Assembly: GCF_000981765.1 (NCBI RefSeq)
Contig: NZ_CP010975.1
Coordinates: 496,001 to 560,000, forward strand
Direction: 5' to 3'
Length of the DNA stretch: 64,000 nt
DNA from: Kangiella geojedonensis
GTDB lineage: Bacteria; Pseudomonadota; Gammaproteobacteria; Enterobacterales; Kangiellaceae
Within the stretch, counting starts at the first letter, position 1. Every line of letters starts with the position of its first letter. Under the pieces are notes generated by a model. The model ran no database searches. It had not been told where the DNA came from and was given only the letters and a program-made list of their open reading frames with translations. The position numbers were made by a program, and so were the translations under genes. This document shows positions 1-64,000 of this stretch, piece after piece.

Positions 1-103
1 GGCTGAAAGCTTTTTGCAGGCCTTGGTATAAGATAAACCCTATCGATAAAACCACTATAGGCCATAAAATACCCGAGAAATTAAAGTCGAACGAATCTAG
101 CAT
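1..103 (-). CDS. N-terminal fragment of an unknown membrane protein
   Basis: The minus strand reads open from an ATG at 103 to the window edge (34 codons). AAGGA lies 6 bases upstream of the start. The peptide begins MLDSFDFNFSG and continues into a hydrophobic stretch (about residues 11-28, ILWPIVVLSIGFILYQGL) that looks like a single N-terminal membrane anchor. The rest of the gene lies outside the window, so the family cannot be named. It is co-directional with the porin gene but separated from it by a terminator. Confidence 0.55.
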   Translation of the reverse strand, partial: MLDSFDFNFSGILWPIVVLSIGFILYQGLQKAFS

Positions 104-260
104 GGTGAAATCCTTGAGTAATAACTCTCTCAATCATAGAGAATTGCAGAAATCATGCAACCAAGAGCATCTTGATGAATAATGATACGGGTTGATTGAC
201 TAACATTATCAACAGGTTTTAAAAATTCGTGTAAGCCACTTTAACGATTACAAGAGATGG

Positions 261-288
261 AAAAAAGGGCGCTTGAAAGCGCCCTTTG
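261..288 (-). terminator. Rho-independent terminator of the porin gene
   Basis: A GGGCGC/GCGCCC hairpin with flanking AAA/TTT pairs is followed, on the minus strand, by TTTTTT (plus-strand A run 261-266). It sits 24 bases past the porin stop codon. Confidence 0.8.
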
Positions 289-312
289 GAATCTAAGAAC
301 TTAATTAAAGTC

Positions 313-1440
313 TTAGAATACGTACTGGAAACGAACCGCAATTGCGTTGCCGTCTTTATCAACGTTACCTTCAGTCATGTCACCCATAACGTAGTTAACG
401 CCTACACGCACAGCCTTGCTTGCGTAGTAGTTTAAGCCAAGAGTGAAAGCATCAGCTTCGTCAGAACCTGGCTCATAGTGGCTGAAACGACCAAACATTT
501 CCCAAGCTCCGTTCTCGCCTTTAGGCGATACGCGCTTGAACTTACCTTTGCTGTAAGGACGTGATTCGCCAGTTAACACATAACCGAACTGAGCGTAGTA
601 ACCTGAGATGTCAGTATCTGCGTTGATGCCACCGTCTACTTCTGCATCGAAGTATTCAGCTTGTGCGTGGAAAGGACCAGCAGCATAAGCAACTTCGAAG
701 TTGTAAGCTGTGATGCTTTCGCCAACAATAGTACCTGAACCAACTTTTTCGTCTGCAGTGTGAATCTCTAGGCGCTGATCAGCGTCTTTGTATTCGTTAC
801 CTGCTAAGCGGCTCTGGCGGAACCCGAAACCTAAGTGGAAGACTTCATCTTTAGTCACCATTGGAGCGAAAGTCATACGACCGGTAACGCCTGTAGCAAT
901 ATTGTTGCCTTCTTCACCGTGGTCATAAACGCCAACCATCCACGTGAACTCATTGCTAAATGAGCCTAACGATGCACCGTAGTTTTTGCCTGGAGCAAGT
1001 GCGTTGGTGATCATGGTACGCTCGATTGCTGTAATATCTTTAGAAGACGTTTGCTCTTCTAGGCCGAACGGCTCTTTATGCTTACCAAGAACAAGTTCAA
1101 GGTCATCCCAGCCGTTGTACTGGATGTAAGCGTCGCCTAAAGCTGTATCGCCGTCATCTTTGAAGTCGCCCTGAACTTTAGCTTCCCAGTCACCGAACTC
1201 ACCGCTCACGTAGATACGCGCACGACGTAATTCTGAGTCAGAACCTGAGCCAGTGTTACCTGTAAATGCTTCGTCATCGAACCAGTCGATGTCATACATT
1301 AAACGACCGCCAACTTTAATGCTTACGTCGTCAGTCTTGAATTTTGCGCCGCCACCAGCTTTAGTTTTTACTTCAGTTTCTGCGAAAGCTGGAGTAGAGA
1401 TTACAGCTGCTACAGCTACTGCTAATAATTTTAATTTCAT
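313..1440 (-). CDS. Phosphate-selective porin, OprP/OprO family
   Basis: This is an outer-membrane beta-barrel of about 375 residues, the usual size for the phosphate-selective porin O/P family. A signal peptide is clear (MKLKLLAVAVAAVISTPAFA, cleavage at AFA-ET). The mature protein has alternating amphipathic strands and ends in a C-terminal Phe (RFQYVF), the barrel-assembly signal. The ATG at 1440 is preferred over the upstream TTG at 1452 because GGAG lies 6 bases before it and the signal peptide then starts correctly. A good PhoB box lies 56 bases upstream and the gene diverges from the pst operon, which supports phosphate or polyphosphate uptake under starvation. Anion selectivity is inferred, not seen. 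Confidence 0.88.
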   Translation of the reverse strand: MKLKLLAVAVAAVISTPAFAETEVKTKAGGGAKFKTDDVSIKVGGRLMYDIDWFDDEAFTGNTGSGSDSELRRARIYVSGEFGDWEAKVQGDFKDDGDTALGDAYIQYNGWDDLELVLGKHKEPFGLEEQTSSKDITAIERTMITNALAPGKNYGASLGSFSNEFTWMVGVYDHGEEGNNIATGVTGRMTFAPMVTKDEVFHLGFGFRQSRLAGNEYKDADQRLEIHTADEKVGSGTIVGESITAYNFEVAYAAGPFHAQAEYFDAEVDGGINADTDISGYYAQFGYVLTGESRPYSKGKFKRVSPKGENGAWEMFGRFSHYEPGSDEADAFTLGLNYYASKAVRVGVNYVMGDMTEGNVDKDGNAIAVRFQYVF

Positions 1441-1495
1441 TGTCATCTCCAAAAAAGAGGGTTTTATTAAAAGACGAGGTGGATTTTACGGTCAT

Positions 1496-1516
1496 AATGT
1501 GACAGTTACATGACAG
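1496..1516 (-). promoter_or_regulatory. PhoB box of the porin promoter
   Basis: On the minus strand the sequence reads CTGTCATGTAACTGTCACAT: two CTGTCA half sites exactly 11 bases apart, matching the PhoB direct-repeat consensus almost perfectly. It lies about 56 bases upstream of the porin ATG. Confidence 0.85.
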
Positions 1517-1626
1517 AAACGCTAAGGGTTTGTGAAATGGTGCTTGCTATAGAAACTTTATATCTATTTTGGACTCATCATGCACTCATAGCACGCCTGT
1601 CATAATTCTTGGTGAATATTACCTGA

Positions 1627-1660
1627 CTTTAACAATAGTGTCATATTACTTACTTATAAT
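1627..1660 (+). promoter_or_regulatory. Candidate PhoB-dependent promoter of pstC
   Basis: CTTTAAC (1627-1633) and GTGTCAT (1638-1644) are 11 bases apart, resembling a PhoB half-site pair with a weak first half. A perfect TATAAT (1655-1660) follows 10 bases after the second half, which is the spacing of a Pho box replacing the -35. Another CTGTCATAAT lies at 1597 and may be an extra half site. Confidence 0.5.
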
Positions 1661-1688
1661 CTTCGCATGATTTTAGAATTGGTTTGCC

Positions 1689-3932
1689 ATGAGTACCTCA
1701 ATAAAAGACACCACGCGTAAGCTGCTAGACCAGCAAACGCAAAGTGGTAAGCATAAAAGGCGCAAGATAAATGACCTATTAGCTCGCTATGGTATTGCCG
1801 TGGGCGGTATGTCAGTGATTGTTGCGGTTGTTCTTATCTGTTTTTATCTATTATGGGTTGTTTTACCTATCTTTAAGCCGGCTTCGGTGGAACTTGAAAA
1901 TGATTATTCATGGTCACAGCAGCAATTACTGCACCTTGAAGTCGAGGAATATGGCGAAATCGCTTTTGGCTTGGGTACCGATGGTTCAATGCAGTTTACA
2001 GACGTAAGAACCAATCAACAGATTGCAGACTTTGAGCTACCCCAACAGCAGCCTATTACAGCGTTTGCGCAGCTTGACTTGAAAGGCATGATGGCCGTTT
2101 CATATCAAGACGGCAGCGTGCAGTTGCTGCAGCAAGACTACGCCATCAGTTACCCTGACAACCAACGACAATTAACCCCAAGTATCCAATATCCATTTGG
2201 TGAAGATGCGGTGTCCTTTTCGGATACTGAGGTGACCTTGTTGAATGGTAAAATGTGGGAAGACGGCTTATTACTGGCTGGTGTGACGAATGATAATCAA
2301 GTGGTCACTAAAGAGTATTATGTTGAGCAGTCTTTTCTGGGCGAAGGGTTAGAGCTAGATGAGGCCAACTCAGCCACTATCCAATTAAACTTCAAGCCAG
2401 ACTACCTTCTAGCAACGCAAGGGCCTGATTGGTTATATGCCATAGGCAAACAAGGCCAGATGAGCGCCTATCGGTTTAAGTCCGGAGAGTGGGTATTACA
2501 AGAGACAAAACAACTGACTCAAATCGGTACGAATATTACTCAGGCTGACTTTTTATTGGGCCAAGTTTCTTTGATGATCGGTGACTCCAGCGGTGTGGTC
2601 AGTCAATGGTTTCAGGTTACTGATAAGGATAACGTTTCGACGTTAACAAAGATCAGAGACTTTAAGTTATCAGATAACCCTATCGCTTTATTTATTCCTG
2701 AAGTCAGACGCAAAGGGTTTATTGCAGCCGATAGCGCAGGTGAGGTTGGTATCTTTTACACCACTTCTGAGCGTTTGCTAGAAGCGTTTAGTTTTGGACA
2801 GCCAATACAGGCGTTATCAATAAACTCACGGAGTAACAAGTTGTTGGTTGTTGGAAAAGATGGCTTAGCCAATACTTTCCACATTGAAAATGAGCACCCT
2901 GAAATCTCTTGGTCATCACTATGGAATCAGGTGTTCTACGAAGGATACAAAGAGCCGACCTTTACTTGGCAATCATCAGCCTCGACTAATGATTATGAAT
3001 CTAAGTTCTCGCTAGTGCCATTAAGTTTCGGTACTTTGAAAGCTGCTTTCTACGCCATGTTATTCGCGGTTCCTTTAGCCATATTTGGTGCTATTTTCAC
3101 TGCTTATTTCATGGCGCCTAAGATGCGCTCGATGGTAAAGCCCACCGTTGAAATCATGGAAGCATTACCAACAGTGATCTTGGGTTTCTTAGCGGGGTTA
3201 TGGTTAGCGCCGATTATTGAGGAAACCTTAGTTGGTTTCCTATTAACTATTATCTTACTGCCTATATTTACCGTGCTGTTTGGCTTGGCGTGGAACAAAG
3301 CTCCGGAGGGTATTCGCCATCGAGTGCCTGATGGATGGCAGGCAGCACTATTACTACCTGTGATTGTACTCGGAACGGTGTTTGCTTTCTGGATAGGTGA
3401 GCCAGTCGAAGCTTGGTTGTTCAACGGTGATATGCCCCGTTGGTTAGATGCTAATGGTTTTAACTATGACCAACGTAACTCGTTAGTAGTCGGATTGGCG
3501 ATGGGCTTTGCGGTGATACCAACGATCTTCTCGATTACAGAAGACGCGATTTTCAGCGTACCAAAACACTTAACTAACGGTTCTTTGGCGTTAGGCGCGA
3601 GTCAGTGGCAGACATTGACACGTGTGGTTTTGCCAACAGCAAGCCCAGGTATTTTCTCTGCGCTAATGATTGGCCTAGGCCGTGCGGTAGGGGAAACCAT
3701 GATTGTATTAATGGCTACGGGTAACACGCCAGTAATGGATATGAATATCTTCGAAGGTATGCGTACCTTGTCGGCGAATATTGCGGTGGAGATGCCTGAG
3801 TCCGAAGTGGGAAGTTCGCACTATCGCGTATTATTCTTAGCGGCATTTGTATTGTTTTTGTTCACCTTCGCCTTTAACACCATTGCGGAAGTGGTTCGAC
3901 AACGTTTGCGTAATAAATACGGTTCACTGTAG
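1689..3932 (+). CDS. pstC: Phosphate ABC transporter permease PstC, long form
   Basis: Inner-membrane permease of the high-affinity PstSCAB phosphate importer. At 747 residues it is more than twice the length of E. coli PstC (about 320). One membrane helix (about residues 38-62) is followed by a roughly 380-residue periplasmic region with short repeated beta motifs suggestive of a propeller. The conserved permease core begins near residue 445 (FGTLKAAFYAMLFAVPLAIFG) and contains the EAA-type loop (NGSLALGASQWQTLTRVVLP) and the later GRAVGETMIV motif. Long PstC proteins are known in Pseudomonas, Vibrio and relatives. It is the first gene of the pst-pho operon, 12 bases before pstA. No strong Shine-Dalgarno is seen. 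Confidence 0.93.
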   Translation: MSTSIKDTTRKLLDQQTQSGKHKRRKINDLLARYGIAVGGMSVIVAVVLICFYLLWVVLPIFKPASVELENDYSWSQQQLLHLEVEEYGEIAFGLGTDGSMQFTDVRTNQQIADFELPQQQPITAFAQLDLKGMMAVSYQDGSVQLLQQDYAISYPDNQRQLTPSIQYPFGEDAVSFSDTEVTLLNGKMWEDGLLLAGVTNDNQVVTKEYYVEQSFLGEGLELDEANSATIQLNFKPDYLLATQGPDWLYAIGKQGQMSAYRFKSGEWVLQETKQLTQIGTNITQADFLLGQVSLMIGDSSGVVSQWFQVTDKDNVSTLTKIRDFKLSDNPIALFIPEVRRKGFIAADSAGEVGIFYTTSERLLEAFSFGQPIQALSINSRSNKLLVVGKDGLANTFHIENEHPEISWSSLWNQVFYEGYKEPTFTWQSSASTNDYESKFSLVPLSFGTLKAAFYAMLFAVPLAIFGAIFTAYFMAPKMRSMVKPTVEIMEALPTVILGFLAGLWLAPIIEETLVGFLLTIILLPIFTVLFGLAWNKAPEGIRHRVPDGWQAALLLPVIVLGTVFAFWIGEPVEAWLFNGDMPRWLDANGFNYDQRNSLVVGLAMGFAVIPTIFSITEDAIFSVPKHLTNGSLALGASQWQTLTRVVLPTASPGIFSALMIGLGRAVGETMIVLMATGNTPVMDMNIFEGMRTLSANIAVEMPESEVGSSHYRVLFLAAFVLFLFTFAFNTIAEVVRQRLRNKYGSL

Positions 3933-3944
3933 GAGGAATAAACG

Positions 3945-5552
3945 ATGAGTAAAAAATTCTTTAACAGTGGACAACACTGGGTTTGGTTAAACGCTGGTGC
4001 GATCAGTATCTCAATTATCATGGTCGTTGGTTTATTACTACTGATTGCTGTGCGCGGGTTGAGTCATTTCTGGCCGGCAGAAGTAAAAACCTTTGAAGTC
4101 GTTCAGGGAAATGAAACCCTGCAAGTTATGGGTGAGATCCATAACATAGAAGATGACATACAAGATGGTTTAGAACGAAAGCAGTACCTCGTGAAGATGG
4201 GGAACCGCGATGCTTATGGTCTAGATTTTAAATGGTTGGATGTTAAGAATATTACCGACACTACAGTCAACGAGAACGCTATTGTCGTTGAACGTCGTGA
4301 GTGGGGTAATTTGTATGGTTTTCTTACCTCAGTGACCAAAGATGGCACGGTTTATAAGAAAGACACAAAAGTATTACAAGACATTATTGAGCGTGCTTTG
4401 GATATTCATGGAGAAATTCGTGACATTGAGAAAGACGACATCGGTAGTATTAACTATGCGATGGAGCAGTTGCGTTTAGACCAACGACTTTTGGAATTAG
4501 ATGGTGAGTTAACGGACGCAGCTCAAGCTGAAATTGATAAGCGTAAAGCTGAACTTCAAGAAGAGTTCCTAAGCTATCAAGAGCAATTACAAGTACTGTA
4601 TACCGATATCAAGCGCGATACTGCTGAGTTTAGCTTAATCGGTGGTGAGAAAATCACGTTAACGGCGGGCAATATCGTTCGAGCATTCCAACCGAATCAG
4701 ATGGGTTTCTGGGCAAAGCTCGGGCATTACTTCTCGAAAATTGGAGAGTTTATCTTTGATGAGCCAAGAGAAGCGAATACTGAGGGTGGTGTTTTTCCTG
4801 CAATTTTCGGTACGGTACTGATGGTACTGTTGATGTCGATTGTGGTTACACCATTAGGCGTTGTTGCCGCCGTTTACATGCGTGAGTACGCAAAGCAGGG
4901 CCCTTTAACTCGTACTATTCGAATCGCGGTGAATAACTTAGCGGGTGTTCCATCCATTGTTTACGGTGTTTTTGGTCTCGGTTTCTTCGTGTACTTCTTA
5001 GGCGGTTCTATTGATGAGCTGTTCTACCCAGAGGTAAGTCCTTCACCGATGTTTGGTACGCCTGGTTTGATTTGGGCTTCGTTGACTTTGGCGTTACTCA
5101 CCTTGCCAGTTGTGATCGTATCGACTGAAGAAGGTTTGGCACGAATTCCGAAGTCGATTCGTGAAGGTAGCTTGGCGTTAGGCGCAACGAAATTTGAAAC
5201 TTTGCGCAAAACGGTATTGCCGATGGCAAGTCCTGCGATGATGACGGGTTTGATCTTAGCGGTAGCTCGTGCTGCTGGTGAGGTGGCTCCGTTAATGCTG
5301 GTGGGTGTCGTCAAGCTTGCGCCAACCTTACCACTAGACGCAAATGCACCGTTTTTACATTTAGAGCGCAAGTTTATGCACCTTGGCTTCCATATTTATG
5401 ACGTAGGTTTTCAAAGTCCGAACGTTGAAGCCGCTCGCCCTTTAGTTTATGCGACAGCATTACTCTTAGTACTGATTATTATTCTATTAAATATTGCGGC
5501 TATTAAGATCCGTAATAATCTGCGCGAAAAGTATAAATCGCTTGAGCAGTAA
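3945..5552 (+). CDS. pstA: Phosphate ABC transporter permease PstA, long form
   Basis: Second permease of the Pst importer, 535 residues against about 300 in E. coli. A GGAGG ribosome site lies 8 bases before the ATG. After a first membrane helix (about 17-38) there is a large periplasmic insertion. It includes a charged helical segment (about residues 145-230, rich in E, K, L and Q) likely to form a coiled coil. The permease core starts near 285 ([15 protein letters not shown]) with an EAA loop ([20 protein letters not shown]) and a GRAxGE-like [10 protein letters not shown] motif. It pairs with the similarly enlarged PstC, so the two insertions probably contact each other or PstS. Confidence 0.93.
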
Positions 5553-5575
5553 AGCATTCCATTGAGGTAATTGAA

Positions 5576-6379
5576 ATGACACAAGTATTGGAAGAAAAGA
5601 CAATCGAACAGCGTTTAGCAGAAGAGAAAATTTCTATTGAAGTGGATAAGCTCAATCTGTTCTACGGTGATAAACAAGCGCTTTATGATATTGATATGAA
5701 AATACCTGAAAAGAAGGTGACAGCCTTCATTGGCCCTTCTGGTTGCGGTAAATCAACGTTATTACGCTGTTTTAATCGTATGAATGACTTAGTCGATATC
5801 GCTCGGACTCAAGGTGATATCAATATACATGGCGAGAACATTAACAAGCAGGGTATTGATGTTGCCGAGTTGCGACGTAACGTTGGAATGGTATTCCAAA
5901 AACCAAACCCTTTCCCCAAGTCGATTTATGAAAATATTGCGTATGGACTGCGTTTACAAGGGATTAATAAACGCCGAGTGCTTGATGAAGTGGTCGAGTG
6001 GGCGCTAAAAGGCGCCGCGCTTTGGGACGAAGTTAAAGATCGTTTGCATGAGAATGCACTGGGTATGTCGGGTGGTCAGCAACAACGTTTATGTATCGCT
6101 CGCGCTATCGCTGTTCAGCCAGAAGTATTGTTATTGGATGAACCTGCGTCAGCACTGGATCCCATTTCAACATTAAAAATTGAAGAGTTGATTCACGAGC
6201 TTAAAAACGATTACACCATTGTTATCGTTACGCATAACATGCAGCAGGCTGCTCGCGTATCCGATTACACTGCGTTCATGTACATGGGTGACATGGTCGA
6301 GTTTGATCAAACGGATACGATCTTTACTAACCCGTCGCAGAAGAAAACCGAAGACTATATTACTGGTCGCTACGGTTAA
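5576..6379 (+). CDS. pstB: Phosphate ABC transporter ATP-binding protein PstB
   Basis: Cytoplasmic ATPase that drives PstCA. All ABC motifs are present: Walker [10 protein letters not shown] (residues 53-61), Q-loop [19 protein letters not shown], signature MSGGQQQR, Walker [13 protein letters not shown] and the switch His in [14 protein letters not shown]. The length (267) is normal with a short N-terminal extension. It sits 23 bases after pstA and before phoU, the standard order. Confidence 0.96.
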
Positions 6380-6402
6380 ACTATTTAAACTTGAGGTAAC
6401 GA

Positions 6403-7140
6403 ATGATGGATACTGAAAACTTAGGGCAACATATTTCTAAGCAGTTTAATCAGGACTTAGAAAATATTCGTGAAGAAGTTTTAGCGATGGGTGGCCTAGT
6501 TGAAGAGCAATTAACCAAAGCATTAGAAGCATTAAATCAGCATGACGTTGAGCTAGCTGAAGAAGTTATTGCGAATGACGACAAGGTAAATGATTTCGAG
6601 ATTAATATTGATGAAGCTTGTGTCAAAATCTTGGCAAAACGTCAACCAGCAGCGAGTGACTTGCGCTTGGTTTCAACCGTGCTCAAGACGATTACCGATT
6701 TAGAGCGAGTCGGTGATGAAGCCGAAAAAATTGCACGTATGGCTGTTGATATTGCTGAGACTAAAGTAAGCTCACCGCTTAATGGTAAGTTACACTATGG
6801 TGCGTTACAACATTTAGGTAGCTTGGTGAAAACCATGTTGCATGAGGCTTTGGATTCATTTGCAAGAATGGATACAGAGTCTGCGGTAAAAGTCGCTAAA
6901 AAAGATAAAAAAGCGGATGAAGAGTATGATGCTATTTCACGTCAACTCATGACCTATATGATGGAAGAACCACGTAGCATTTCACAAGTGCTGGATTTTT
7001 TGTGGGCCGCGCGTGCGCTGGAGCGTATTGGTGATCACGCTCACAATATTTGTGAGTACATTGTCTATTTAGTTCAAGGTCAAGACGTTCGCCACTTGAC
7101 TTGGGATGAAATCCATAGACTGGTAAAAAAACGTAACTAA
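6403..7140 (+). CDS. phoU: Phosphate signalling regulator PhoU
   Basis: A 245-residue helical protein made of two PhoU repeats, each with the metal-binding type motif (ADLRLVSTVLKTITDLERVGDEAEKIA in the first half; LDFLWAARALERIGDHAHNICEYIV in the second). It restrains PhoR kinase output and Pst activity when phosphate is sufficient. GAGG lies 6 bases before the first of two tandem ATGs. It lies directly between pstB and phoB, so transport and signalling genes are probably co-transcribed. Confidence 0.94.
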   Translation: MMDTENLGQHISKQFNQDLENIREEVLAMGGLVEEQLTKALEALNQHDVELAEEVIANDDKVNDFEINIDEACVKILAKRQPAASDLRLVSTVLKTITDLERVGDEAEKIARMAVDIAETKVSSPLNGKLHYGALQHLGSLVKTMLHEALDSFARMDTESAVKVAKKDKKADEEYDAISRQLMTYMMEEPRSISQVLDFLWAARALERIGDHAHNICEYIVYLVQGQDVRHLTWDEIHRLVKKRN

Positions 7141-7197
7141 CTGGTAATGGCCTGAAACTAAGGCTATTATCCGTGTAAAAAGGAGTCTATACAGTTA

Positions 7198-7890
7198 ATG
7201 AGTGCCAATATTCTCATATTAGAAGATGAGCGAGACATCCGTGAGATGTTAGCGTTCTGCATGTCGCAAGCCGGTTATGAGGTTGAGCAAGCGGCAACCG
7301 CTGAGCGTGTGTTCGGCTTAATAAAGGATGGCTACAAGCCTGACTTGTTTTTAGTGGACTGGATGTTGCCAGGAGCTTCCGGCATTGAGCTGACTAAAAA
7401 GCTTAAGAAAGACCCAGATATGCAGTCTGTGCCAGTGATCATGTTGACTGCGCGCGGTGAAGAAGATGATCGTGTTCAGGGCTTAGAAGTTGGAGCCGAT
7501 GATTATGTGGTGAAACCTTTTTCACCACGTGAGTTGCTGGCGCGAGTCCAAGCCGTACTGCGTCGGAGCGGTTTAGTTGCGCAGGCGAGCGAACAGTTAT
7601 CGCATGGCGCTATTCAGATTGATACTGCGAGTCACCGAGTTTTGATCAGTGGCAAGGAAGTTCACCTAGGACCGACAGAGTATAAGATCCTACATTTCTT
7701 TATGAGTAATCCTGAGCGTGTATTTTCTCGGGGTCAGTTGTTGGACTCGGTGTGGGGACAACAAGTGGTGGTGGAGGAAAGAACGGTGGATGTTCATATT
7801 CGACGCTTGCGCAAAGCGCTGGCAGATTATTCTGTCGAAAATTATGTTCAGACTGTTCGAGGTTCTGGTTACCGGTTCTCCAGCAAATAA
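7198..7890 (+). CDS. phoB: Phosphate regulon response regulator PhoB
   Basis: OmpR-family regulator of 230 residues. The receiver domain has the acidic pair E9-D10-E11, phospho-acceptor D54 (LVDWMLPG), T84 and K106 (VVKPFSP). The C-terminal winged helix (about 128-228) contains the recognition region VDVHIRRLRKAL and ends GSGYRFSSK. When phosphorylated by PhoR it should activate the Pho boxes in this window. AAGGAG lies 12 bases upstream of the ATG, rather far. No Pho box is evident in the 57 bases before it, so expression likely comes from the pst promoter or a weak local one. Confidence 0.95.
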   Translation: MSANILILEDERDIREMLAFCMSQAGYEVEQAATAERVFGLIKDGYKPDLFLVDWMLPGASGIELTKKLKKDPDMQSVPVIMLTARGEEDDRVQGLEVGADDYVVKPFSPRELLARVQAVLRRSGLVAQASEQLSHGAIQIDTASHRVLISGKEVHLGPTEYKILHFFMSNPERVFSRGQLLDSVWGQQVVVEERTVDVHIRRLRKALADYSVENYVQTVRGSGYRFSSK

Positions 7891-7901
7891 GGTAGTAGCC
7901 C

Positions 7902-9197
7902 ATGTGGACTAACCGTTATTGGCAAGCAGAGTTTTGGACATTAGCTTTCATCATTGTCGTCATGGGCTTGATTGGATCATTATTCGATCGAGCCGCTGCA
8001 TGTATTGCAGTCATTATCTTTGGCTACCTTGTGTGGAACCTAATACAGCTCTCTCGACTGTATAAATGGTTAGTCAAGTCTCGGGCTCTATACCCGCCAT
8101 CGGCTCCAGGTATCTGGGGTGAAATCTTTAATCACCTTTATGTGTTGCAGCGCAAAAACCGTAAAGAACTGAAGAAACTCAAAGGAATCATTTCTGAGTT
8201 TAGAGCTTCCACCTCAGCTTTAAGGGAGGGCGCTCTGATTATTAGTAACCAAGGTGAAATACGTTGGTTTAATAAAGCGTCAGAAAAGCTCCTAGGACTT
8301 AAAGCTAGCACTGATATCGGACAACGTCTGTTTAATCTTTTGCGTCACCCGAGTTTCATTGAGTATGAGCAAGCGCGTGACTATGAAAAACCCTTAACGA
8401 TACATTCGCCAGCCGATGAAAGCTTAATTCTTAATATCCACATTACGCCATACAACAATGATCAGCGTTTAGTGATGATTCGTGATGTGACTGAGCGGTA
8501 TCGCTTGGAACGAGTACGGCAAGATTTTGTGGCGAATGTTTCGCATGAGCTTAGAACTCCGTTGACTGTGATCAATGGTTATTTAGAAGTGCTCGATCCT
8601 GATATGTATCCTGAGTTGTCTAAAGTCGAAAAGCCGTTACAGATGATGCGTCAACAAGCCTTAAACATGGGGCATTTAGTCGATGACTTGCTATTGTTGT
8701 CTCGACTGGATGCTAAGGAACCGTCTTTAGGCGGAAAGCCACAGCTGATTGATATAAACATTATGTTGGATAGCATTTGTGCCGAGGCGAGGGTATTAAG
8801 TGGCGAGAAGAGTCAAACCATTCTTTTTCACTCTCATAGCAGTGCGACTCTTACCGGTTCTGAAAAACAATTGCGCAGCGCTTTTTCTAACTTGGTGTTT
8901 AATGCCGTTCGGTACACGCAACAAGAGGGACGTATTGATATTTTCTGGAAAGAAACGCAGAACCACCTTGTGATGACCGTCAAAGATAATGGCCCAGGCA
9001 TTGAGCAGGAGCACATCCCACGACTGACGGAACGGTTCTATCGGGTAGATTCCGGCCGTAACCGCTCGCAAGGCGGTACTGGCTTAGGTCTCGCTATCGT
9101 GAAGCATGTTCTAGAAATGCATGACGGCTATTTGGAAGTTGATAGTACGGTAGGTAAAGGTAGTGAGTTTAGTTGCTACTTCCCGAAGTCGTCATAA
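7902..9197 (+). CDS. phoR: Phosphate regulon sensor histidine kinase PhoR
   Basis: Membrane histidine kinase of 431 residues. Two adjacent hydrophobic segments near the N-terminus (about 10-30 and 32-52) leave almost no periplasmic loop, as in E. coli PhoR, so it senses through Pst/PhoU. Next come a linker, a PAS domain (about 100-195), the phospho-acceptor H215 in VSHELRTPL, and the ATPase with N box NLVFNAVRYT, G1 DNGPGI, and GGTGLGLAIVKHV. It begins 11 bases after phoB. Confidence 0.94.
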   Translation: MWTNRYWQAEFWTLAFIIVVMGLIGSLFDRAAACIAVIIFGYLVWNLIQLSRLYKWLVKSRALYPPSAPGIWGEIFNHLYVLQRKNRKELKKLKGIISEFRASTSALREGALIISNQGEIRWFNKASEKLLGLKASTDIGQRLFNLLRHPSFIEYEQARDYEKPLTIHSPADESLILNIHITPYNNDQRLVMIRDVTERYRLERVRQDFVANVSHELRTPLTVINGYLEVLDPDMYPELSKVEKPLQMMRQQALNMGHLVDDLLLLSRLDAKEPSLGGKPQLIDINIMLDSICAEARVLSGEKSQTILFHSHSSATLTGSEKQLRSAFSNLVFNAVRYTQQEGRIDIFWKETQNHLVMTVKDNGPGIEQEHIPRLTERFYRVDSGRNRSQGGTGLGLAIVKHVLEMHDGYLEVDSTVGKGSEFSCYFPKSS

Positions 9198-9376
9198 TTC
9201 GCTCAATTAACTCTTGAGCTTGACCCTGGCGTTCCGGTCATGGAAATCCCTTCATGTTGTTTATGACACCGCATTATTCTCAGAATATATAACCTAAAGC
9301 AATTAAGTTTTTGATATTGTTGATATTTAATCCTGCGTGCAAACTGTTTCAATGATTCCCCTAAAGCAAATCCGGC

Positions 9377-9405
9377 TTGTCATAAAAGCGTCATACTGCA
9401 GTCAC
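9377..9405 (+). promoter_or_regulatory. Triple-repeat PhoB box upstream of pstS
   Basis: Three heptamers in exact 11-base phase: TTGTCAT (9377), GCGTCAT (9388), CAGTCAC (9399), separated by 4-base spacers. This allows overlapping PhoB dimers and a promoter for pstS separate from the upstream operon. The 273-base gap from phoR to pstS (9198-9470) otherwise holds no gene; a CATAAT at 9427 is one possible -10. Confidence 0.8.
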
Positions 9406-9470
9406 AAGGCTTTAACATTCCAGCACCATAATGACAGCGTCTGTTAATCATACTCACTTGGAGAATTCTA

Positions 9471-10433
9471 ATGAATTTGTTCAAAAAAGTTGCCCTAGCG
9501 GCAGCCGTTTCAACTTTTTCAATCGGCGCAATGGCTGAAGCGAAAGTTGATCAAAATTTACCTACTTATAAAAAAACAAGCGGTATCTCTGGTAACCTTT
9601 CAAGCGTTGGCTCTGACACTTTAGCTAACTTGATGACTCTTTGGGCTGAAGAGTTCAAGCGTCAATACCCAAACGTTAATATTCAAATTCAAGCAGCGGG
9701 TTCTTCTACTGCACCGCCTGCATTAACGGAAGGTACTTCTAACTTCGGTCCTATGAGTCGCATGATGAAGGACAAAGAGCTGGAAGCTTTCGAAAAGAAG
9801 CACGGTTACAAGCCTACTCCAGTTGCGGTTGCTATTGATGCACTGGCAGTTTACGTACATAAAGACAACCCAATTGAAGGGTTAACTATCGCACAAGTTG
9901 ATTCAATCTTCTCTTCAACTCGTAAATGTGGTGCTGATAGCGATCTTTCCAACTGGAGCGATTTAGGTGTTGATGGCTTAGGCGATGTCCAAATTTATGG
10001 CCGAAACTCGGTGTCTGGTACTTACGGTTACTTCAAGAAAAAAGCACTGTGTAAAGGTGACTTCAAAAATTCTGTCAACGAGCAACCAGGTTCTGCATCA
10101 GTGGTTCAGTCAGTGAGCTTGTCTAAAAATGGTATCGGTTACTCAGGTATCGGCTACAAGACGTCTGGCGTTAAAGCGGTTCCATTAACCAAGAAAAACG
10201 ATACTAACTTTGTAGAAGCGACTCCTGAGAATGCAATCTCAGGTGATTACCCGCTTGGTCGTCAACTTTTCGTTTATGTGAACAAACACCCTAACAAGCC
10301 TCTTTCTCCAATCGAGCTGGAGTTCTTGAAAATGGTTCTATCAAAAGTAGGTCAAGAAGTCGTGGTTAAAGATGGCTACATCCCACTACCTGCTAAAGTT
10401 GCTGAAATGCAATTGAAGAAGCTTTCAAAATAA
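9471..10433 (+). CDS. pstS: Periplasmic phosphate-binding protein PstS
   Basis: Substrate-binding protein of the Pst importer, 320 residues. Signal peptide [22 protein letters not shown] is cleaved before EAKVDQ. Phosphate-contact motifs are visible: [24 protein letters not shown], and [19 protein letters not shown] pair of Cys (KCGAD and LCKGD) could form a disulfide. TTGGAG lies 8 bases before the ATG. It sits last in the cluster with its own strong Pho box and terminator, which suits the high PstS excess needed over membrane subunits. Confidence 0.95.
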
Positions 10434-10462
10434 GTCATATTTCTACCCCTTAGTAACACTTT

Positions 10463-10497
10463 AACCGGCTGCCTGAAAAGGTTAGCCGGTTTTTTTA
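10463..10497 (+). terminator. Terminator of pstS
   Basis: AACCGGCT (10463-10470) pairs with AGCCGGTT (10484-10491), followed by a T run to 10496. Confidence 0.85.
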
Positions 10498-10564
10498 TGG
10501 TGGTCTTTGTTAACTCTTGCTGGCTCTCTGATAGAATATCAAAGCATATAGTAATGAGGCTTTG

Positions 10565-11446
10565 ATGATTACCCTAAACTCTTCTCCCATTCACGCTGTT
10601 AGCTGGAAGCTAGCTGATGACAGGTCCGTGCGCATCGATATAAAGCGCGATGATCTCCTTCACCCCGTTATTTCGGGGAATAAATGGCGCAAGTTGAAGC
10701 ATTTAATCAGTGATGCTCAACAGAAAGGCTGTCTTGAGCTTATTTCCATGGGGGGCAACTGGTCAAATCATCTTCACGCGCTGGCTTATGCTGGCTTTAG
10801 CATGGGGTTAAAGACACGGGCTCTCGTCAGGGCGCATCCCGATCAAGCATTAACACCGACGTTACTCGACTGCAAAAAATGGGGCATGGTGCTGGAGTTT
10901 ACTGATCGAAAAACTTATGCCGAATTGCGGCAAAAGATCAGTTGGGACTCTTTTGACTCTGAATATCCTGGTAGCTACTGGTTCAGCGAAGGTGGATTCA
11001 GCTCTTTAGCGATACAAGGGGTTGAAGATATGAAAGCAGAAGTTGACTGCAAGTATGATTATATTTTTGCTGGGTGTGGCTCTGGGGCTACTGTGTGTGG
11101 TTTAGCGAGAGCTTTTCCAGAGAGTTATGTTGTTGGTGTTGCCGCATTTTCCGGCGCCGATTACTTAAAAGAAACGCTGAGTCAGCATCTCAAGCAAGCT
11201 GGTCGTAAGGCAGAGAACTGGGCCATTGATACGAAGCATCACTGCGGCGGTTTCGCAAAATCCTCTGAAGAGCTTGAGACATTGATAGAAGAGCTTGAGT
11301 TGTTTAATTCATTCAAGCTAGACCCCATTTATAATGGGAAGACGTTTTTAGCGCTTAATAGCTGGTTATGTTCGGCAACGATCCCTAGTGGCAGTCGAGT
11401 GCTAGTTATTCATACTGGTGGTTTGCAAGGCGCTAGAAAAACCTAA
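10565..11446 (+). CDS. PLP-dependent ACC deaminase / D-cysteine desulfhydrase family enzyme
   Basis: A fold-type II PLP enzyme of about 293 residues. The N-terminal motif KRDDLLHPVISGNKWRKL carries the PLP lysine (NKWRKL), followed by the phosphate-binding GGNWSNHLHALAYAG region and a glycine-rich FAGCGSGATVCGL. True ACC deaminases act on 1-aminocyclopropane-1-carboxylate; the short bacterial relatives like this one are more often D-cysteine desulfhydrase-like, and the substrate cannot be told here. ATG 10565 is chosen because GAGG lies 5 bases before it; a TTG at 10562 is in frame. It stands alone between the pstS terminator and convergent mscL. Confidence 0.82.
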   Translation: MITLNSSPIHAVSWKLADDRSVRIDIKRDDLLHPVISGNKWRKLKHLISDAQQKGCLELISMGGNWSNHLHALAYAGFSMGLKTRALVRAHPDQALTPTLLDCKKWGMVLEFTDRKTYAELRQKISWDSFDSEYPGSYWFSEGGFSSLAIQGVEDMKAEVDCKYDYIFAGCGSGATVCGLARAFPESYVVGVAAFSGADYLKETLSQHLKQAGRKAENWAIDTKHHCGGFAKSSEELETLIEELELFNSFKLDPIYNGKTFLALNSWLCSATIPSGSRVLVIHTGGLQGARKT

Positions 11447-11452
11447 TTTAAT

Positions 11453-11476
11453 AAAAAAAGCCCACTGACGCGGGCT
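11453..11476 (-). terminator. Terminator of mscL
   Basis: On the minus strand AGCCC-loop-GGGCT is followed by seven T (plus-strand A run 11453-11459). It lies about 20 bases after the mscL stop. On the plus strand there is no T tract. Confidence 0.7.
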
Positions 11477-11495
11477 CCTATATGCGAACTAGCAA

Positions 11496-11897
11496 CTAAT
11501 CTTTTTTCAATAAATCGCGAATCTCAGCCAATAGCACTTCTTCGTTTGTCGGTTTAGGAGGCTCTGCTGGCTTCGCTTCTTCTTTTTTCTTCATGCGGTT
11601 CATGCCTTTAACCACCATAAAGATAGCGAAGGCGATAATGATGAAGTCTAACGCTGTCTGAATGAAGCTACCATAGTTAATAGTGACCGCTGCTTCTTCG
11701 CCAACAGCTTCTTGCAATGTAAAGGCAAGGTCGGAGAAATCGACACCGCCGATCAACATGCCAATGGGTGGCATTAAGATGTCGTTTACGAAAGAACTGA
11801 CAATTTTACCAAAGGCAGCGCCGATCACGATGCCCACTGCCATATCTACCACGTTTCCTTTCATGGCGAATTTTTTGAATTCACTCATCATACCCAT
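11496..11897 (-). CDS. mscL: Large-conductance mechanosensitive channel MscL
   Basis: Homopentameric inner-membrane channel that opens on hypo-osmotic shock. The 133-residue protein has the N-terminal amphipathic segment ([17 protein letters not shown]), pore helix TM1 ([28 protein letters not shown]), TM2 ([21 protein letters not shown]) and a charged C-terminal helix ([11 protein letters not shown]). The first ATG at 11897 has AGGGGA 6 bases upstream; an in-frame ATG at 11888 (MSEFKKF) would match the usual family start. Confidence 0.96.
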
Positions 11898-12066
11898 AAA
11901 ATGTCCCCTGTATTAGTTAAGGTTATTATTGTGTTTTAGCCGATAGGTCAAAACTATTTATTAATACCACAGGTGTGAGGAGTAGGGGAGAGTAAAGGTT
12001 TTGATTTACCACTAATTTTACATTCTTCTATGATATGATAACTTTTTTTGCTGAAATGAGGGTGCC

Positions 12067-12534
12067 ATGAGAAGCGGCCAACAGTGGATAGCTGAATACA
12101 GTGAAAGCCATAGAAATCCTACCAATAAACTATTGCATTGGGTTTGTGTACCAGCCATTATGTGGACGGTATTGGCTTTACTTTGGTCGATTCCTGTACC
12201 TGAAGCGCTGCAATTTCATCCGTGGGCTAATTGGGCAACCTTGTTCGTGGTCGTAGCGCAATTGTTCTATCTCACCTTTGGTGTCGCTATCTTCGTGACC
12301 ATGCTGCTGGTTAGTATTGGCATGCTATGGTTTACAGCGTGGCTAGAACAAATAGCACCATTTGCCTTGTGGCAAATAGCTTTAGTGGTGTTCGTTATTG
12401 CTTGGATAGGGCAATTTATTGGACATCATATTGAGGGTAAGAAACCTTCATTTTTTAAAGATTTATTGTTTTTATTAGTGGGGCCTGCGTGGGAAGCCAA
12501 TTACTTCTTGCGTAAAATCCACATAATTACTTAA
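12067..12534 (+). CDS. Mpo1-like (DUF962) membrane protein
   Basis: A 155-residue protein with about four membrane helices and the DUF962/Mpo1 signature: SESHRNPTNKLLHWVCVP at the N-terminus and GHHIEGKKPSFFKDLLFLLVGPAW near the C-terminus. Yeast Mpo1 is an Fe(II) dioxygenase of 2-hydroxy fatty acids, and these His residues correspond to its metal motif. The bacterial role is not established. GAGG lies 5 bases before the ATG. A plausible promoter (TTTACC, 18 bases, TATGAT) ends about 30 bases upstream. Confidence 0.83.
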   Translation: MRSGQQWIAEYSESHRNPTNKLLHWVCVPAIMWTVLALLWSIPVPEALQFHPWANWATLFVVVAQLFYLTFGVAIFVTMLLVSIGMLWFTAWLEQIAPFALWQIALVVFVIAWIGQFIGHHIEGKKPSFFKDLLFLLVGPAWEANYFLRKIHIIT

Positions 12535-12577
12535 TATTTATAACTTTCAACTCGCTTGCAATTTTGGGGATTGACTC

Positions 12578-13834
12578 ATGGCAGTATCCGAAACTACTGA
12601 GACAGTAGCACTGATTCAGTCTGATGCCGTAGCCTTTGGCTTGATTATGGCGGTATTAGGACTTATTTTTTACACATCAAGCCGTCAACACGGTTTTTGG
12701 CATAAATTTTATAAACATATTCCGGCGCTATTGTTGTGTTATTTCGTGCCTGGAGCTTTAAATTCGTTAGGATTTTTCACGGCTGATGCTGGTGATAATA
12801 TTTACCATATTTCATCACGTTACTTGCTTCCTGCCAGTTTATTCTTATTAACCTTAAGCATTGATCTTAAAAAGATTTTTGGCCTCGGCTGGCGCGCATT
12901 AGCGATGTTCTTCACAGCAACGGTTGGTATTATTATCGGTGGCCCATTAGCGATATGGTTATTCCATGTAATTAGCCCAGAGTGGGTGGCAGGTGATGTA
13001 TGGAAAGGTATGTCGACGGTTGCCGGTAGCTGGATTGGTGGTGGAGCAAATCAGGCTGCGATGAAAGAGCTGTATAACGTTGAAGAAAGCTTATTCGGCA
13101 CCATGATCGCGGTAGACGTACTGGTTGCTGAGATTTGGATGATTGGCCTTCTTATTATGGCTAAAAAATCAGACGGCATGGATAAAATGCTGGGTGCTGA
13201 TAATTCAAAAATCGAAGATCTAAAGCGTACCGTAGAAAAGTATACTCGTGAGAACGAGCGCGTTTCGCATTTAAACGACTACATGATTATCCTAGGTATT
13301 GCCTTTGCAGTAGTTGGTTTAGGTCACTTAGTGGGTAGCTGGTTAGGGCCTTTCTTTGCTCAGTTCGATTGGGCTAAAGAATACAGCCTGGATAGCCACT
13401 TCTTATGGTTAATCCTGACGGCGACCTTTGCTGGAATTGGTTTGTCCTTCACACGTACGCGTGAATACGAGCATGCGGGTGCCTCAAAGATTGGCTCTGT
13501 CTTTATCTACGTGCTAGTTGCCAGTATCGGTATGAAAATGAATCTTGGCGAAATTTACCACAACTGGCAGCTATTCTTTGTCGGTGCGGTATGGATGCTG
13601 ATTCATATTATTCTACTGTTCGCAGTAGCCAAAGCGATTAAAGCGCCAGCGTTCTTCATTGCTGTGGGTAGTAAGGCAAACGTTGGTGGCGCAGCTTCAG
13701 CGCCAGTGGTTGCAGCTGCATTCCACCCATCACTCGCGCCGGTTGGTGTTTTATTAGCGATTCTTGGTTATGCGGTGGGTACTTTCGGTGCTTATCTTAC
13801 CGCCGAAATGATGCGTATGGTTGTTGCTGGGTAA
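12578..13834 (+). CDS. DUF819 family integral membrane protein
   Basis: A 418-residue protein with about eleven hydrophobic helices, recognised as DUF819 (YjcL-like) by the core GSWIGGGANQAAMKELY segment and the C-terminal GSKANVGGAASAPVVAAAFHPSLAPVGVLLAILGYAVGT. The glycine-rich broken-helix segments resemble those of secondary transporters, and DUF819 is thought to be transporter-like; the substrate is unknown. A charged cytoplasmic loop (about 195-235) separates the halves. It lies 43 bases after the Mpo1-like gene and is followed by a terminator. Confidence 0.8.
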   Translation: MAVSETTETVALIQSDAVAFGLIMAVLGLIFYTSSRQHGFWHKFYKHIPALLLCYFVPGALNSLGFFTADAGDNIYHISSRYLLPASLFLLTLSIDLKKIFGLGWRALAMFFTATVGIIIGGPLAIWLFHVISPEWVAGDVWKGMSTVAGSWIGGGANQAAMKELYNVEESLFGTMIAVDVLVAEIWMIGLLIMAKKSDGMDKMLGADNSKIEDLKRTVEKYTRENERVSHLNDYMIILGIAFAVVGLGHLVGSWLGPFFAQFDWAKEYSLDSHFLWLILTATFAGIGLSFTRTREYEHAGASKIGSVFIYVLVASIGMKMNLGEIYHNWQLFFVGAVWMLIHIILLFAVAKAIKAPAFFIAVGSKANVGGAASAPVVAAAFHPSLAPVGVLLAILGYAVGTFGAYLTAEMMRMVVAG

Positions 13835-13856
13835 GCCTTTAACAATCAAAGGTGTT

Positions 13857-13885
13857 AAAAAAAGCGGCCCTTGGGCCGCTTTTTA
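13857..13885. terminator. Bidirectional terminator between DUF819 gene and ctlX
   Basis: AAAAAAAGCGGCCC-TT-GGGCCGCTTTTT: a GC-rich stem with an A run on one side and a T run on the other. It serves the two convergent genes. Confidence 0.85.
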
Positions 13886-13901
13886 GTATCTTGATAAAAA
13901 A

Positions 13902-14828
13902 TTATTGCTTTGGTAAAAAGTTCTCAGCAATCATGCAGCGGGCGCTACCGCCACCAACCGTTTCAATGGTGTGGATATCGCACGCTATAAGCTTACCATG
14001 GGCTGCTAGCTGTTGACGCTGTTCTTTGGTAAAGCCGTGGTAGGCGGATTCTGATAGTACTATTAAAGGCTCATTCCTGAGGTTTCGCAGTTGAATTAAG
14101 TTAGCGCAGAAGCTTTTTTCAGCCTGCTCTAGGCTAATGTCGATGATTTGTTTTTGATCTTGCTTTAAGTGATTTTCAACGGTTGCTCTTTGCTGAGGAT
14201 CTTTAATCGAATCGAGACAAATAACAGCAAACTGCTCACCCACGCTCATCATGACATTGGTATGGTAAAAAGGTTTGCCTTTACTGCTAGAGCTGTTAAA
14301 TGAAACCGTCTCGTAGCCACGTTCTTGGTTATAGGATGTCAGTAAATGAGCATCGCAACGCTCCGAAAGGGCTGCATAAGTTTTTGTATGGCGATGATCA
14401 AAAATCATAGCTCCAGTGCCTTCCAAAAACGCACTGTCAGAATCTTGTTTATGATTAATAGCTGTAATTTGATACCCGTTGTGGATAAGCAGCTTCTTTA
14501 GAGCCTCCGGGCGTGCTTCCGCACGGCGATTGGGGGTTTTCATCGGGAATATATCGATCTCACCATTGTGGCGTGTACAAAACCAATTATTAGGGAATAC
14601 CGCATCAGGCATTTCAGTATCACCGTGATGCTTATTGAGCAGCAATACCTCAATATGGTTGTCCCGAAGTTGATTAACCATAAGCGTAAATTCTTCGAGG
14701 GCGCTTTCTTTGACTACATAGTGCGGTTGATCAATTTTATGTTGAAATTCATTATCTTGGGCCGTTTCTTGGTTAAAGCAAAAGTCGACCGGTGGAACCA
14801 TGATAATAGAGCTAGTGGTATGAGACAT
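13902..14828 (-). CDS. ctlX: CtlX-type citrulline/arginine-family hydrolase (amidinotransferase fold)
   Basis: A 308-residue guanidino-group modifying enzyme of the CtlX family. Family features are clear: N-terminal SSIIMVPPVDFCFNQETA, acidic motif TEMPDAVFPNNWF, catalytic His region FYHTNVMMSVGEQFAVICLDSI, and the C-terminal nucleophile Cys in GGGSARCMIAENF. Members hydrolyse citrulline or related ureido/guanidino compounds, feeding ornithine metabolism. No Shine-Dalgarno precedes the ATG. A hairpin with a minus-strand U tract lies only 34 bases upstream of the start, so expression may be controlled at the leader. It is an isolated gene. Confidence 0.8.
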   Translation of the reverse strand: MSHTTSSIIMVPPVDFCFNQETAQDNEFQHKIDQPHYVVKESALEEFTLMVNQLRDNHIEVLLLNKHHGDTEMPDAVFPNNWFCTRHNGEIDIFPMKTPNRRAEARPEALKKLLIHNGYQITAINHKQDSDSAFLEGTGAMIFDHRHTKTYAALSERCDAHLLTSYNQERGYETVSFNSSSSKGKPFYHTNVMMSVGEQFAVICLDSIKDPQQRATVENHLKQDQKQIIDISLEQAEKSFCANLIQLRNLRNEPLIVLSESAYHGFTKEQRQQLAAHGKLIACDIHTIETVGGGSARCMIAENFLPKQ

Positions 14829-14862
14829 AGGACGCGGAAATTGTCAGACGTGGCGCTAAGAT

Positions 14863-14889
14863 AAAAAAAAGGCTTGCAATGTGCAAGCC
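14863..14889 (-). terminator. Hairpin with U tract just upstream of ctlX (terminator or attenuator)
   Basis: On the minus strand GGCTTGCA-CAT-TGCAAGCC is followed by eight T. No minus-strand gene is recognised upstream of it, so it may end a short leader or small RNA. The same bases can also be read as a weak promoter: TTGCAC (14886-14881), a 17-base spacer, TATCTT (14863-14858). Confidence 0.55.
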
Positions 14890-14975
14890 GTATATTAGCA
14901 ATCTGCGGGTCATTAGGACCAAATGGGGGTAGGTATATAAAATATGTCCCGCTCGCTAACCAAAGGAGTCAGTCT

Positions 14976-15104
14976 ATGAAACTAAACAATTACCAACTTG
15001 TCAGAAGTAAGTCTCTGACTGGAATAAGCAGGGCTTATCCCTTAAAACCAACAGTGTTAATTTATTTAATCATTAAAAAAATTAACAAAGTGTTTGCCTT
15101 TTGA
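14976..15104 (+). CDS. Possible small protein of 42 residues, unknown
   Basis: In the gap 14829-15281 a short plus-strand frame starts at an ATG preceded by a strong AAAGGAG 7 bases upstream. The product begins MKLNNYQLVRSKSLTG, is basic, and ends in a hydrophobic and Lys-rich stretch (PTVLIYLIIKKINKVFAF). No family is recognised. The ribosome site is the main evidence. The rest of the gap is AT-rich and holds no other gene I can support. Confidence 0.3.
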   Translation: MKLNNYQLVRSKSLTGISRAYPLKPTVLIYLIIKKINKVFAF

Positions 15105-15281
15105 TAAGAGACTTTGACAAAATAGACGCATCTGGCCGATATTTGTCTAGACCAAGCCATCCTTAAAAGTTGGTTTGGTATTGCCCCTCAAGGCAGGTCA
15201 AATAATAAACAGTAGTACGACCAGATTCAAACGATATATTTTCATGGTTTAGATTAGAAAAATTAATGATAAGGAGCGGTG

Positions 15282-16187
15282 ATGCCTAGACGGTTACCTC
15301 CACTGAATAGCCTAAGAGCTTTTGAGGCTGCTGCGCGCCATTTAAGTTTTACAAAAGCGGCTGAGGAATTATTTGTTACTCAGGCTGCAATTAGCCACCA
15401 AATCAAGGCTTTAGAAGACTATCTTGGTGTTGAATTGTTTATCCGAAGGAACCGGAAGCTTTTATTGACTGACGAAGGTCAGCTTTATTGGCCTAAGATT
15501 CGTGATATTTTCGAGAAATTGGTTAATGCTACTGAGCAAGTGAAGGCTCAAGGTGCAACAGGATCATTGACCGTTAGCGTCATTCCAACATTTGCAACTT
15601 TATGGCTTGTTCCCCGCTTGGCTGAATTTAGTCAGCAGTATCCAGAAATTGATGTCCGCATCAAAGCATCTGATACTGAGGTGGACTTTGTTCGTGAAGA
15701 TGTTGATATCGCGGTTTACTACGGTAAAGGTGAATATGCTGGTTTGCATTGTGACCAATTATTCCAAGAGCACCTGACTCCGGTATGCTCGCCTGCTCTT
15801 GCAGAGTCAGGAACCTTGAATAGTCCGCAAGATTTGGCCAATCATACCTTGTTGCACGATGCGACCACGGATGAATGGCGAACTTGGATCAAGCATGCCG
15901 AGGTGCAGGGTGTTAATCCAGACCAAGGTCCTGTGTTCAGCCACTCTGGAATGGTGCTACAAGCTGCTCGTCACGGCCAAGGGGTTGCTATGGGACATAG
16001 TGTCTTGTCACAGATGGACTTAGATACTGCTCGATTGGTCGCTCCGTTTGATATTGTTGTGGATAGTGGTCATTCCTATGACTTAGTGTGTCCTGAAAAT
16101 TCACATGACCGACCTAAAATTGTTGCTTTCAGAGAGTGGTTACTATCGAAAGTTAACGAAGACGTAGATGATGAAGTACTGTATTAA
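15282..16187 (+). CDS. LysR-type regulator, GcvA-like
   Basis: A 302-residue LysR protein with the GcvA-subgroup N-terminus RRLPPLNSLRAFEAAARHLSFTKAAEEL followed by the helix-turn-helix (FVTQAAISHQIKALEDYLGVELFIR). The periplasmic-binding-like effector domain occupies about residues 92-295. GcvA controls glycine cleavage in enterics, but this subgroup is broad and no gcv gene is present here, so the target is unknown. ATG 15282 has AAGGAG 5 bases upstream; a GTG at 15279 is less well placed. It is transcribed alone. Confidence 0.85.
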   Translation: MPRRLPPLNSLRAFEAAARHLSFTKAAEELFVTQAAISHQIKALEDYLGVELFIRRNRKLLLTDEGQLYWPKIRDIFEKLVNATEQVKAQGATGSLTVSVIPTFATLWLVPRLAEFSQQYPEIDVRIKASDTEVDFVREDVDIAVYYGKGEYAGLHCDQLFQEHLTPVCSPALAESGTLNSPQDLANHTLLHDATTDEWRTWIKHAEVQGVNPDQGPVFSHSGMVLQAARHGQGVAMGHSVLSQMDLDTARLVAPFDIVVDSGHSYDLVCPENSHDRPKIVAFREWLLSKVNEDVDDEVLY

Positions 16188-16213
16188 ACGTCAATACTCA
16201 ATCATGAACAGTT

Positions 16214-16244
16214 AAAAAAGGCGCTATTAACAGCGCCTTTTTTT
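16214..16244. terminator. Bidirectional terminator after the LysR gene
   Basis: AAAAAAGGCGCT-ATTAAC-AGCGCCTTTTTTT: a six-pair GC core with long A/T flanks, between two convergent genes. Confidence 0.88.
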
Positions 16245-16267
16245 ATACCTACCAGATTTTATAACCG

Positions 16268-17560
16268 TTAAGCATCGCTTGAGTTAAAGTAGTCGCGCGT
16301 ACCGTGTGCATTAACGGCTTCACCAATACGACGGAATGCTAAGGTATAAGCGGCATTACGCATGCTACGATTTTCGTTTTGAGACAAGTCCCATACTTCA
16401 TTAAAGCTCTTTGACATAATGTCGCCAAGCCGTTGATGTACGGTTTCGAGATCCCACGCGTAACCCGAACGGTTTTGCACCCACTCAAAGTATGAGACAG
16501 TCACGCCACCTGCGTTAGCAAGAACATCTGGCACCACGTGAATTTCGCGTTCGTGAAGGATTGCGTCGACATCACTCAGCACAGGACCATTAGCAACTTC
16601 AACAATATAGTTCGCTTTAACCTTGTCGACATTGTGTGTTCCAATGACGCCATCCAACGCTGCTGGAATTAGAATATCAACATCAAGCTCTAGCAACTCT
16701 TCATTAGAAATGCTGCTATGTTCAACTTGCTCACAAACAGACTGTGTGCAGTAAACCGCTTTGACTTGGCGCGAGCGTTGCTTTTCTTTATAAATACTCG
16801 GTACGTCAAAGCCACTATCCGAGTAAATACCACCACGGGAGTCGCTAATGGCGACAATGTTATAACCGCGCTCATGTAACAAGCGAGCAGCGTGATAGCC
16901 ACCGTTACCAAATCCTTGAACCGCAACTCTAATATCGGAAGGGTTCCAGCCATGCTTTTTCTCAAGCTCAAGAATGCATAGATAAGCACCACGCCCAGTG
17001 GCATCATCACGGCCAACGCTTCCGCCGAGACTAATGGGTTTTCCTGTGATAACACCGGGAGCTTTTTGACGAGTGATGTGTTCGTACTCATCCATCATCC
17101 AGCCCATGATACGTTCATTGGTATAAACATCTGGCGCAGGGATATCGCGATCAGGACTGATGATGTCAGCCATCTGGCGAACGTAGGAACGTGATAACCG
17201 CTCAAGCTCCATGCGTGATAGTTTTTTTGGATTGACGGTGATACCGCCTTTACCGCCACCATAAGGTAGGCCAACAACGGCACACTTAATCGTCATCCAC
17301 AGTGCTAATGCTTGCACTTCAGACTGATTAACTTCTGGGTGATAACGAATGCCACCCTTGGTCGGACCTAATGCATTGTTGTAACGGCAACGGTAGGCCG
17401 TAAAATATTGAGTAGAGCCGTCATCCATACGTACTGGCAATGATGCAGTCATGGTACGCATTGGATGCATTAAGCTTTCAATAACTTCAGCGTTAACACC
17501 AGCACTTTCACCAATTTCACGAACACGCGCTAACGCATCCTGATAAATTTGTTCGGACAT
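16268..17560 (-). CDS. Glu/Leu/Phe/Val dehydrogenase (glutamate dehydrogenase type)
   Basis: A 430-residue NAD(P)-dependent amino acid dehydrogenase. The substrate region has GPTKGGIRYHP and the catalytic lysine in PYGGGKGGI. PAPDVYTNERIMGWMMDEY follows, then the dinucleotide fold VAVQGFGNGGYHAARLL and the C-terminal NAGGVTVSYFEW. Length and motifs fit the hexameric glutamate dehydrogenase of the Bacillus/archaeal type. The start at 17560 (MSEQIYQ) is chosen over upstream codons because AAGGA is 8 bases before it and the extra 34 residues are unlike the family. It diverges from the SDR gene. Confidence 0.9.
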   Translation of the reverse strand: MSEQIYQDALARVREIGESAGVNAEVIESLMHPMRTMTASLPVRMDDGSTQYFTAYRCRYNNALGPTKGGIRYHPEVNQSEVQALALWMTIKCAVVGLPYGGGKGGITVNPKKLSRMELERLSRSYVRQMADIISPDRDIPAPDVYTNERIMGWMMDEYEHITRQKAPGVITGKPISLGGSVGRDDATGRGAYLCILELEKKHGWNPSDIRVAVQGFGNGGYHAARLLHERGYNIVAISDSRGGIYSDSGFDVPSIYKEKQRSRQVKAVYCTQSVCEQVEHSSISNEELLELDVDILIPAALDGVIGTHNVDKVKANYIVEVANGPVLSDVDAILHEREIHVVPDVLANAGGVTVSYFEWVQNRSGYAWDLETVHQRLGDIMSKSFNEVWDLSQNENRSMRNAAYTLAFRRIGEAVNAHGTRDYFNSSDA

Positions 17561-17709
17561 GAGGTATTCCTTGTTCAGTGTTTGCGAATAGTGGACACGG
17601 TTATAACACGTGCCGAAACGAATATAAAATAAGTGAAAAGCAAATAGTTCTGGTCGGAGCAATCAATATTCGTTATAACAAAGGCAAATCAGTCGATACG
17701 GAAGTGAGT

Positions 17710-18504
17710 ATGAGTCAACTGAAGAACAAAACAGTTTGGATTACTGGAGCGTCCTCCGGAATTGGTGAGGCGCTGTCTTATGAGCTAGCTTCGCAGGGCG
17801 CTAACCTTATCCTGTCAGCGCGACGAGAAGATGAGTTAGTGCGAGTACGTAACGCTTGCCAAAACAGTCAGCGTCATAAGATTGTGGCGCTTGATCTTGC
17901 TGACAGTGATCGTTTTGATGCAGTTGTGGAGCAGGTTTGGCAAGATGTTTCCGCGGTGGATCTACTCATTAACAATGCCGGTTTAAGCCAACGAGCGTTA
18001 GCCTTAGAGACGTCTCTAGATGTGCATCGAAAGATCATGGAAGTGAATTACTTTGGTACAGTCGCGTTAACTCAGGCGTTGTTACCTCATTTGTTATTAC
18101 AGGGAAGTGGCGGAGTAATTACAGTGAGTTCTTTGGTAGGAAAATTTACGACGCCTCTACGCTCTGCTTATTCTGCATCTAAACATGCAATTACCGCTTA
18201 TATGGACAGCTTGCGAGCTGAACTGCATGGAAAGGGCGTTCAGTTTACGACCATTTACCCAGGCTTTATTCGGACTAACTTAACCTATAAAGCGTTACTA
18301 GGTGATGGTTCAGAGCAAAACACAATGGACAGAGCACAAGAAGAGGGGATGTCACCAGAGCAGTGTGCCAAGAAAATTATTAAGGCTTACGAGCGGGGCA
18401 AAACTGAAGCTTATATCGGGGGCAGGGAGACTCATGCCGTATTACTAAAACGGCTATTCCCGAAAATCTTTGCACGAATCGTGCGAAAAGCCAAAGTAAC
18501 ATAG
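17710..18504 (+). CDS. Short-chain dehydrogenase/reductase
   Basis: A classical SDR of 264 residues with cofactor motif TGASSGIG (12-19), NNAG (88-91), catalytic Ser near 140, Y154 and K158 (YSASK). The R in SARRE after strand 2 suggests NADP(H). The C-terminal part resembles the DHRS7-like SDR group; the substrate is unknown. The ATG at 17710 is chosen because GGAAG precedes it and the Rossmann fold starts at once; the open frame extends upstream to 17578 without a family-like sequence. Confidence 0.85.
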   Translation: MSQLKNKTVWITGASSGIGEALSYELASQGANLILSARREDELVRVRNACQNSQRHKIVALDLADSDRFDAVVEQVWQDVSAVDLLINNAGLSQRALALETSLDVHRKIMEVNYFGTVALTQALLPHLLLQGSGGVITVSSLVGKFTTPLRSAYSASKHAITAYMDSLRAELHGKGVQFTTIYPGFIRTNLTYKALLGDGSEQNTMDRAQEEGMSPEQCAKKIIKAYERGKTEAYIGGRETHAVLLKRLFPKIFARIVRKAKVT

Positions 18505-18534
18505 CTTGTAAAAGAGAGAATTGGCTAAAAAACT

Positions 18535-20235
18535 TTAAATATGAACTCGGCCTTTTTGTTTCACTTTGCCTTTCACTAAGATTTCATCAGCCTGTTCAAT
18601 CAGAGCTTCAGCGGTGATAGGTTCATCTGGGTGAGTAGTTACGCCGCCGATCGTAACCGCTACAAACAACGGCTCTTTATCGCCATTGATCACAGGTTTT
18701 TCAGTAATGCTGGTATGGACTCTTTTCAAAAATTGAGCGGCATCTTGCTCGCCCGAAACTTGTGCGGCGATAATAAATTCATCGCCGCCATACCGACCCA
18801 GTAAATCAAATTCTCGCAAAGCGTCATGTGTTCGAGTGGCCACTGCTCTTAGAATATTATCACCCATAATATGATTATATTTGTCATTAATCAGTTTAAA
18901 GTTATCTAAATCCAGTAACGCTAAAACTAAGGTGTTCTCGGAGCGATGGATGCGATGTAACTCTTCATTTAAACGCTCAATGAAAGCTGAGCGACGCAGA
19001 CAGTTGGTTAAATAGTCATAAGTCGCATTGTGATAATAGAGCCAATGCTTATGGATTAATATTAAGGTTAATACAATAAAAATTCCAATTAAAAAGACCG
19101 GCGATAGTAACCCCTCGAGCTCACTCATGAAGGCCGGAAGGACTTGAATATCCACTAAAATATCGAAGAGTACCGCAACTAAAAATGCTACCAATGACCA
19201 AGCCATTAACTTGGCATAAGGTAACTTTTCCGTAATAGCGCGATAAAACAGGTACAGATAAAAAGGTATCAAAACAAAAACACTAACGGCTTGAAGTAGA
19301 TGCACAAGATGATAGATATGATCAAGGTTAATAAAGAGTGCTACTAAGCAATAGAGCGCCAAGAAACTCAGCAGAGGAACCTTAAACCAGTTTGTAACAC
19401 GATGCTTAAAGAAGGATGTCATAAACATAAAAAATAACACGGTAAGTACGCCAAACAACACAATGTTGGCTCTAAAGATGATGTTAAGATTTATGCCGGA
19501 AACAAATGCAAAGTGTGAGTAGGTTAAAATATAAATTGCTTCAAAAACACAGAATAGACCAAACCATAAATGATCACGACTTTGTGGTTGTGCTGCAAAA
19601 TAGAATCCTTGAACGGCAGCGATAATCAGCATAATCCCTACATAGAGCATCAGTAAGCCTTCGGAAGCAACCTGTTCATCGGTAATCGCTTGTGAGCTTT
19701 TTATTACGGGAGCACCACTACTTAAGCCGCCTTGACGAGCGTGGTTATAGACGCTAATGACTAATTCATTGTTTGCACTATCTCCAAATTTAAGTGCAGA
19801 GTTGGGCAAATGGTAACTACGCGAATACAGCGTTGCCTTTTCAAAGTTTGGTGGAAACTGCCCCGTTTGTCCGATCTGCTTGCCATTTAGAAAAATCTTG
19901 TCGGCATCTCGTAAGTGGGGGATATAAAGAGTTAAAGGCGTGTTTTGGTAAGCTTTGTCTACGGTGAAATCAGTTTTGTATATGGCAAAGCCATTAAAGT
20001 TATCGAAGCTGTGCTCTATAGAGGCGACGCTATCTTGAGTTTCACATTCAACACTTCGCTGGGACTCATCTTTTACACATAGGGTCCAGTAATCATTAAG
20101 CTCTATGTGAGGTGTTACTGAGTTGGGTGTTGCTGGAATTGAGCTAGCAGTAAGCCTATCAGCGCTAAGAAGGCTGAGAATACAAATTGATAGGGTAAAC
20201 AGTACACGGTAAATAACACGCCCTCCTATTGGCAT
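18535..20235 (-). CDS. 7TM-DISM diguanylate cyclase
   Basis: A 566-residue membrane protein predicted to make cyclic di-GMP. After a signal peptide or first helix comes a periplasmic beta domain (about 40-185, 7TMR-DISM extracellular type). Seven hydrophobic helices (about 190-395) follow, then a GGDEF domain. The active site RYGGDEF (GGDEF at 483-487) is intact and an RxxD inhibitory site (REFD) lies five residues before it, so product inhibition is likely. Upstream of the ATG only AGGGA at 10 bases is seen. A strong AGGAGG lies inside the first codons but is followed in frame only by ATT. Confidence 0.87.
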   Translation of the reverse strand: MPIGGRVIYRVLFTLSICILSLLSADRLTASSIPATPNSVTPHIELNDYWTLCVKDESQRSVECETQDSVASIEHSFDNFNGFAIYKTDFTVDKAYQNTPLTLYIPHLRDADKIFLNGKQIGQTGQFPPNFEKATLYSRSYHLPNSALKFGDSANNELVISVYNHARQGGLSSGAPVIKSSQAITDEQVASEGLLMLYVGIMLIIAAVQGFYFAAQPQSRDHLWFGLFCVFEAIYILTYSHFAFVSGINLNIIFRANIVLFGVLTVLFFMFMTSFFKHRVTNWFKVPLLSFLALYCLVALFINLDHIYHLVHLLQAVSVFVLIPFYLYLFYRAITEKLPYAKLMAWSLVAFLVAVLFDILVDIQVLPAFMSELEGLLSPVFLIGIFIVLTLILIHKHWLYYHNATYDYLTNCLRRSAFIERLNEELHRIHRSENTLVLALLDLDNFKLINDKYNHIMGDNILRAVATRTHDALREFDLLGRYGGDEFIIAAQVSGEQDAAQFLKRVHTSITEKPVINGDKEPLFVAVTIGGVTTHPDEPITAEALIEQADEILVKGKVKQKGRVHI

Positions 20236-20327
20236 ACTAAGTCAATCCCTTAAGCTTTGCAAAACCTTTGCAAGTTGTTTATTTCAGTCAATATTTTTGT
20301 AATGAGCTTTTTGATTCAAATGAACTG

Positions 20328-20355
20328 AAAAAAGGGGGAGCTTTATCCTCCCCCT
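20328..20355 (-). terminator. Terminator following the M28 peptidase gene
   Basis: On the minus strand AGGGGGAG-loop-CTCCCCCT is followed by TTTTTT (plus-strand A run 20328-20333). Confidence 0.82.
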
Positions 20356-20381
20356 AGCTTGTAAGCAGATCTGCAACAGAA

Positions 20382-22115
20382 TTATTTCTGTTTCATGCTT
20401 TCGTCACGAATACTTCTAAACTCCGTACCTTCATACCAGTTCGGGAAGGCTTCTGAGTTACTTAATAAGTAACCTGCTTCGAAGAAAATTTTGATATCGT
20501 CAAGCGCTGCTTGCCATACCCAGTCTTCATGGTATTCGTCGCATAATGAGTGATAACATTCGCCACGCATCTTAGACCACTTATCGGCAGCATCTTTGTC
20601 AGCATCATCACGGAACTCAGTACCGCCGCCGCCATAGACAGCTGGAACACCAAACTTAGCAAGGCTGAAGTGATCTGAGCGATAATAACCACCACGCTCT
20701 GGTGCGCTTTCAGGGCGTAGCTCACGACCCTGACGTTTAGCGGCTTGTTCAACATATGTCTCAACTTCTGACTTCGGGTAACCTACTACCGTGAAATCTT
20801 TCATACGGCCACTAACGTTCATGCTATCAATATTGAATGCACCAACGATTTGAGTCAGAGGTACCGTTGGGTTCGCTGCAAAGTACTTAGAACCTAATAG
20901 GCCTTGTTCTTCTGCAGTAACTGCAACAAACGTTACGCTGCGATCGGGTGCTTCTGGAAGCTGTTTGAACGCTTGCGCAATACTGATGATACCTGCAGTA
21001 CCAGTAGCATTATCGATTGCGCCATTATAAATATGGTCGCCCTCCATGCCATCACGAGAACCAAGGTGATCCCAGTGCGCCATGTAAATCACATGCTCGT
21101 CTGGGCGTTTCTTGCCAGGAATAGTTGCGATGACATTCGCTGATTGCGACTCTTGGATAGTGTTTTTAATATCAACTGAGGCTTTGCTGTCCAACGGCAC
21201 GGGTTTGAAGTCTTTACTAAGCGCATCTTTTTGTAGCTTAGCAAGATCTAGGCCTGACTGTTTGAATAAACTATGAGCCTGATCTAGGGTAATCCACATC
21301 TCAGCATCAAGCTTTGGCGTGTTGCCAGTACTTGGTAAGTGGTATTGAGGACCTGACCAACTGCTTGAAACCACGTTCCAACCGTAAGAGGCAGGGGCTG
21401 TATCATGAATGATGATGGCGCCAGCAGCACCTTGACGTGCAGCTTCTTCATACTTGTAAGTCCAACGACCGTAGTAAGTCATGGCTTTACCTTGGAAAAT
21501 ACCTGCGTCCGGTTGTGCAAAACCTGGGTCGTTGATTAGAATGACCGCTGTTTTGCCTTCCATATCAACACCTTCGTAGTCATTCCAGTCATATTCTGGA
21601 GCAACCACACCATAACCGACATAGACTAAGTCCGAGTCTTTTAGGCTGATAGATTCAACGGTTTGAGAGGTGCCAGCAACAAAATCTTGGCTGTACTCCA
21701 GTGTAGAGTCACCTAACTGAAGTGTCATATCAGCATCAGCTTCGATACTGATCAAAGGCACTTGTTGGAAGTAACTGTCGCCGTTACCCGGTTCAGCGCC
21801 AACCGCTTTGAACTGCTCTTTAAGGTACTCAGAAGTCTTGCGACCCCCTTCAGTGGCTGGGCTACGACCTTCAAATTCATCGCTAGAAAGTGTTTTTACG
21901 CGATCTTTATAGATATCAAGATCAATGTTGTCGTAAGCCGTGAGGAAGTTGTTCTGGTGTTTACCAGCGTTGTTATCGATTGTGTTGCTCGACTGCTCTA
22001 CCTTTGCTGGGGCTTTTTCAGCGACTGGTGCTTTGTCAGCGCTTGCTGAGTCATTATCGCTACAAGCCGTTAACAAAAGCGCAGCAATGGATAAACTCAA
22101 GGTTGTTTTTTTCAT
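20382..22115 (-). CDS. M28 family metallopeptidase lipoprotein
   Basis: A 577-residue exported aminopeptidase-type enzyme. The N-terminus is a lipoprotein signal with lipobox LLTAC (Cys 18) followed by a Ser/Ala/Asp-rich linker. A PA-type insertion (about 130-290) precedes the dinuclear zinc site: HWDH (347-350), D368 in AIDNATG, E402-E403 in TAEEQGLLGS, an Asp in FNIDSMN, and a His in SDHFSLAKFGVPAVYG. It probably trims peptides in the periplasm or at the outer membrane. It diverges from an S9 peptidase gene, forming a peptide-use pair. Confidence 0.9.
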   Translation of the reverse strand: MKKTTLSLSIAALLLTACSDNDSASADKAPVAEKAPAKVEQSSNTIDNNAGKHQNNFLTAYDNIDLDIYKDRVKTLSSDEFEGRSPATEGGRKTSEYLKEQFKAVGAEPGNGDSYFQQVPLISIEADADMTLQLGDSTLEYSQDFVAGTSQTVESISLKDSDLVYVGYGVVAPEYDWNDYEGVDMEGKTAVILINDPGFAQPDAGIFQGKAMTYYGRWTYKYEEAARQGAAGAIIIHDTAPASYGWNVVSSSWSGPQYHLPSTGNTPKLDAEMWITLDQAHSLFKQSGLDLAKLQKDALSKDFKPVPLDSKASVDIKNTIQESQSANVIATIPGKKRPDEHVIYMAHWDHLGSRDGMEGDHIYNGAIDNATGTAGIISIAQAFKQLPEAPDRSVTFVAVTAEEQGLLGSKYFAANPTVPLTQIVGAFNIDSMNVSGRMKDFTVVGYPKSEVETYVEQAAKRQGRELRPESAPERGGYYRSDHFSLAKFGVPAVYGGGGTEFRDDADKDAADKWSKMRGECYHSLCDEYHEDWVWQAALDDIKIFFEAGYLLSNSEAFPNWYEGTEFRSIRDESMKQK

Positions 22116-22305
22116 AATGCTACCTTTTAGTGATTTAGTGGGCTCATATTACCCATGGCGCGAAGGAATCTCAATGCTTAGAGACCTAAAGTCGTTCTTA
22201 GATTAGTGAGGGCTAATACTCTTTGTCAGTCAGGCTTCCTTTGACTTGACTGTGACAGCGATGGGGGTAAGCTTAGTACACTTTTGTTATGTGTGGAGTA
22301 GTTAC

Positions 22306-24732
22306 GTGGTCATAAAACAATCAATTAAAAACTGGGTTGTAGCGACCGGTGTTGCAGTTGCGGTGTCATTCGCGGCGAGCCTAGAGGCTAAAGACACGGT
22401 CAAAACAGAATTAACCCTTGAGCAAGTGATGGCTGATCCAGATTGGATCGGTAATGCACCTGAGTCACCTTATTGGGCCGATGATGGACAATCAATTTAT
22501 TATCATCAGAAAGTTAAAGGTCATAACGAAAGAAAGTTATGGCAAGTCGACTTAGCGGCAAATGATCTGCGTGCGATCACTGATGAAGCGTTATTCGAAG
22601 TAGACAGCCGCAGTGGTGAAATCAGCCCTAACAAAAAGCTGAAAGTCTATAACTTGCGTGGAGACTTATACGTTAAATACTTGGATTCAGGTGATGTTCG
22701 TCAGCTGACCAAAACACACGCAAACGAAGGCCGTCCGCAGTTTATTGGTAACGATACGGTTGCTTACCGCGATGGTAACTCTTACTACACCATCGACTTA
22801 TCATCTGGCTTGGTCTCGCAGTTGGTTGATATCCGTCTAAAAGATGACCCCAATAAAGAAAAAGAGCCTGGCTATTTAGAAAAGCAGCAAACGCGCTATT
22901 TTGATTATATTCGTACGCAACAGGAGGAGCGCGACTATAGTAAGCAACGTCAAAAAGACATTGCCGCGAGTAGCTCTCGTTCGGTTAGTGACCCTTGGTA
23001 TTTAGGTAAAAAAGACATTCATACTCTGAGTTTATCGCCAAATGGCAAATATGTGGTTGTCGGTACTTATGACAAGTCGGACAAAAAAGGCAAGAGTGAC
23101 AACATGCCTCGCTTTGTGACTGAAGATGGCTACGTTAAGAACGAAGAAGTGCGCCCACTAGTGGGAACCTATACGCCACGCCATGAAAGTTTGTATTTGT
23201 TGGATTTAACCACAGGCGAAAAGTCAGAGCTGAAATATGACCGCTTACCTGAGCTGGATGACGATCCTCTAGCAGATATTAAACGAGCAACTGCGAAGCG
23301 TAACGGCAAGAAATATAAAGCGGATAAAGAGCCTCGTGGTGTCGCTGTTTTTGACTGGATTGCTAATGGCGGTATCGAGTGGAATGCTCGTGGCGACTCG
23401 GCGGTGATTATGTTGTATTCAGACGACAATAAAGACCGCTGGTTAGTAAGCGTGGATACTGATGATAAAGAGTTGAACACTGAGCATCATCTGCGTGACA
23501 TGGCGTGGGTTAATGACTGGAACTTTAATGATTTTGGCTGGGTCGATAATGAAACTATCTACTTTACTGCTGAAGACACTGGTTATAGTCACCTATACGT
23601 TAAAGAGCTTGGTGATCGTCCTGATGCGCTAACCCAAGGCCGTTATGTGGTCGATAGTGTAAGCAAAGATCCTAACAGCGACTATCTTTATTACCGTGCG
23701 AATAAGAAACACCCTGGAATCTATGAGGTGTATCGCGTGAAAGCATCTGGTGGTGACTCAGAAGCGGTCACTAATTTGGGTGGGAAAAACGACTATGTAT
23801 TATCACCAGACGGTCAGCAGTTAATTATCAGTCACTCTGAAGCATTAAGCCCTCCTGAGTTGTTTGTTACTTCAGTTTCTGGAGATGCTGCTAAGCAAGT
23901 AACATTTACCACCTCTGATAAATTCAAATCGTTTCCTTGGTCACAACCTGAATATGTCGAGATTCCTTCTCGTGAAGTGGATCAACCGATCTATGCACGC
24001 TTATATAAGCCAGCGGATTATGACGCTGAGCGAGCTGATAAATATCCTGCGGTGATCTTCATTCATGGTGCTGGCTATTTGCAGAATGCCCACCAAGGTT
24101 GGTCGGGTTACTTCCGCGAATTTATGTTCCACACCTTCTTGAACCAACAGGGTTATGTGGTGCTTGATATCGACTACCGTGGTTCAGCGGGTTATGGTCG
24201 AGACTGGAGAACAGCGATTTACCGTAAGATGGGGACGCCTGAAGTGGTGGACTTAATTGATGGTGCTAATTGGATGGAAGCTAACGCTAACATTGATCGC
24301 CAGAACGTCGGTATTTATGGCGGTTCATACGGTGGATTCTTAACCTTTATGGGCCTGTTCACAGCACCGGATGAGTTTGCCGCTGGTGCTTCATTACGTC
24401 CCGTGACAGACTGGGTTCATTATAACCATCCGTATACATCGAACATTTTAAATACGCCAGAGGTTGATCCTGTTGCTTATGAACGTAGTTCACCGATTGA
24501 GTTTGCAGAAGGTTTAAACAAACCATTACTTATTGCGCATGGTATGGTCGATGACAATGTGTTCTTCAAAGACACGGTACGTCTAGTGCAGCGTTTGATT
24601 GAGTTGGAAAAAACGGAATATTTTGAAACAGCGATTTATCCGATTGAGCCGCATGGCTTTAAAGAGCCGTCGAGCTGGTTAGATGAATACAAACGTATTT
24701 ATTATTTGTTCGAAGAGAACTTGAAAGACTAG
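22306..24732 (+). CDS. S9 prolyl oligopeptidase family peptidase (DPP-IV-like), exported
   Basis: An 808-residue serine peptidase with an N-terminal beta-propeller (about 60-560) and a C-terminal alpha/beta hydrolase domain. The nucleophile Ser 674 lies in YGGSYGGF. The Asp is probably in MVDDNVFF and the His in EPHGF. A signal peptide begins MVIKQSIKNW and ends near SLEA. GTG at 22306 is preferred: GGAG lies 7 bases upstream and the signal peptide then starts correctly, whereas the open frame from 22246 adds a second hydrophobic stretch. Dipeptide release after proline or alanine is inferred from the family. Confidence 0.88.
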   Translation: MVIKQSIKNWVVATGVAVAVSFAASLEAKDTVKTELTLEQVMADPDWIGNAPESPYWADDGQSIYYHQKVKGHNERKLWQVDLAANDLRAITDEALFEVDSRSGEISPNKKLKVYNLRGDLYVKYLDSGDVRQLTKTHANEGRPQFIGNDTVAYRDGNSYYTIDLSSGLVSQLVDIRLKDDPNKEKEPGYLEKQQTRYFDYIRTQQEERDYSKQRQKDIAASSSRSVSDPWYLGKKDIHTLSLSPNGKYVVVGTYDKSDKKGKSDNMPRFVTEDGYVKNEEVRPLVGTYTPRHESLYLLDLTTGEKSELKYDRLPELDDDPLADIKRATAKRNGKKYKADKEPRGVAVFDWIANGGIEWNARGDSAVIMLYSDDNKDRWLVSVDTDDKELNTEHHLRDMAWVNDWNFNDFGWVDNETIYFTAEDTGYSHLYVKELGDRPDALTQGRYVVDSVSKDPNSDYLYYRANKKHPGIYEVYRVKASGGDSEAVTNLGGKNDYVLSPDGQQLIISHSEALSPPELFVTSVSGDAAKQVTFTTSDKFKSFPWSQPEYVEIPSREVDQPIYARLYKPADYDAERADKYPAVIFIHGAGYLQNAHQGWSGYFREFMFHTFLNQQGYVVLDIDYRGSAGYGRDWRTAIYRKMGTPEVVDLIDGANWMEANANIDRQNVGIYGGSYGGFLTFMGLFTAPDEFAAGASLRPVTDWVHYNHPYTSNILNTPEVDPVAYERSSPIEFAEGLNKPLLIAHGMVDDNVFFKDTVRLVQRLIELEKTEYFETAIYPIEPHGFKEPSSWLDEYKRIYYLFEENLKD

Positions 24733-24761
24733 TCTTGTTGTTTTACATAGAGGTTAGCAAT

Positions 24762-24793
24762 AAAAAAGAGGAGCAGTTGCTCCTCTTTTTTTA
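24762..24793. terminator. Bidirectional terminator after the S9 peptidase
   Basis: AAAAAAGAGGAGCA-GT-TGCTCCTCTTTTTTT: a near-perfect inverted repeat between convergent genes at 24732 and 24807. Confidence 0.88.
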
Positions 24794-24806
24794 GCGGGTA
24801 TAAAAC

Positions 24807-25679
24807 TTATAAGCTTTTATCCGACTTGGTAATATCGCCTAAGAAAATTTCACGATAAGCAATATAGGTGACGCCAATAAGAATTGGTGTGGCTAACGCG
24901 TTGATGACAACGTTGATTAATGCTTGGATATAAGGGCTTGAAATAAGCGATGAAAACATCGACAGCACTAGGGATGAAATCATCACAACAGCAATCATGC
25001 AGACAATCAAAACGATGACAAAAACGAGCACGGCAAAGAAGTTCTTTAAGCCACCAACAAAACTATTACCGATAGCTGGTATAGCTTTTTGGTTGCTAAA
25101 TAGAATCAAACTAACTGCAAACCAGGTCGCTAACGAGACTAAGATTACGAGTAGTGCCGCCCATGGGATAGCATGTGACATTGTTTTTAATACCGACAGC
25201 CCATAAGCCTCATCACCAGCCTCTATTCTCGCCACATCAATACCGTTAAGGGTTTCAAACCCAATGATCGACATCAGAATTAATATAGCTCCGATAACCA
25301 GCGTAATAGCGGCAACGGTGTAAAGTACTAGCTGCCCAATTGTTCGATGTTTAAAGGCTTCAAACATCTGCAAGGGCTTTACATCACCTTGCTGTTTGTA
25401 AACCTGATGGGCGCCTAGCAATAACCCAGCAATAAGAATTGGGTTGATAATCGCTAAAACAAGTGCCGTCGGAGGAAGTAGGGCAGGTATAAAGTTAGTT
25501 ATAAATGAATATACCAGCGCTGCAATAAACCAGCTTTTAAAGTGAGGAATGTAAATGTCACTGAGACTACGTTCTAGCCAGAAAAAGCCGCGCAATGGTG
25601 ACACGGTTTGGCTTTGCGCAGGCTCGAAGTCACTGGGTTGTTGCTCGTCCTCGTGAATAAACTCGTTGTTATTATCCAT
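24807..25679 (-). CDS. BPSS1780-like integral membrane protein, unknown function
   Basis: A 290-residue protein. An acidic, Gln-rich N-terminal tail (about 1-30) is followed by FFWLERSLSDIYIPHFKSWF and about six hydrophobic helices. The layout resembles BPSS1780-family membrane proteins, whose function is not known. AAGG lies before the ATG. The 11-base gap from the upstream nitroreductase gene suggests co-transcription. Confidence 0.6.
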   Translation of the reverse strand: MDNNNEFIHEDEQQPSDFEPAQSQTVSPLRGFFWLERSLSDIYIPHFKSWFIAALVYSFITNFIPALLPPTALVLAIINPILIAGLLLGAHQVYKQQGDVKPLQMFEAFKHRTIGQLVLYTVAAITLVIGAILILMSIIGFETLNGIDVARIEAGDEAYGLSVLKTMSHAIPWAALLVILVSLATWFAVSLILFSNQKAIPAIGNSFVGGLKNFFAVLVFVIVLIVCMIAVVMISSLVLSMFSSLISSPYIQALINVVINALATPILIGVTYIAYREIFLGDITKSDKSL

Positions 25680-25690
25680 AATGCCTTCTC

Positions 25691-26302
25691 TTAAATGATT
25701 GAGTTTACGTCATCAAAATCGAAACGTGGGCTGCGCGGGAACAAATCTTTTTCCGTGCCGTAACCGAGGTTGCATAAAAAGTTAACCTTGGTTTTAGTGC
25801 CACCGAAAAACGTTTCATTGATTTTTTTAGGACTGAATCCAGACATTGGGCCGCAGTCTAAACCAAGTGCACGCGCTGCCATTATGAAGTAACCACCTTG
25901 TAGAGAGCTGTTACGGAAGGCTGTTGATTCGATAAATTTATCGTTGCCCACAAACCAGCTTTTCGCATCAGTGTGAGGGAATAGCTTTGGAAGCTCTTCG
26001 TAGAACTCCATATTCATACCAATAATGGCGCATACAGGAGCGCTCATGGTTTTGTCGACGTTTCCTTCCATCAAACAAGGTTTTAACTTTTCTTTAGCTT
26101 CGTCGCTTTTAACGAAAACCACACGCATTGGGCAGCAGTTAGCTGATGTTGGGCCCATTTTCACCAGGTCGTGAAGCTTATGAAGTAATTCGTCTGAAAC
26201 CTCTGTATCTTCGAAGTCATTGTATGTGCGAGCTTCGTTGAATAAGGTGTCTAGGGCGTCTTGGCTCAAAGGCTCAGCGTGTTTTTTGCTCTGTTCAGAC
26301 AT
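25691..26302 (-). CDS. Nitroreductase family protein, RutE/HadB-like malonic semialdehyde reductase
   Basis: A 203-residue FMN-dependent oxidoreductase of the short RutE subgroup. Recognisable parts are LFNEARTYNDFEDTEVSDELL, the cofactor-contact MGPTSANCCPMRVVFVKS, SAPVCAIIGMN, SSLQGGYFIMAARALGLDCGPMSGF, and NLGYG near the C-terminus. RutE reduces malonic semialdehyde to 3-hydroxypropionate in uracil breakdown, but no rut genes are nearby, so general aldehyde or quinone detoxification is as likely. GAGG lies 5 bases before the ATG. Confidence 0.82.
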   Translation of the reverse strand: MSEQSKKHAEPLSQDALDTLFNEARTYNDFEDTEVSDELLHKLHDLVKMGPTSANCCPMRVVFVKSDEAKEKLKPCLMEGNVDKTMSAPVCAIIGMNMEFYEELPKLFPHTDAKSWFVGNDKFIESTAFRNSSLQGGYFIMAARALGLDCGPMSGFSPKKINETFFGGTKTKVNFLCNLGYGTEKDLFPRSPRFDFDDVNSII

Positions 26303-26394
26303 GTTTTCCTCTATAATTTATGAAATTATGATGCATTTTACCGATTGTTTTACCATAATAAAGGTATCTATAGCGTGAATTTTAGTAAATCCCG

Positions 26395-27213
26395 ATGAAT
26401 TATAACCATTTCATGACATCAGCTTCCAAAGTTGCAGTCGCTGGCCTTTTTTGCCTGCTGCTTCTTGCGTCTTGTGGTGGCTCGGAAAAACACGCTAATC
26501 TGTGTGAAAAACATTTCAATACTCAAAGCTACAAAATCGCATTAAAACATTGCCAGCAAGCTGTCGAAGAGGGCGACAGCGCCTCGCAGTATTTCTTAGG
26601 GAAAATGTATCTTGAATCGGGTAAGCAGCAAGAAGGGCGCGAGCTGATTAAGCAGTCTGCTGAATCTGGCTTCAAAAAAGCGATTTTTCATAGCACCGTC
26701 TGGACATTGCTGTCGAAGGATGTTGAATCGGCCACAGCCAAAAAAGCCATACAGCAGATGCAGCAGTTCGCTGAAAGTGGAGATGACGTCGCCCAGTTTT
26801 GGATGGGGAATGTGTTTTTATTTGGCTATGTCGGTCAGAAGCCGAGTCCGAACGAGGCCACTTACTGGTATCAGCTTTCAGTCGAACAGGGTAACGTTCG
26901 TTCGATGAACAACTTAGCTTGGATAAAGGCATTGGCGCGGGACAGTGAGCTGTTTGATCCTGAAGGGGCGATTGAATTGTCCAAAAAGGTAGTTGCAAAG
27001 CACCCTAACAGTCATGGCTATTTAGATACGTTGGCGGCTGCATATGCGGCTAATAATGACTTTCAAGCCGCCATTGAAACTCAGGAGCGAGTATTATCCT
27101 TAGCACAATCGATGGACTGCCAACACTGCTCAGAGCACCTTGTTGAGTATTACCAAGGGCACCTAGAGCGCTATCATCTAAAAAAACCACTTGAAGAAGA
27201 CCTGCTTAAGTAA
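26395..27213 (+). CDS. TPR/Sel1-like lipoprotein
   Basis: A 272-residue exported protein. The signal ends in lipobox LLAS-C (about residue 27) followed by GGSEKH. The mature part is helical repeats of Sel1/TPR type (DSASQYFLGKMYLESGKQQEGRELIKQSAESG; DDVAQFWMGNVFLFGYV; NEATYWYQLSVEQGNVRSMNNLAW), suggesting a scaffold. No ribosome site is seen before ATG 26395 or the in-frame ATG at 26413. The next gene, a SPOR lipoprotein, starts about 50 bases later and both are envelope proteins, so they may work together at the cell wall. Confidence 0.7.
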   Translation: MNYNHFMTSASKVAVAGLFCLLLLASCGGSEKHANLCEKHFNTQSYKIALKHCQQAVEEGDSASQYFLGKMYLESGKQQEGRELIKQSAESGFKKAIFHSTVWTLLSKDVESATAKKAIQQMQQFAESGDDVAQFWMGNVFLFGYVGQKPSPNEATYWYQLSVEQGNVRSMNNLAWIKALARDSELFDPEGAIELSKKVVAKHPNSHGYLDTLAAAYAANNDFQAAIETQERVLSLAQSMDCQHCSEHLVEYYQGHLERYHLKKPLEEDLLK

Positions 27214-27266
27214 TATTGTTAAATAAATCAACAAGTTGTTTGTTGAGCTTATTAAACGGCAGGTTT

Positions 27267-28061
27267 ATGGTTTTTTTCCGAACAATCACTATCTTTGGTC
27301 TAATCGTTGGCTTTTTTGTTATAGGCTTATCAGGTTGCACCAGCAAAACAGATGCGTTTACGTTGAAGGCGAATCAAGAGCGATGGTTTTGTACGCCGCT
27401 TGGTGAGGACGATTGGACTTGCCAAGAATCTAGTCGTGATTTTGAGCAATTGGAGCAACACAATAAACGGGCTCAAAGTGAGCCAGAACAAAAACTAGAA
27501 TCTAGCGATACAGATACAAGCTCAGTCAGTTCCACCTTTGTCGTGAAAGGAGCAACTCGCGAGCTTGAGCAAGGGGCTGAGCGTCTTTCAAACCAGGAAG
27601 TCTCTGCTCAGGACAGCTCTTCTCAAGAAAACTCTTCTCAAGAAAACTCTTCTCAAGAAAACTCTTCTCAAGAAATACCTGTCCAAGAAACACCCGTCCA
27701 GAAAGCCGTGCCAGCTCAATTAGAAGGCGCTGAATTCAAATCAGAGAGTGCTTCTAGCAGTAATGCTGACCGTAGTAATGATGAACATAATGGCTCTTGG
27801 CCAGTGGCGATATCGCCTTGGGTCGTGCAGCTAGGAGCTTACGGTTCTATGGCTGCAGCGGATGAGCTTGTTCAAAAGGTCGGAAAAGGTGAGGTTTTTA
27901 AAACGCAGGTTAAAGGACGTTTTTACTTCACGGTAGTGGTCACTGGCTTTTCTCAGAAATTTGAAGCCGAGCAATCGGCACGCGAAATAGAAACGCGCCC
28001 ATTAGGCATATCACCTTGGGTTCGACAGGGCGCTTCTCTGCAAAAATTTCTGGTCGATTAA
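27267..28061 (+). CDS. SPOR-domain lipoprotein with a repetitive Ser/Gln/Glu linker
   Basis: A 264-residue exported protein. The signal ends in lipobox GLSGC. The centre (about residues 60-180) is a disordered, Q/E/S-rich linker containing four copies of a five-residue unit (NSSQE). The C-terminus (about 188-260, from PWVVQLGAYGSMAAADELV) has the SPOR pattern for binding denuded peptidoglycan at division sites. The ATG at 27267 is chosen because the lipobox then sits normally; an in-frame TTG at 27216 would add 17 residues. Its stop codon overlaps that of the convergent thioredoxin-like gene. Confidence 0.72.
   Translation: MVFFRTITIFGLIVGFFVIGLSGCTSKTDAFTLKANQERWFCTPLGEDDWTCQESSRDFEQLEQHNKRAQSEPEQKLESSDTDTSSVSSTFVVKGATRELEQGAERLSNQEVSAQDSSSQENSSQENSSQENSSQEIPVQETPVQKAVPAQLEGAEFKSESASSSNADRSNDEHNGSWPVAISPWVVQLGAYGSMAAADELVQKVGKGEVFKTQVKGRFYFTVVVTGFSQKFEAEQSAREIETRPLGISPWVRQGASLQKFLVD
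27613..27672 (+). repeat. In-frame 15-bp tandem repeat, four copies
   Basis: Unit AAAACTCTTCTCAAG: one degenerate copy (27613-27627) and three perfect copies to 27672. Being a multiple of three, copy-number change would lengthen or shorten the linker of the SPOR lipoprotein without breaking the frame. Confidence 0.9.
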
Positions 28062-28579
28062 TGTGACAAGTAATTAATAATATTGAGTAGTTCGACCTCG
28101 ATAGGTTCTGAGGTACTTTCTACAATGCGTCCCATCTCTTCTTGGTTTTGATACACAATAATCGTTGGTGTGTACTCAACCCCCGCTTTTTTTGCTAATC
28201 CTTGGCTGTCCGATTTATTCCTATCTAAAGCGATTAGCTGCAATTGTATATTAGGGTTATTTAATTGCTTTTTGAGTTTGATCAAGTTTGGAATTTCGCG
28301 TTGACTATCATGGCACCAGGTACCAAAGAAAGCGATGATTTGTGTTGGCGTGGTAACGGCATTCAACTGTGCAACTGCAGAACTGTCTAAGTCGTTATGG
28401 CGCTTCACGGAAAATATCGGATAACTGTTTTGCAGTTCATCGATGGTAATGGGGCCTGCAGCATCCATGTGTTGCTCAAAGCGGCTTGTTGAGTGGTCGC
28501 TGTGTGGGTTGGCTGAGTTTGTTTTGCAGGCTGATAAAGCAATAGCCACAATCATAAGTAGTGTTAATTTTGAGGTCAT
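28058..28579 (-). CDS. Thioredoxin-like lipoprotein with a CxxS site
   Basis: A 173-residue exported protein with lipobox ALSAC (Cys 18) and a thioredoxin fold (TQIIAFFGTWCHDSQREIPNLIKLKKQL, then YTPTIIVYQNQEEMGRIVES with the cis-Pro in TPT). The usual CxxC is WCHDS, lacking the second Cys, so it may act as an isomerase, chaperone or thiol sensor rather than a full oxidoreductase. Its ATG overlaps the stop of the PanE-MsrB gene (ATGA), so the two are translationally coupled. Confidence 0.75.
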   Translation of the reverse strand: MTSKLTLLMIVAIALSACKTNSANPHSDHSTSRFEQHMDAAGPITIDELQNSYPIFSVKRHNDLDSSAVAQLNAVTTPTQIIAFFGTWCHDSQREIPNLIKLKKQLNNPNIQLQLIALDRNKSDSQGLAKKAGVEYTPTIIVYQNQEEMGRIVESTSEPIEVELLNIINYLSH

Positions 28580-29841
28580 GATTTTTCCTGTTCGAATTGT
28601 AAGCTAACTGAGTTGACACAAAAGCGTTGGCCGGTTTCGGTCGGGCCATCATCAAAGATGTGGCCAAGATGAGAGCCGCATTGGGCACAAAGAATTTCTG
28701 TACGGCTCATGCCATGGCTGTCATCTGCTCGATAAGCAATGGCTTTATTATCTTGAGCTCGATCAAAGCTAGGCCAGCCACAGCCTGAATCAAATTTGGA
28801 GTCATCTTTAAATAATGGCGATTCGCAACAGACGCAATGATAAGTGCCCTGCTCATGATGTAGGTTGTAAGAGCCTGAAAAAGGAGGCTCGGTCCCTTGC
28901 TGTTGTGTGACATGAAACGTTGCGGGATCAAGGTTGTTAATGTTTGCCTGAGCTAACTGCTTTAAAGGCGGGTAGGCGATATGGAATTCACTCCAAAGTC
29001 TCCAGTTATGAGGAACGGGAATATCATACTTTGAGGCTTGATCGAGCAAGTAGCCGTTAATAGAATTAATTTCGGTCAAGTTTCCCTTAAGGACATCTTG
29101 CAACATTGATGATTGATTGTTCGCGGTTGCTTCGATGACGGTGATGATTGTTTCTTTTAGGGGCGCATCAAGGTTAATAGCTAAAGTATCTGCTAAACGC
29201 TGGTTTTCATTAATTAAAGCTAAAACCTTAGGCCACTTGTCGCTATCAAGCAATTCTCCGTTTTTGCACTGATAAATCGAGGTTAATGGATTGACCACTG
29301 CGTTAATGGATAGCTTCTGCCAAAGGATGTTGTTAATACTAGGGTGCCACTCGGCATTTAGCGCATCACAGATCTGCTGGGTAAGAAACTCCGGTTTTGA
29401 ATCGCTTTCTAGGTGACCAAAGGTTATCTTGCCTTGTCCTGCGTAGTGAACGGCTTGCTTGGCTTTGATATAGGCACCGTGGGTGTTACTGGCAAAATAG
29501 AGTTGTTGAGGCTGGATATACCTCAAAGCAATTTTCTCATGGCCCATACCGTTTTGGAAAAGTACGACATTAGTACTGTCGGTAATCGCATGTGAGATAC
29601 TATCTAAAGCAGCTTCGAGCTGATGAGATTTAACACAGACCCAAACTTGCCATAATTCATCACAATCTTGAGCCGCTACAGCAGGGATTTCATGATAGAT
29701 TTGATGTTCTTGGTGGGTTAGACACCACTCTGAGCTGTATTGAGCATCAGCTTTGACAATAAGCTGGCAATCAATGGAAGCTTCGGTTAGTTTATGGGCT
29801 AGTAACTGGCCTATGGCGCCTGCACCAAGAATCGTAATCAT
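28576..29841 (-). CDS. Fused ketopantoate reductase (PanE) and methionine-R-sulfoxide reductase (MsrB)
   Basis: One uninterrupted 421-residue frame carries two enzymes. Residues 1 to about 285 are a PanE/ApbA reductase: Rossmann start MITILGAGAIGQLLAHKL, CVKSHQ, the catalytic-lysine region WQKLSINAVVNPLT, and the C-terminal LKGNLTEINSINGYLLDQA. Residues about 304-421 are a complete MsrB: FHVTQQQGTEPPFSG, zinc cysteines in CVCC and CAQC, GCGWPSF, SHGMSRTE, and catalytic Cys 408 in RFCVNSVSL. A short linker joins them. No stop or internal start separates the domains. No Shine-Dalgarno is seen before ATG 29841, which is 38 bases from the divergent ampG-like gene. Confidence 0.85.
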   Translation of the reverse strand: MITILGAGAIGQLLAHKLTEASIDCQLIVKADAQYSSEWCLTHQEHQIYHEIPAVAAQDCDELWQVWVCVKSHQLEAALDSISHAITDSTNVVLFQNGMGHEKIALRYIQPQQLYFASNTHGAYIKAKQAVHYAGQGKITFGHLESDSKPEFLTQQICDALNAEWHPSINNILWQKLSINAVVNPLTSIYQCKNGELLDSDKWPKVLALINENQRLADTLAINLDAPLKETIITVIEATANNQSSMLQDVLKGNLTEINSINGYLLDQASKYDIPVPHNWRLWSEFHIAYPPLKQLAQANINNLDPATFHVTQQQGTEPPFSGSYNLHHEQGTYHCVCCESPLFKDDSKFDSGCGWPSFDRAQDNKAIAYRADDSHGMSRTEILCAQCGSHLGHIFDDGPTETGQRFCVNSVSLQFEQEKS

Positions 29842-29879
29842 TGAATAATAATGTTTAATAAGTTGAGAATTATCTTATA

Positions 29880-31259
29880 GTGATTTTATCAAGAATAAAA
29901 CTCCCAGACAGCGTTAGGAACTTCGTCTACTTCCAGCCCGAAGTTTTCCGGATGTTGTTTTTAGGCTTTTCCGCTGGACTACCTTTGCTTTTAGTGTTGG
30001 GAACTTTATCCCTGTTATTAAAAGATGCGGGGATTTCACGCAGTGAAATTGGCTTTGCCTCTTGGATCGGACTGGCCTACTCCATTAAGGTGTTCTGGTC
30101 ACCCATTGTCGACAATTTTAAATTACCGATTCTGAGTAAATTACTTGGCAAGAGGAAAAGCTGGTTACTGTTCGCGCAAATTGGTATCGCGATTGGTTTG
30201 TATATGATTTCGCAAACAGACGCGGGTACTGATACTCAGAGATTGGTGATATTTGCATTAATCACTGCGTTCTTGTCGGCAACACAAGACATTGTCATTG
30301 ATGCGTTTCGAGTAGAGTCTAATGATGACAAAAAACAAGGTGCTGCGGCAGCGACTTACATCATGGGCTACCGAATTGGCATGATCGTTGCAGGAGCTGG
30401 AGCCTTAAAGTTAGCGGCAAGTTTTGACTGGGAAGTCAGTTACCAAATCATGGCTATTTGTATGGGGGTGGGTATTTTAGGTGGTCTGTTATCACCAGAG
30501 CCGCCGCATAAAAAACAAGTGCTTGGTGAAACAGAATTAGAGAAAGATATTTCTGAAAAAGTTTTAAGGCCACTAGCTAAACGCAAAGCTGGGTTGAAAC
30601 AGAAAATAGAGTCGCTGACGGCATTTCAGTATTTCGTCAAAGCCATCTTATCGCCTTTTGTAGACTTCTTTCAGCGCTACAAATGGTGGGGACTGGTCAT
30701 TATCGCCTTTATTTTATCGTTTAGGGTCAGCGATATTGTGCTAGGTGTTATGACCAATGTGTTCTACGACGATATGGGATTCACTAAAGATGAAATCGCT
30801 GATTACTCAAAGATCTACGGCGTGATCATGACCATTTTAGGGGCCTTTATCGGCGGTTATGTGGTTAACAAGGTGAAGATACTGTGGTGTTTGCTATGGG
30901 GAATTATCTTAGTCATCCTAACAAACCTTTTATTTGCCTACATGGCAAGTCAGCCTAAAGATGTTGGTTTTTTAATTGCAGTGATTAGTGCGGACAATAT
31001 GGCTGGTGGTTTTTCGATGGGTGTTTTAATGGCTTACTTTGCGACACTGATTAATCAAGAGTTTACGGCTACGCAATTTGCCTTATACACGTCTTTAATG
31101 ACATTAACAGGCAAGATATTGGGCGGCTATAGTGGCGTTAATATCGATAACTGGGGATATCCAATGTTCTTTACCTATGCCGCTTCGCTAGGAATTCCAG
31201 CTTTATTATTGATATTGGCACTGCTGTATCGAGAAAAGACTCTTAAGCAACAAGAATAA
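29880..31259 (+). CDS. ampG: AmpG-family MFS transporter (muropeptide permease type)
   Basis: A 459-residue transporter with twelve or so hydrophobic helices. AmpG features are PEVFRMLFLGFSAGLPLLLVLGTLSLLLKDAGISRSEIG at the N-terminus, the FWSPIVDN motif in the first cytoplasmic loop, and SATQDIVIDAFRVE. AmpG imports anhydro-muropeptides for cell-wall recycling and beta-lactamase induction. A central cytoplasmic loop (about 205-255) is charged. The only start in range is GTG at 29880, with a weak GAG about 12 bases upstream. A terminator directly follows the stop. Confidence 0.85.
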   Translation: MILSRIKLPDSVRNFVYFQPEVFRMLFLGFSAGLPLLLVLGTLSLLLKDAGISRSEIGFASWIGLAYSIKVFWSPIVDNFKLPILSKLLGKRKSWLLFAQIGIAIGLYMISQTDAGTDTQRLVIFALITAFLSATQDIVIDAFRVESNDDKKQGAAAATYIMGYRIGMIVAGAGALKLAASFDWEVSYQIMAICMGVGILGGLLSPEPPHKKQVLGETELEKDISEKVLRPLAKRKAGLKQKIESLTAFQYFVKAILSPFVDFFQRYKWWGLVIIAFILSFRVSDIVLGVMTNVFYDDMGFTKDEIADYSKIYGVIMTILGAFIGGYVVNKVKILWCLLWGIILVILTNLLFAYMASQPKDVGFLIAVISADNMAGGFSMGVLMAYFATLINQEFTATQFALYTSLMTLTGKILGGYSGVNIDNWGYPMFFTYAASLGIPALLLILALLYREKTLKQQE

Positions 31260-31286
31260 AAAAAGGCGCTCGTTGAGCGCCTTTTT
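31258..31286. terminator. Bidirectional terminator after ampG
   Basis: AAAAAAAGGCGCTC-GTT-GAGCGCCTTTTT between convergent genes; strong GC stem with A and T flanks. Confidence 0.88.
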
Positions 31287-31305
31287 AGTCTCTCTATATA
31301 TACGC

Positions 31306-32061
31306 TTATAGGTGAAGCGTAAAGCCTGCATAGACGCCGTCAATAGTAATGTCACTGGCTAGCGAGTCAAAGTCATCAAAGTCGATGTCGAAGGTACGAT
31401 ATCCTAATTCAACACCAAAGCCTGTTTCGCCCTCATAAGCGATGTAAGCTTTAATATCAGAGATTTTGTCGCCAGACTTTTCACCGATATTAACAATAGC
31501 ACCTGTTCTCAGGCCGGTGAATGGAAGGTCGAACTGGGCTTTGCCATAAACGGCTGGTACCGTTCCTTCAAGATTTACGCGGCTGCCGACAACACCGGTG
31601 GTGGCGGTGTAATTGATTTCAGCAAAACCGTCGAAGTCTTTACCAGTAAGTCCTAGATCGAGGTTGACCCAGTTATCGAGTAATTCGTAATACAGGGTGT
31701 AGTCGACGTGAGATAAGTCATAACCAGAAGTGAGCTCACTGTCTTGGGCAAAAGTTACGCCGTCAAAAGTGAAGGTTTGTGAAGCGGTGCCGATGGCACT
31801 GCCTTTAAGATTGTTTTGCTGAACTTTGACGTTGGGTAAAAAAGGGATTGGGTGCTCAAACGCCAAGTAGTAAACGTTATCGTCATCATCACTAAAGCCA
31901 AGGTCTTGGTTCAAGTCGATAGTGTCACTGCCTGAGCGCATTGTGCCGTCGATATCGTAATTCCAACGCTCAGCGCCCGCATAAATGCCAACAAAATCAG
32001 CGCTAGCAGCGCTCGAAGCAGCAATAAGAGAAGCTACTGTAATGATTTTTGATAATTTCAT
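31306..32061 (-). CDS. Small outer-membrane beta-barrel protein (TIGR04219-like)
   Basis: A 251-residue exported protein. Signal peptide MKLSKIITVASLIAASSAASA is cleaved before DFVGIYAG. The mature protein is built of short amphipathic strands and ends in an aromatic/Leu strand (GVYAGFTLHL), typical of a small barrel. YAGAERWNYDIDG and FEHPIPFLPNVKV resemble the TIGR04219 outer-membrane family of marine gammaproteobacteria. The function is not known. Confidence 0.75.
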   Translation of the reverse strand: MKLSKIITVASLIAASSAASADFVGIYAGAERWNYDIDGTMRSGSDTIDLNQDLGFSDDDDNVYYLAFEHPIPFLPNVKVQQNNLKGSAIGTASQTFTFDGVTFAQDSELTSGYDLSHVDYTLYYELLDNWVNLDLGLTGKDFDGFAEINYTATTGVVGSRVNLEGTVPAVYGKAQFDLPFTGLRTGAIVNIGEKSGDKISDIKAYIAYEGETGFGVELGYRTFDIDFDDFDSLASDITIDGVYAGFTLHL

Positions 32062-32197
32062 AGGTGTTCCTCAATATATTAGTTGTCGCTATTTTAAAGC
32101 TTTTTCACTTTAAAAAATACCCAACTCATCAAGCCTCCTAACTTTCTGTCGGTTGAATTGTTATAATTGTGACCTCTTTAATTAATGACTCACTATT

Positions 32198-32971
32198 TTG
32201 GATAATCGTTTTGGCGGCATTGCCCGGCTGTATGGCCAGTCTGGCTTAGAGAAATTTCAGCAATCACACGTTTGTGTGGTCGGTGTCGGTGGTGTTGGCT
32301 CGTGGGTGGCAGAAGCTTTGGCACGCTCAGGAATTGGTAAAATCACCCTGATCGACCCTGATGAGGTCAGTGAAAGTAATATCAATCGTCAATTAGTCGC
32401 TTTAGAGAGCACTATTGGGAAGGGCAAGTGCGATGTCTTGGTGGAGCGTATCGCCGATATCAATCCTGAATGCCAAGTTGAGGTGATTGAGGACTTACTC
32501 AAGCCAGACAACACGCGTGAGTTGATTGGTACTGAGTTTGATTATGTGGTTGATGCGATTGATAGCGCCCGAAGTAAGGCTGCATTAATACGTCATTGCA
32601 AAAGAAACAAAATCCCCGTCGTGTGTATTGGTGGTGCTGGTGGCCAAATTGATCCTCAACAGATTACAGTAGCCGACATAACCCGTACTCATAATGACCC
32701 GCTGCTAGCCAAAACTCGCTCTATACTGCGTTATGATTATGGCTTTTCGAGTAATTTAAAGCGCAAGTATCAGGTACCTTGTGTTTACTCAACCGAGCAG
32801 TTGTCTTATCCGTTGCCAGATGGCACCATGACCCAACAGAAGCCTGATACTGAGCGTGCTATGAAGATGGCTTGTGACGTTGGAATGGGCTCAGCGACAC
32901 ATATTACAGCAACTTTTGGGTATTTCGCGGTAGGGTTGCTTTTGAAGAAAATCGTTACAAAAAAACACTAA
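32198..32971 (+). CDS. tcdA: tRNA threonylcarbamoyladenosine dehydratase TcdA
   Basis: E1-like ATP-dependent enzyme that cyclises t6A to ct6A in tRNA. The 257-residue protein has RFGGIARLYGQSGLEKF, the ATP site VVGVGGVGSWVAEALARSGIG, LIDPDEVSESNINRQ, and VVDAIDSARSKAALI. The catalytic Cys region is VPCVYSTE. The start must be the TTG at 32198 (or the ATT just before it), because an in-frame TGA lies at 32186. No ribosome site is visible, so translation may be weak or leaderless. Confidence 0.9.
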   Translation: MDNRFGGIARLYGQSGLEKFQQSHVCVVGVGGVGSWVAEALARSGIGKITLIDPDEVSESNINRQLVALESTIGKGKCDVLVERIADINPECQVEVIEDLLKPDNTRELIGTEFDYVVDAIDSARSKAALIRHCKRNKIPVVCIGGAGGQIDPQQITVADITRTHNDPLLAKTRSILRYDYGFSSNLKRKYQVPCVYSTEQLSYPLPDGTMTQQKPDTERAMKMACDVGMGSATHITATFGYFAVGLLLKKIVTKKH

Positions 32972-33035
32972 AAGTGACGAGTTATATACTATAGACTTGC
33001 ACCGAAAATTAACTATTAAATAACAAGGACTTATA

Positions 33036-34991
33036 ATGAATAAAACCATTGTGCTGCTCTTAAGTTTGCTTGCTGTAGCATTTGTTCAGGCGAAAGAAAT
33101 CCCGATTGAAGACTTTGCAAAAAAGTCTCAATTCAAATCCACAAGAATCTCCCCTGATGGCGAGCATATTGCCTTTACTTATGAAGAAGGATCTGAAGTT
33201 AAGCTTGGAATTATGAGCCTAACGAAGAAGGAGTTATTAACTTCTTTTGACGTTGGTCCAGAAAGAGAAGTTGTTTACTTCTACTGGGCTAATAATGAGC
33301 GTGTAGTGCTATTAGCTGGAAATATTACTGGCTGGTTAGATGGTGCTAATAAAAATTACCGTTTAATGGCGGGAAATATTGACGGTACTAAAAGGAAGGA
33401 GCTTTGGGATTTCCAACGATCTGGATTGAGAATCATATCTACATTAGATGGTGACGATGAGAGGATATTAACCACCAAGTCTCACTGGCAAGATGATGAT
33501 GTGAAACTGCATTACCTCGATGTCTATAAAGCTAAACTTGATTATGCTCCTGACTCTCCTGAAGCTGTAGGGGAGAATGCTGGGATTTCGTCTATTAGTG
33601 TGGATTTAAATGATGTCCCTAGAGTTGCTGTAGAGTACGACCTTCAAGATAAGGATGATAGCTCTGACGATATCAGTCGATTACACATCAAGAATAAATT
33701 TGATGAGTGGACTGTTCTACAACTCCCTAAAAGTAGAGATGAAGTTCCGAATGTGTACCCGCTAGGCTTTAATGTTGATAATAATAAATTTTATTTTGCA
33801 TCAAATCATGACTTAGATCATAACGGTGTAACGGGGCTTTTTGTGCTTGATATAGAGACACAGCAAATAGAAAAGTTATTTAGACATCCTGATGTAGATA
33901 TCAGTGGTGCAATAAGAGGGGCTGAAGGTGAAGTTATAGGGGCTTATTATGAGCCTGGTTATCCAAGCTATTATTATTTGTCTGATCCAGCCGTCGCAAC
34001 AGAAGTGAAGTTTCATAAATCATTGCGCGCAAGCTTCAAAGGTGCAGATATCACTGTTAGTAACTACAGTGATGACGGGACTTTTACGGTTGTGAGAGTC
34101 ACTAGCGATAAAAACCCTGGTGACTTTTACCTGTTTAATCGTGAAACCAATAAAGCTGAGTATATAACAAGCTCAATGCCTCATATTAAACCGAAAGAGA
34201 TGTCGGTTGTTGAACCTTTCGCAATGAAAGCGCGAGATGGCTTGAAAGTGTATGGCCAAATGACAATACCTAATGGCAAAGAACTTAAAGACCTGCCAAT
34301 GGTGGTATTTCCACATGGTGGACCTTATGGGGTTGCTGACAGCTGGGGATTTGATTGGCGTGCACAGTTGATGGCGAATCGAGGCTATTTAGTCTTACAA
34401 CTAAATTATCGTGGCTCAGGTAATTATGGTGAAGACTTTCAAGAAGCAGGTTATGGTGAGTGGGGCACCAAGATGCAGGATGACTTAGCGGATGCAACTT
34501 TATGGGCGATAAAACAGGGATATGCCGATAAGGATCGCGTTTGTATGCACGGCATTAGCTACGGTGGTTATGCGTCAATGCATGCGGCAGTGAGGCATCC
34601 GGATTTATACCAGTGCGTCATTCCTGAAGCAGGCCTTTACGATATTGAACTACAGTGGGATAAAGCGGACTCCTTCCGTAATGCTAGTGAAGCCTATAAA
34701 AACAGCTACATTATCCAGTCTTTCGGCTCAATGGAGAAAAAGGTTTTGGAAGAACGCTCCCCAGCGTTTAATGCGGATAAAGTCCAAGTTCCTGTATTCT
34801 TGATCCATGGAGAAGATGATGTCCGTGTACCAATTGATAATGCTTATGTGATGGAAGAAGCGTTAAAGAAAGCGGGGAAAGAAGTTAAGACTTATTATAA
34901 GCCTGATGGTCATGGATTCCATGTTATTGATTATCGTATTGAATCTTTTGAAGAAATTTTTGACTTCTTAGAAGAGCATATAGGCAAGTAA
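33036..34991 (+). CDS. S9 prolyl oligopeptidase family peptidase, exported
   Basis: A 651-residue serine peptidase, second S9 enzyme in the window. Signal peptide MNKTIVLLLSLLAVAFVQA is followed by a propeller domain (to about 390) and a hydrolase domain: HGGPYG oxyanion region, Ser 508 in GISYGGYAS, Asp in GEDDVRVP, His in DGHGFH. It is of the acylaminoacyl-peptidase-like group. AAGGA lies 8 bases before the ATG. It is monocistronic with a terminator. It likely supports growth on proteins. Confidence 0.88.
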   Translation: MNKTIVLLLSLLAVAFVQAKEIPIEDFAKKSQFKSTRISPDGEHIAFTYEEGSEVKLGIMSLTKKELLTSFDVGPEREVVYFYWANNERVVLLAGNITGWLDGANKNYRLMAGNIDGTKRKELWDFQRSGLRIISTLDGDDERILTTKSHWQDDDVKLHYLDVYKAKLDYAPDSPEAVGENAGISSISVDLNDVPRVAVEYDLQDKDDSSDDISRLHIKNKFDEWTVLQLPKSRDEVPNVYPLGFNVDNNKFYFASNHDLDHNGVTGLFVLDIETQQIEKLFRHPDVDISGAIRGAEGEVIGAYYEPGYPSYYYLSDPAVATEVKFHKSLRASFKGADITVSNYSDDGTFTVVRVTSDKNPGDFYLFNRETNKAEYITSSMPHIKPKEMSVVEPFAMKARDGLKVYGQMTIPNGKELKDLPMVVFPHGGPYGVADSWGFDWRAQLMANRGYLVLQLNYRGSGNYGEDFQEAGYGEWGTKMQDDLADATLWAIKQGYADKDRVCMHGISYGGYASMHAAVRHPDLYQCVIPEAGLYDIELQWDKADSFRNASEAYKNSYIIQSFGSMEKKVLEERSPAFNADKVQVPVFLIHGEDDVRVPIDNAYVMEEALKKAGKEVKTYYKPDGHGFHVIDYRIESFEEIFDFLEEHIGK

Positions 34992-35007
34992 AGTTAAAAA
35001 CTCTATT

Positions 35008-35033
35008 AAAGCCACCTTCAGGTGGCTTTTTTT
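35008..35033 (+). terminator. Terminator of the second S9 peptidase gene
   Basis: AAAGCCACC-TTCA-GGTGGCTTTTTTT, 16 bases after the stop codon. Confidence 0.88.
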
Positions 35034-35060
35034 GTGTCAAAAAATATCGTAACTTTTTCT

Positions 35061-35088
35061 CTTGAAAAAAAATAATTCGTTCCTATAT
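35061..35088 (+). promoter_or_regulatory. Sigma-32 heat-shock promoter of the hsp20 gene
   Basis: CTTGAAA (35061-35067), a 14-base spacer and CCTATAT (35082-35088) match the RpoH consensus, with a TCT before the -35. The transcript would start near 35095 and carry a leader of about 75 bases. Confidence 0.75.
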
Positions 35089-35096
35089 AAGTTATG

Positions 35097-35166
35097 AGCG
35101 TTAAGTCTCTGAGAGATTAACGCCGTTAACTTTAAACTTTATATTGCTTCTATTGGAGGATATACC
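35097..35166 (+). promoter_or_regulatory. ROSE-like RNA thermometer in the hsp20 leader
   Basis: The leader forms a hairpin GCGTTAA/TTAACGC with inner TCTC/GAGA pairs (35098-35123). A second element near the start has UUGCU (35144-35148) facing GGAGGA (35155-35160) across a short loop. That is the ROSE arrangement in which U(U/C)GCU masks the Shine-Dalgarno sequence at low temperature. The fold was judged by eye. Confidence 0.6.
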
Positions 35167-35168
35167 TT

Positions 35169-35645
35169 ATGAACAGAATCGATCTATCACCATTATACCG
35201 TAGTAGTGTGGGTTTTGACCGCTTAGCGTCATTACTCGATAGTACATTACGTGGCGAACAAAACAGTAGTGGTGGTTACCCACCTTACGACATTGAAATT
35301 CTTGACGAAAATAAATACGCCATTACCATTGCCGTCGCTGGTTTTGAGCAAGATGAGTTAGATATTCAAACGGAGAAAGGCGTATTAACGGTTCGTGGTC
35401 GCAAGGCCGATAGCGATCAAGAGCGTAACTTCTTACATCAAGGCATCGCATACCGTGCTTTTGAACGCAAGTTTAATTTAGCAGACTATGTAGAAGTTAT
35501 AGACGCTAACATGAACAATGGTTTGTTAACCATTAACTTGGTCAAAGAGATTCCTGAGGCTATGAAGCCTAAGAAAATTTCTATCGGTAAATCCGAGGCG
35601 AAAACCATTGAGCATCAGTCTGATAAAAGCGAACAAGCTGCTTAA
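35169..35645 (+). CDS. ibpA: Small heat-shock protein, Hsp20/IbpA family
   Basis: A 158-residue alpha-crystallin-type chaperone that holds unfolding proteins for DnaK/ClpB. The N-terminus MNRIDLSPLYRSSVGFDRLASLL is IbpA-like. The crystallin domain (about 35-125) contains YDIEILDENKYAITIAVAGF and ends with the GLLTINLVKEIPE strand. The usual C-terminal IxI is represented by KPKKISIGK. A GGAGGA ribosome site precedes the ATG and is probably masked by the thermometer. Confidence 0.92.
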   Translation: MNRIDLSPLYRSSVGFDRLASLLDSTLRGEQNSSGGYPPYDIEILDENKYAITIAVAGFEQDELDIQTEKGVLTVRGRKADSDQERNFLHQGIAYRAFERKFNLADYVEVIDANMNNGLLTINLVKEIPEAMKPKKISIGKSEAKTIEHQSDKSEQAA

Positions 35646-35685
35646 TATCAACCGATTCATTCATCTAAATCTTGCTTATAGAATA

Positions 35686-35709
35686 CAGGGGCCGATTGGC
35701 CCCTGTTTT
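35686..35709 (+). terminator. Terminator of the hsp20 gene
   Basis: CAGGGGCC-GATT-GGCCCCTG followed by TTTTA; eight-pair stem. Confidence 0.75.
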
Positions 35710-35728
35710 ATGCTTACCATCTTTGTTT

Positions 35729-36961
35729 TTATCGTGCTAGCCGTAGCAAGGTGTTCAGTAAAACTTGTGTGCCTTTCTCCACGTCATCCCAGTGCGACCA
35801 CTCATCTGGAGCATGACTGACGCCGCCAACACTAGGAATAAATATTAAACCTGTTGGTGTTAGATCGGTAAAGAACTGGATGTCGTGACCTGCACCGCTG
35901 GGCATTTTCATGTAAGAATAATCCAGCGCCTTAACTTCTTCCTCAATGAGGTCTACCACTTCAGGGCTAAAGTATTTAGGCTCTAACCAGCTCATTTGTT
36001 CATACTCAAAGTACAGCTTATGTTTGCGAGCAATAGAGGAAAGTACTTTACGGCAACTATTAGCCAATTGATGCATGATATCTTCCTGCATATCTCGACC
36101 AACAATGGTGAAGTGAGCTTCGCCAGGAATGGTATGAGCATAACCGGGTTTTAAGTCAACACGCCCAATCGTTAGACGGCTTTTGTCGGTGCCTTCTTCA
36201 TCAATAATTCGACTGATTTCGTGAGCAAAATCTGCCAAACCCATGAAAGCATCACTACGCATATCCATAGGCGCCGTTCCTGCATGATCCGCTTTTCCTT
36301 TAAGCTTAACTAACCACTTAAAGACACCAGAAATACCGTCAACAACACCGATACATTTGTGGGAATTTTCGAGTACAGGTCCTTGTTCAATGTGCAACTC
36401 CAGGAATGCTTTCATACTTGAGGGATCGCGACGAGCACGCAGAGTTTCATGAATATTTAATCCACACTTTTCGAGAGCATCTTTTAAGTATTCCCCTTTA
36501 GGATCGCGTGCTTTCTCTAACCAGTCTAGGGTTAAGTGACCACTTAAAGCTTGCGCCCCAAGCATGCCACCAAAGCGTCCTTCTTCTTCACTGGTGCCAA
36601 TAATTTCTATGGGGCAATTAACGTCAATATTGTTTTCTTGAATAACGCGGATACATTCTAAACCAGCGATAACACCAAGGGTGCCATCAAACATACCGCC
36701 AGCGGGTACTGAATCGAGGTGGGAACCTATTAAAATAGCGGGTTTGTCTGGATCGCCAAATCGTCCACAAACATTTCCTGCACCGTCCATGTGTGTTGTG
36801 AGACCGCAGCTTTTAAACTTCTCCATCATCCATTGCCGGGCCTGCATATCAATGTCGGTTAACCCTTGGCGGTAAATGCCTTTGTCTTTTTCATTGAAAC
36901 CAAACTTTGATAACTCGTATAAATCATTTTCTATTCGTTCAATATTGATTTGAGTGATAAT
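35729..36961 (-). CDS. M20 hydantoinase/carbamoylase family amidase, probable ATT start
   Basis: Zinc hydrolase of the N-carbamoyl-L-amino-acid hydrolase / allantoate amidohydrolase family. Seen: GSHLDSVPAGGMFDG (metal His and Asp), TSEEEGRFGG (acidic pair), LELHIEQGPVLE, DHAGTAPMDMR, SGAGHDIQFF and the C-terminal GVSHAPDEWS. The first ATG (36847) would cut off the conserved RQGLTDIDMQAR segment. The frame stays open and family-like for 38 codons further, to an ATT at 36961 with AAGG 5 bases upstream; no ATG, GTG or TTG lies between. An in-frame TGA lies further up. With that start the protein is 410 residues, normal for the family. It diverges from the symporter/carbamoyltransferase operon. 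Confidence 0.82.
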   Translation of the reverse strand: MITQINIERIENDLYELSKFGFNEKDKGIYRQGLTDIDMQARQWMMEKFKSCGLTTHMDGAGNVCGRFGDPDKPAILIGSHLDSVPAGGMFDGTLGVIAGLECIRVIQENNIDVNCPIEIIGTSEEEGRFGGMLGAQALSGHLTLDWLEKARDPKGEYLKDALEKCGLNIHETLRARRDPSSMKAFLELHIEQGPVLENSHKCIGVVDGISGVFKWLVKLKGKADHAGTAPMDMRSDAFMGLADFAHEISRIIDEEGTDKSRLTIGRVDLKPGYAHTIPGEAHFTIVGRDMQEDIMHQLANSCRKVLSSIARKHKLYFEYEQMSWLEPKYFSPEVVDLIEEEVKALDYSYMKMPSGAGHDIQFFTDLTPTGLIFIPSVGGVSHAPDEWSHWDDVEKGTQVLLNTLLRLAR

Positions 36962-37010
36962 GATCGCCTTAATTAATGTGAGTCATGTCTAAAATATATA
37001 CCTTAATTAT

Positions 37011-37091
37011 AACCTTAGATCTACCGGTTTGATTTGATTTCAAAGCTTTGCTAAGGTGGGTTGTCTTTCGCAGAGACATCAACCTTAGGTT
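37011..37091. promoter_or_regulatory. Repeated CCTTAG/CTAAGG motif in a divergent promoter region
   Basis: AACCTTAG occurs at 37011 and 37081, and CTAAGGT, its inverse, at 37051. The 37081 copy is part of an 11-base palindrome AACCTTAGGTT that abuts the ATG at 37092. The spacing and placement between two divergent genes suggest a regulator site. No known family is recognised. Confidence 0.3.
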
Positions 37092-37658
37092 ATGACCCAA
37101 TACATGGTATCGGTCTTCTTGTTCCTGCTAATGGTTAGTAGCGGGGCAATAGGTAGCGAGTGTGGTGAGCGGCAATGCGCATTAGATTTGCAACTTAAAG
37201 AAGGCAAGGATGAGGTAATGACATCGGGCCACTTTAATTTAATTTGGCCAGTTAAAGATGAGTCGACCACTTCAGAAGAAAAAGAGTCTGATGGTGACAG
37301 GGAAGATGAATCTTCTGCGATTGAACACTCTACGATAAAAGCTACTTTAGTCGATTTCGAGAAGCATTCCGCAACTCAGTTAAAAATTTCTTCTGACCAA
37401 TTTTTTTCACATATCAGCCACACCATAAATATTCATCCAACGCAACGCGCGGTGAGCCTTACGGGCTTTTCTGATGGTGATTATTATGCGCAATTATATG
37501 ATGCGAGTAATAATCCTGTAAGTAACGCGGTTATGGTAACGGTAGAGCATCACTCAATGTTTAAAGTTTGGGTGATTTTCACTTCTGGAGCTGCACTTTT
37601 TTTAATTCTTATTGGCTATATGGTGACTAAAGTCTTCCGTCATAAAGAAGAAGCATAA
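37092..37658 (+). CDS. Exported membrane-anchored protein of unknown function
   Basis: A 188-residue protein not recognised as any family. It has a signal peptide (about 1-22, MVSVFLFLLMVSSGAIGS), a two-Cys stretch (CGERQC) and an acidic low-complexity segment (EEKESDGDREDESS). A probable beta-rich periplasmic domain follows (about 80-155, ending SLTGFSDGDYYAQLYDASNNPVS), then a C-terminal membrane helix (VWVIFTSGAALFLILIGYMV) with a basic tail. The domain topology is type I. It ends 2 bases before the symporter gene, so it is very likely co-translated with it and may deliver substrate or act as an accessory. Confidence 0.65.
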   Translation: MTQYMVSVFLFLLMVSSGAIGSECGERQCALDLQLKEGKDEVMTSGHFNLIWPVKDESTTSEEKESDGDREDESSAIEHSTIKATLVDFEKHSATQLKISSDQFFSHISHTINIHPTQRAVSLTGFSDGDYYAQLYDASNNPVSNAVMVTVEHHSMFKVWVIFTSGAALFLILIGYMVTKVFRHKEEA

Positions 37659-37660
37659 TT

Positions 37661-39088
37661 ATGGACTATAACCCGATCTCGATTACAACGGCATTAATGT
37701 TATTGGTTCTTTTTGGAATCGTATGGATTTTCTTTGGCTGGTGGTTAGGTCGGAAAAATAAATCTCTTGATGATTTTATGCTTGCTGGTCGTAATGTTGG
37801 CTTAGCTTTTGCTGGCGCAACTGCGATGGCGACATGGATTACCAGTAATACAACCTTGGTTGCTCCGCAGCTAACCTATGAGTTAGGTATTTGGGGAATG
37901 GTTGGTTACTCACTAGCAGCGCTAGGACTTATTTTATTTGCGCCGATGGCAAAGCGCATTAAAGAGCTGATGCCACAAGGATATACCTGTGGTGACTTTA
38001 TTCGCGTACGTTACGGTAAAACGGCGTGGATTGCCTTTTTAGTCGTTTCATTTTGTTATGCCATGGGTTGGTTAGTCAGTCTTGGCATGGCTGGTGGCGT
38101 CTTACTCGATACCTTGAGTGGCTTAAGCTACAACGTCGGTATGACGGTCATTCTCGTTATCTGCGTGGGTTATACCTTACTTGGTGGTCTTAAGGCGGTA
38201 ATTGCAACGGACTATGTTCAAACCATTATTATCATTGTTGGCGTTTTGATTATCGGTTTTGTGTGTTATCAAACCGTCGGCTTTGATCGGGTTTATGAAT
38301 TTAATAAAGAACACCATCCTGAGTTGTTGAACCTGCTGTTCCCTGCGGCGATGATGTTCCTCTTTAATAATATATTTTTTGGCTTAGGCGAAATATTTCA
38401 TTCGAATGTCTGGTGGTCTCGTGCGCTGGCCTTTAGACTAGGGATCGGTAAAAAAGCGTACTTGATGTCTGGTTTATTATGGTTACCCATTCCTATCGTT
38501 ACCGGCTTTATTGCATTATCAGCACCAGTACTCGGTTTATATCCTGATTCGAGTGATATGGTTGGCCCAATGGTGGCTGCTAATTTACTGGGAGACATAG
38601 GCGCAATTTTTGTCTTTATTGTAGTGTTTTCCGCACTGGCATCGAGTTTAGACTCACTGCTGGCGGCAACCAGTGATTTAGTCACGCGTGATATTTATAA
38701 CGGCTTAATTGATAAAAGTGCAAGCAAAGAGAAATTACATCGAATCAGCAAGCTGGTTATTTTAGGTTTGGGTTTTGTGACGTGGCTGATTTGTTTGCCG
38801 AAAATAACTACGTTAGGCGCGTTACTCAATTTCACAGGTGCCTTTGTAGCCAGCACGATTTGGCCGATTGTTTTAGGATTATATCAGCGCCGTCTATCCG
38901 GTGACTTCGTCACGGCTGCGTTAGTCTTAGGTACTATCAGTGGCTTGATTGGTTATCACACGATCGGCTTTTATGTGGCAGCCCTGTTTAGTTGTATTGT
39001 GTCTTTCCTGATTTGTATGATTGGCCTGTTAGTTAAAAATGATAACTTTGATTGGCAGCGCCTGAAAAATATGGAGAAACCACAATGA
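37661..39088 (+). CDS. Sodium:solute symporter (SSS family)
   Basis: A 475-residue transporter with about thirteen helices. SSS features include the early WLGRKNKSLDDFMLAGRNVGLAFAGATAMATWIT, GMVGYSLAALGLILFAPMAKRI, the LLGGLKAVIATDYVQ signature, and SALASSLDSLLAATSDLVTRDIY (helix 8, sodium-site serines). It imports an unknown organic solute with sodium. Its stop codon overlaps the start of the next small gene (ATGA). The downstream enzymes suggest a nitrogen-rich substrate, which is inference. Confidence 0.9.
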   Translation: MDYNPISITTALMLLVLFGIVWIFFGWWLGRKNKSLDDFMLAGRNVGLAFAGATAMATWITSNTTLVAPQLTYELGIWGMVGYSLAALGLILFAPMAKRIKELMPQGYTCGDFIRVRYGKTAWIAFLVVSFCYAMGWLVSLGMAGGVLLDTLSGLSYNVGMTVILVICVGYTLLGGLKAVIATDYVQTIIIIVGVLIIGFVCYQTVGFDRVYEFNKEHHPELLNLLFPAAMMFLFNNIFFGLGEIFHSNVWWSRALAFRLGIGKKAYLMSGLLWLPIPIVTGFIALSAPVLGLYPDSSDMVGPMVAANLLGDIGAIFVFIVVFSALASSLDSLLAATSDLVTRDIYNGLIDKSASKEKLHRISKLVILGLGFVTWLICLPKITTLGALLNFTGAFVASTIWPIVLGLYQRRLSGDFVTAALVLGTISGLIGYHTIGFYVAALFSCIVSFLICMIGLLVKNDNFDWQRLKNMEKPQ

Positions 39089-39207
39089 TAATTTCTCTAG
39101 AAGCATTAGAAACATTAGTACTGACGGCAATGGCAGTGACCTGTTTGTCGCCAGTGATTTTAATTATTTTATTGATCAAGGATTGGATAAAGGATGAATT
39201 ATGGTGA
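39085..39207 (+). CDS. 40-residue membrane protein, probable symporter accessory subunit
   Basis: A complete small frame overlaps the symporter stop by 4 bases (ATGA) and the next gene start by 7 bases. The product begins MIISLEALETLVLTAMAV, forms one membrane helix (about 10-31) and ends with a charged amphipathic tail KDWIKDELW. The tight two-sided coupling is strong evidence that it is translated. Short proteins encoded beside SSS symporters are known as small accessory proteins; assignment to that group is by context and shape. Confidence 0.7.
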   Translation: MIISLEALETLVLTAMAVTCLSPVILIILLIKDWIKDELW

Positions 39208-40271
39208 ACCCAATGGTTGATGACAGCATGAAGTTTTCACGCGTAAAACCGGATGTTTTTGGTGATGCGCATCCAAAGGCTTTATTGAAGCGGATTCAAG
39301 AAGATGGTGACAAATTACAAGTATTAGCAAACCAACACATTGTTTCTGTTGAACAGTTTGAAGCGGATACTATTCTGCAATTATTCCGACTTGCTAGTAA
39401 GTATGAAAGCAATCCTTTGCGCTTTAGCGACCCCCTTAAAGGTAAAATTCTGATCAGTGCATTTTATGAACCAAGTACCAGAACGCGCCTGTCCTTTGAA
39501 AGTGCATGGCACCGTCTAGGCGGTGACATTATGTCGATCACCGACCGTGCAACAACCGGTATTGCGAAAGGGGAGTCTTTAGCTGACGTTGGTGAAATGT
39601 TTAACAACTATGGCGACTGTGTTGTTCTTCGGGAATCAAACGAAGATTCAGTGACGGAGATGACGTCGACACTGCGTATTCCGATCATTAATGCCGGTAA
39701 CGGTACGCGTGAGCATCCAACACAAGCGATGGCTGATCTCTATACAATTTTTAAATGGAAGCCTGAGTTGTTAGAGAATAATGGCACCAAAATAAAAATT
39801 GCTGTTATCGGGGTTCCTAGTTTTATGCGGACTGTGCGAAGCTTATTAAAACTTTTCGCACTATTTCCTGATATTTTTTCCGAAGTTGTTCTGGTTCATG
39901 ACAGTGATGAGACTGAAATATTTACCCCAGGTCAGCGAGAGAAGTTAGAAGCTAAAGGATTGAACTTGACCATTAGTCGAACTCTTGATGATATTTTGCC
40001 GACGTTAGATGTGGTCTATATTAATGCCATTGCTTGGGTTGGTGATTCTTATGAGGAGCATGGAACTAAGTTTAAACTCGATAAAAACTCACCGTTAAAA
40101 GAAGATGCGATCATTCTTCATCCGTTAGCTCGAGGTGATGAGCTATCAACTGACTTGGATGAAACCCCTCATAACTGGTACTTTTCACAAGCTCGTGGCG
40201 CTGTTTTTTTAAGAATGGCGTTGTTGACTTGTATGGTTGAACGAACGGAGCGAGTGCTCGACGTCGTTTAA
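39201..40271 (+). CDS. Aspartate/ornithine carbamoyltransferase family enzyme, substrate uncertain
   Basis: A 356-residue transcarbamoylase. The carbamoyl-phosphate site is intact: EPSTRTRLSFESA, the KGE of the 80s-loop (GIAKGESLADV), and HPTQAMADLY. The C-terminal HPLARGDELSTDLDETPHNWYFSQARGAVFLRMALL is close to aspartate carbamoyltransferase, with Ala replacing Pro in HPLPR. In the 230s-240s loop the MTRVQKER-type motif that binds aspartate is replaced by INAIAWVGDSYEEHG, so the acceptor amino group substrate may differ. The N-terminus is also about 40 residues longer. AAGGA lies 6 bases before the ATG. It is in an operon with the symporter and AsnB. Confidence 0.8.
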   Translation: MVNPMVDDSMKFSRVKPDVFGDAHPKALLKRIQEDGDKLQVLANQHIVSVEQFEADTILQLFRLASKYESNPLRFSDPLKGKILISAFYEPSTRTRLSFESAWHRLGGDIMSITDRATTGIAKGESLADVGEMFNNYGDCVVLRESNEDSVTEMTSTLRIPIINAGNGTREHPTQAMADLYTIFKWKPELLENNGTKIKIAVIGVPSFMRTVRSLLKLFALFPDIFSEVVLVHDSDETEIFTPGQREKLEAKGLNLTISRTLDDILPTLDVVYINAIAWVGDSYEEHGTKFKLDKNSPLKEDAIILHPLARGDELSTDLDETPHNWYFSQARGAVFLRMALLTCMVERTERVLDVV

Positions 40272-40325
40272 ATTGGCAACAGAATTACCTTATTATTTTA
40301 ACTTAAATCCGAGGAGATTTAGTGT

Positions 40326-42338
40326 ATGTGCGGAATCGCGGGTGTTATACACAGTGATAAGAACCGAGCAATAGATTCGCAAACGTTAGTTAATATGGCA
40401 GCGATTCAATACCATCGTGGCCCAGATAACTTCGGTTATCATAACCCTCAAGGCGCTGGTGTGGGCTTAAGTCACGCTCGCCTGACAATTATTGATTTAG
40501 ATGAAGAGCGTGGTCGTCAGCCTCATGTCAGCGATGATGGACGATACATGATGGTACATAATGGTGAGTTTTACGATTTTCAGCGTATTCGTGCGTCGAT
40601 GACAGCACAAGGTGCGCGCTTTCAGAGTAAGAGTGACTCTGAGTTAGTGTTGCAAATGTATCCTCATTACGGTATCGAGAAGACGGTAGAGAATTTGCGC
40701 GGTGAATTTGCTTTCTCTATTTATGATCGTGAAGAAGAAACCATGTATTTGGTACGCGATCGTTTTGGTATTAAACCACTGTACTGGACCGAAACTGAGC
40801 ATGGCGTGGTCTTCGGCTCGGAATTAAAAGTGTTATTCGCACATCCTGATGTCAAAAGAGAGATTGACTCTGAAGGACTCTATCATCAATTAATTCAAGT
40901 GATGGTTCCAGGTTCAACAGCGTTTAAAGGGGTTAATCAGGTTCCTCCAGGCCACTGGATAAAGATTCAACGTAAAGACGGCAAGTTACATATTGAACAG
41001 CATAAATACTGGGATATAGACTTCCCACAGGCGGAAGAGCACCTCAAGGTTAAAGAAGAAGAAGAGTATATTGAGGGAGTACGCGAACAATTGTTGGAAG
41101 CCGTACATTTGCGCTTGAATGCCGATGTGCCGGTGGGTGCTTACTTATCAGGCGGAATCGATTCTTGTTCAATCTTGGGCTTATCCGCATCAGTGAGTCA
41201 AGATCCTGTTAAAGCCTTCACGATTGGCTTCGATGATGCCGATTACGATGAAACGCCTATCGCTACTGAGATGGCGGAGATGACAGGTGCTGAACAAATC
41301 ATTTTGCCGTTATCGGCAGAGCATCTTTATGATCATTTTGAGCGAACCATTTGGCATACGGAACGGACTATCTACAACACCTTAGGCGTAGCGAAGTTAT
41401 TGATGAGTCAAAAGGTGCGTGAGCAGGGTTACAAAGTGGTGCTGACGGGTGAGGGCAGTGATGAATTGTTTGCTGGGTATCCCGCGTTTAGAAAAGATAT
41501 GTTCCTTTATGGGTTATCAGACCTACCTGATAATTTAAGAAACGATTTACAGTCAACTCTAGCTGAGTCAAATGAGTTGTTCAAAGGCGCCATGTTGCCA
41601 AGAGAGGAGTTTAAGTCTGAAGCTATTGATCAAAAAGTCGGCTTTACACCCACTTGTATCCAAAGTTGGATGGGGTGCGACAATTTTGCTCGAGATTTGA
41701 TGACTCAAGAGCATCACGAAACTATTAAAGACTACGACCCAGGCACCGCAATGGCTGAACAGTTTGATGAAACCCAACTAGAAGGTCGTCACCCGCTTGA
41801 TAAAGCGCAGTATGTTTGGATTAAGACCATGTTAGAGGGGCAAATTTTAACATGGGGAGGTGACCGAGTGGATATGGCCAACTCCATGGAAGCACGGCCA
41901 CCGTTTTTGGATCATCATCTGGCGGCCTATGCTGTCAATATTCCTCCACAGATGCGGATTAAAGGCCCAGTGGAAAAGTACGTGCTGAAAGAGGCGATGA
42001 AAGGACTGCTCCCTGAAACCCTATATAAGCGGCAAAAGTTTGCATTCATGGCGCCTCCAGCGCATACCGATGAGAAGAAATGGAGCGCATTGATGGAGTT
42101 GATGGAGGAGTTTGCGAATAAAGAAAAGATTAAAGAAGCCGGGTTGATTGACTATGATGCATTACAAGCCATGCTTCGCAGTCATGACGATCCAAGTGTC
42201 TCCAGAGATCATAAAGTTCAGATGGATGCGATCTTGAATCATGTCTTAGGAGTTCAGCTACTTCACCATCACTTTGTTAAACAAGACATTCCCAAAAGAG
42301 CCGCGGCAAAAGCCCACGAACTGGGTTGGGCTGCTTAA
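40326..42338 (+). CDS. Glutamine-hydrolysing asparagine synthetase family protein (AsnB type)
   Basis: A 670-residue amidotransferase. The N-terminal Ntn glutaminase starts at Cys 2 (MCGIAGV) with YHRGPDNFG, LSHARLTIIDL and NGEFYDF. The synthetase domain has the PP-loop SGGIDS, FTIGFDDADYDET, and LTGEGSDELFAGYP. It could make asparagine or amidate another carboxylate; many AsnB homologues in gene clusters do the latter. GAGGAG lies upstream of the ATG. It follows the carbamoyltransferase by 54 bases and precedes a terminator, so it is the last gene of the operon. Confidence 0.88.
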   Translation: MCGIAGVIHSDKNRAIDSQTLVNMAAIQYHRGPDNFGYHNPQGAGVGLSHARLTIIDLDEERGRQPHVSDDGRYMMVHNGEFYDFQRIRASMTAQGARFQSKSDSELVLQMYPHYGIEKTVENLRGEFAFSIYDREEETMYLVRDRFGIKPLYWTETEHGVVFGSELKVLFAHPDVKREIDSEGLYHQLIQVMVPGSTAFKGVNQVPPGHWIKIQRKDGKLHIEQHKYWDIDFPQAEEHLKVKEEEEYIEGVREQLLEAVHLRLNADVPVGAYLSGGIDSCSILGLSASVSQDPVKAFTIGFDDADYDETPIATEMAEMTGAEQIILPLSAEHLYDHFERTIWHTERTIYNTLGVAKLLMSQKVREQGYKVVLTGEGSDELFAGYPAFRKDMFLYGLSDLPDNLRNDLQSTLAESNELFKGAMLPREEFKSEAIDQKVGFTPTCIQSWMGCDNFARDLMTQEHHETIKDYDPGTAMAEQFDETQLEGRHPLDKAQYVWIKTMLEGQILTWGGDRVDMANSMEARPPFLDHHLAAYAVNIPPQMRIKGPVEKYVLKEAMKGLLPETLYKRQKFAFMAPPAHTDEKKWSALMELMEEFANKEKIKEAGLIDYDALQAMLRSHDDPSVSRDHKVQMDAILNHVLGVQLLHHHFVKQDIPKRAAAKAHELGWAA

Positions 42339-42346
42339 ACCTTCTT

Positions 42347-42379
42347 GTTACGTCCTAAATTTTAGGGCGTAACTTTTCT
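42347..42379 (+). terminator. Terminator of the symporter-asnB operon
   Basis: GTTACGTCCTAAA pairs with TTTAGGGCGTAAC (one G-T pair), followed by TTTTCTCTTCTT. Confidence 0.75.
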
Positions 42380-42574
42380 CTTCTTAATGATTTCAAGTCT
42401 TATCTGCATCTCTAAAGTCGGAACTGACTTATACCTTTTCACGTTTATGTAAAATTTATGGCAAGTGCACTACAAAAAGCATGAGCTTGGGTTATACTAA
42501 ATTTTAAGAAAGAGTCTTAACTTACTAGAGTTAATTGTTTTTGATTGGCTTATAGAGAATTTTAGGGATTTATC

Positions 42575-43060
42575 ATGCATATTACTCGATATACGGATTA
42601 CTCACTTCGTGTATTAATTTACCTTTCGTTGAATACTGAAAAACGTTCAACGATCAAAGATATTGCAGATAGTTACGGCATTTCTAAAAATCACTTAATG
42701 AAAGTTGTCCATAATCTCAATAAGTGCGGCTATATTGAAACATTGCGTGGTAAAAAAGGCGGGATGCGATTAAGTAAAAAACCAGAGAATATTAATGTCG
42801 GAAAATTGGTTTTAGAGTTAGAGCCTGACTTTAATCTTGTGGAATGTTTTTCTCACAATGGAAACTGCGCAATTACACCTGTCTGTGAATTAAAGTCTAT
42901 TCTAGGCTCGGCGCTTAGCGAATTTATTAAGAAACTCAGTGAGTACACACTTGCCGATGTGATTGTTAAAGGTGATGAAGGGAAAGCTGCGGAAATCCTT
43001 GGCTTATCCCTCGATAACGATAGTGATGGTAAAGTGATACCTATTAGCAATGTTGGCTAA
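42575..43060 (+). CDS. nsrR: Rrf2 family regulator, NsrR-like
   Basis: A 161-residue iron-sulfur repressor. The winged helix is at the N-terminus (MHITRYTDYSLRVLIYLSLN, then IKDIADSYGISKNHLMKVVHNLNKCGYIETLRGKKGGMRLSK). Three cysteines, C91, C98 and C104 (VECFSHNGNC, TPVC), are placed as in NsrR/IscR proteins. NsrR senses nitric oxide and represses NO-detoxifying genes, none of which are adjacent. A possible promoter ends in TATACT about 80 bases upstream. I could not find a convincing NsrR palindrome in the gap 42380-42574. Confidence 0.8.
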   Translation: MHITRYTDYSLRVLIYLSLNTEKRSTIKDIADSYGISKNHLMKVVHNLNKCGYIETLRGKKGGMRLSKKPENINVGKLVLELEPDFNLVECFSHNGNCAITPVCELKSILGSALSEFIKKLSEYTLADVIVKGDEGKAAEILGLSLDNDSDGKVIPISNVG

Positions 43061-43072
43061 TTAACCGTTAAG

Positions 43073-44179
43073 TTAAACTCTCTGCCACACCCACATAAGT
43101 CCTAGCGCCAATATAGCGACAGAAATTAATGGCACAGAAATCTTTCTGACTTTTTCCTTTTTGTTGAGTAACCATAGAAATGGTATGGCCGCGAGTATGA
43201 TCGCAACTTGACCAATTTCAACTCCTAAATTAAACCCTATGATGCTGGTTAACTGATGGCTTTTACTTAAACCCAGTTCAGTTAGTGCGCCTGCAAACCC
43301 CAGTCCGTGCAATAAACCAAATGCTACAGTCATGAGCATGAGTTGCTTGACCCAGTGAGTCATCACGTTAAGTGCAGAATAAGCTACAGAAATGGCGATC
43401 CCAACTTCTGCCCACTTTGAAGGAATGGATATCCAACCTAATGAAGTCAAGGTTAGGGTAATAGAGTGTGCTATTGTGAAGCCTGTTATGAGCCAAATCA
43501 TGGACTTTAATTTTACTGGGCTTATTGGCTTAGCATCGTTACTCAGCGGTTTGATAGGCTTGTTCACAAAATGCAGGAGGAGAGTCAGCACGAATAAAAT
43601 ATGATCAAGACCTATCCAGATATGAATCATGCCTTGGTACAAATAAAACAAAAACGTATCCCAAGCTGACTGTGTTCCGCTTGTTAACTGCCAAGGCTGG
43701 TTTGGACCATCAATAATAGTTTGTGCTTGCCCTGTCTCGACCTGCCAGTTAAGTAGTAGTTTATGATCAGAGGTTGTGTCAAATAGCGCAGAATAATTAA
43801 CATTGATAGGCGTAGGACATTGCAGCGTTAATGGCTGCTTCAATAGGGTTTCCCCATAGCTATCCATCAAAGCAATATCGAAACCCCACTCAGGCTCGCA
43901 GGCTTGATCACCTGATGAAAATACTAAATGGTCACTTAAGTAGTCGGTCACTTTTGAATGGCTTTGATTAAGTTCTTGCCACGTGAGTTCCCCATCATTT
44001 TTACTATCTAGGTTTAACGTGTGATGTAAGTCGCTAACAGAAACAGCAATGTAACCCACGTGTACATCTTGTGAATACTGCTTAAGAGTCAGGTTTGCTG
44101 TGCTGAATTCATGAGCTTGTAATGACGTTGCAAAAAACGTTGCAAGTAACAGTAATCCTAAAAGTAGTAGGTTGCGCAT
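43073..44179 (-). CDS. HupE/UreJ family membrane protein with EF-hand-like loop
   Basis: A 368-residue protein. A signal peptide ends at LQA-HEFS. A periplasmic N-terminal domain (about 22-170) contains a 12-residue EF-hand-like loop DSKNDGELTWQE. Then come about six helices with the HupE_UreJ_2 signature YLYQGMIHIWIGLDHILFVLTLLL and GLLHGLGFAGAL. HupE/UreJ proteins are linked to nickel or cobalt uptake; the His-rich helices (H-x-W, LDHI, LLHG) suit metal. It is the last gene of the DUF4331 operon. GAGGGA lies just before the ATG. Confidence 0.8.
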   Translation of the reverse strand: MRNLLLLGLLLLATFFATSLQAHEFSTANLTLKQYSQDVHVGYIAVSVSDLHHTLNLDSKNDGELTWQELNQSHSKVTDYLSDHLVFSSGDQACEPEWGFDIALMDSYGETLLKQPLTLQCPTPINVNYSALFDTTSDHKLLLNWQVETGQAQTIIDGPNQPWQLTSGTQSAWDTFLFYLYQGMIHIWIGLDHILFVLTLLLHFVNKPIKPLSNDAKPISPVKLKSMIWLITGFTIAHSITLTLTSLGWISIPSKWAEVGIAISVAYSALNVMTHWVKQLMLMTVAFGLLHGLGFAGALTELGLSKSHQLTSIIGFNLGVEIGQVAIILAAIPFLWLLNKKEKVRKISVPLISVAILALGLMWVWQRV

Positions 44180-44192
44180 ATATCCCTCATTG

Positions 44193-45284
44193 TTAGAGTT
44201 TTTGTGCTTGTTCCAGTAACGCCTTATCAGCAGGTTCTTTGACGTGATTCCAATTCCGATGAGCCCACTGTTGGGCTAATTCAGAATTTGGAGAAACATA
44301 AGTGTAGTAATAAGCTATGTCTGCGGCATGTAACTGATCGTTTCTTAATATTCTTAGCTCAATCTTTTTATGGATTAAGCTTTGAAAGTGATCGCCTTTT
44401 GAGGCTAACTTTTCTGCTCTAGCCAAGCGGACCAAGAGCCCATCCTCTAAGTTTGACTGGTGTTTTTGTGCCAGTTGGTTGAGCTTTTGATATACGCTAT
44501 GTTCAGATTTATTTTCGAAAGCCATGTCCGCCCATTGATACCATTGGCTGACAGGTGCTTCATTTAATTCAAAACTAAAGCTAGATTCGGCATCGCTGTA
44601 ATTTTTATTGATGCGGTGCATCGTCCCTTTAATCTGATGATAGAAACGGGTTAAAGGAGTATCGGTAGAGTCATAGCGCTTCGCTAAACGCTTTATTGAT
44701 GATGTGACAGTATCAATTTTTTCTTGATGTACTTTTACTTCTATTAAGCATAGTTCACTAGCAGCAATATTATGCGATAGCAATTGTCGACACTGACTGT
44801 CAGCCAGGTCGAGTTTATTTTGAATGATATACACTCGAGCTGCTACCAATAAACTCTGAGGGTAATAAATGCTGCTTTCATCAATCTGCTCTAACAACAA
44901 TATTGTCCGTTCGAATTGATGGTCGCTTTGTGCGATATTTGCTTTTATTAGGTAATACTGGTTGGCTTGCGAGCTAGTCAGTTCCTCTGTTTTAACAGGA
45001 GCTATTAATTTTTTTGCAGTAATAAGTTTGTTACTGTTGCCGGGGTACTTAGAGCGCTCTATGTGTTCACTGACCGTATCAAGAAGAGAGGACACATCTT
45101 GCTCAGAAGCTATTGAAATATCATTACGATTGGTTGGTTTATTAAAATCCTTGACGTCATATTCAAGAATAACGTCTGATGATTTATTAGGGATCCATTC
45201 TTTCGCAACATTCTTAGAAGGAAAAGAACACATCAGCAGCGTAATCGCTGCTGATGTGAGTAGTTTAAGTTTATTGTTCGCCAT
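44193..45284 (-). CDS. Exported helical-repeat (TPR-like) protein, unknown
   Basis: A 363-residue protein. The N-terminus MANNKLKLLTSAAITLLMCSF is signal-like. The body consists of helix pairs with TPR-type spacing (ANIAQSDHQFERTILLLEQI, SQCRQLLSHNIAASEL, HQIKGTMHRINKNYSDAESSF). The ATG at 45284 is chosen: it lies inside the last codons of the upstream lipoprotein gene, giving a 14-base overlap and coupling. The frame stays open to 45365 but that stretch overlaps the upstream gene further. It is encoded just before the HupE-like gene and may assemble with it. Confidence 0.65.
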   Translation of the reverse strand: MANNKLKLLTSAAITLLMCSFPSKNVAKEWIPNKSSDVILEYDVKDFNKPTNRNDISIASEQDVSSLLDTVSEHIERSKYPGNSNKLITAKKLIAPVKTEELTSSQANQYYLIKANIAQSDHQFERTILLLEQIDESSIYYPQSLLVAARVYIIQNKLDLADSQCRQLLSHNIAASELCLIEVKVHQEKIDTVTSSIKRLAKRYDSTDTPLTRFYHQIKGTMHRINKNYSDAESSFSFELNEAPVSQWYQWADMAFENKSEHSVYQKLNQLAQKHQSNLEDGLLVRLARAEKLASKGDHFQSLIHKKIELRILRNDQLHAADIAYYYTYVSPNSELAQQWAHRNWNHVKEPADKALLEQAQKL

Positions 45285-45783
45285 CTTGAACCAAGTCCTG
45301 ATAAGTATCAGTTGTGGTAACGTCGAATATAAACTCTCGCCCATTGACACCAGATGGTTCATCACCTGGTTGTTTTTGATAGGCTTCTCGACTGTAAGAG
45401 CTAAACACTTCCTGCTTGACGTTTACAGTAATATCTACTTCAGTAGTTGCACTGTTAGACTGACCGTCGGTCGCAATAAAAGTGAATACATCTGCTCCGG
45501 TGAACTCGCTGTCAGGCGTATAAGTAAAGCTGCCATCATTGCTAAGTTCTACAGTACCAGATTGCGGATCATTAATGATAACGAAGCTTAAAGCATCACC
45601 ATCAGGATCTTCCGCTTGCAGTTCATCCATGACCGGTGTATCTGTTTCGGTCATGATTGAAAGCTTGCTGGCTACAGGCGCCTGATTCATGTCAGGAGCC
45701 CCGTCATCGTCGTCGCTACAAGCCGCTAAGGCTAGAGCGGAGGAGACGATTGCCAGATACTTGAATGTTTTCAAAGTATTCAT
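45271..45783 (-). CDS. Cadherin/Ig-like domain lipoprotein
   Basis: A 170-residue exported lipoprotein with lipobox ALAAC followed by an acidic DDDDGAPDMNQAP linker. One bacterial cadherin-like domain (about 35-125) has the typical ED-PDGDALSF and DGSFTYTPDSEFTGADVFTFIATDGQ pattern with calcium-type Asp residues. The C-terminus (about 130-170) is polar. AGGAG lies 6 bases before the ATG. It sits between the DUF4331 gene and the repeat protein, with short gaps, in one operon. Confidence 0.75.
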   Translation of the reverse strand: MNTLKTFKYLAIVSSALALAACSDDDDGAPDMNQAPVASKLSIMTETDTPVMDELQAEDPDGDALSFVIINDPQSGTVELSNDGSFTYTPDSEFTGADVFTFIATDGQSNSATTEVDITVNVKQEVFSSYSREAYQKQPGDEPSGVNGREFIFDVTTTDTYQDLVQDGEQ

Positions 45784-45798
45784 GAATGACTCCTATGA

Positions 45799-47394
45799 TT
45801 AGTTAGGTGAACCAGCTAGTGGAGTTTTTAAGTATGGGAAGCTCTCGTCCACATCATCTGCTGATAAAGGCGCACCGTCTGTAAATGGCGCATTACCGAC
45901 ATTAGCATCTGATGGTGAGCAGTAGCCTAGATTGGTTGGAGTACCATTGACTGGAAACTCATAACACAACCGACCCATTACAACACGTAGAGCAATATCC
46001 ACCACGTCATCACCCGGACGACGTCCGTTAGGGAAGCCTGCTAGGTCATCACCAACGACACCATAAGGTGATTGTTGTGATGCTGGAACCGCTGGAATGG
46101 CAGTATTAAGACGTAGCATCTCAGATGGCGTAACAGTTGCTTGTTGGTTAACACCTGGGAAACCTGTTAGGAAGGTTGCCAATAGATCTTCCCTTGGGAA
46201 GTTTGTTGGCGCAATTGTCTCAAAGTTAGTCCCAAGAGTGTTGTTAACCGCATCTTTAAACAAGATGTTTAGTAACTCGGGGAAACTTGGGTGAGTGACA
46301 TAATCAGCAAACTGACCGTCACCACTTGGAGCGGTAGTAGAGAACTTGTCTTTATCAGGAAGTCCAATAACCACTTCGTTCACAAGAGGGTTACTCAAAC
46401 GTGAAATCTGTACCATAGCACCGCCGTTAACTTCAGGCTTCTCAAACGTAGCGTTTGGATTCTGAATACGGGCTTGTGGGACATAAGCCGTGGTCCAAGC
46501 ACCGATAACACCGTTACCATTACCGACTAAGCAGCTTTTGGGTAGTTCTAGTGCAATGGTAGTGACGTTCTTGTCACGAAGATCATCGTTAGCTGTATCT
46601 TGAGTGATACCGCCAGGGAAACCATTACCATCGCCAGCACCTGGAGAGCTATCACCTTCAACTGGGACATAGTTTACTAAGTCAAAACTTTCGCCTAGAT
46701 TGACTGCGAAAGCGTCAGAACGTTGACCGACGAAAGCTTTACCTGTTTGTGAACAGTTCGGTACGCTAATGTCGTATACGTACTGATCAGCGTAAGCTTG
46801 GTAGTCAGCGGCAGATGAAAAGGTTTTATCACCAATATAATCCCAAGGCTTGGTGAATGTAGTTTCACCGCCTGCTGCAGTAACCGAAGTTTTAGTACCT
46901 GAATTAACCGGACCTTCAACGAGGTTAATGCTGTACTGTTCGATAAAGTTAAGTACAGAGCTATCGCCTGCTGAAATGCCACCAGCATTTTTAAGTGGAA
47001 TAGCAATCTGTTTTTTGTCGCCATCCGGACCGATAGCGAGCTGGATACCAGCACCGTCAGCGGCTAAGTTATTATCAAATTTAAACTGGAACGTTAAGTC
47101 TTCGACCGCATCACCATCACTATCAACATGAATGTTATAATTGGCTGCTGGGTCTAAAGCAAAGTAATTCGGGCCGCCGTAAGCGTCCTGAAGTGGAACA
47201 TAGTTTGCGATTAACGTAACATAGTCCGCACGACCTGATTCGTAGCTATTAAAAACATAAAAATCGGTAGAATCAAGTGTCGGGTAGCGTGTAATGTTTG
47301 GTGCTTCGCGGTGACTTGAAGCGACCGCATCCTGTGCTATATAAGCGGTGGTTAAGCATAAGCAAACCGCGCTTGTTATAATGTGCTTCTTCAT
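45799..47394 (-). CDS. DUF4331 domain protein, exported
   Basis: A 531-residue secreted protein. A signal peptide is cleaved near DAVA-SSHREAP. The SSHREAPNITRYPTLDSTDFYVFNSYE start is the hallmark of DUF4331, and the rest is Gly/Asp-rich beta structure with HVDSDGDAVEDL and GQFADYVTHPSFPELLNILF. DUF4331 has no established activity. It is the first gene of a four-gene operon ending in the HupE-like protein and divides a 285-base promoter region with a TonB-dependent receptor. GAGG lies 8 bases before the ATG. Confidence 0.85.
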   Translation of the reverse strand: MKKHIITSAVCLCLTTAYIAQDAVASSHREAPNITRYPTLDSTDFYVFNSYESGRADYVTLIANYVPLQDAYGGPNYFALDPAANYNIHVDSDGDAVEDLTFQFKFDNNLAADGAGIQLAIGPDGDKKQIAIPLKNAGGISAGDSSVLNFIEQYSINLVEGPVNSGTKTSVTAAGGETTFTKPWDYIGDKTFSSAADYQAYADQYVYDISVPNCSQTGKAFVGQRSDAFAVNLGESFDLVNYVPVEGDSSPGAGDGNGFPGGITQDTANDDLRDKNVTTIALELPKSCLVGNGNGVIGAWTTAYVPQARIQNPNATFEKPEVNGGAMVQISRLSNPLVNEVVIGLPDKDKFSTTAPSGDGQFADYVTHPSFPELLNILFKDAVNNTLGTNFETIAPTNFPREDLLATFLTGFPGVNQQATVTPSEMLRLNTAIPAVPASQQSPYGVVGDDLAGFPNGRRPGDDVVDIALRVVMGRLCYEFPVNGTPTNLGYCSPSDANVGNAPFTDGAPLSADDVDESFPYLKTPLAGSPN

Positions 47395-47492
47395 TGTTCA
47401 TACCTCGTTTTCTGTGGGGTGTTCTTGTTGTACTACGATGGACTTGTGTGTGAAGTCGTATGCAACATTAATACCCCCGTCTATTTTCTAGA

Positions 47493-47571
47493 GTACAAAT
47501 CTTGTTAGCTTGTACCTGCAACCTACCCTAAGCCCTCGGATGTGAAAGTAATGTAAACGCAGACATCCGAT
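47493..47571. promoter_or_regulatory. Two inverted repeats in the DUF4331/TonB-receptor promoter region
   Basis: GTACAA (47493-47498) and TTGTAC (47510-47515) are inverted across 11 bases. TCGGATGT (47537-47544) and ACATCCGA (47564-47571) are inverted across 19 bases. Both lie between the divergent starts at 47394 and 47680 and could be operators. Neither matches a Fur, Zur or NikR site I know. Confidence 0.35.
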
Positions 47572-47679
47572 GAGTGCTGTGTGAGCTACCGGCACAAATT
47601 AATGTTGTCACTTTCACAAGGTATTCACTTCATTCGTTTTAGCGTGAGCTTACGTTGATGGAACACGAATGAAATACTT

Positions 47680-49761
47680 ATGAAAGTGAAATTGTGTACA
47701 CTACCTTTTTTGGTTACTGCCTCGATAGCGATGGCGAATGATGAAGCTACCGATGCTTTATCTTCCACACCAAACTATGAAGTGATGATTATAGAGGGGC
47801 AAAGAATCAACCTTATTGGCAGCTCACAATCTGCTTCGGAGGGTGTCATTGGGCAAGTAGAACTGTCGCAACGACCAATGCTCAGAACTGGCGAGATACT
47901 AGAAACGGTTCCAGGTCTTGTCGTCACGCAGCACAGTGGCTCAGGTAAAGCTAACCAATATTTTCTTCGAGGTTTCAATTTAGATCACGGAACGGACTTT
48001 GCAACGTCTATTGATGGTATGCCTATAAACATGCGAAGCCATGGGCATGGTCAAGGTTATACCGATTTAAACTTTATTATTGAGGAAGCAGTAAAAACCA
48101 TCACCTATAAGAAAGGGGCTTATTATGCTGATGTCGGGGATTTCAGTGGCGCTGGAACAGCATTAATAAGTACGCAAAATAGAGTGGAGCAAGGGTTTGT
48201 TGAGTTAACACTAGGAGAGGATAGTTACCAAGAATTAACCACGGTTAACTCTTTTCAACAGGAGGACGTATCATGGTTGTACGCAGTAAATGTTAACTAT
48301 TATGATGGTCCTTGGACGGATATTGAGGAAGATCTCAAGAGAAAAAATGTATGGCTAAAGCGCAGTCAAACATTTCAAGATCTGACATTCGATACAACGC
48401 TCATGCTTTACGACAATAGCTGGAATAGCGCAGATCAAATCCCTCAAAGAGCCGTTGAGCGGGAGATCATTGATGAGCTTGGGTCGTTAGACACGACTGT
48501 CGGTGGTAATTCAGATCGTTATAGCCTTAATTTCCAATGGTATACCGATAACTTCAATGCAAATGTCTATGCCATTCAGTATGGCTTGAATTTATGGTCA
48601 AACTTTACTTATTTTCTTGATGATGAAAATAATGGTGATCAATTTGAGCAGGTTGACGAGCGGGTAATTTATGGTGGCTCTTTCAACTATACTCTACCGT
48701 TTAACAACTCTTTTTTAACGCATCAATTCGGAGCCGAAGCTCGATATGATGATATTGATGAGGTTGGACTTTATAAAACACAAGATCGGCAACGTCTCGG
48801 AGTCGTTCGTAGCGATACTATTGGGCAGCTAAGCTTGGGCGCCTTCTATGAGGCAACGATGAATTGGACTTCAACTCTCAAGAGTGTGGTCGGCGTGCGT
48901 TATGATTACTACGATTTTGATGTCAGTAGTTTACCCGAGTCTAATGTTAATGGAGTTAATCTAACCCATAATGATGGACAAGATACGGATGATTTACTGT
49001 CAGCTAAAGCCAGTTTGATTTATTCCATCAATTCAGAGTGGGAGACTTATTTATCGGCAGGACAGGGATTCCATTCCAATGATGCACGTGGAGTAACGGG
49101 TAAGGTTGATCCAGCTACTGGACAGCCTATCGACAGTGTTGATCCATTAGTACGGTCTTTGGGTTACGAGTTAGGTATCAGGGGCTTCATTACCGATCGA
49201 CTGAATACGTCACTATCACTTTGGACACTCGATTTAGATAGCGAGTTACTGTTTGTGGGAGATGCGGGCAATACTGAAGCCAATGGTGCGACTGAACGCT
49301 ATGGATTAGAGTTGACCGCGTACTATCGAATTGATGACACTTGGTCATTGGATATGGAGTATGCATACACGGATGCTCAATATAGCAATGTTGCTGTGGG
49401 CGAAGGCGACCATGTGCCTGGTGCGATAGAGCATGTGTTACAGGCAGGCATTAGTGCGAATTTTGCCAATGGTTGGTTTATGAATACTCGTATTCGATAT
49501 TTTGGTGAAAGACCACTCGAAGAAACAGGGAAGATTACTTCTGACTCCAGTACCTTAGCTAACTTCCGACTCGGCTTCAGGCAGGATAATTGGAGCTTTA
49601 AAGCTGATATTCTTAATGCTTTTGATAGCAATGATCATGATATTGATTACTATTATGCGTCACGACTATCATCAGAGTCTTCGGGCGTCGCTACAGAAGA
49701 CGTTCACTACCATGTCTTAGAGCCTAGAACAGTCAGGTTATCAGCCACTTATCATTTCTAA
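47680..49761 (+). CDS. TonB-dependent outer-membrane receptor
   Basis: A 693-residue receptor. Signal peptide MKVKLCTLPFLVTASIAMA is followed by the plug domain (about 45-155), with GEILETVPGLVVTQHSGSGKANQYFLRGFNLDHGTDFATSIDGMPINMRSHGHGQGY, then the barrel to the C-terminal RTVRLSATYHF ending in Phe. It imports a substrate too large or scarce for porins using TonB energy. The His-rich plug loop (SHGHGQG) and the divergent HupE-like operon hint at a metal or metal chelate, which is inference. No clear Shine-Dalgarno is seen. Confidence 0.88.
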   Translation: MKVKLCTLPFLVTASIAMANDEATDALSSTPNYEVMIIEGQRINLIGSSQSASEGVIGQVELSQRPMLRTGEILETVPGLVVTQHSGSGKANQYFLRGFNLDHGTDFATSIDGMPINMRSHGHGQGYTDLNFIIEEAVKTITYKKGAYYADVGDFSGAGTALISTQNRVEQGFVELTLGEDSYQELTTVNSFQQEDVSWLYAVNVNYYDGPWTDIEEDLKRKNVWLKRSQTFQDLTFDTTLMLYDNSWNSADQIPQRAVEREIIDELGSLDTTVGGNSDRYSLNFQWYTDNFNANVYAIQYGLNLWSNFTYFLDDENNGDQFEQVDERVIYGGSFNYTLPFNNSFLTHQFGAEARYDDIDEVGLYKTQDRQRLGVVRSDTIGQLSLGAFYEATMNWTSTLKSVVGVRYDYYDFDVSSLPESNVNGVNLTHNDGQDTDDLLSAKASLIYSINSEWETYLSAGQGFHSNDARGVTGKVDPATGQPIDSVDPLVRSLGYELGIRGFITDRLNTSLSLWTLDLDSELLFVGDAGNTEANGATERYGLELTAYYRIDDTWSLDMEYAYTDAQYSNVAVGEGDHVPGAIEHVLQAGISANFANGWFMNTRIRYFGERPLEETGKITSDSSTLANFRLGFRQDNWSFKADILNAFDSNDHDIDYYYASRLSSESSGVATEDVHYHVLEPRTVRLSATYHF

Positions 49762-49862
49762 GAATAAGTGTTGCGTTGAGCAAAAAATAAGCATATAAAG
49801 TGTTCCGTTTTTAATGTTTACTGTTGAGGGTACTGCGGTTGAGCAGAGTTATAACTGAGTCA

Positions 49863-50519
49863 ATGGCTACGACTAACACGATGTCACCTGAGAACTCTTT
49901 GTTGTTTGATAATATCGCTAACGATTTGAGTAAGAAGGGATACAGTGTCAATTACAATGCACTGCCACAACAGCTCTCTCTGGAGTTGCTAGACCAACTT
50001 CATGTCATGAGCCGTAAAGAGTTCGATGCTGCTGGGATAGGCCGCCAACAGGACCATATGGTCGATAATTCGGTAAGAACCGATGAGATATGCTGGATTG
50101 ATGGCAGTTCAGATGCTGGTGAGAAGTGGCTAGCGTGGTCGTCAGAGCTGCGTGAATACCTAAACTCTCAACTTTTTCTAGGGCTCTTTTCCTTTGAGAG
50201 TCACTTTGCACACTATGGGCCTGGTGACTTTTATAAGCGCCACCTCGATGCCTTTAAAGGTCAATCTAACCGTGTGCTATCGATCGTGGTCTATTTGAAT
50301 GTCGACTGGCAGCCGGAAGATGGTGGCGAGTTAGTTCTCTATAAGGATGAGGAAGACGCTGAAGGTTTCAAAGTTAACCCTAGCCTCGGCACTGTGGTGG
50401 CTTTCTTAAGTGAACAGTTTCCACATGAAGTCTTGCCTGCGGCTCATGATCGATATTCAATCGCGGGTTGGTATCGCCTCAATACCAGTCAGCCAGATCG
50501 GGTTGACCCTCCACGTTAG
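49863..50519 (+). CDS. 2-oxoglutarate/Fe(II)-dependent oxygenase (prolyl 4-hydroxylase-like)
   Basis: A jelly-roll oxygenase of about 218 residues. The facial triad is visible as H-x-D in YKRHLDAF and the distal His in EQFPHEV, with the 2OG-binding Arg in HDRYSIAGWYR. DGGELVLYKD and HFAHYGPGDFYKRH match the P4Hc group that hydroxylates protein residues. The start is uncertain: ATG 49863 has no ribosome site, while an in-frame TTG at 49839 has GAGGG 8 bases upstream. It lies about 100 bases after the TonB receptor; a joint transcript is possible. Confidence 0.8.
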   Translation: MATTNTMSPENSLLFDNIANDLSKKGYSVNYNALPQQLSLELLDQLHVMSRKEFDAAGIGRQQDHMVDNSVRTDEICWIDGSSDAGEKWLAWSSELREYLNSQLFLGLFSFESHFAHYGPGDFYKRHLDAFKGQSNRVLSIVVYLNVDWQPEDGGELVLYKDEEDAEGFKVNPSLGTVVAFLSEQFPHEVLPAAHDRYSIAGWYRLNTSQPDRVDPPR

Positions 50520-50846
50520 CGCTTAGTAATGACAAAGGGACAATGTAAGAAGCAATTGTCGATATCGCGGATTAGCCCGTTATGGTTATTAATACTGAAT
50601 CTCTAGCACATGAGTTGCCGCTGGTGTTACCCAGCTAAACGCCTGCTTAACGTAGAAATTAGCAGATAAAGCCTTTTCGATGAGAAACTCGGCTAGGAAT
50701 AACTTAGCCATGCTTTTTATCGGGGATTTTTGTATAATGCGCAACAATTTCTACAGCGGTATCAAAATCGCTGGCGCGGCAACCCCTCGATGCACTGCCA
50801 TCGCACTGCGCTATTTAAATTTGTATCGTTCTCATGAGGAGTGGCA
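50520..50846 (+). promoter_or_regulatory. Intergenic region with candidate purEK promoter
   Basis: This 327-base gap holds no gene I can support. TGTATAATG gives an extended -10 (TATAAT at 50733-50738) with a poor -35. The transcript would have a leader of about 100 bases with a small CGATG/CATCG hairpin near 50788-50803. I see no PurR operator. Confidence 0.35.
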
Positions 50847-51329
50847 ATGAAAGTAGGTATTATAATGGGCTCAAAGTCAGATTGGCCCACCATGCAACAT
50901 GCGGCAGACATGCTTGATAAATTCGGCGTTGAGTATGAAACCAAGGTCGTTTCAGCTCACCGCACTCCTCAACTACTAGCTGACTATGCATCCTCTGCAG
51001 CTGAGCGCGGTATTAAGGTTATCATTGCCGGAGCCGGCGGTGCAGCACATCTTCCTGGTATGGCGGCAGCTTTCACTTCATTGCCAGTACTCGGCGTTCC
51101 GGTAAAATCTAAAGCCTTAAATGGTGTCGATTCGTTGCTGTCAATTTGTCAAATGCCAAAAGGCGTCGCGGTGGGCACCCTAGCCATTGGAGACGCTGGA
51201 GCTGCAAACGCAGGGTTACTAGCGGCACAAATTTTAGGCTGTCAGCAGCCACAGTTGCTCGAAAAAATTGACCAGTTCCGCAGCGAGCAAACAAACACCA
51301 TTTTGGCCAACCCTAACCCAGCTGAATAA
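50847..51329 (+). CDS. purE: N5-carboxyaminoimidazole ribonucleotide mutase PurE
   Basis: Class I PurE, 160 residues, converting N5-CAIR to CAIR in purine synthesis. Motifs: [26 protein letters not shown], and [29 protein letters not shown] 50847 has GAGGA 6 bases upstream; a GTG at 50841 directly abuts the same site and is less likely. It precedes purK by 12 bases. Confidence 0.95.
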
Positions 51330-51341
51330 ACGAATCTTATT

Positions 51342-52481
51342 ATGCAAATGTTAGTACTCGGTGCAGGGCAGCTAGCGCGGATGATGGCGCTGGTAGCCAC
51401 CCCTTTAGATATTCATATTCGAGCCTACGATGTTAACAGTGAGCAAGTATTGCATCCTGTGACCGGTGAGCGTTATGAGCAAAACTTGACACAAGCAATT
51501 GAAGCCAGCGACCGTATCACGGCTGAGTTTGAGCATGTTCCAGCAGATGTGTTGGCGCTATGTGAGCAAAGCGGTAAGTTTTTTCCAGGCAGAAAAGCTA
51601 TCGAATGTGGCGGAGATCGCGCTAAAGAGAAAGCCTTGCTGGATGGCGCGGGTGTGCCAAGCGCTCCGTACGTACTTGTAACCGAACATCGCCACTTAGA
51701 ACAAGCTATCAGTGACCTAGGGCTACCTTTGGTTATTAAAACATGTCAGGCAGGCTACGACGGCAAGGGGCAGTGGCGTTTAAAAAGCACTGATCAAGCT
51801 GACGACATCTGGCAAGAAATGAAAGCCTTTTTAGATAAAGATGCGACGCATAGTATTATTTGTGAAAAGATGATTCCGTTCGATCGCGAGGTCTCAGTCA
51901 TCGGCGCACGTGATGCCCAGGGTAATGTTAAAGTTTACCCTGTGACTGAAAATGAGCACACTAATGGTGTCTTGACACTGTCAGTGGCGGGTATTGTTAA
52001 TAAAAATATTCAGGCCCAAGCGGTTGATGCATATAACAAGGTAGCCAAAGCACTGGATTATGTGGGTGTATTGGCAATCGAGTTTTTTGAAGTTGAAGGC
52101 GAGTTGTTGGTTAATGAAATTGCGCCAAGAGTGCACAACTCTGGTCACTGGACACAACAAGGTGCTTTCTGTTGTCAGTTCGAAAATCATGTGCGTGCGG
52201 TTGCTGGCTTGCCGTTGGGCAGTACCGACTTAATGCAACCGAGTGCGATGATAAATGTGCTTGGTCAAGACGCTATTCCTCAGCAAGTATTGGCCACGCC
52301 AGGCGTTCGAAGCCACTGGTATGGCAAGACGGTAAAACCAGGGCGTAAAATGGGGCATATCAATGTCAGCGCCAACAGCCTATATGAGCTAGGAGAGCGC
52401 CTTAGCGAATTGCAAGCGCACCTCAGTGAGCAGGATTACCCTGGTATTAAAGCGCGAGCTCAGCAGCTAAAAAGCAGTTAG
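51342..52481 (+). CDS. purK: N5-carboxyaminoimidazole ribonucleotide synthase PurK
   Basis: ATP-grasp enzyme of 379 residues making N5-CAIR from AIR, bicarbonate and ATP, the substrate for PurE. Seen: N-terminal MLVLGAGQLARMMALVATPL, the ITAEFEHVP segment, CQAGYDGKGQW, EKMIPFDREVSVIGARD and EIAPRVHNSGHWTQQG. It follows purE in the usual order and is closed by a terminator. Confidence 0.95.
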   Translation: MQMLVLGAGQLARMMALVATPLDIHIRAYDVNSEQVLHPVTGERYEQNLTQAIEASDRITAEFEHVPADVLALCEQSGKFFPGRKAIECGGDRAKEKALLDGAGVPSAPYVLVTEHRHLEQAISDLGLPLVIKTCQAGYDGKGQWRLKSTDQADDIWQEMKAFLDKDATHSIICEKMIPFDREVSVIGARDAQGNVKVYPVTENEHTNGVLTLSVAGIVNKNIQAQAVDAYNKVAKALDYVGVLAIEFFEVEGELLVNEIAPRVHNSGHWTQQGAFCCQFENHVRAVAGLPLGSTDLMQPSAMINVLGQDAIPQQVLATPGVRSHWYGKTVKPGRKMGHINVSANSLYELGERLSELQAHLSEQDYPGIKARAQQLKSS

Positions 52482-52516
52482 GGCGCCTACAACTACCCTG
52501 CAAGAGTTCAATGAAT

Positions 52517-52556
52517 AAAAAAGCCTCATCACTGATTAGTGGTGGGGCTTTTTTTA
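52517..52556 (+). terminator. Terminator of purEK
   Basis: AAAAAAGCCTCATCACT-GATT-AGTGGTGGGGCTTTTTTT: a long stem with G-T pairs and a T run. Confidence 0.85.
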
Positions 52557-52611
52557 TTGGGACAAGACGCTTGAAGCAAGGTAGCTTCTTTTTTCAACGT
52601 CATATAGGCAA

Positions 52612-52643
52612 TAAAAAAGGCCACTTAAAGTGACCTTTTTTAT
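52612..52643 (-). terminator. Terminator of ssrA
   Basis: AAAAAAGG-C-CACTT-A-AAGTG-A-CCTTTTTT: a hairpin with one C-A mismatch and T runs on both strands, directly after the tmRNA 3' end on the minus strand. Confidence 0.75.
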
Positions 52644-52648
52644 GACAT

Positions 52649-52998
52649 TGGTGGAGACGGCGGGGGTCGAACCCGCGTCCGCGAATCCGCCGCTTCAGAA
52701 TCTACATGCTTAGAACCATCTTTAATTTAACTAATGATGAGCCAATGGTCAGGCTTTCAAAAGCGATTCCGAGGAAAGTTTAACAGTTGGCTGCCGGACA
52801 CAGTTACCTGCGAGTTCCTGTATATGACTGTCTATCTCCTACCAAGAACGCTCAGAGTAGACAGTTAGCCTTAAGCGGCTAAAGCGTAGTTGTCTTCGTT
52901 TGCAACTATAAGTTTTCAGCTTTGATTTTACGAGATTCGCTGAACATCTCGACATGCAACTAAAGTTTTGTAATCCACGTCGAAGCCGTTTCGTCCCC
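52649..52998 (-). ncRNA. ssrA: tmRNA (transfer-messenger RNA)
   Basis: RNA that rescues stalled ribosomes and tags their products. On the minus strand the 5' end GGGGACG pairs with CGTCTCC before the encoded ACCA 3' end, forming the tRNA-like acceptor stem. The T arm GGGTTCGACCCC is clear (minus strand, about 52664-52675). The reading frame after the resume codon GCA encodes ANEDNYALAA and ends in TAA, so the tag is (A)ANEDNYALAA. The length of 350 nt is normal for one-piece tmRNA. SmpB is encoded 4.3 kb away. Confidence 0.96.
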
Positions 52999-53010
52999 GT
53001 GGAACTTTCT

Positions 53011-53038
53011 ATTATAACTGATATGGAGCTTGTGTATA
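53011..53038 (-). promoter_or_regulatory. Promoter of ssrA
   Basis: On the minus strand TATACA (53038-53033), a 16-base spacer, and TATAAT (53016-53011) lie 12 bases before the tmRNA 5' end. Confidence 0.7.
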
Positions 53039-53138
53039 TAGAATTCAAGTGGAATACTACGGAAAGTAATTTGTGGCTTGGTTAACATTCCTATGTTTAA
53101 CAAAAGGTTACACTTTGAGGGATAAAGTAGGAGGGTTA

Positions 53139-53930
53139 ATGTCAGAGCAAAATAATAAGCGCCTTGAGTCGGCGATGCTGTCTCATAAGGGTGTGTCTCG
53201 CGAGAATAATGACGATAAAGTTTACGGCTCTTCAGAGCTTGGGTTGTGGCTGCTGTCAGATGGTGTCGGTGGGCTTAAGCAAGGTGAGCAAGCCAGCTTA
53301 TATACCGTGAAAGAGATCCGTAAGTCGATTGCTAATGGTTCTAATTTATTCAACGCTGTTCACTCTGCTCACTCCGTGATTAAAGCCTATAATCGGCATG
53401 AGGAAGAAGAACGAGGAGCAACAGTTGTCGCTGTTCATTCTAAAGGTGATAGTTATGATATTGCATGGGTTGGAGACAGCCGTGCTTACCTCTGGAATGA
53501 AGTGACTGGAGAACTATCTCAGCTGACAGAAGATCATACCTTGGTGCAAAAATTACTCAATGCGGGCTTACTCGAGCAATCGCAGGTAAAGCATCATCCC
53601 AAACGCCACGTTATAACCCAATGTTTGGGAATCGAGAATGACCATCAATTAGATATTGGCTTTTTGACTCGAGAATGGGATTATGGGGAGCACCTTTTAC
53701 TGGCTAGTGATGGTTTATATGATGAACTGTCTCGGACAGAGCTAATAGGTGCTTTACGCATGCAACGTGATAACCAAGCAAAAGTAGAGTATATGGTATC
53801 CCTTGCATGTAAAAATGGGGGTAGCGATAATGTTTCTGTAATTCTTGTTTCATCGCCGATAAAAAAAGCGAGAAAGAAGAAGAAAAAGAGTTTTATTGAG
53901 CAAATCAAAGAATTATTAAAAATAGGTTAA
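53139..53930 (+). CDS. PP2C-family Ser/Thr protein phosphatase
   Basis: A 263-residue metal-dependent phosphatase. PP2C motifs: SHKGVSRENNDD (first metal Asp), LLSDGVGG, GATVVAVH, AWVGDSRAYLW, TEDHTLVQ, LLLASDGLYDELS and GGSDNVSVILV. The C-terminus ends in a strongly basic tail (KKARKKKKKSF). The ATG at 53139 is chosen for its TAGGAGG ribosome site. It is first in a cluster with FHA and kinase genes, so it probably reverses phosphorylation by that kinase. Confidence 0.9.
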   Translation: MSEQNNKRLESAMLSHKGVSRENNDDKVYGSSELGLWLLSDGVGGLKQGEQASLYTVKEIRKSIANGSNLFNAVHSAHSVIKAYNRHEEEERGATVVAVHSKGDSYDIAWVGDSRAYLWNEVTGELSQLTEDHTLVQKLLNAGLLEQSQVKHHPKRHVITQCLGIENDHQLDIGFLTREWDYGEHLLLASDGLYDELSRTELIGALRMQRDNQAKVEYMVSLACKNGGSDNVSVILVSSPIKKARKKKKKSFIEQIKELLKIG

Positions 53931-53942
53931 CGTGAGGTAAGT

Positions 53943-54497
53943 ATGTCGTCACAAGATTCGTCAAAAAACAAACCCGAGCCGACAAAGGGGTATAGAGAAG
54001 ATAAGGCTGGGCCACAGGGAACACTTGTTTTTGACTCTAAAGAAGTCGATAGGATGATAGCTGCTGAAATTCAAAAACTAGAAGATGATGGAACTAAAAT
54101 CCCTGCTTTGTTAGCTACAACGAAGCCTCATGCGGGTACAGCGTTTATTTTGGACTACGGGAAAAATGTCATTGGGCGTGGGAAAGGCAACAGTGTGACG
54201 ATTTATGATCCCGCAGCGTCGTCAACGCATGCCCAAATTACTTATTACAACGGTGAGTGGAAAATTCTTAACTTATTGTCTTCTAACGGAACTATTGTTA
54301 ACGGCGAGAAAATTTCAGAGCGTGAGTTAACGTTTGGTGACAAAATCCAAGTTGGTCATACGGAGTTCTTGTTTACGCTTGTTGATTCACAAGAAGAAGA
54401 GGACGATGAGAAAGCTGAAATAAACTGGATGTTGGTGGGGTCTCTGGGCATAGCTGCGTTGTTACTCATCGGTGTACTCATCTGGTTGTTCCTATAA
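53943..54497 (+). CDS. FHA-domain protein with C-terminal membrane anchor
   Basis: A 184-residue protein. The FHA domain (about 75-150) has the conserved residues GRGKGN, the S-x-x-H in SSTHAQI, and NLLSSNGTIVNG, which read phosphothreonine. A single helix near the C-terminus (about 163-183) anchors it, leaving the FHA in the cytoplasm. Near the N-terminus is a possible phospho-site, T27 in GTLVFD. It lies 12 bases after the PP2C gene and 9 bases before the kinase gene. Confidence 0.88.
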   Translation: MSSQDSSKNKPEPTKGYREDKAGPQGTLVFDSKEVDRMIAAEIQKLEDDGTKIPALLATTKPHAGTAFILDYGKNVIGRGKGNSVTIYDPAASSTHAQITYYNGEWKILNLLSSNGTIVNGEKISERELTFGDKIQVGHTEFLFTLVDSQEEEDDEKAEINWMLVGSLGIAALLLIGVLIWLFL

Positions 54498-54506
54498 TTA
54501 CGATTA

Positions 54507-56216
54507 ATGTCTGATAAATTAACCATAGGACGCTACGAGCTAATCGAAGAGATTGGCCGTGGCGCTATGTCAGTAGTCTATTTAGCTAAAGACCCTGATA
54601 TTGGTCGCTCACTTGCCATTAAGTTATTAAAACATGACTTGGTTGAAGATGATGAATATCGAAACTTGTTTTTAAGGGAAGCCCGTGCTGCCGGTGGCTT
54701 GAGCCACCCTGGCATTGTTACCATTTACGATGTTGGGATTTGGCAAAATAGACCTTATATCGCTATGGAGCTATTGGAAGGCGTACACTTAGATGACTTC
54801 CTCTCGGAGCATGGAACTTTTTCGATCAGTGAGGCACTTGATCTTGCTCAGCAACTGACGGATGCTTTGGATTATGCTCACAACAAAGGTGTAGTTCATC
54901 GAGACATAAAACCCGAAAATATTCTCGTTCTTGATGGCGGTAAGCGCTTTAAAATTACAGATTTTGGTATTGCGCGGATTGAGCACCAGTTCTTAGAAGC
55001 TGAAAATGAGGAAGATCAGACGAAGGTCATGGGGACGCCAGCTTACATGTCACCTGAGCAAATTTCAGGAAATGAGACAAACTTTAAAACCGATCTTTAT
55101 TCGCTAGGCGTTATTCTCTATAAAATCACTAAAGGAGAGCTTCCTTTTCAAGCCGCCAATTACGGTGCCATGATGCAGGCAGTACTTCAGCAAAATCCTA
55201 AACCACTTAATGCCTACTCTGAACAGGGGTTTATTTGGCAGAGCATTATTTTTCGTTTGTTACAAAAGAACCCTGATTTACGCTATAGACAGACAGAAGA
55301 GCTCATCACAGAACTTAATGCTTTGTCAGAAGAGATTGAACAAGAGCGAAAAGGGATTGACAGCATTAGCTTTGTATCCATGAGAGCGCGCTGGGCTATT
55401 TCTTTGTCATCATTAGTGTTGGTGGTGATGGCTTTAGGGATGATCTGGGTATATAACAAACAAAATACTTTAATGAATCAATTGGTATATGATTATGGAA
55501 GCTCAATGGCTCAGATTATTTCTAGTGAGACCGCTGAGCCTTTGTTACTTGGTGAGGGGGTTGCTCTACAGGCGATTACAGTAGATATTGTAGAGAACTC
55601 GGAGATTTTGTATTTGTCGATTCGTGACAAGGATGGGCTAGTGCAAAGTAGTAGTGTCCAGAATGAAATTGGCAAGAAATATAACCCTTCAAAAAATAGT
55701 GAGTTGAAAAATAATAAAGGGAATGCGCGTATTTATGAAAATTTAAAAGATTTTACGCAAGAAGCTTTTCTTTTTGATACGCCAATATCGTTTCAAGATA
55801 AACAAATTGGTTTTGCGAGCATTGCGATAGGCCGAAATAACCTTATTAGTGCGACCCGATCATCTTTATTAGCTATGATAATTTGGATGTTTGTTATCAT
55901 GCTCGCAGTGTTCTCTGGAGTTTATTGGCTAGCCAATAAGTTCACTCAAAGAATTAATAAAACTCGGCAAGTCATTAAAGATATTCGTGCTCACGGACAA
56001 TCGGATATTATTAAAATTGATACGCATGATGAGGTTGGTCGCCTGCAACAAGAGGTTAATGACCTAACGCATAAGCTGGCCGGTTTAACCAAGACTCAGC
56101 ATATGAGCACGGGTGAAGTCGACCCATCATTAGACGATTTGACGGAAATTGATAAGACCATCTTGCTCGACTATCCTGAAAAGTCGAGTGAAAGTGACAA
56201 GGATGCCTCTAACTAA
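54507..56216 (+). CDS. Transmembrane Ser/Thr protein kinase with C-terminal sensor and HAMP
   Basis: A 569-residue Hanks-type kinase. The kinase domain (about 9-275) has glycine loop IGRGAMSVVYLA, K39 in AIKLLK, HRDIKPENIL, DFGIAR and GTPAYMSPEQ. A first membrane helix (about 292-314), a periplasmic region of about 140 residues and a second helix (about 455-478) follow. Then comes a HAMP-like helical segment (KFTQRINKTRQVIKDIRAHG ... HDEVGRLQQEVNDLTHKL). That second half looks like a histidine-kinase or chemoreceptor sensor without an output domain. A C-terminal KTILLD could be a phospho-site. Confidence 0.88.
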   Translation: MSDKLTIGRYELIEEIGRGAMSVVYLAKDPDIGRSLAIKLLKHDLVEDDEYRNLFLREARAAGGLSHPGIVTIYDVGIWQNRPYIAMELLEGVHLDDFLSEHGTFSISEALDLAQQLTDALDYAHNKGVVHRDIKPENILVLDGGKRFKITDFGIARIEHQFLEAENEEDQTKVMGTPAYMSPEQISGNETNFKTDLYSLGVILYKITKGELPFQAANYGAMMQAVLQQNPKPLNAYSEQGFIWQSIIFRLLQKNPDLRYRQTEELITELNALSEEIEQERKGIDSISFVSMRARWAISLSSLVLVVMALGMIWVYNKQNTLMNQLVYDYGSSMAQIISSETAEPLLLGEGVALQAITVDIVENSEILYLSIRDKDGLVQSSSVQNEIGKKYNPSKNSELKNNKGNARIYENLKDFTQEAFLFDTPISFQDKQIGFASIAIGRNNLISATRSSLLAMIIWMFVIMLAVFSGVYWLANKFTQRINKTRQVIKDIRAHGQSDIIKIDTHDEVGRLQQEVNDLTHKLAGLTKTQHMSTGEVDPSLDDLTEIDKTILLDYPEKSSESDKDASN

Positions 56217-56228
56217 TTATTAAGTAAT

Positions 56229-57230
56229 TTAAAGGTTTTCTAGTTTATTCTGAAGCGCTTTAACTCTATCTTTATAAACAAGAGCTAAGTCGTCATTTGG
56301 GTTAATCTCTAAAATCTTATCCCAGTACTGTAGTGCACTGTCTAACTCTTGGTTCCTATAGTGTCTAAGTGCCTTCTGATGGTAATGTTCAGAAACCTTG
56401 TTCCTAGTAGACGTAAATAAAATATTATTTTCAAGGGGTTTGCCAACCTGATTCCAAGAAACTAATAGAATGTCGTAAGATTCATCAAATTTTGATTGGT
56501 CGGAGAATCGTTTAGCGGTAATAAGTTCTTGCTCTGCTTTCAGAGTCGACAGTTCAGATATTAAAGTTTTCTGATTCGCCTTGCTTAATGGAGCTTCACT
56601 AATCAATGAAGATAACAGCTGTTCAGCGTCGCTATTTTTTTGCTGTCTTTTGAGATTCTTTGATTGGATAAGCGCAATGTCGACTAATTGGCCTTGTAAT
56701 ACTTGATTCTCAGCAAGATCAGGCTGCTTGGTGATCCAGTTAAGAGCTTGTTCATATTCTTGAGCTTCTAGTAGCTTTTCAAGCTCTGGATCCGTGCTGT
56801 TATTAGGAGTTGGTTTGTTAGTGACTTTAGTAGACTCTAGTTCTGTATTCTTAGGCACGGTTAAACCGTTAGTGGGAAGTAGAAGCTTTTGTCCAACATA
56901 GATCGAATCGCTAGGTTTGAGCTTGTTAAGTTCTAACAATTCAGTGTACCGTTGCGATGAACCAAGATATTGTTGCGCAATAGTCCCTAGTGTGTCACCT
57001 GAACGGACGGTGTAGCTGTAGGTAGAAGGAGCCTTCGGCTGATTATTTTTGTCAGAAAATTGGAAGTCGGACGGTTGTGAAGGGGTTGCATCGACAATGG
57101 GCACGACAATATCTTTTCTGTCTTCTTTAAAAGAACAGCCAGCTAAAAGTATAGCAGCGGCCACAGCAGAAAGCTTGATCGACGCTGTGATTGTGCTTAG
57201 TCGTGGGTGTGATGCGTTCAAATCGTTCAA
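56229..57230 (-). CDS. LysM-domain lipoprotein with helical repeats
   Basis: A 333-residue exported protein with lipobox LLAGC. One LysM domain (about 71-117, YTVRSGDTLGTIAQQYLGSS to GQKLLLP) should bind peptidoglycan. The remainder is alpha-helical with TPR-like repeats (EYEQALNWITKQPDLAENQVLQGQLVDIALIQ; HYRNQELDSALQYWDKILEINPNDDLALVYKDRV). It converges with the kinase gene across only 12 bases. A shared role in sensing the wall is possible but inferred. Confidence 0.82.
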   Translation of the reverse strand: MNDLNASHPRLSTITASIKLSAVAAAILLAGCSFKEDRKDIVVPIVDATPSQPSDFQFSDKNNQPKAPSTYSYTVRSGDTLGTIAQQYLGSSQRYTELLELNKLKPSDSIYVGQKLLLPTNGLTVPKNTELESTKVTNKPTPNNSTDPELEKLLEAQEYEQALNWITKQPDLAENQVLQGQLVDIALIQSKNLKRQQKNSDAEQLLSSLISEAPLSKANQKTLISELSTLKAEQELITAKRFSDQSKFDESYDILLVSWNQVGKPLENNILFTSTRNKVSEHYHQKALRHYRNQELDSALQYWDKILEINPNDDLALVYKDRVKALQNKLENL

Positions 57231-57311
57231 TTTCCTAGTAATTTACGGACAAATTATAGTAGCAGGAATAAGACAATATCAGTGTCTGAGGAAGTTATTT
57301 TAAGAACTGCG

Positions 57312-57791
57312 TCACACACTATGTTTCATGATGCGTTCTTTGGTTTTATTCCACTCACGCTCTTTTTCTGTCGCTCGCTTATCGTGCTGTTTCTTACCTT
57401 TTGCTAAGGCAACTTCTAGTTTTATTAAGGACTTTTTCCAGTATAGCTTGAGAGCTACGACTGTATGCCCTTGTTGCTCCACACCACGAAACAGTTTAGC
57501 TAACTCATGATTATGTAATAATAGCTTACGGGTCCTAAGCGGATCTGCTACTACATGAGTCGATGCGCTAACGAGCGGCGATATATGGCATCCAAAAAGA
57601 AAAGCCTCTCCATTTTTGAGTAAGACATAGCTTTCAGCCAAATTGACTTTACCTTCTCTCAGGCTTTTGACTTCCCAGCCTTGTAGGGCTAGGCCAGCTT
57701 CAAACGTCTCCTCGATGAAGTAGTCATGGCGCGCTTTTTTGTTGAGTGCTATTGCGCTACTAGAGCTTTTACTTTTACTTTTTTTGCCCAC
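57312..57791 (-). CDS. smpB: SsrA-binding protein SmpB
   Basis: A 159-residue tmRNA partner. Seen: [40 protein letters not shown], the [12 protein letters not shown] segment, [26 protein letters not shown], and the basic tail [14 protein letters not shown]. It brings tmRNA into stalled ribosomes. It is divergent from ratA, the order conserved in many gammaproteobacteria. Confidence 0.96.
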
Positions 57792-57940
57792 AGATAATCT
57801 CTTGGTGATGATGAAACATAAAGTTTACCGATGCTGGGATTATAGGCTTCAATGGCCTATGTCTCAATAGGCTAGGATTTTTTAAAACGGCAATGTTACA
57901 ATTGCGCCAAGTCATTACTGCTTTAAAACGTGTTGTAACT

Positions 57941-58372
57941 ATGAAAACCATTAAGCGACAAGCTTTATTACCTTACTCGGCTAAGCAGATGTTTGAACTG
58001 GTGGACGATATCAATAAATATCCAGAGTTTTTACCTAACTGTGCCGGGGCGACAGAAGTTGAGCGAAGTGACAATCAAGTTATTGCAACCTTGGCTGTTT
58101 CTAAAGGCGGTTTTGAGAAGCAATTTACAACAAAAAACACCAATACACCTTATAGTAGGATTGATATGGAGTTGGTGGACGGGCCCTTTAAACAATTAAC
58201 TGGGCTTTGGAGTTTTACTTCGTTGGACGAGCAGGCCTGCAAAATTGAGCTAGAAGTCAGCTTTGAGTTTTCAAATATGTTAACCAGCATGGCTTTTAGC
58301 AGTATTTTTAACCATCTGGCTGAGTCTTTTGTTGAAGCTTTCTCAAATCGAGCAAAGCAGGTGTATGGCTAG
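57941..58372 (+). CDS. ratA: RatA / COQ10-like START-domain protein
   Basis: A 143-residue polyketide-cyclase/START family protein. It begins MKTIKRQALLPYSAKQMFELVDDINKYPEFLPNC and ends FNHLAESFVEAFSNRAKQVYG. E. coli RatA was reported to block 70S assembly, while eukaryotic COQ10 binds ubiquinone; a quinone role is at least as likely. ATG 57941 matches the family start; the frame is open 16 codons further upstream. It is followed 13 bases later by rnfH. Confidence 0.9.
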   Translation: MKTIKRQALLPYSAKQMFELVDDINKYPEFLPNCAGATEVERSDNQVIATLAVSKGGFEKQFTTKNTNTPYSRIDMELVDGPFKQLTGLWSFTSLDEQACKIELEVSFEFSNMLTSMAFSSIFNHLAESFVEAFSNRAKQVYG

Positions 58373-58385
58373 TTAGGAGTGATTG

Positions 58386-58757
58386 ATGCCCCAGTCTGAT
58401 CCGGTTATCGCGCAAGACCGCAAGCAAACAATCAATGTGGAGGTTTGCTATGCGTTGCCAGATAAACAAACGTTACTGAGCGTCAGGGTTAAGGCTGATG
58501 CTACCATTGAGCAAATTATAAAAGATTCAGGGATTCTAGAGCTGCACCCATCGATTAATTTGGCTGATAGTAAGGTGGGTGTTTTTAGTAAGTTATCTAA
58601 GTTGGATGATAAGGTACATGACGGAGATAGGGTAGAAATATATCGACCATTATTAATCGATCCCAAAGAAGTTAGGAAACAGAGAGCTTTAAAAGCAAAG
58701 CAAGAAACTGAAAAAACAGGAAAAAATAAGCCCCCAATAAATAAAAAGGAAACTTAG
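58386..58757 (+). CDS. rnfH: RnfH/RatB family ubiquitin-fold protein
   Basis: A 123-residue small protein with a beta-grasp fold: INVEVCYALPDKQTLLSVRVKADATIEQIIKDSGIL and VGVFSKLSKLDDKVHDGDRVEIYRPLLIDPKE. The C-terminal 30 residues are Lys-rich and disordered. Function is unproven. ATG 58386 is chosen because AGGAG is 6 bases upstream; a TTG at 58383 is too close. Its TAG stop directly abuts the TTG start of waaA. Confidence 0.88.
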   Translation: MPQSDPVIAQDRKQTINVEVCYALPDKQTLLSVRVKADATIEQIIKDSGILELHPSINLADSKVGVFSKLSKLDDKVHDGDRVEIYRPLLIDPKEVRKQRALKAKQETEKTGKNKPPINKKET

Positions 58758-60011
58758 TTGTTACGTTACCTCTATACAAGTATTTATTATCTTTGTGCAC
58801 CTTTGTTATGTATTCGCTGGGTTTACAAGAGTTTCAAACCACCTCAATATCGTGAGCCGATGCGTGAGCGCTTTGGCTTCGTAACACCTCAAAAAAGAGA
58901 GTCAGTTTGGTTTCATGCAGTTTCGATGGGGGAGTCTATTGCTGCAAAAGCTATTATTAAAAAGTTATTGGAGCAAAACCCTGAGCTAAATATCGTTGTG
59001 ACAACCACAACACCAACTGGAGCAAGACAAATTCTGGAAGGTTTGGGTGATAGTGTCACTCATCACTTTTCACCGTGCGACTTGCCTGGCACTATCAAAC
59101 GCTTTGCGAAGAGAATTAAACCGAGGGCTTTAGTGATCATGGAGACGGAGCTATGGCCAAACTGGCTTAATCATATGAAGAAAACCGGTGTTCCTGTCAT
59201 ATTGGCCAATGCTCGTATGTCCCAGAAATCATCAGATAATTATTTAAAAATTGAATCTCTGATCAATGAAATGATGAGTGCTTTCTCATTAGTTTTAGCT
59301 GTTTGCGAGGCTGATGCTCAACGTTTCGTTTCTTTAGGAGTCAACGCCGAGCAGTGTAAGGTAACTGGAAACATAAAGTTTGATCAAGCATTCGATGTTA
59401 ATGAAGCAAATGGTTATTACCCACCATGGAGTGAGCAACAAGCTCCAATATGGCTAGCAGCAAGTACGCATAGAGGCGAGGACCGAATCTTACTCTCGGC
59501 TCACGAACAGGTGGTGGAGAAGCTTCCTCAAGCAAAGCTCATTATAGTGCCGAGGCACCCTGAGCGCTTTGATGAAGTGGCTCACTTGATACAAGAGGGC
59601 GGCTTTAGTCTTGCACGTCGTTCAGATTCTGATACCTGGAGTGAATCCGCAAATGTGCTTTTGGGAGATAGTATGGGTGAGCTTATGTTAGCTTATCAGT
59701 TATCTGATGTAGCATTTGTTGCGGGAAGCCTAGTGCCAATTGGAGGGCACAATGTGATTGAGCCTGCGATGTTAGGAAAGCCCGTTATATCAGGCCCTTA
59801 CGTACATAACTTCCAAGAAATATTCCACGAGTTAGAAAGCCAAGGTGGGGCCTTGCAAGCTTCAACTGAAAGCGAGATCAGTGAGTTGGTGGTTAGTTTG
59901 CTGGAGAATGAAGATCGGAGGAAGGCGGTAGGTAGTAACGCTAAAAAGGTTGTTGAAAGGAGTCGAGGTGCATTAAAACGCACCGTGAAGGAGTTAGAGC
60001 CTTTCCTCTAA
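58758..60011 (+). CDS. waaA: 3-deoxy-D-manno-octulosonic acid transferase WaaA
   Basis: Inner-membrane GT30 glycosyltransferase that adds Kdo to lipid A precursor. The 417-residue protein has an N-terminal anchor (LYTSIYYLCAPLLCI), the catalytic base region WFHAVSMGESIA, METELWPNWL, and the donor site VPRHPERF and GGHNVIEPAMLGKPVISGP. The start is TTG at 58758 with AAGGA 8 bases upstream, directly after the rnfH stop, so the two are coupled. It converges with tolC. Confidence 0.92.
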   Translation: MLRYLYTSIYYLCAPLLCIRWVYKSFKPPQYREPMRERFGFVTPQKRESVWFHAVSMGESIAAKAIIKKLLEQNPELNIVVTTTTPTGARQILEGLGDSVTHHFSPCDLPGTIKRFAKRIKPRALVIMETELWPNWLNHMKKTGVPVILANARMSQKSSDNYLKIESLINEMMSAFSLVLAVCEADAQRFVSLGVNAEQCKVTGNIKFDQAFDVNEANGYYPPWSEQQAPIWLAASTHRGEDRILLSAHEQVVEKLPQAKLIIVPRHPERFDEVAHLIQEGGFSLARRSDSDTWSESANVLLGDSMGELMLAYQLSDVAFVAGSLVPIGGHNVIEPAMLGKPVISGPYVHNFQEIFHELESQGGALQASTESEISELVVSLLENEDRRKAVGSNAKKVVERSRGALKRTVKELEPFL

Positions 60012-60051
60012 CGCAGAATATTTAGCGAGGAGAAAAGGCTCTTGAGTTCTG

Positions 60052-61452
60052 TCAGTTGTTAACTAACCATTCATTCACTTGCTCTATGTCTTGCTCTGTT
60101 AAGGTTCCTACAGCTTGTTTCAGTTTTAAACCGTTAATCAAGTAGTTGAACTTGGCCTGACTTAAAGAGCGCTCGGCTGCATAAACGGCCCGGGTTGCTT
60201 GTAACACATCGATAATATTGCGCGTTCCCGCTTGATAACCATCTTGGGTCGCTTCTAAAGAGCTCTGGCTTGACTCTAGAACTCGAGTGTTGGCCTTAAA
60301 TGACTGTATAGATGCTTCCAGGGTTGTAAAAGCTGAGCGGACATTTTTTTGTATGGCTCGAGTGTTTTGCTCTAGTTCATGAGTAGTGCGTAAATAACTC
60401 TGTTTAGCTTTTTCAGTTTGAGCTGAAGTGCGAAGCCCTGAAAACAGAGGTACAGATATTGTCACGCTTGCCTGATAACCATCTGAGAGTTGAGATGAGG
60501 TGAAGGTTGAGCCCGGAGGCGCTGGAGACGGCCCTGATACACCTAGCGGGAAAACACGGTCGGTGTCGCTATCTCGGTCTGAATAATTAACGTTGAAGTT
60601 TGCTCTTGGGTAGTGACCACTGCGGTTGCGCTTTACTTCATCCCTCGCCACGCGAACGTTCATCTGCTGTGCTTTTAAGCCAAGGTTTGACTCTGTGGCC
60701 ACTCGCATCCAATCATCCATATTCGCAGGCTGAGGTGCCTGCATAGAGATAGAGTTACCCACATCTTCTAGTTCACTATAATACTGTCCAGTGACTTCTC
60801 TAAGCGCCTCTTGAGCATTAATAAGAGCTGTTTCTTGGCTGATCTCATTAGCAACAGCTTGATCATAATTGGCTTGAGCATTTAAGAAATCCGTTGCGTT
60901 GGCTAAGCCTGATTCGTACTGCTCACGGGTTAAGTCCAATTGCTTTTGTAAGGCTGATTTTTCATTCTGGGTGATTTCTAGCGATTCTTCGGCAGCTAAG
61001 ACGTTAAAATAAGCTTGTGTGGTTCTTAACATTAAGCTCTGCAAGTTTGATGCATGAGTTAATTCAGCCGCTCTGACCCGCATTTCTGATTGGTCAAGGG
61101 CAATCCACTGTCCCCAGTCAAACAGGACCTGATCGAGTTGAATGGCATAAGTCGTTGTATTCACTTCACTGTTGAAAGGATCCGATGGGCTCCCATCAAG
61201 ACCCTGACCTTCGTTATCAAAGTCAGAACGTGAACGGCTGATACTTCCGCCAATCTGCGGTAATAAACTCGAGCGAGAAATACGGTAGTCTTGCTCGGTA
61301 GCTCTGAGGTTCGCTTCACTAATCTTATATTGGGTATCATTAGCTAACGCGTCTTGGTAAACCGTGAGTAAGTCGGTGTTAGCGATACTGGCGTTAGTTA
61401 TGCCACCAAGAAGCGCCATTGCAAGAACTTTGTAAGTTGTCGTCATTTTCAT
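60052..61452 (-). CDS. tolC: TolC-family outer-membrane efflux channel
   Basis: A 466-residue outer-membrane factor for tripartite efflux and type I secretion. A signal peptide ends near NASIA-NTDLLTVYQDAL. Two OEP repeats show long heptad-like helices (EITQNEKSALQKQLDLTREQYESGLANATDFLNAQANYDQA; TLEASIQSFKANTRVLESSQSSLEATQDGYQAGTRNIIDVLQATR), matching the TolC tunnel. ATG 61452 is used; the ATG at 61446 is also possible. It lies next to pcm, and near nudF and cpdA as in enterobacteria. Confidence 0.92.
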   Translation of the reverse strand: MKMTTTYKVLAMALLGGITNASIANTDLLTVYQDALANDTQYKISEANLRATEQDYRISRSSLLPQIGGSISRSRSDFDNEGQGLDGSPSDPFNSEVNTTTYAIQLDQVLFDWGQWIALDQSEMRVRAAELTHASNLQSLMLRTTQAYFNVLAAEESLEITQNEKSALQKQLDLTREQYESGLANATDFLNAQANYDQAVANEISQETALINAQEALREVTGQYYSELEDVGNSISMQAPQPANMDDWMRVATESNLGLKAQQMNVRVARDEVKRNRSGHYPRANFNVNYSDRDSDTDRVFPLGVSGPSPAPPGSTFTSSQLSDGYQASVTISVPLFSGLRTSAQTEKAKQSYLRTTHELEQNTRAIQKNVRSAFTTLEASIQSFKANTRVLESSQSSLEATQDGYQAGTRNIIDVLQATRAVYAAERSLSQAKFNYLINGLKLKQAVGTLTEQDIEQVNEWLVNN

Positions 61453-61508
61453 CAAAATCGTCTCTTCAGTATTTTCTTGTTTCTACAGTGTTATCCGTAA
61501 CTGCAGTA

Positions 61509-62177
61509 TTAAAAATCAAATTGAGGTTTAGGCTTACTATTGATTAAGCTCGGTATAACGGTTTCATAAAGGCTTTCATAGTGCCATTCATCTTCGCCTA
61601 AGCGAGTAACGAGTTGTGCTTTCATTGCTGGCTCTGTGCCAGTCACACAAAACAAACGGCCACCAACCTTTAGGTGAGCCAGATATTGTTCAGGGAGTTG
61701 GTAGTAACTGCCTGTGATAGCAATGACGTCATAAGGTTTGTGGTGAGGCCAACCATTAACGGCATCGCCTTCTTCAAACTCAATATTGGTCAATCCGAGT
61801 TCTTCGGTTATTTTGCTCGCCTTTTCAACAAATTCTTCAATAATATCAACGCTGTATACCTTTTCAGCAAGGCTGGCTAACAAAGCCGTGCAGTAACCGG
61901 TTCCTGTGCCGATTTCAAGCGCCGTATCGGTCGGCTTTATGGCTAAGGCCTGTAACATGCGAGCTTCTTCTTTAGGCGTCATCATGATTTGGCTATGGCC
62001 GATACTAATTTGGGTATCGGCATAAGCGATGGGCCTGAAACGTTTGGGGACAAACCGATCGCGAGCTAAACCGTGAATTTTATCCAGCACCCGTTGATCA
62101 AGCACATTCCAAGGCCTAATTTGTTGTTCAACCATATTATGCCTAGCGATCTCAAAGTCAGTTGCCGCGCTTGTCAT
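61509..62177 (-). CDS. pcm: Protein-L-isoaspartate O-methyltransferase
   Basis: A 222-residue SAM-dependent repair enzyme for isoaspartyl damage. Motifs: NMVEQQIRPWNVLDQRVL, FVPKRFRPIAYADTQISIGHSQIMMTPKEEARMLQAL, ALEIGTGTGYCTALLA (SAM loop) and AITGSYYQLPEQYL. ATG 62177 has GAGG 5 bases upstream; the GTG at 62180 is too close. The position before tolC is common in gammaproteobacteria. Confidence 0.9.
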   Translation of the reverse strand: MTSAATDFEIARHNMVEQQIRPWNVLDQRVLDKIHGLARDRFVPKRFRPIAYADTQISIGHSQIMMTPKEEARMLQALAIKPTDTALEIGTGTGYCTALLASLAEKVYSVDIIEEFVEKASKITEELGLTNIEFEEGDAVNGWPHHKPYDVIAITGSYYQLPEQYLAHLKVGGRLFCVTGTEPAMKAQLVTRLGEDEWHYESLYETVIPSLINSKPKPQFDF

Positions 62178-62368
62178 CACTACCTCACTTAGTTAAAGTC
62201 TGGCGACTCTTTATTGTGATTCTATAACCCAATAATAAGTACAAAGAATAGTCATTTCTGATATTTCAAACAACACGCTAAGTGTAACAGATTATGAAAG
62301 AGTGATATGCTCAATTTGGTTAAGCTAAGGTAAAGATTGGCGCGTTAGCATAGAGAGGGCAGTGTTGA

Positions 62369-62968
62369 ATGACCCAGTTTACAAAGGATGACGTGAAGTT
62401 TATTGATGAAGAGGAGCTGTACCAAGGCTTCTTTTCCATGAAAAGATACCGTTATCAGCATCGTCGCTACCAGGGGGACTGGAGTCCTGTGGTTGAGCGG
62501 GAAATTTTTGAGCGAGGTAATGCGGTTGGTGTTTTGCTCTATGACCCATCCAAGGATAGATTTGTCATGGTTGAGCAGTGTCGTCCTGGCGCTATGCCTG
62601 GCGATGAATCTCCGTGGTTAATTGAAATCGTTGCGGGGATGGTTGAGGAGGGAGAAGATCCAACTCAAGTTGCTTACCGAGAGGCTCAAGAAGAGGCTGG
62701 TTGCGAGATTCAGTCACTAAAACCGTTGCCCGGATACTGGGTGAGCCCCGGAGGTACCACTGAGTACGTGGATTTGTTTTTAGGGTTAGTGGATAGTGAT
62801 GATGTGGCTCAGTTTGCTGGCTTAGATACTGAGCATGAAGACATTAAGGTACTGGTTATCGAGCGAGCCGAGCTATTAGAGCTGTTGCAGCAAGGGCGGA
62901 TTAATAACGCCATGGCTCTAATTGCGGTACAATGGTTTTTAATGAATGAAAGATCTTTAGCGGTATAG
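62369..62968 (+). CDS. nudF: ADP-ribose pyrophosphatase NudF
   Basis: A 199-residue Nudix hydrolase cleaving ADP-ribose to AMP and ribose 5-phosphate. The Nudix box is complete: GMVEEGEDPTQVAYREAQEEAGCEI. The upstream FVMVEQCRPGAM segment and the following GYWVSPGGTTEYVDLFLG fit the ADP-ribose group. GAGGG lies about 9 bases before the ATG. It heads the conserved nudF-DUF1249-cpdA set. Confidence 0.92.
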   Translation: MTQFTKDDVKFIDEEELYQGFFSMKRYRYQHRRYQGDWSPVVEREIFERGNAVGVLLYDPSKDRFVMVEQCRPGAMPGDESPWLIEIVAGMVEEGEDPTQVAYREAQEEAGCEIQSLKPLPGYWVSPGGTTEYVDLFLGLVDSDDVAQFAGLDTEHEDIKVLVIERAELLELLQQGRINNAMALIAVQWFLMNERSLAV

Positions 62969-62999
62969 TGGTTGATTGACAGAGAGTAGTGAATAGAGC

Positions 63000-63455
63000 A
63001 TGGCACGAGTTAGGCGTAAATACATTCCCGATCTAAAAGAGTTTATGGCTCTTTGCGCGAGCAATTATGCCAAGCTGAATAGGATCGTGAACTTGGCTGA
63101 GGTTGAGCTCGGTCAGGCTTTCTCTATAGCCATCGATAATCAGCCGAATTTGTCAATTACTTTGAAGCAACAGAGCCGACATACAGCTACTTATGAACTA
63201 GAGCAGGAGTCAGCTCAAGTTGGCCTTAAGCGACGTTATTTGGTGCGTATGTATCATGATGCGAAGGTAGCAGAAGTCCTGTCAGGTTTGAACAAAGGTA
63301 TGCTTCCGCCTGTCTTTCCCTATCCCAATGAGCAAATGAAGCAACCTGATGAAAAAATTCAACTCAACCGCTTTTTATCGGAATGGTTAAATTTTTGTTT
63401 AGAATTTGGGCAATCTCACAGTTTAAACAAGACCCAATTGGTTTTTTTTGATTAG
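63000..63455 (+). CDS. DUF1249 (YqiB-like) protein
   Basis: A 151-residue cytoplasmic protein. RRKYIPDLKEFMALCASNYAKLNRIV is the family start; the middle is beta-rich and the C-terminus has LNRFLSEWLNFCLEFG. Function is unknown, but it lies between nudF and cpdA in E. coli (yqiB) and here, which supports the assignment. Confidence 0.88.
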   Translation: MARVRRKYIPDLKEFMALCASNYAKLNRIVNLAEVELGQAFSIAIDNQPNLSITLKQQSRHTATYELEQESAQVGLKRRYLVRMYHDAKVAEVLSGLNKGMLPPVFPYPNEQMKQPDEKIQLNRFLSEWLNFCLEFGQSHSLNKTQLVFFD

Positions 63456-63497
63456 AAATCAAGCGATAATAACAAGTAAGTAATAAGAGGGTATGGT

Positions 63498-64000
63498 TTG
63501 AATCAACAGCAAACGCGTCTTTTTGTGGGGCGCTCTAATATGAAAATACTGCATTTGTCCGATCCACATTTGTTTGCGGATGATTCGTCGACGTTGCTTG
63601 GTGTGAACACCAATGAAAGTTTACAGGCAGTATTGGATGATATTAGGCGTCGTAACATTACTCCAGACTTGTTTGTGGTGACTGGTGATATCTCTCAAGA
63701 TTACACGCCTGAATCCTATCAGAAATTCGTCGATTATCTCGCACCGTTCAATAAACCTGTACTGAGCTTGGCGGGCAATCATGATGAAAGGCCTAAACTA
63801 AAGCAATACCTATCCAAGTCACCTTTTACTACTGCGGAGCAAATGGTTACAGAGCACTGGCAACTATTGATGCTGAACAGCCATGTTCCGGGCAAAGTCT
63901 ATGGTCATTTATCTGAAGAAGAACTGTCGTGGTTGGAGTCTTGCCTAGTGGATAATCGGGACTTGCCGACCATGGTATTCACTCACCACCATCCGATCCC
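63498..64000 (+). CDS. cpdA: 3',5'-cyclic-AMP phosphodiesterase CpdA, partial
   Basis: Metallophosphoesterase that lowers cAMP; cut by the window end after 167 codons. Metal-site motifs are in order: LHLSDPHLF (D-x-H), TGDIS, AGNHDER, and THHHPIP at the edge. LLGVNTNESLQAVLDDI is typical of CpdA. The TTG at 63498 with GAGGG upstream gives an N-terminal extension like that of E. coli CpdA; ATG 63540 is the alternative. Confidence 0.9.
   Translation, partial: MNQQQTRLFVGRSNMKILHLSDPHLFADDSSTLLGVNTNESLQAVLDDIRRRNITPDLFVVTGDISQDYTPESYQKFVDYLAPFNKPVLSLAGNHDERPKLKQYLSKSPFTTAEQMVTEHWQLLMLNSHVPGKVYGHLSEEELSWLESCLVDNRDLPTMVFTHHHPI

Follow-up and report, generated by a model that had tools for sequence, protein, structure and literature searches.

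We describe a five-gene operon with a divergent hydrolase gene that, on balance, we think serves to make, recapture and break down an uncharged, amino-acid-derived salt protectant, most likely carbamoyl-glutamine amide (CGA). The operon pairs an ATCase-like carbamoyltransferase (CT), whose acceptor pocket has lost the aspartate side-chain residues of aspartate carbamoyltransferase, with an AsnB-type amidotransferase. If this is true, the locus provides the genes so far lacking for a compatible solute known since 1991, documents the recruitment of an aspartate-carbamoyltransferase relative into osmoadaptation, and gives a function to CT and AsnB paralogues otherwise likely to be read as housekeeping. 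Carriers of the solute would be predictable from genomes, and a nitrogen-rich organic pool in seawater would be indicated.

Organization and distribution of the locus

Gene order, co-occurrence, active-site changes and gene neighbors were all computed. Within the window (the whole 64-kb stretch of DNA analyzed), ORF positions confirm six genes between 35729 and 42338, where an M20-family gene diverges from the operon (Table 1), all of them where the original prediction had placed them. The tight packing that it described for the first four operon genes is borne out by a 2-bp gap followed by overlaps of 4 and 7 bases, and 54 bp separate the CT gene from the AsnB-type gene. The hairpin 3′ of the operon proves little alone, since the scan for terminator-like hairpins returned 10 sites where shuffled sequence averaged 5.3.

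Table 1. Features of the operon and its divergent gene in the window
Feature	Position	Strand	Details
M20 hydantoinase/carbamoylase-family amidohydrolase, predicted N-carbamoyl-amino-acid hydrolase	35729..36958	-	409 aa from probable non-canonical ATC start; NF006771, TIGR01879, 3n5f
TTTGATTTCAAA, perfect palindrome of the form TTTGA-NN-TCAAA	37033..37044	.	lies between the divergent genes; the operon's first start codon follows 59 bp later
Anchored exported protein, 188 aa	37092..37658	+	signal-like N-terminal helix, then a predicted beta domain of FN3/Ig type and a membrane helix at the C terminus
SSS-family sodium:solute symporter, 475 aa	37661..39088	+	PF00474
One-helix membrane protein, 40 residues, ends LW	39085..39207	+	overlaps both neighbors
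ATCase-like CT with altered acceptor pocket, 356 aa	39201..40271	+	PF02729, PF00185, residues
AsnB-type glutamine-dependent amidotransferase, 670 aa	40326..42338	+	TIGR01536
Terminator-like hairpin, 12 pairs, 3′ of operon	42347..42373	+	hairpin scan

The locus set comprises 80 named loci (of 220) and 22 more distant class loci, 102 altogether; L061 and L132 are one contig, and L032 and L047 are truncated by contig ends. In every one of the 80 named loci and in 21 of the 22 class loci the AsnB-type gene lies directly 3′ of CT, L142 having fallen outside the AsnB gap limit because its match is partial. An SSS gene directly precedes CT in 79/80 named loci, and the symporter is directly linked in 19/22 class loci. 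The arrangement is therefore neither limited to one strain nor a one-strain curiosity. The CT and AsnB clades have identical genome distributions: both occur together in 23 of 370 genomes of the class and in 15 of 41 among relatives. The operon is absent from 8 of 20 genomes of the same genus, including one (G002) that is 55% complete, and a search of plasmids found no copy at E<=1e-50. Its bearers apparently come mostly from salty places. Phototrophs account for 2 of 24 operon-bearing class genomes (G130, G321) and for 6 of the 370 in the class draw; in the family of one phototroph, probably not Ectothiorhodospiraceae, none of 48 genomes carries the operon, 28 of these genomes being 90% or more complete.

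Enzymes and membrane proteins of the operon

The CT belongs to the PyrB fold family and is 35% identical to the genome's own PyrB, but scores below the PyrB equivalog cut-off (TIGR00670, 206.4 vs 236.95 bits) and falls in a separate clade, in a tree that leaves 15/44 inner branches unresolved and joins PyrB through very long branches. Ten residues (S52, T53, R54, T55, K84, R105, H134, Q137, R167 and R296) are kept in 103/103 members of the CT clade; the first eight, together with S80, form what we take to be the carbamoyl-phosphate site of PyrB, most of which is thus shared. R229 is replaced by A/S/T and Q231 by A/S/V/T in 103/103 members, whereas 7/7 PyrB controls have R and Q; from ATCase structures, these two residues presumably bind the aspartate side chain. 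Retention of Arg167 and loss of PyrB's Arg229 and Gln231 point to an alpha-amino acid acceptor whose side chain is uncharged. The clade also carries Gly for S80, Trp for Lys232 and Ala for Pro268 in 103/103 members and departs from PyrB at K164 and H170 (Arg in 103/103). Given the changes at S80, K164 and H170, catalysis may not be taken as assured from the residues.

We reject the idea that the operon enzymes are the sole housekeeping PyrB and AsnB of the genome, as PyrB (L002), a third carbamoyltransferase (L001) adjoining an argG-like gene, and AsnA (L106) are encoded elsewhere. A further carbamoyltransferase paralogue, 42% identical and excluded from the CT clade counts, occurs in three genomes (G185, G257, G336); its phosphate site is altered, no AsnB lies in the stretch read, and its neighbors include no common genes beyond two close genomes.

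The AsnB-type enzyme resembles asparagine synthetase AsnB in its glutaminase Cys2 (the protein starts MCGIAG), its synthase domain (PF00733) and its TIGR01536 score (442.2 bits vs a cut-off of 267.1). It differs in length (670 aa vs 553 in E. coli chain 1ct9) and in being the constant partner of CT, in a genome where AsnA makes it unneeded for asparagine. Scores under the cut-offs of TIGR03104 (327.6 vs 570.1) and TIGR03108 (420 vs 817) lead us to reject identity as the NAGGN or XrtA amidotransferase. We predict that it amidates an alpha-carboxylate.

The divergent M20 gene has its first in-frame ATG at 36847, but the frame stays open upstream and the N terminus is conserved there. The true start most likely lies 37 codons earlier, judging from a comparison of seven Kangiella sequences, all of which have ATC or ATT at that position. 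Scanned from the ATG, the protein passes the family cut-offs for M20 N-carbamoyl-amino-acid hydrolases (NF006771, 493 bits vs 399; TIGR01879, 323.7 vs 204), and its closest solved structure, 3n5f, is an N-carbamoyl-L-amino acid hydrolase. It falls below the equivalog cut-offs of both ErtE (N-carbamyl-L-glutamate hydrolase, 352.4 vs 520) and the allantoate amidohydrolase AllC. In 21/22 class loci an isochorismatase-type hydrolase gene sits beside the M20 gene, which would provide a candidate enzyme to undo each of the two synthetic steps; a search of the window genome found no isochorismatase-type gene.

Among the membrane proteins, the symporter scores 97.9 bits against PF00474 (cut-off 22.8) and 141 against TIGR00813, under its 184. 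An ORF ending in W occupies the place of the 40-residue gene in 75/80 named loci, and its product is a possible accessory subunit of the symporter. The anchored protein matched no Pfam or NCBIfam family. Its AlphaFold model (mean pLDDT 77.8) has strands and a C-terminal helix (156-187), for which Foldseek gave weak matches only, none at E<=0.001, the best being HC7 chains (8pn5) and then many FN3 modules.

Predicted pathway and alternative readings

From these features we infer substrate, product, direction and regulation. The CT is predicted to move the carbamoyl group of carbamoyl phosphate onto the alpha-amino group of L-glutamine; the AsnB-like enzyme would then adenylate the alpha-carboxylate and, using nitrogen from glutamine, amidate it to yield a solute without charge. 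That carbamoylation comes before amidation is suggested by the Arg167 retained in the CT. Together with the 40-residue protein and the beta-domain protein, the Na+ symporter would recapture leaked or external solute. Upon down-shock, an amidase (in distant loci the isochorismatase-type enzyme) would strip the amide, and the M20 carbamoylase would then strip the carbamoyl group. The original prediction was, in our judgment, right about the enzyme classes and their chemistry, adding and removing carbamoyl or amide groups with the M20 hydrolase acting in the opposite sense, but it missed the lost aspartate side-chain residues and the osmotic context.

CGA is a known compatible solute, reported in 1991 and described as so far found in one organism only, where it is minor beside betaine (PMC1224877, PMC3857566). 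Set against that record, the wide spread of the operon would mean either that CGA has been overlooked or that the product differs; the chance that CGA is a widespread but missed marine osmolyte we put just short of even. Text searches of the open-licence literature turned up no genes for CGA, nor any pathway with this gene set, in keeping with the original prediction; passages from papers on Spiribacter and Halomonas elongata use carbamoyl for other matters only. The known CGA producer is E. marismortui/mobilis. Ectothiorhodospira is not among the 80 named loci listed of 220.

The same logic and osmotic role could apply to another carbamoylated amino acid, such as asparagine, serine, glycine or a doubly amidated glutamate, yielding an undescribed solute. 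The pocket change suggests an acceptor that retains an alpha-carboxylate and lacks an acidic side chain, and nothing singles out glutamine; yet we met no other solute of this class than CGA in the open-licence literature, and the two unusual groups of CGA correspond to the two enzymes, making a different product unlikely. We give smaller odds still to scavenging or nitrogen recycling, in which the symporter would import an amino or ureido compound or the CT would run in reverse to carbamoyl phosphate. The symporter is linked in 98/102 loci, so import may still contribute, and hydrolases are linked in many, but the most constant partner of CT is an amidotransferase of an ATP-consuming type, M20 is absent within reach in 41/80 named loci, and the flank neighbors annotated, which cover part of the flanks, are osmotic. 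Furthermore, four of the 102 loci (L103, L133, L135, L148) have CT and AsnB with no linked symporter of the operon type, which argues that synthesis from internal precursors is central and disfavors import as the entry point, as originally proposed. A role for the AsnB-like enzyme in amidating a product of cell-wall, exopolysaccharide or peptide synthesis that the CT decorates, by analogy with XrtA-linked or peptidoglycan AsnB systems, is very improbable: AsnB-type enzymes do have such roles, but the TIGR03108 score is far under its cut-off, and the recurrent flank clusters examined hold no hint of envelope or peptide synthesis.

Synthesis of CGA would have a parallel in the NAGGN operon asnO-ngg (PA3459-PA3461, with the MarR regulator PA3458), in which an AsnB-like enzyme likewise adds the terminal amide to an uncharged glutamine-derived osmolyte whose alpha-amino group is capped by a partner, and which also includes a MarR-type repressor and a hydrolase (PMC8070244). 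Here, however, the partner is an ATCase-like CT and not a GNAT or peptide-forming enzyme, a single amino acid and not a dipeptide is predicted, and a Na+ symporter and a carbamoylase are linked. No Ngg-type partner gene was present among the adjacent window genes scanned.

Osmotic neighbors and predicted regulation

Glycine-betaine methyltransferase genes flank L101 and L152 (by HMM) and L149 (by clustering only), so that betaine genes lie near only 3 of 102 loci, two of which are sisters in the CT tree. Choline/betaine-type ABC genes also flank L101, a BCCT gene flanks L152, and MscS lies behind AsnB in L133 and L134. The CT-AsnB operon itself contains no ectABC or bet genes, unlike the ectoine and betaine operons under EctR/CosR, with which it has in common a related MarR gene near some loci and, upstream of some copies, a similar palindrome.

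The published CosR consensus is TTTGA-NN-TCTAA (PMC8070244). No perfect match to it occurs in 85 operon upstreams; with one mismatch it is found in 12/85 against a shuffle mean of 3.2, and in 11/85 against 14/749 control upstreams, the controls being sequences 5′ of predicted ORFs, some of which may be spurious. The symmetric TTTGA-NN-TCAAA is a variant devised here, not the published consensus. It occurs upstream of the operon in 14/85 cases against 10/749 controls, an exploratory comparison because it was tried after the published consensus, and one whose cases derive from few lineages.

We predict that a MarR repressor related to EctR/CosR acts on the divergent promoter. An EctR/CosR-like MarR gene adjoins the operon in some loci, and none lies in the window. 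Kin of this MarR occur in 38 plasmid records, of which four were examined and two of those four carry no annotation in the stretch; one, on a Vibrio plasmid, has ectA-ectB/proVWX next to it, and another, from Leisingera, adjoins ectA, ectB and the ectoine synthase gene.

Gene content and distribution of the operon

The original prediction described a hydantoinase/carbamoylase-family amidohydrolase (M20) diverging from a tightly packed five-gene operon, a description that proved accurate in gene types and spacing. The genome is a single contig of 2.495 Mb, and its closest named relatives belong to Kangiella. In the operon, the gene for an anchored, exported protein comes first, followed by those for an SSS symporter, a membrane protein of 40 residues, a carbamoyltransferase resembling ATCase (CT) and an amidotransferase of the AsnB type (AsnB), with a 2-bp gap, overlaps of 4 and 7, then 54 bp between them, and a terminator-like hairpin behind AsnB.

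Scanning a one-genome-per-species collection, we found 220 relatives, of which the best 80 were counted. Taxa in the titles include Kangiella, Pleionea, Aliikangiella, Idiomarina, Pseudidiomarina, Aliidiomarina, Alteromonas, Bowmanella, Pseudoalteromonas, Thalassotalea, Nitrosomonas halophila, Kordiimonas, Cyanobium and Synechococcus, and most of the 80 are presumably of marine or saline origin. Among these best 80 loci, CT is followed by AsnB in 80 and preceded by SSS in 79, 75 have a small W-terminated ORF between SSS and CT, the anchored protein is present in 72 and M20 is within reach in 39; Idiomarinaceae titles account for 34 of the 41 loci without M20. In 22 further loci, from a draw of Gammaproteobacteria, the anchored protein usually comes first, followed on the same strand by M20, the isochorismatase-type hydrolase, SSS, the small protein, CT and AsnB; M20 is present in all 22, the isochorismatase-type gene and AsnB in 21 each, SSS in 19 and the anchored protein in 12. 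The 102 loci represent 101 places, L061 and L132 lying on the same contig.

In the genus neighbourhood, the CT clade is present in 15 of 41 genomes at 71% identity or more (next matches, at most 38%), and the AsnB clade in the same 15. In the even draw of 370 Gammaproteobacteria, CT matched 25 genomes at E ≤ 1e-60; leaving out G185 and G336, whose only match is a paralogue at 42% identity, 23 genomes are left, and these are precisely the ones that hold the AsnB clade. Eight of 20 same-genus genomes have neither clade. The operon's distribution in the genus is patchy, and its genes appear to come and go as a unit.

CT specificity and the predicted product

Housekeeping roles for CT and AsnB were rejected, given a separate PyrB carrying the aspartate motif TRVQ, a third carbamoyltransferase adjoining an argG-like gene, and AsnA, all encoded in the window genome. 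The AsnB-like protein is the genome's only AsnB, because, apart from the query, a genome search with it returned one weak match, at the N-terminus, within a frame of 615 residues. Asparagine supply is independent of this enzyme, AsnA being present; no GatB was found in the genome.

We aligned 103 CT proteins using E. coli PyrB as the reference. All 103 keep Ser52, Thr53, Arg54, Thr55, Lys84, Arg105, His134, Gln137, Arg167, His265, Pro266, Leu267 and Arg296. Arg229 and Gln231, which we take to hold the side-chain carboxylate of aspartate, are intact in all seven proteins used as PyrB controls; in CT, position 229 holds Ala in 83, Ser in 18 and Thr in 2 proteins, and position 231 holds Ala in 68, Ser in 33, and Val and Thr in 1 each. 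Four changes are invariant: Ser80 to Gly, His170 to Arg, Lys232 to Trp and Pro268 to Ala. According to a published account, PyrB Arg167 contacts aspartate and His170 matters for activity (PMC6981877). From these residues, CT would be an active carbamoyltransferase acting on an alpha-amino acid with a non-acidic side chain, positions 80 and 170 leaving some doubt. The 42%-identical ATCase-like family (L129, L130 and L131, from G336, G185 and G257) differs at phosphate and catalytic positions, for example by Arg54 to His in two of the three members and His265 to Asn in all three, with no AsnB in the stretch read.

A CT without an acidic side-chain pocket together with an amidotransferase is what synthesis of carbamoyl-glutamine amide (CGA) needs: L-glutamine and carbamoyl phosphate would be joined, and the product then amidated. 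CGA is a known solute (PMC1224877, PMC3857566), its recorded producer being Ectothiorhodospira marismortui. We consider an uncharged osmolyte of the CGA class the probable product, and CGA itself a slightly favoured candidate. A precedent for AsnB-like amidation in osmolyte synthesis under MarR control is NAGGN, a glutamine-based osmolyte whose terminal amide is made by an AsnB-like enzyme under a MarR repressor, as described in PMC8070244. A phototroph genome survey places CGA more widely among purple sulfur bacteria, in passages that name no genes for it (PMC7824335); two genomes carry both photosynthetic reaction-centre genes and the operon. SSS, with its small and beta-domain partners, would recapture the solute; the anchored protein was modelled with fair confidence (pLDDT 77.8) and gave weak structural matches. 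We found no published account of the operon in open-licence PMC literature, and any claim of novelty extends only that far.

CT would add a carbamoyl group that M20 would take off, and AsnB would add an amide that the isochorismatase-family hydrolase (PF00857, 102 bits) could remove. Among solved relatives of this hydrolase are N-carbamoylsarcosine amidohydrolase and biuret hydrolase (E 1e-8 to 1e-10). Its gene was not found in the window genome and exceeds 42% identity only in G018 among 41 genomes. In two cyanobacterial loci, a DUF1028 protein adjoins M20 in its place and is a candidate amide-removing partner. Two such pairs of opposing steps fit a solute needing both build-up and breakdown.

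Osmotic neighbours and possible regulation

At the Synechococcus locus L101, the operon adjoins GSMT (above cut-off) and an SDMT-like gene (312 bits against a cut-off of 550), with a choline/betaine-type ABC transporter ahead of them; the other flank encodes mannosyl-3-phosphoglycerate phosphatase (above cut-off) and sucrose-phosphorylase-like and glucosyl-3-phosphoglycerate-synthase-like proteins, both under cut-off. The whole looks like a compatible-solute island. GSMT (above cut-off), an SDMT-like gene and a BCCT transporter also lie behind AsnB in L152, and L149 has a GSMT-like gene assigned by clustering only. Betaine-gene flanks thus represent two lineages, not three, because L149 and L152 group as sisters in the CT tree. 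An MscS channel gene lies behind AsnB in L133 (9 bp off) and L134 (about 1.6 kb off), and a further member of its cluster occurs in L058 on the opposite strand.

A MarR gene is repeatedly found near the operon, in varying positions, adjoining the first gene or M20 in five loci (L034, L035, L052, L097, L104); we give little weight to its place about 2.5-6 kb behind AsnB in Idiomarinaceae, where synteny is shared. On plasmids with annotated flanks, the neighbours of MarR kin are ectA-ectB and proVWX in one case (Vibrio nigripulchritudo, 50% identity) and ectA, ectB and the ectoine synthase gene in the other (Leisingera, 41%), matching the EctR/CosR position reviewed in PMC7876524. The palindrome TTTGANNTCAAA, with at most one mismatch, occurs in the 200 bp ahead of the first gene in 14 of 85 operons versus 10 of 749 other upstreams from the same loci (Fisher 4e-9, uncorrected for kinship, the pattern being picked after a first look). 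The 14 comprise six Kangiella, three Pleionea, one Aliikangiella, three MAGs and one Idiomarina.

Coordinates of features in the window and in cyanobacterial loci
Feature	Position	Strand	Remark
TTTGANNTCAAA, perfect copy	37033-37044		divergent promoter region of the window operon
Candidate M20 start	36958	minus	
ApbA-SelR fusion frame	28576-29841	minus	
Rrf2 regulator to DUF4331 run	42575-47394		
Synechococcus island	L101:1020-17059		betaine-type synthesis and transport, CT-AsnB operon, DUF1028, glucosylglycerate-type genes
DUF1028 protein beside M20	L098:11139-11861		cyanobacterial locus
DUF1028 protein beside M20	L101:12449-13228		cyanobacterial locus

The M20 start codon and other window genes

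The conserved N-terminus of M20 has no ATG, GTG or TTG in the window or in six named Kangiella loci (L026-L031). A conserved AUC (six) or AUU (one) is likely the start in all seven Kangiella sequences, with a well-placed ribosome-binding site, AAGG or GGAGG, about 7-8 nt ahead; over the 37 codons from there to the internal ATG position, the others show 6-16 synonymous and 1-8 other codon differences from the window. Against this start, the L027 frame is open further upstream, with TTG codons at 58 and 71, and TTG or GTG stands just ahead of the internal ATG position in L027 and L030. A weak start would hold the degradative M20 enzyme at a low level.

Elsewhere in the window, a single frame fuses a ketopantoate-reductase-like protein (ApbA) to a SelR methionine sulfoxide reductase domain, and the gene for an NsrR-like Rrf2 regulator is followed in turn by those for a membrane protein similar to HupE/UreJ, an unknown protein and a DUF4331 protein.
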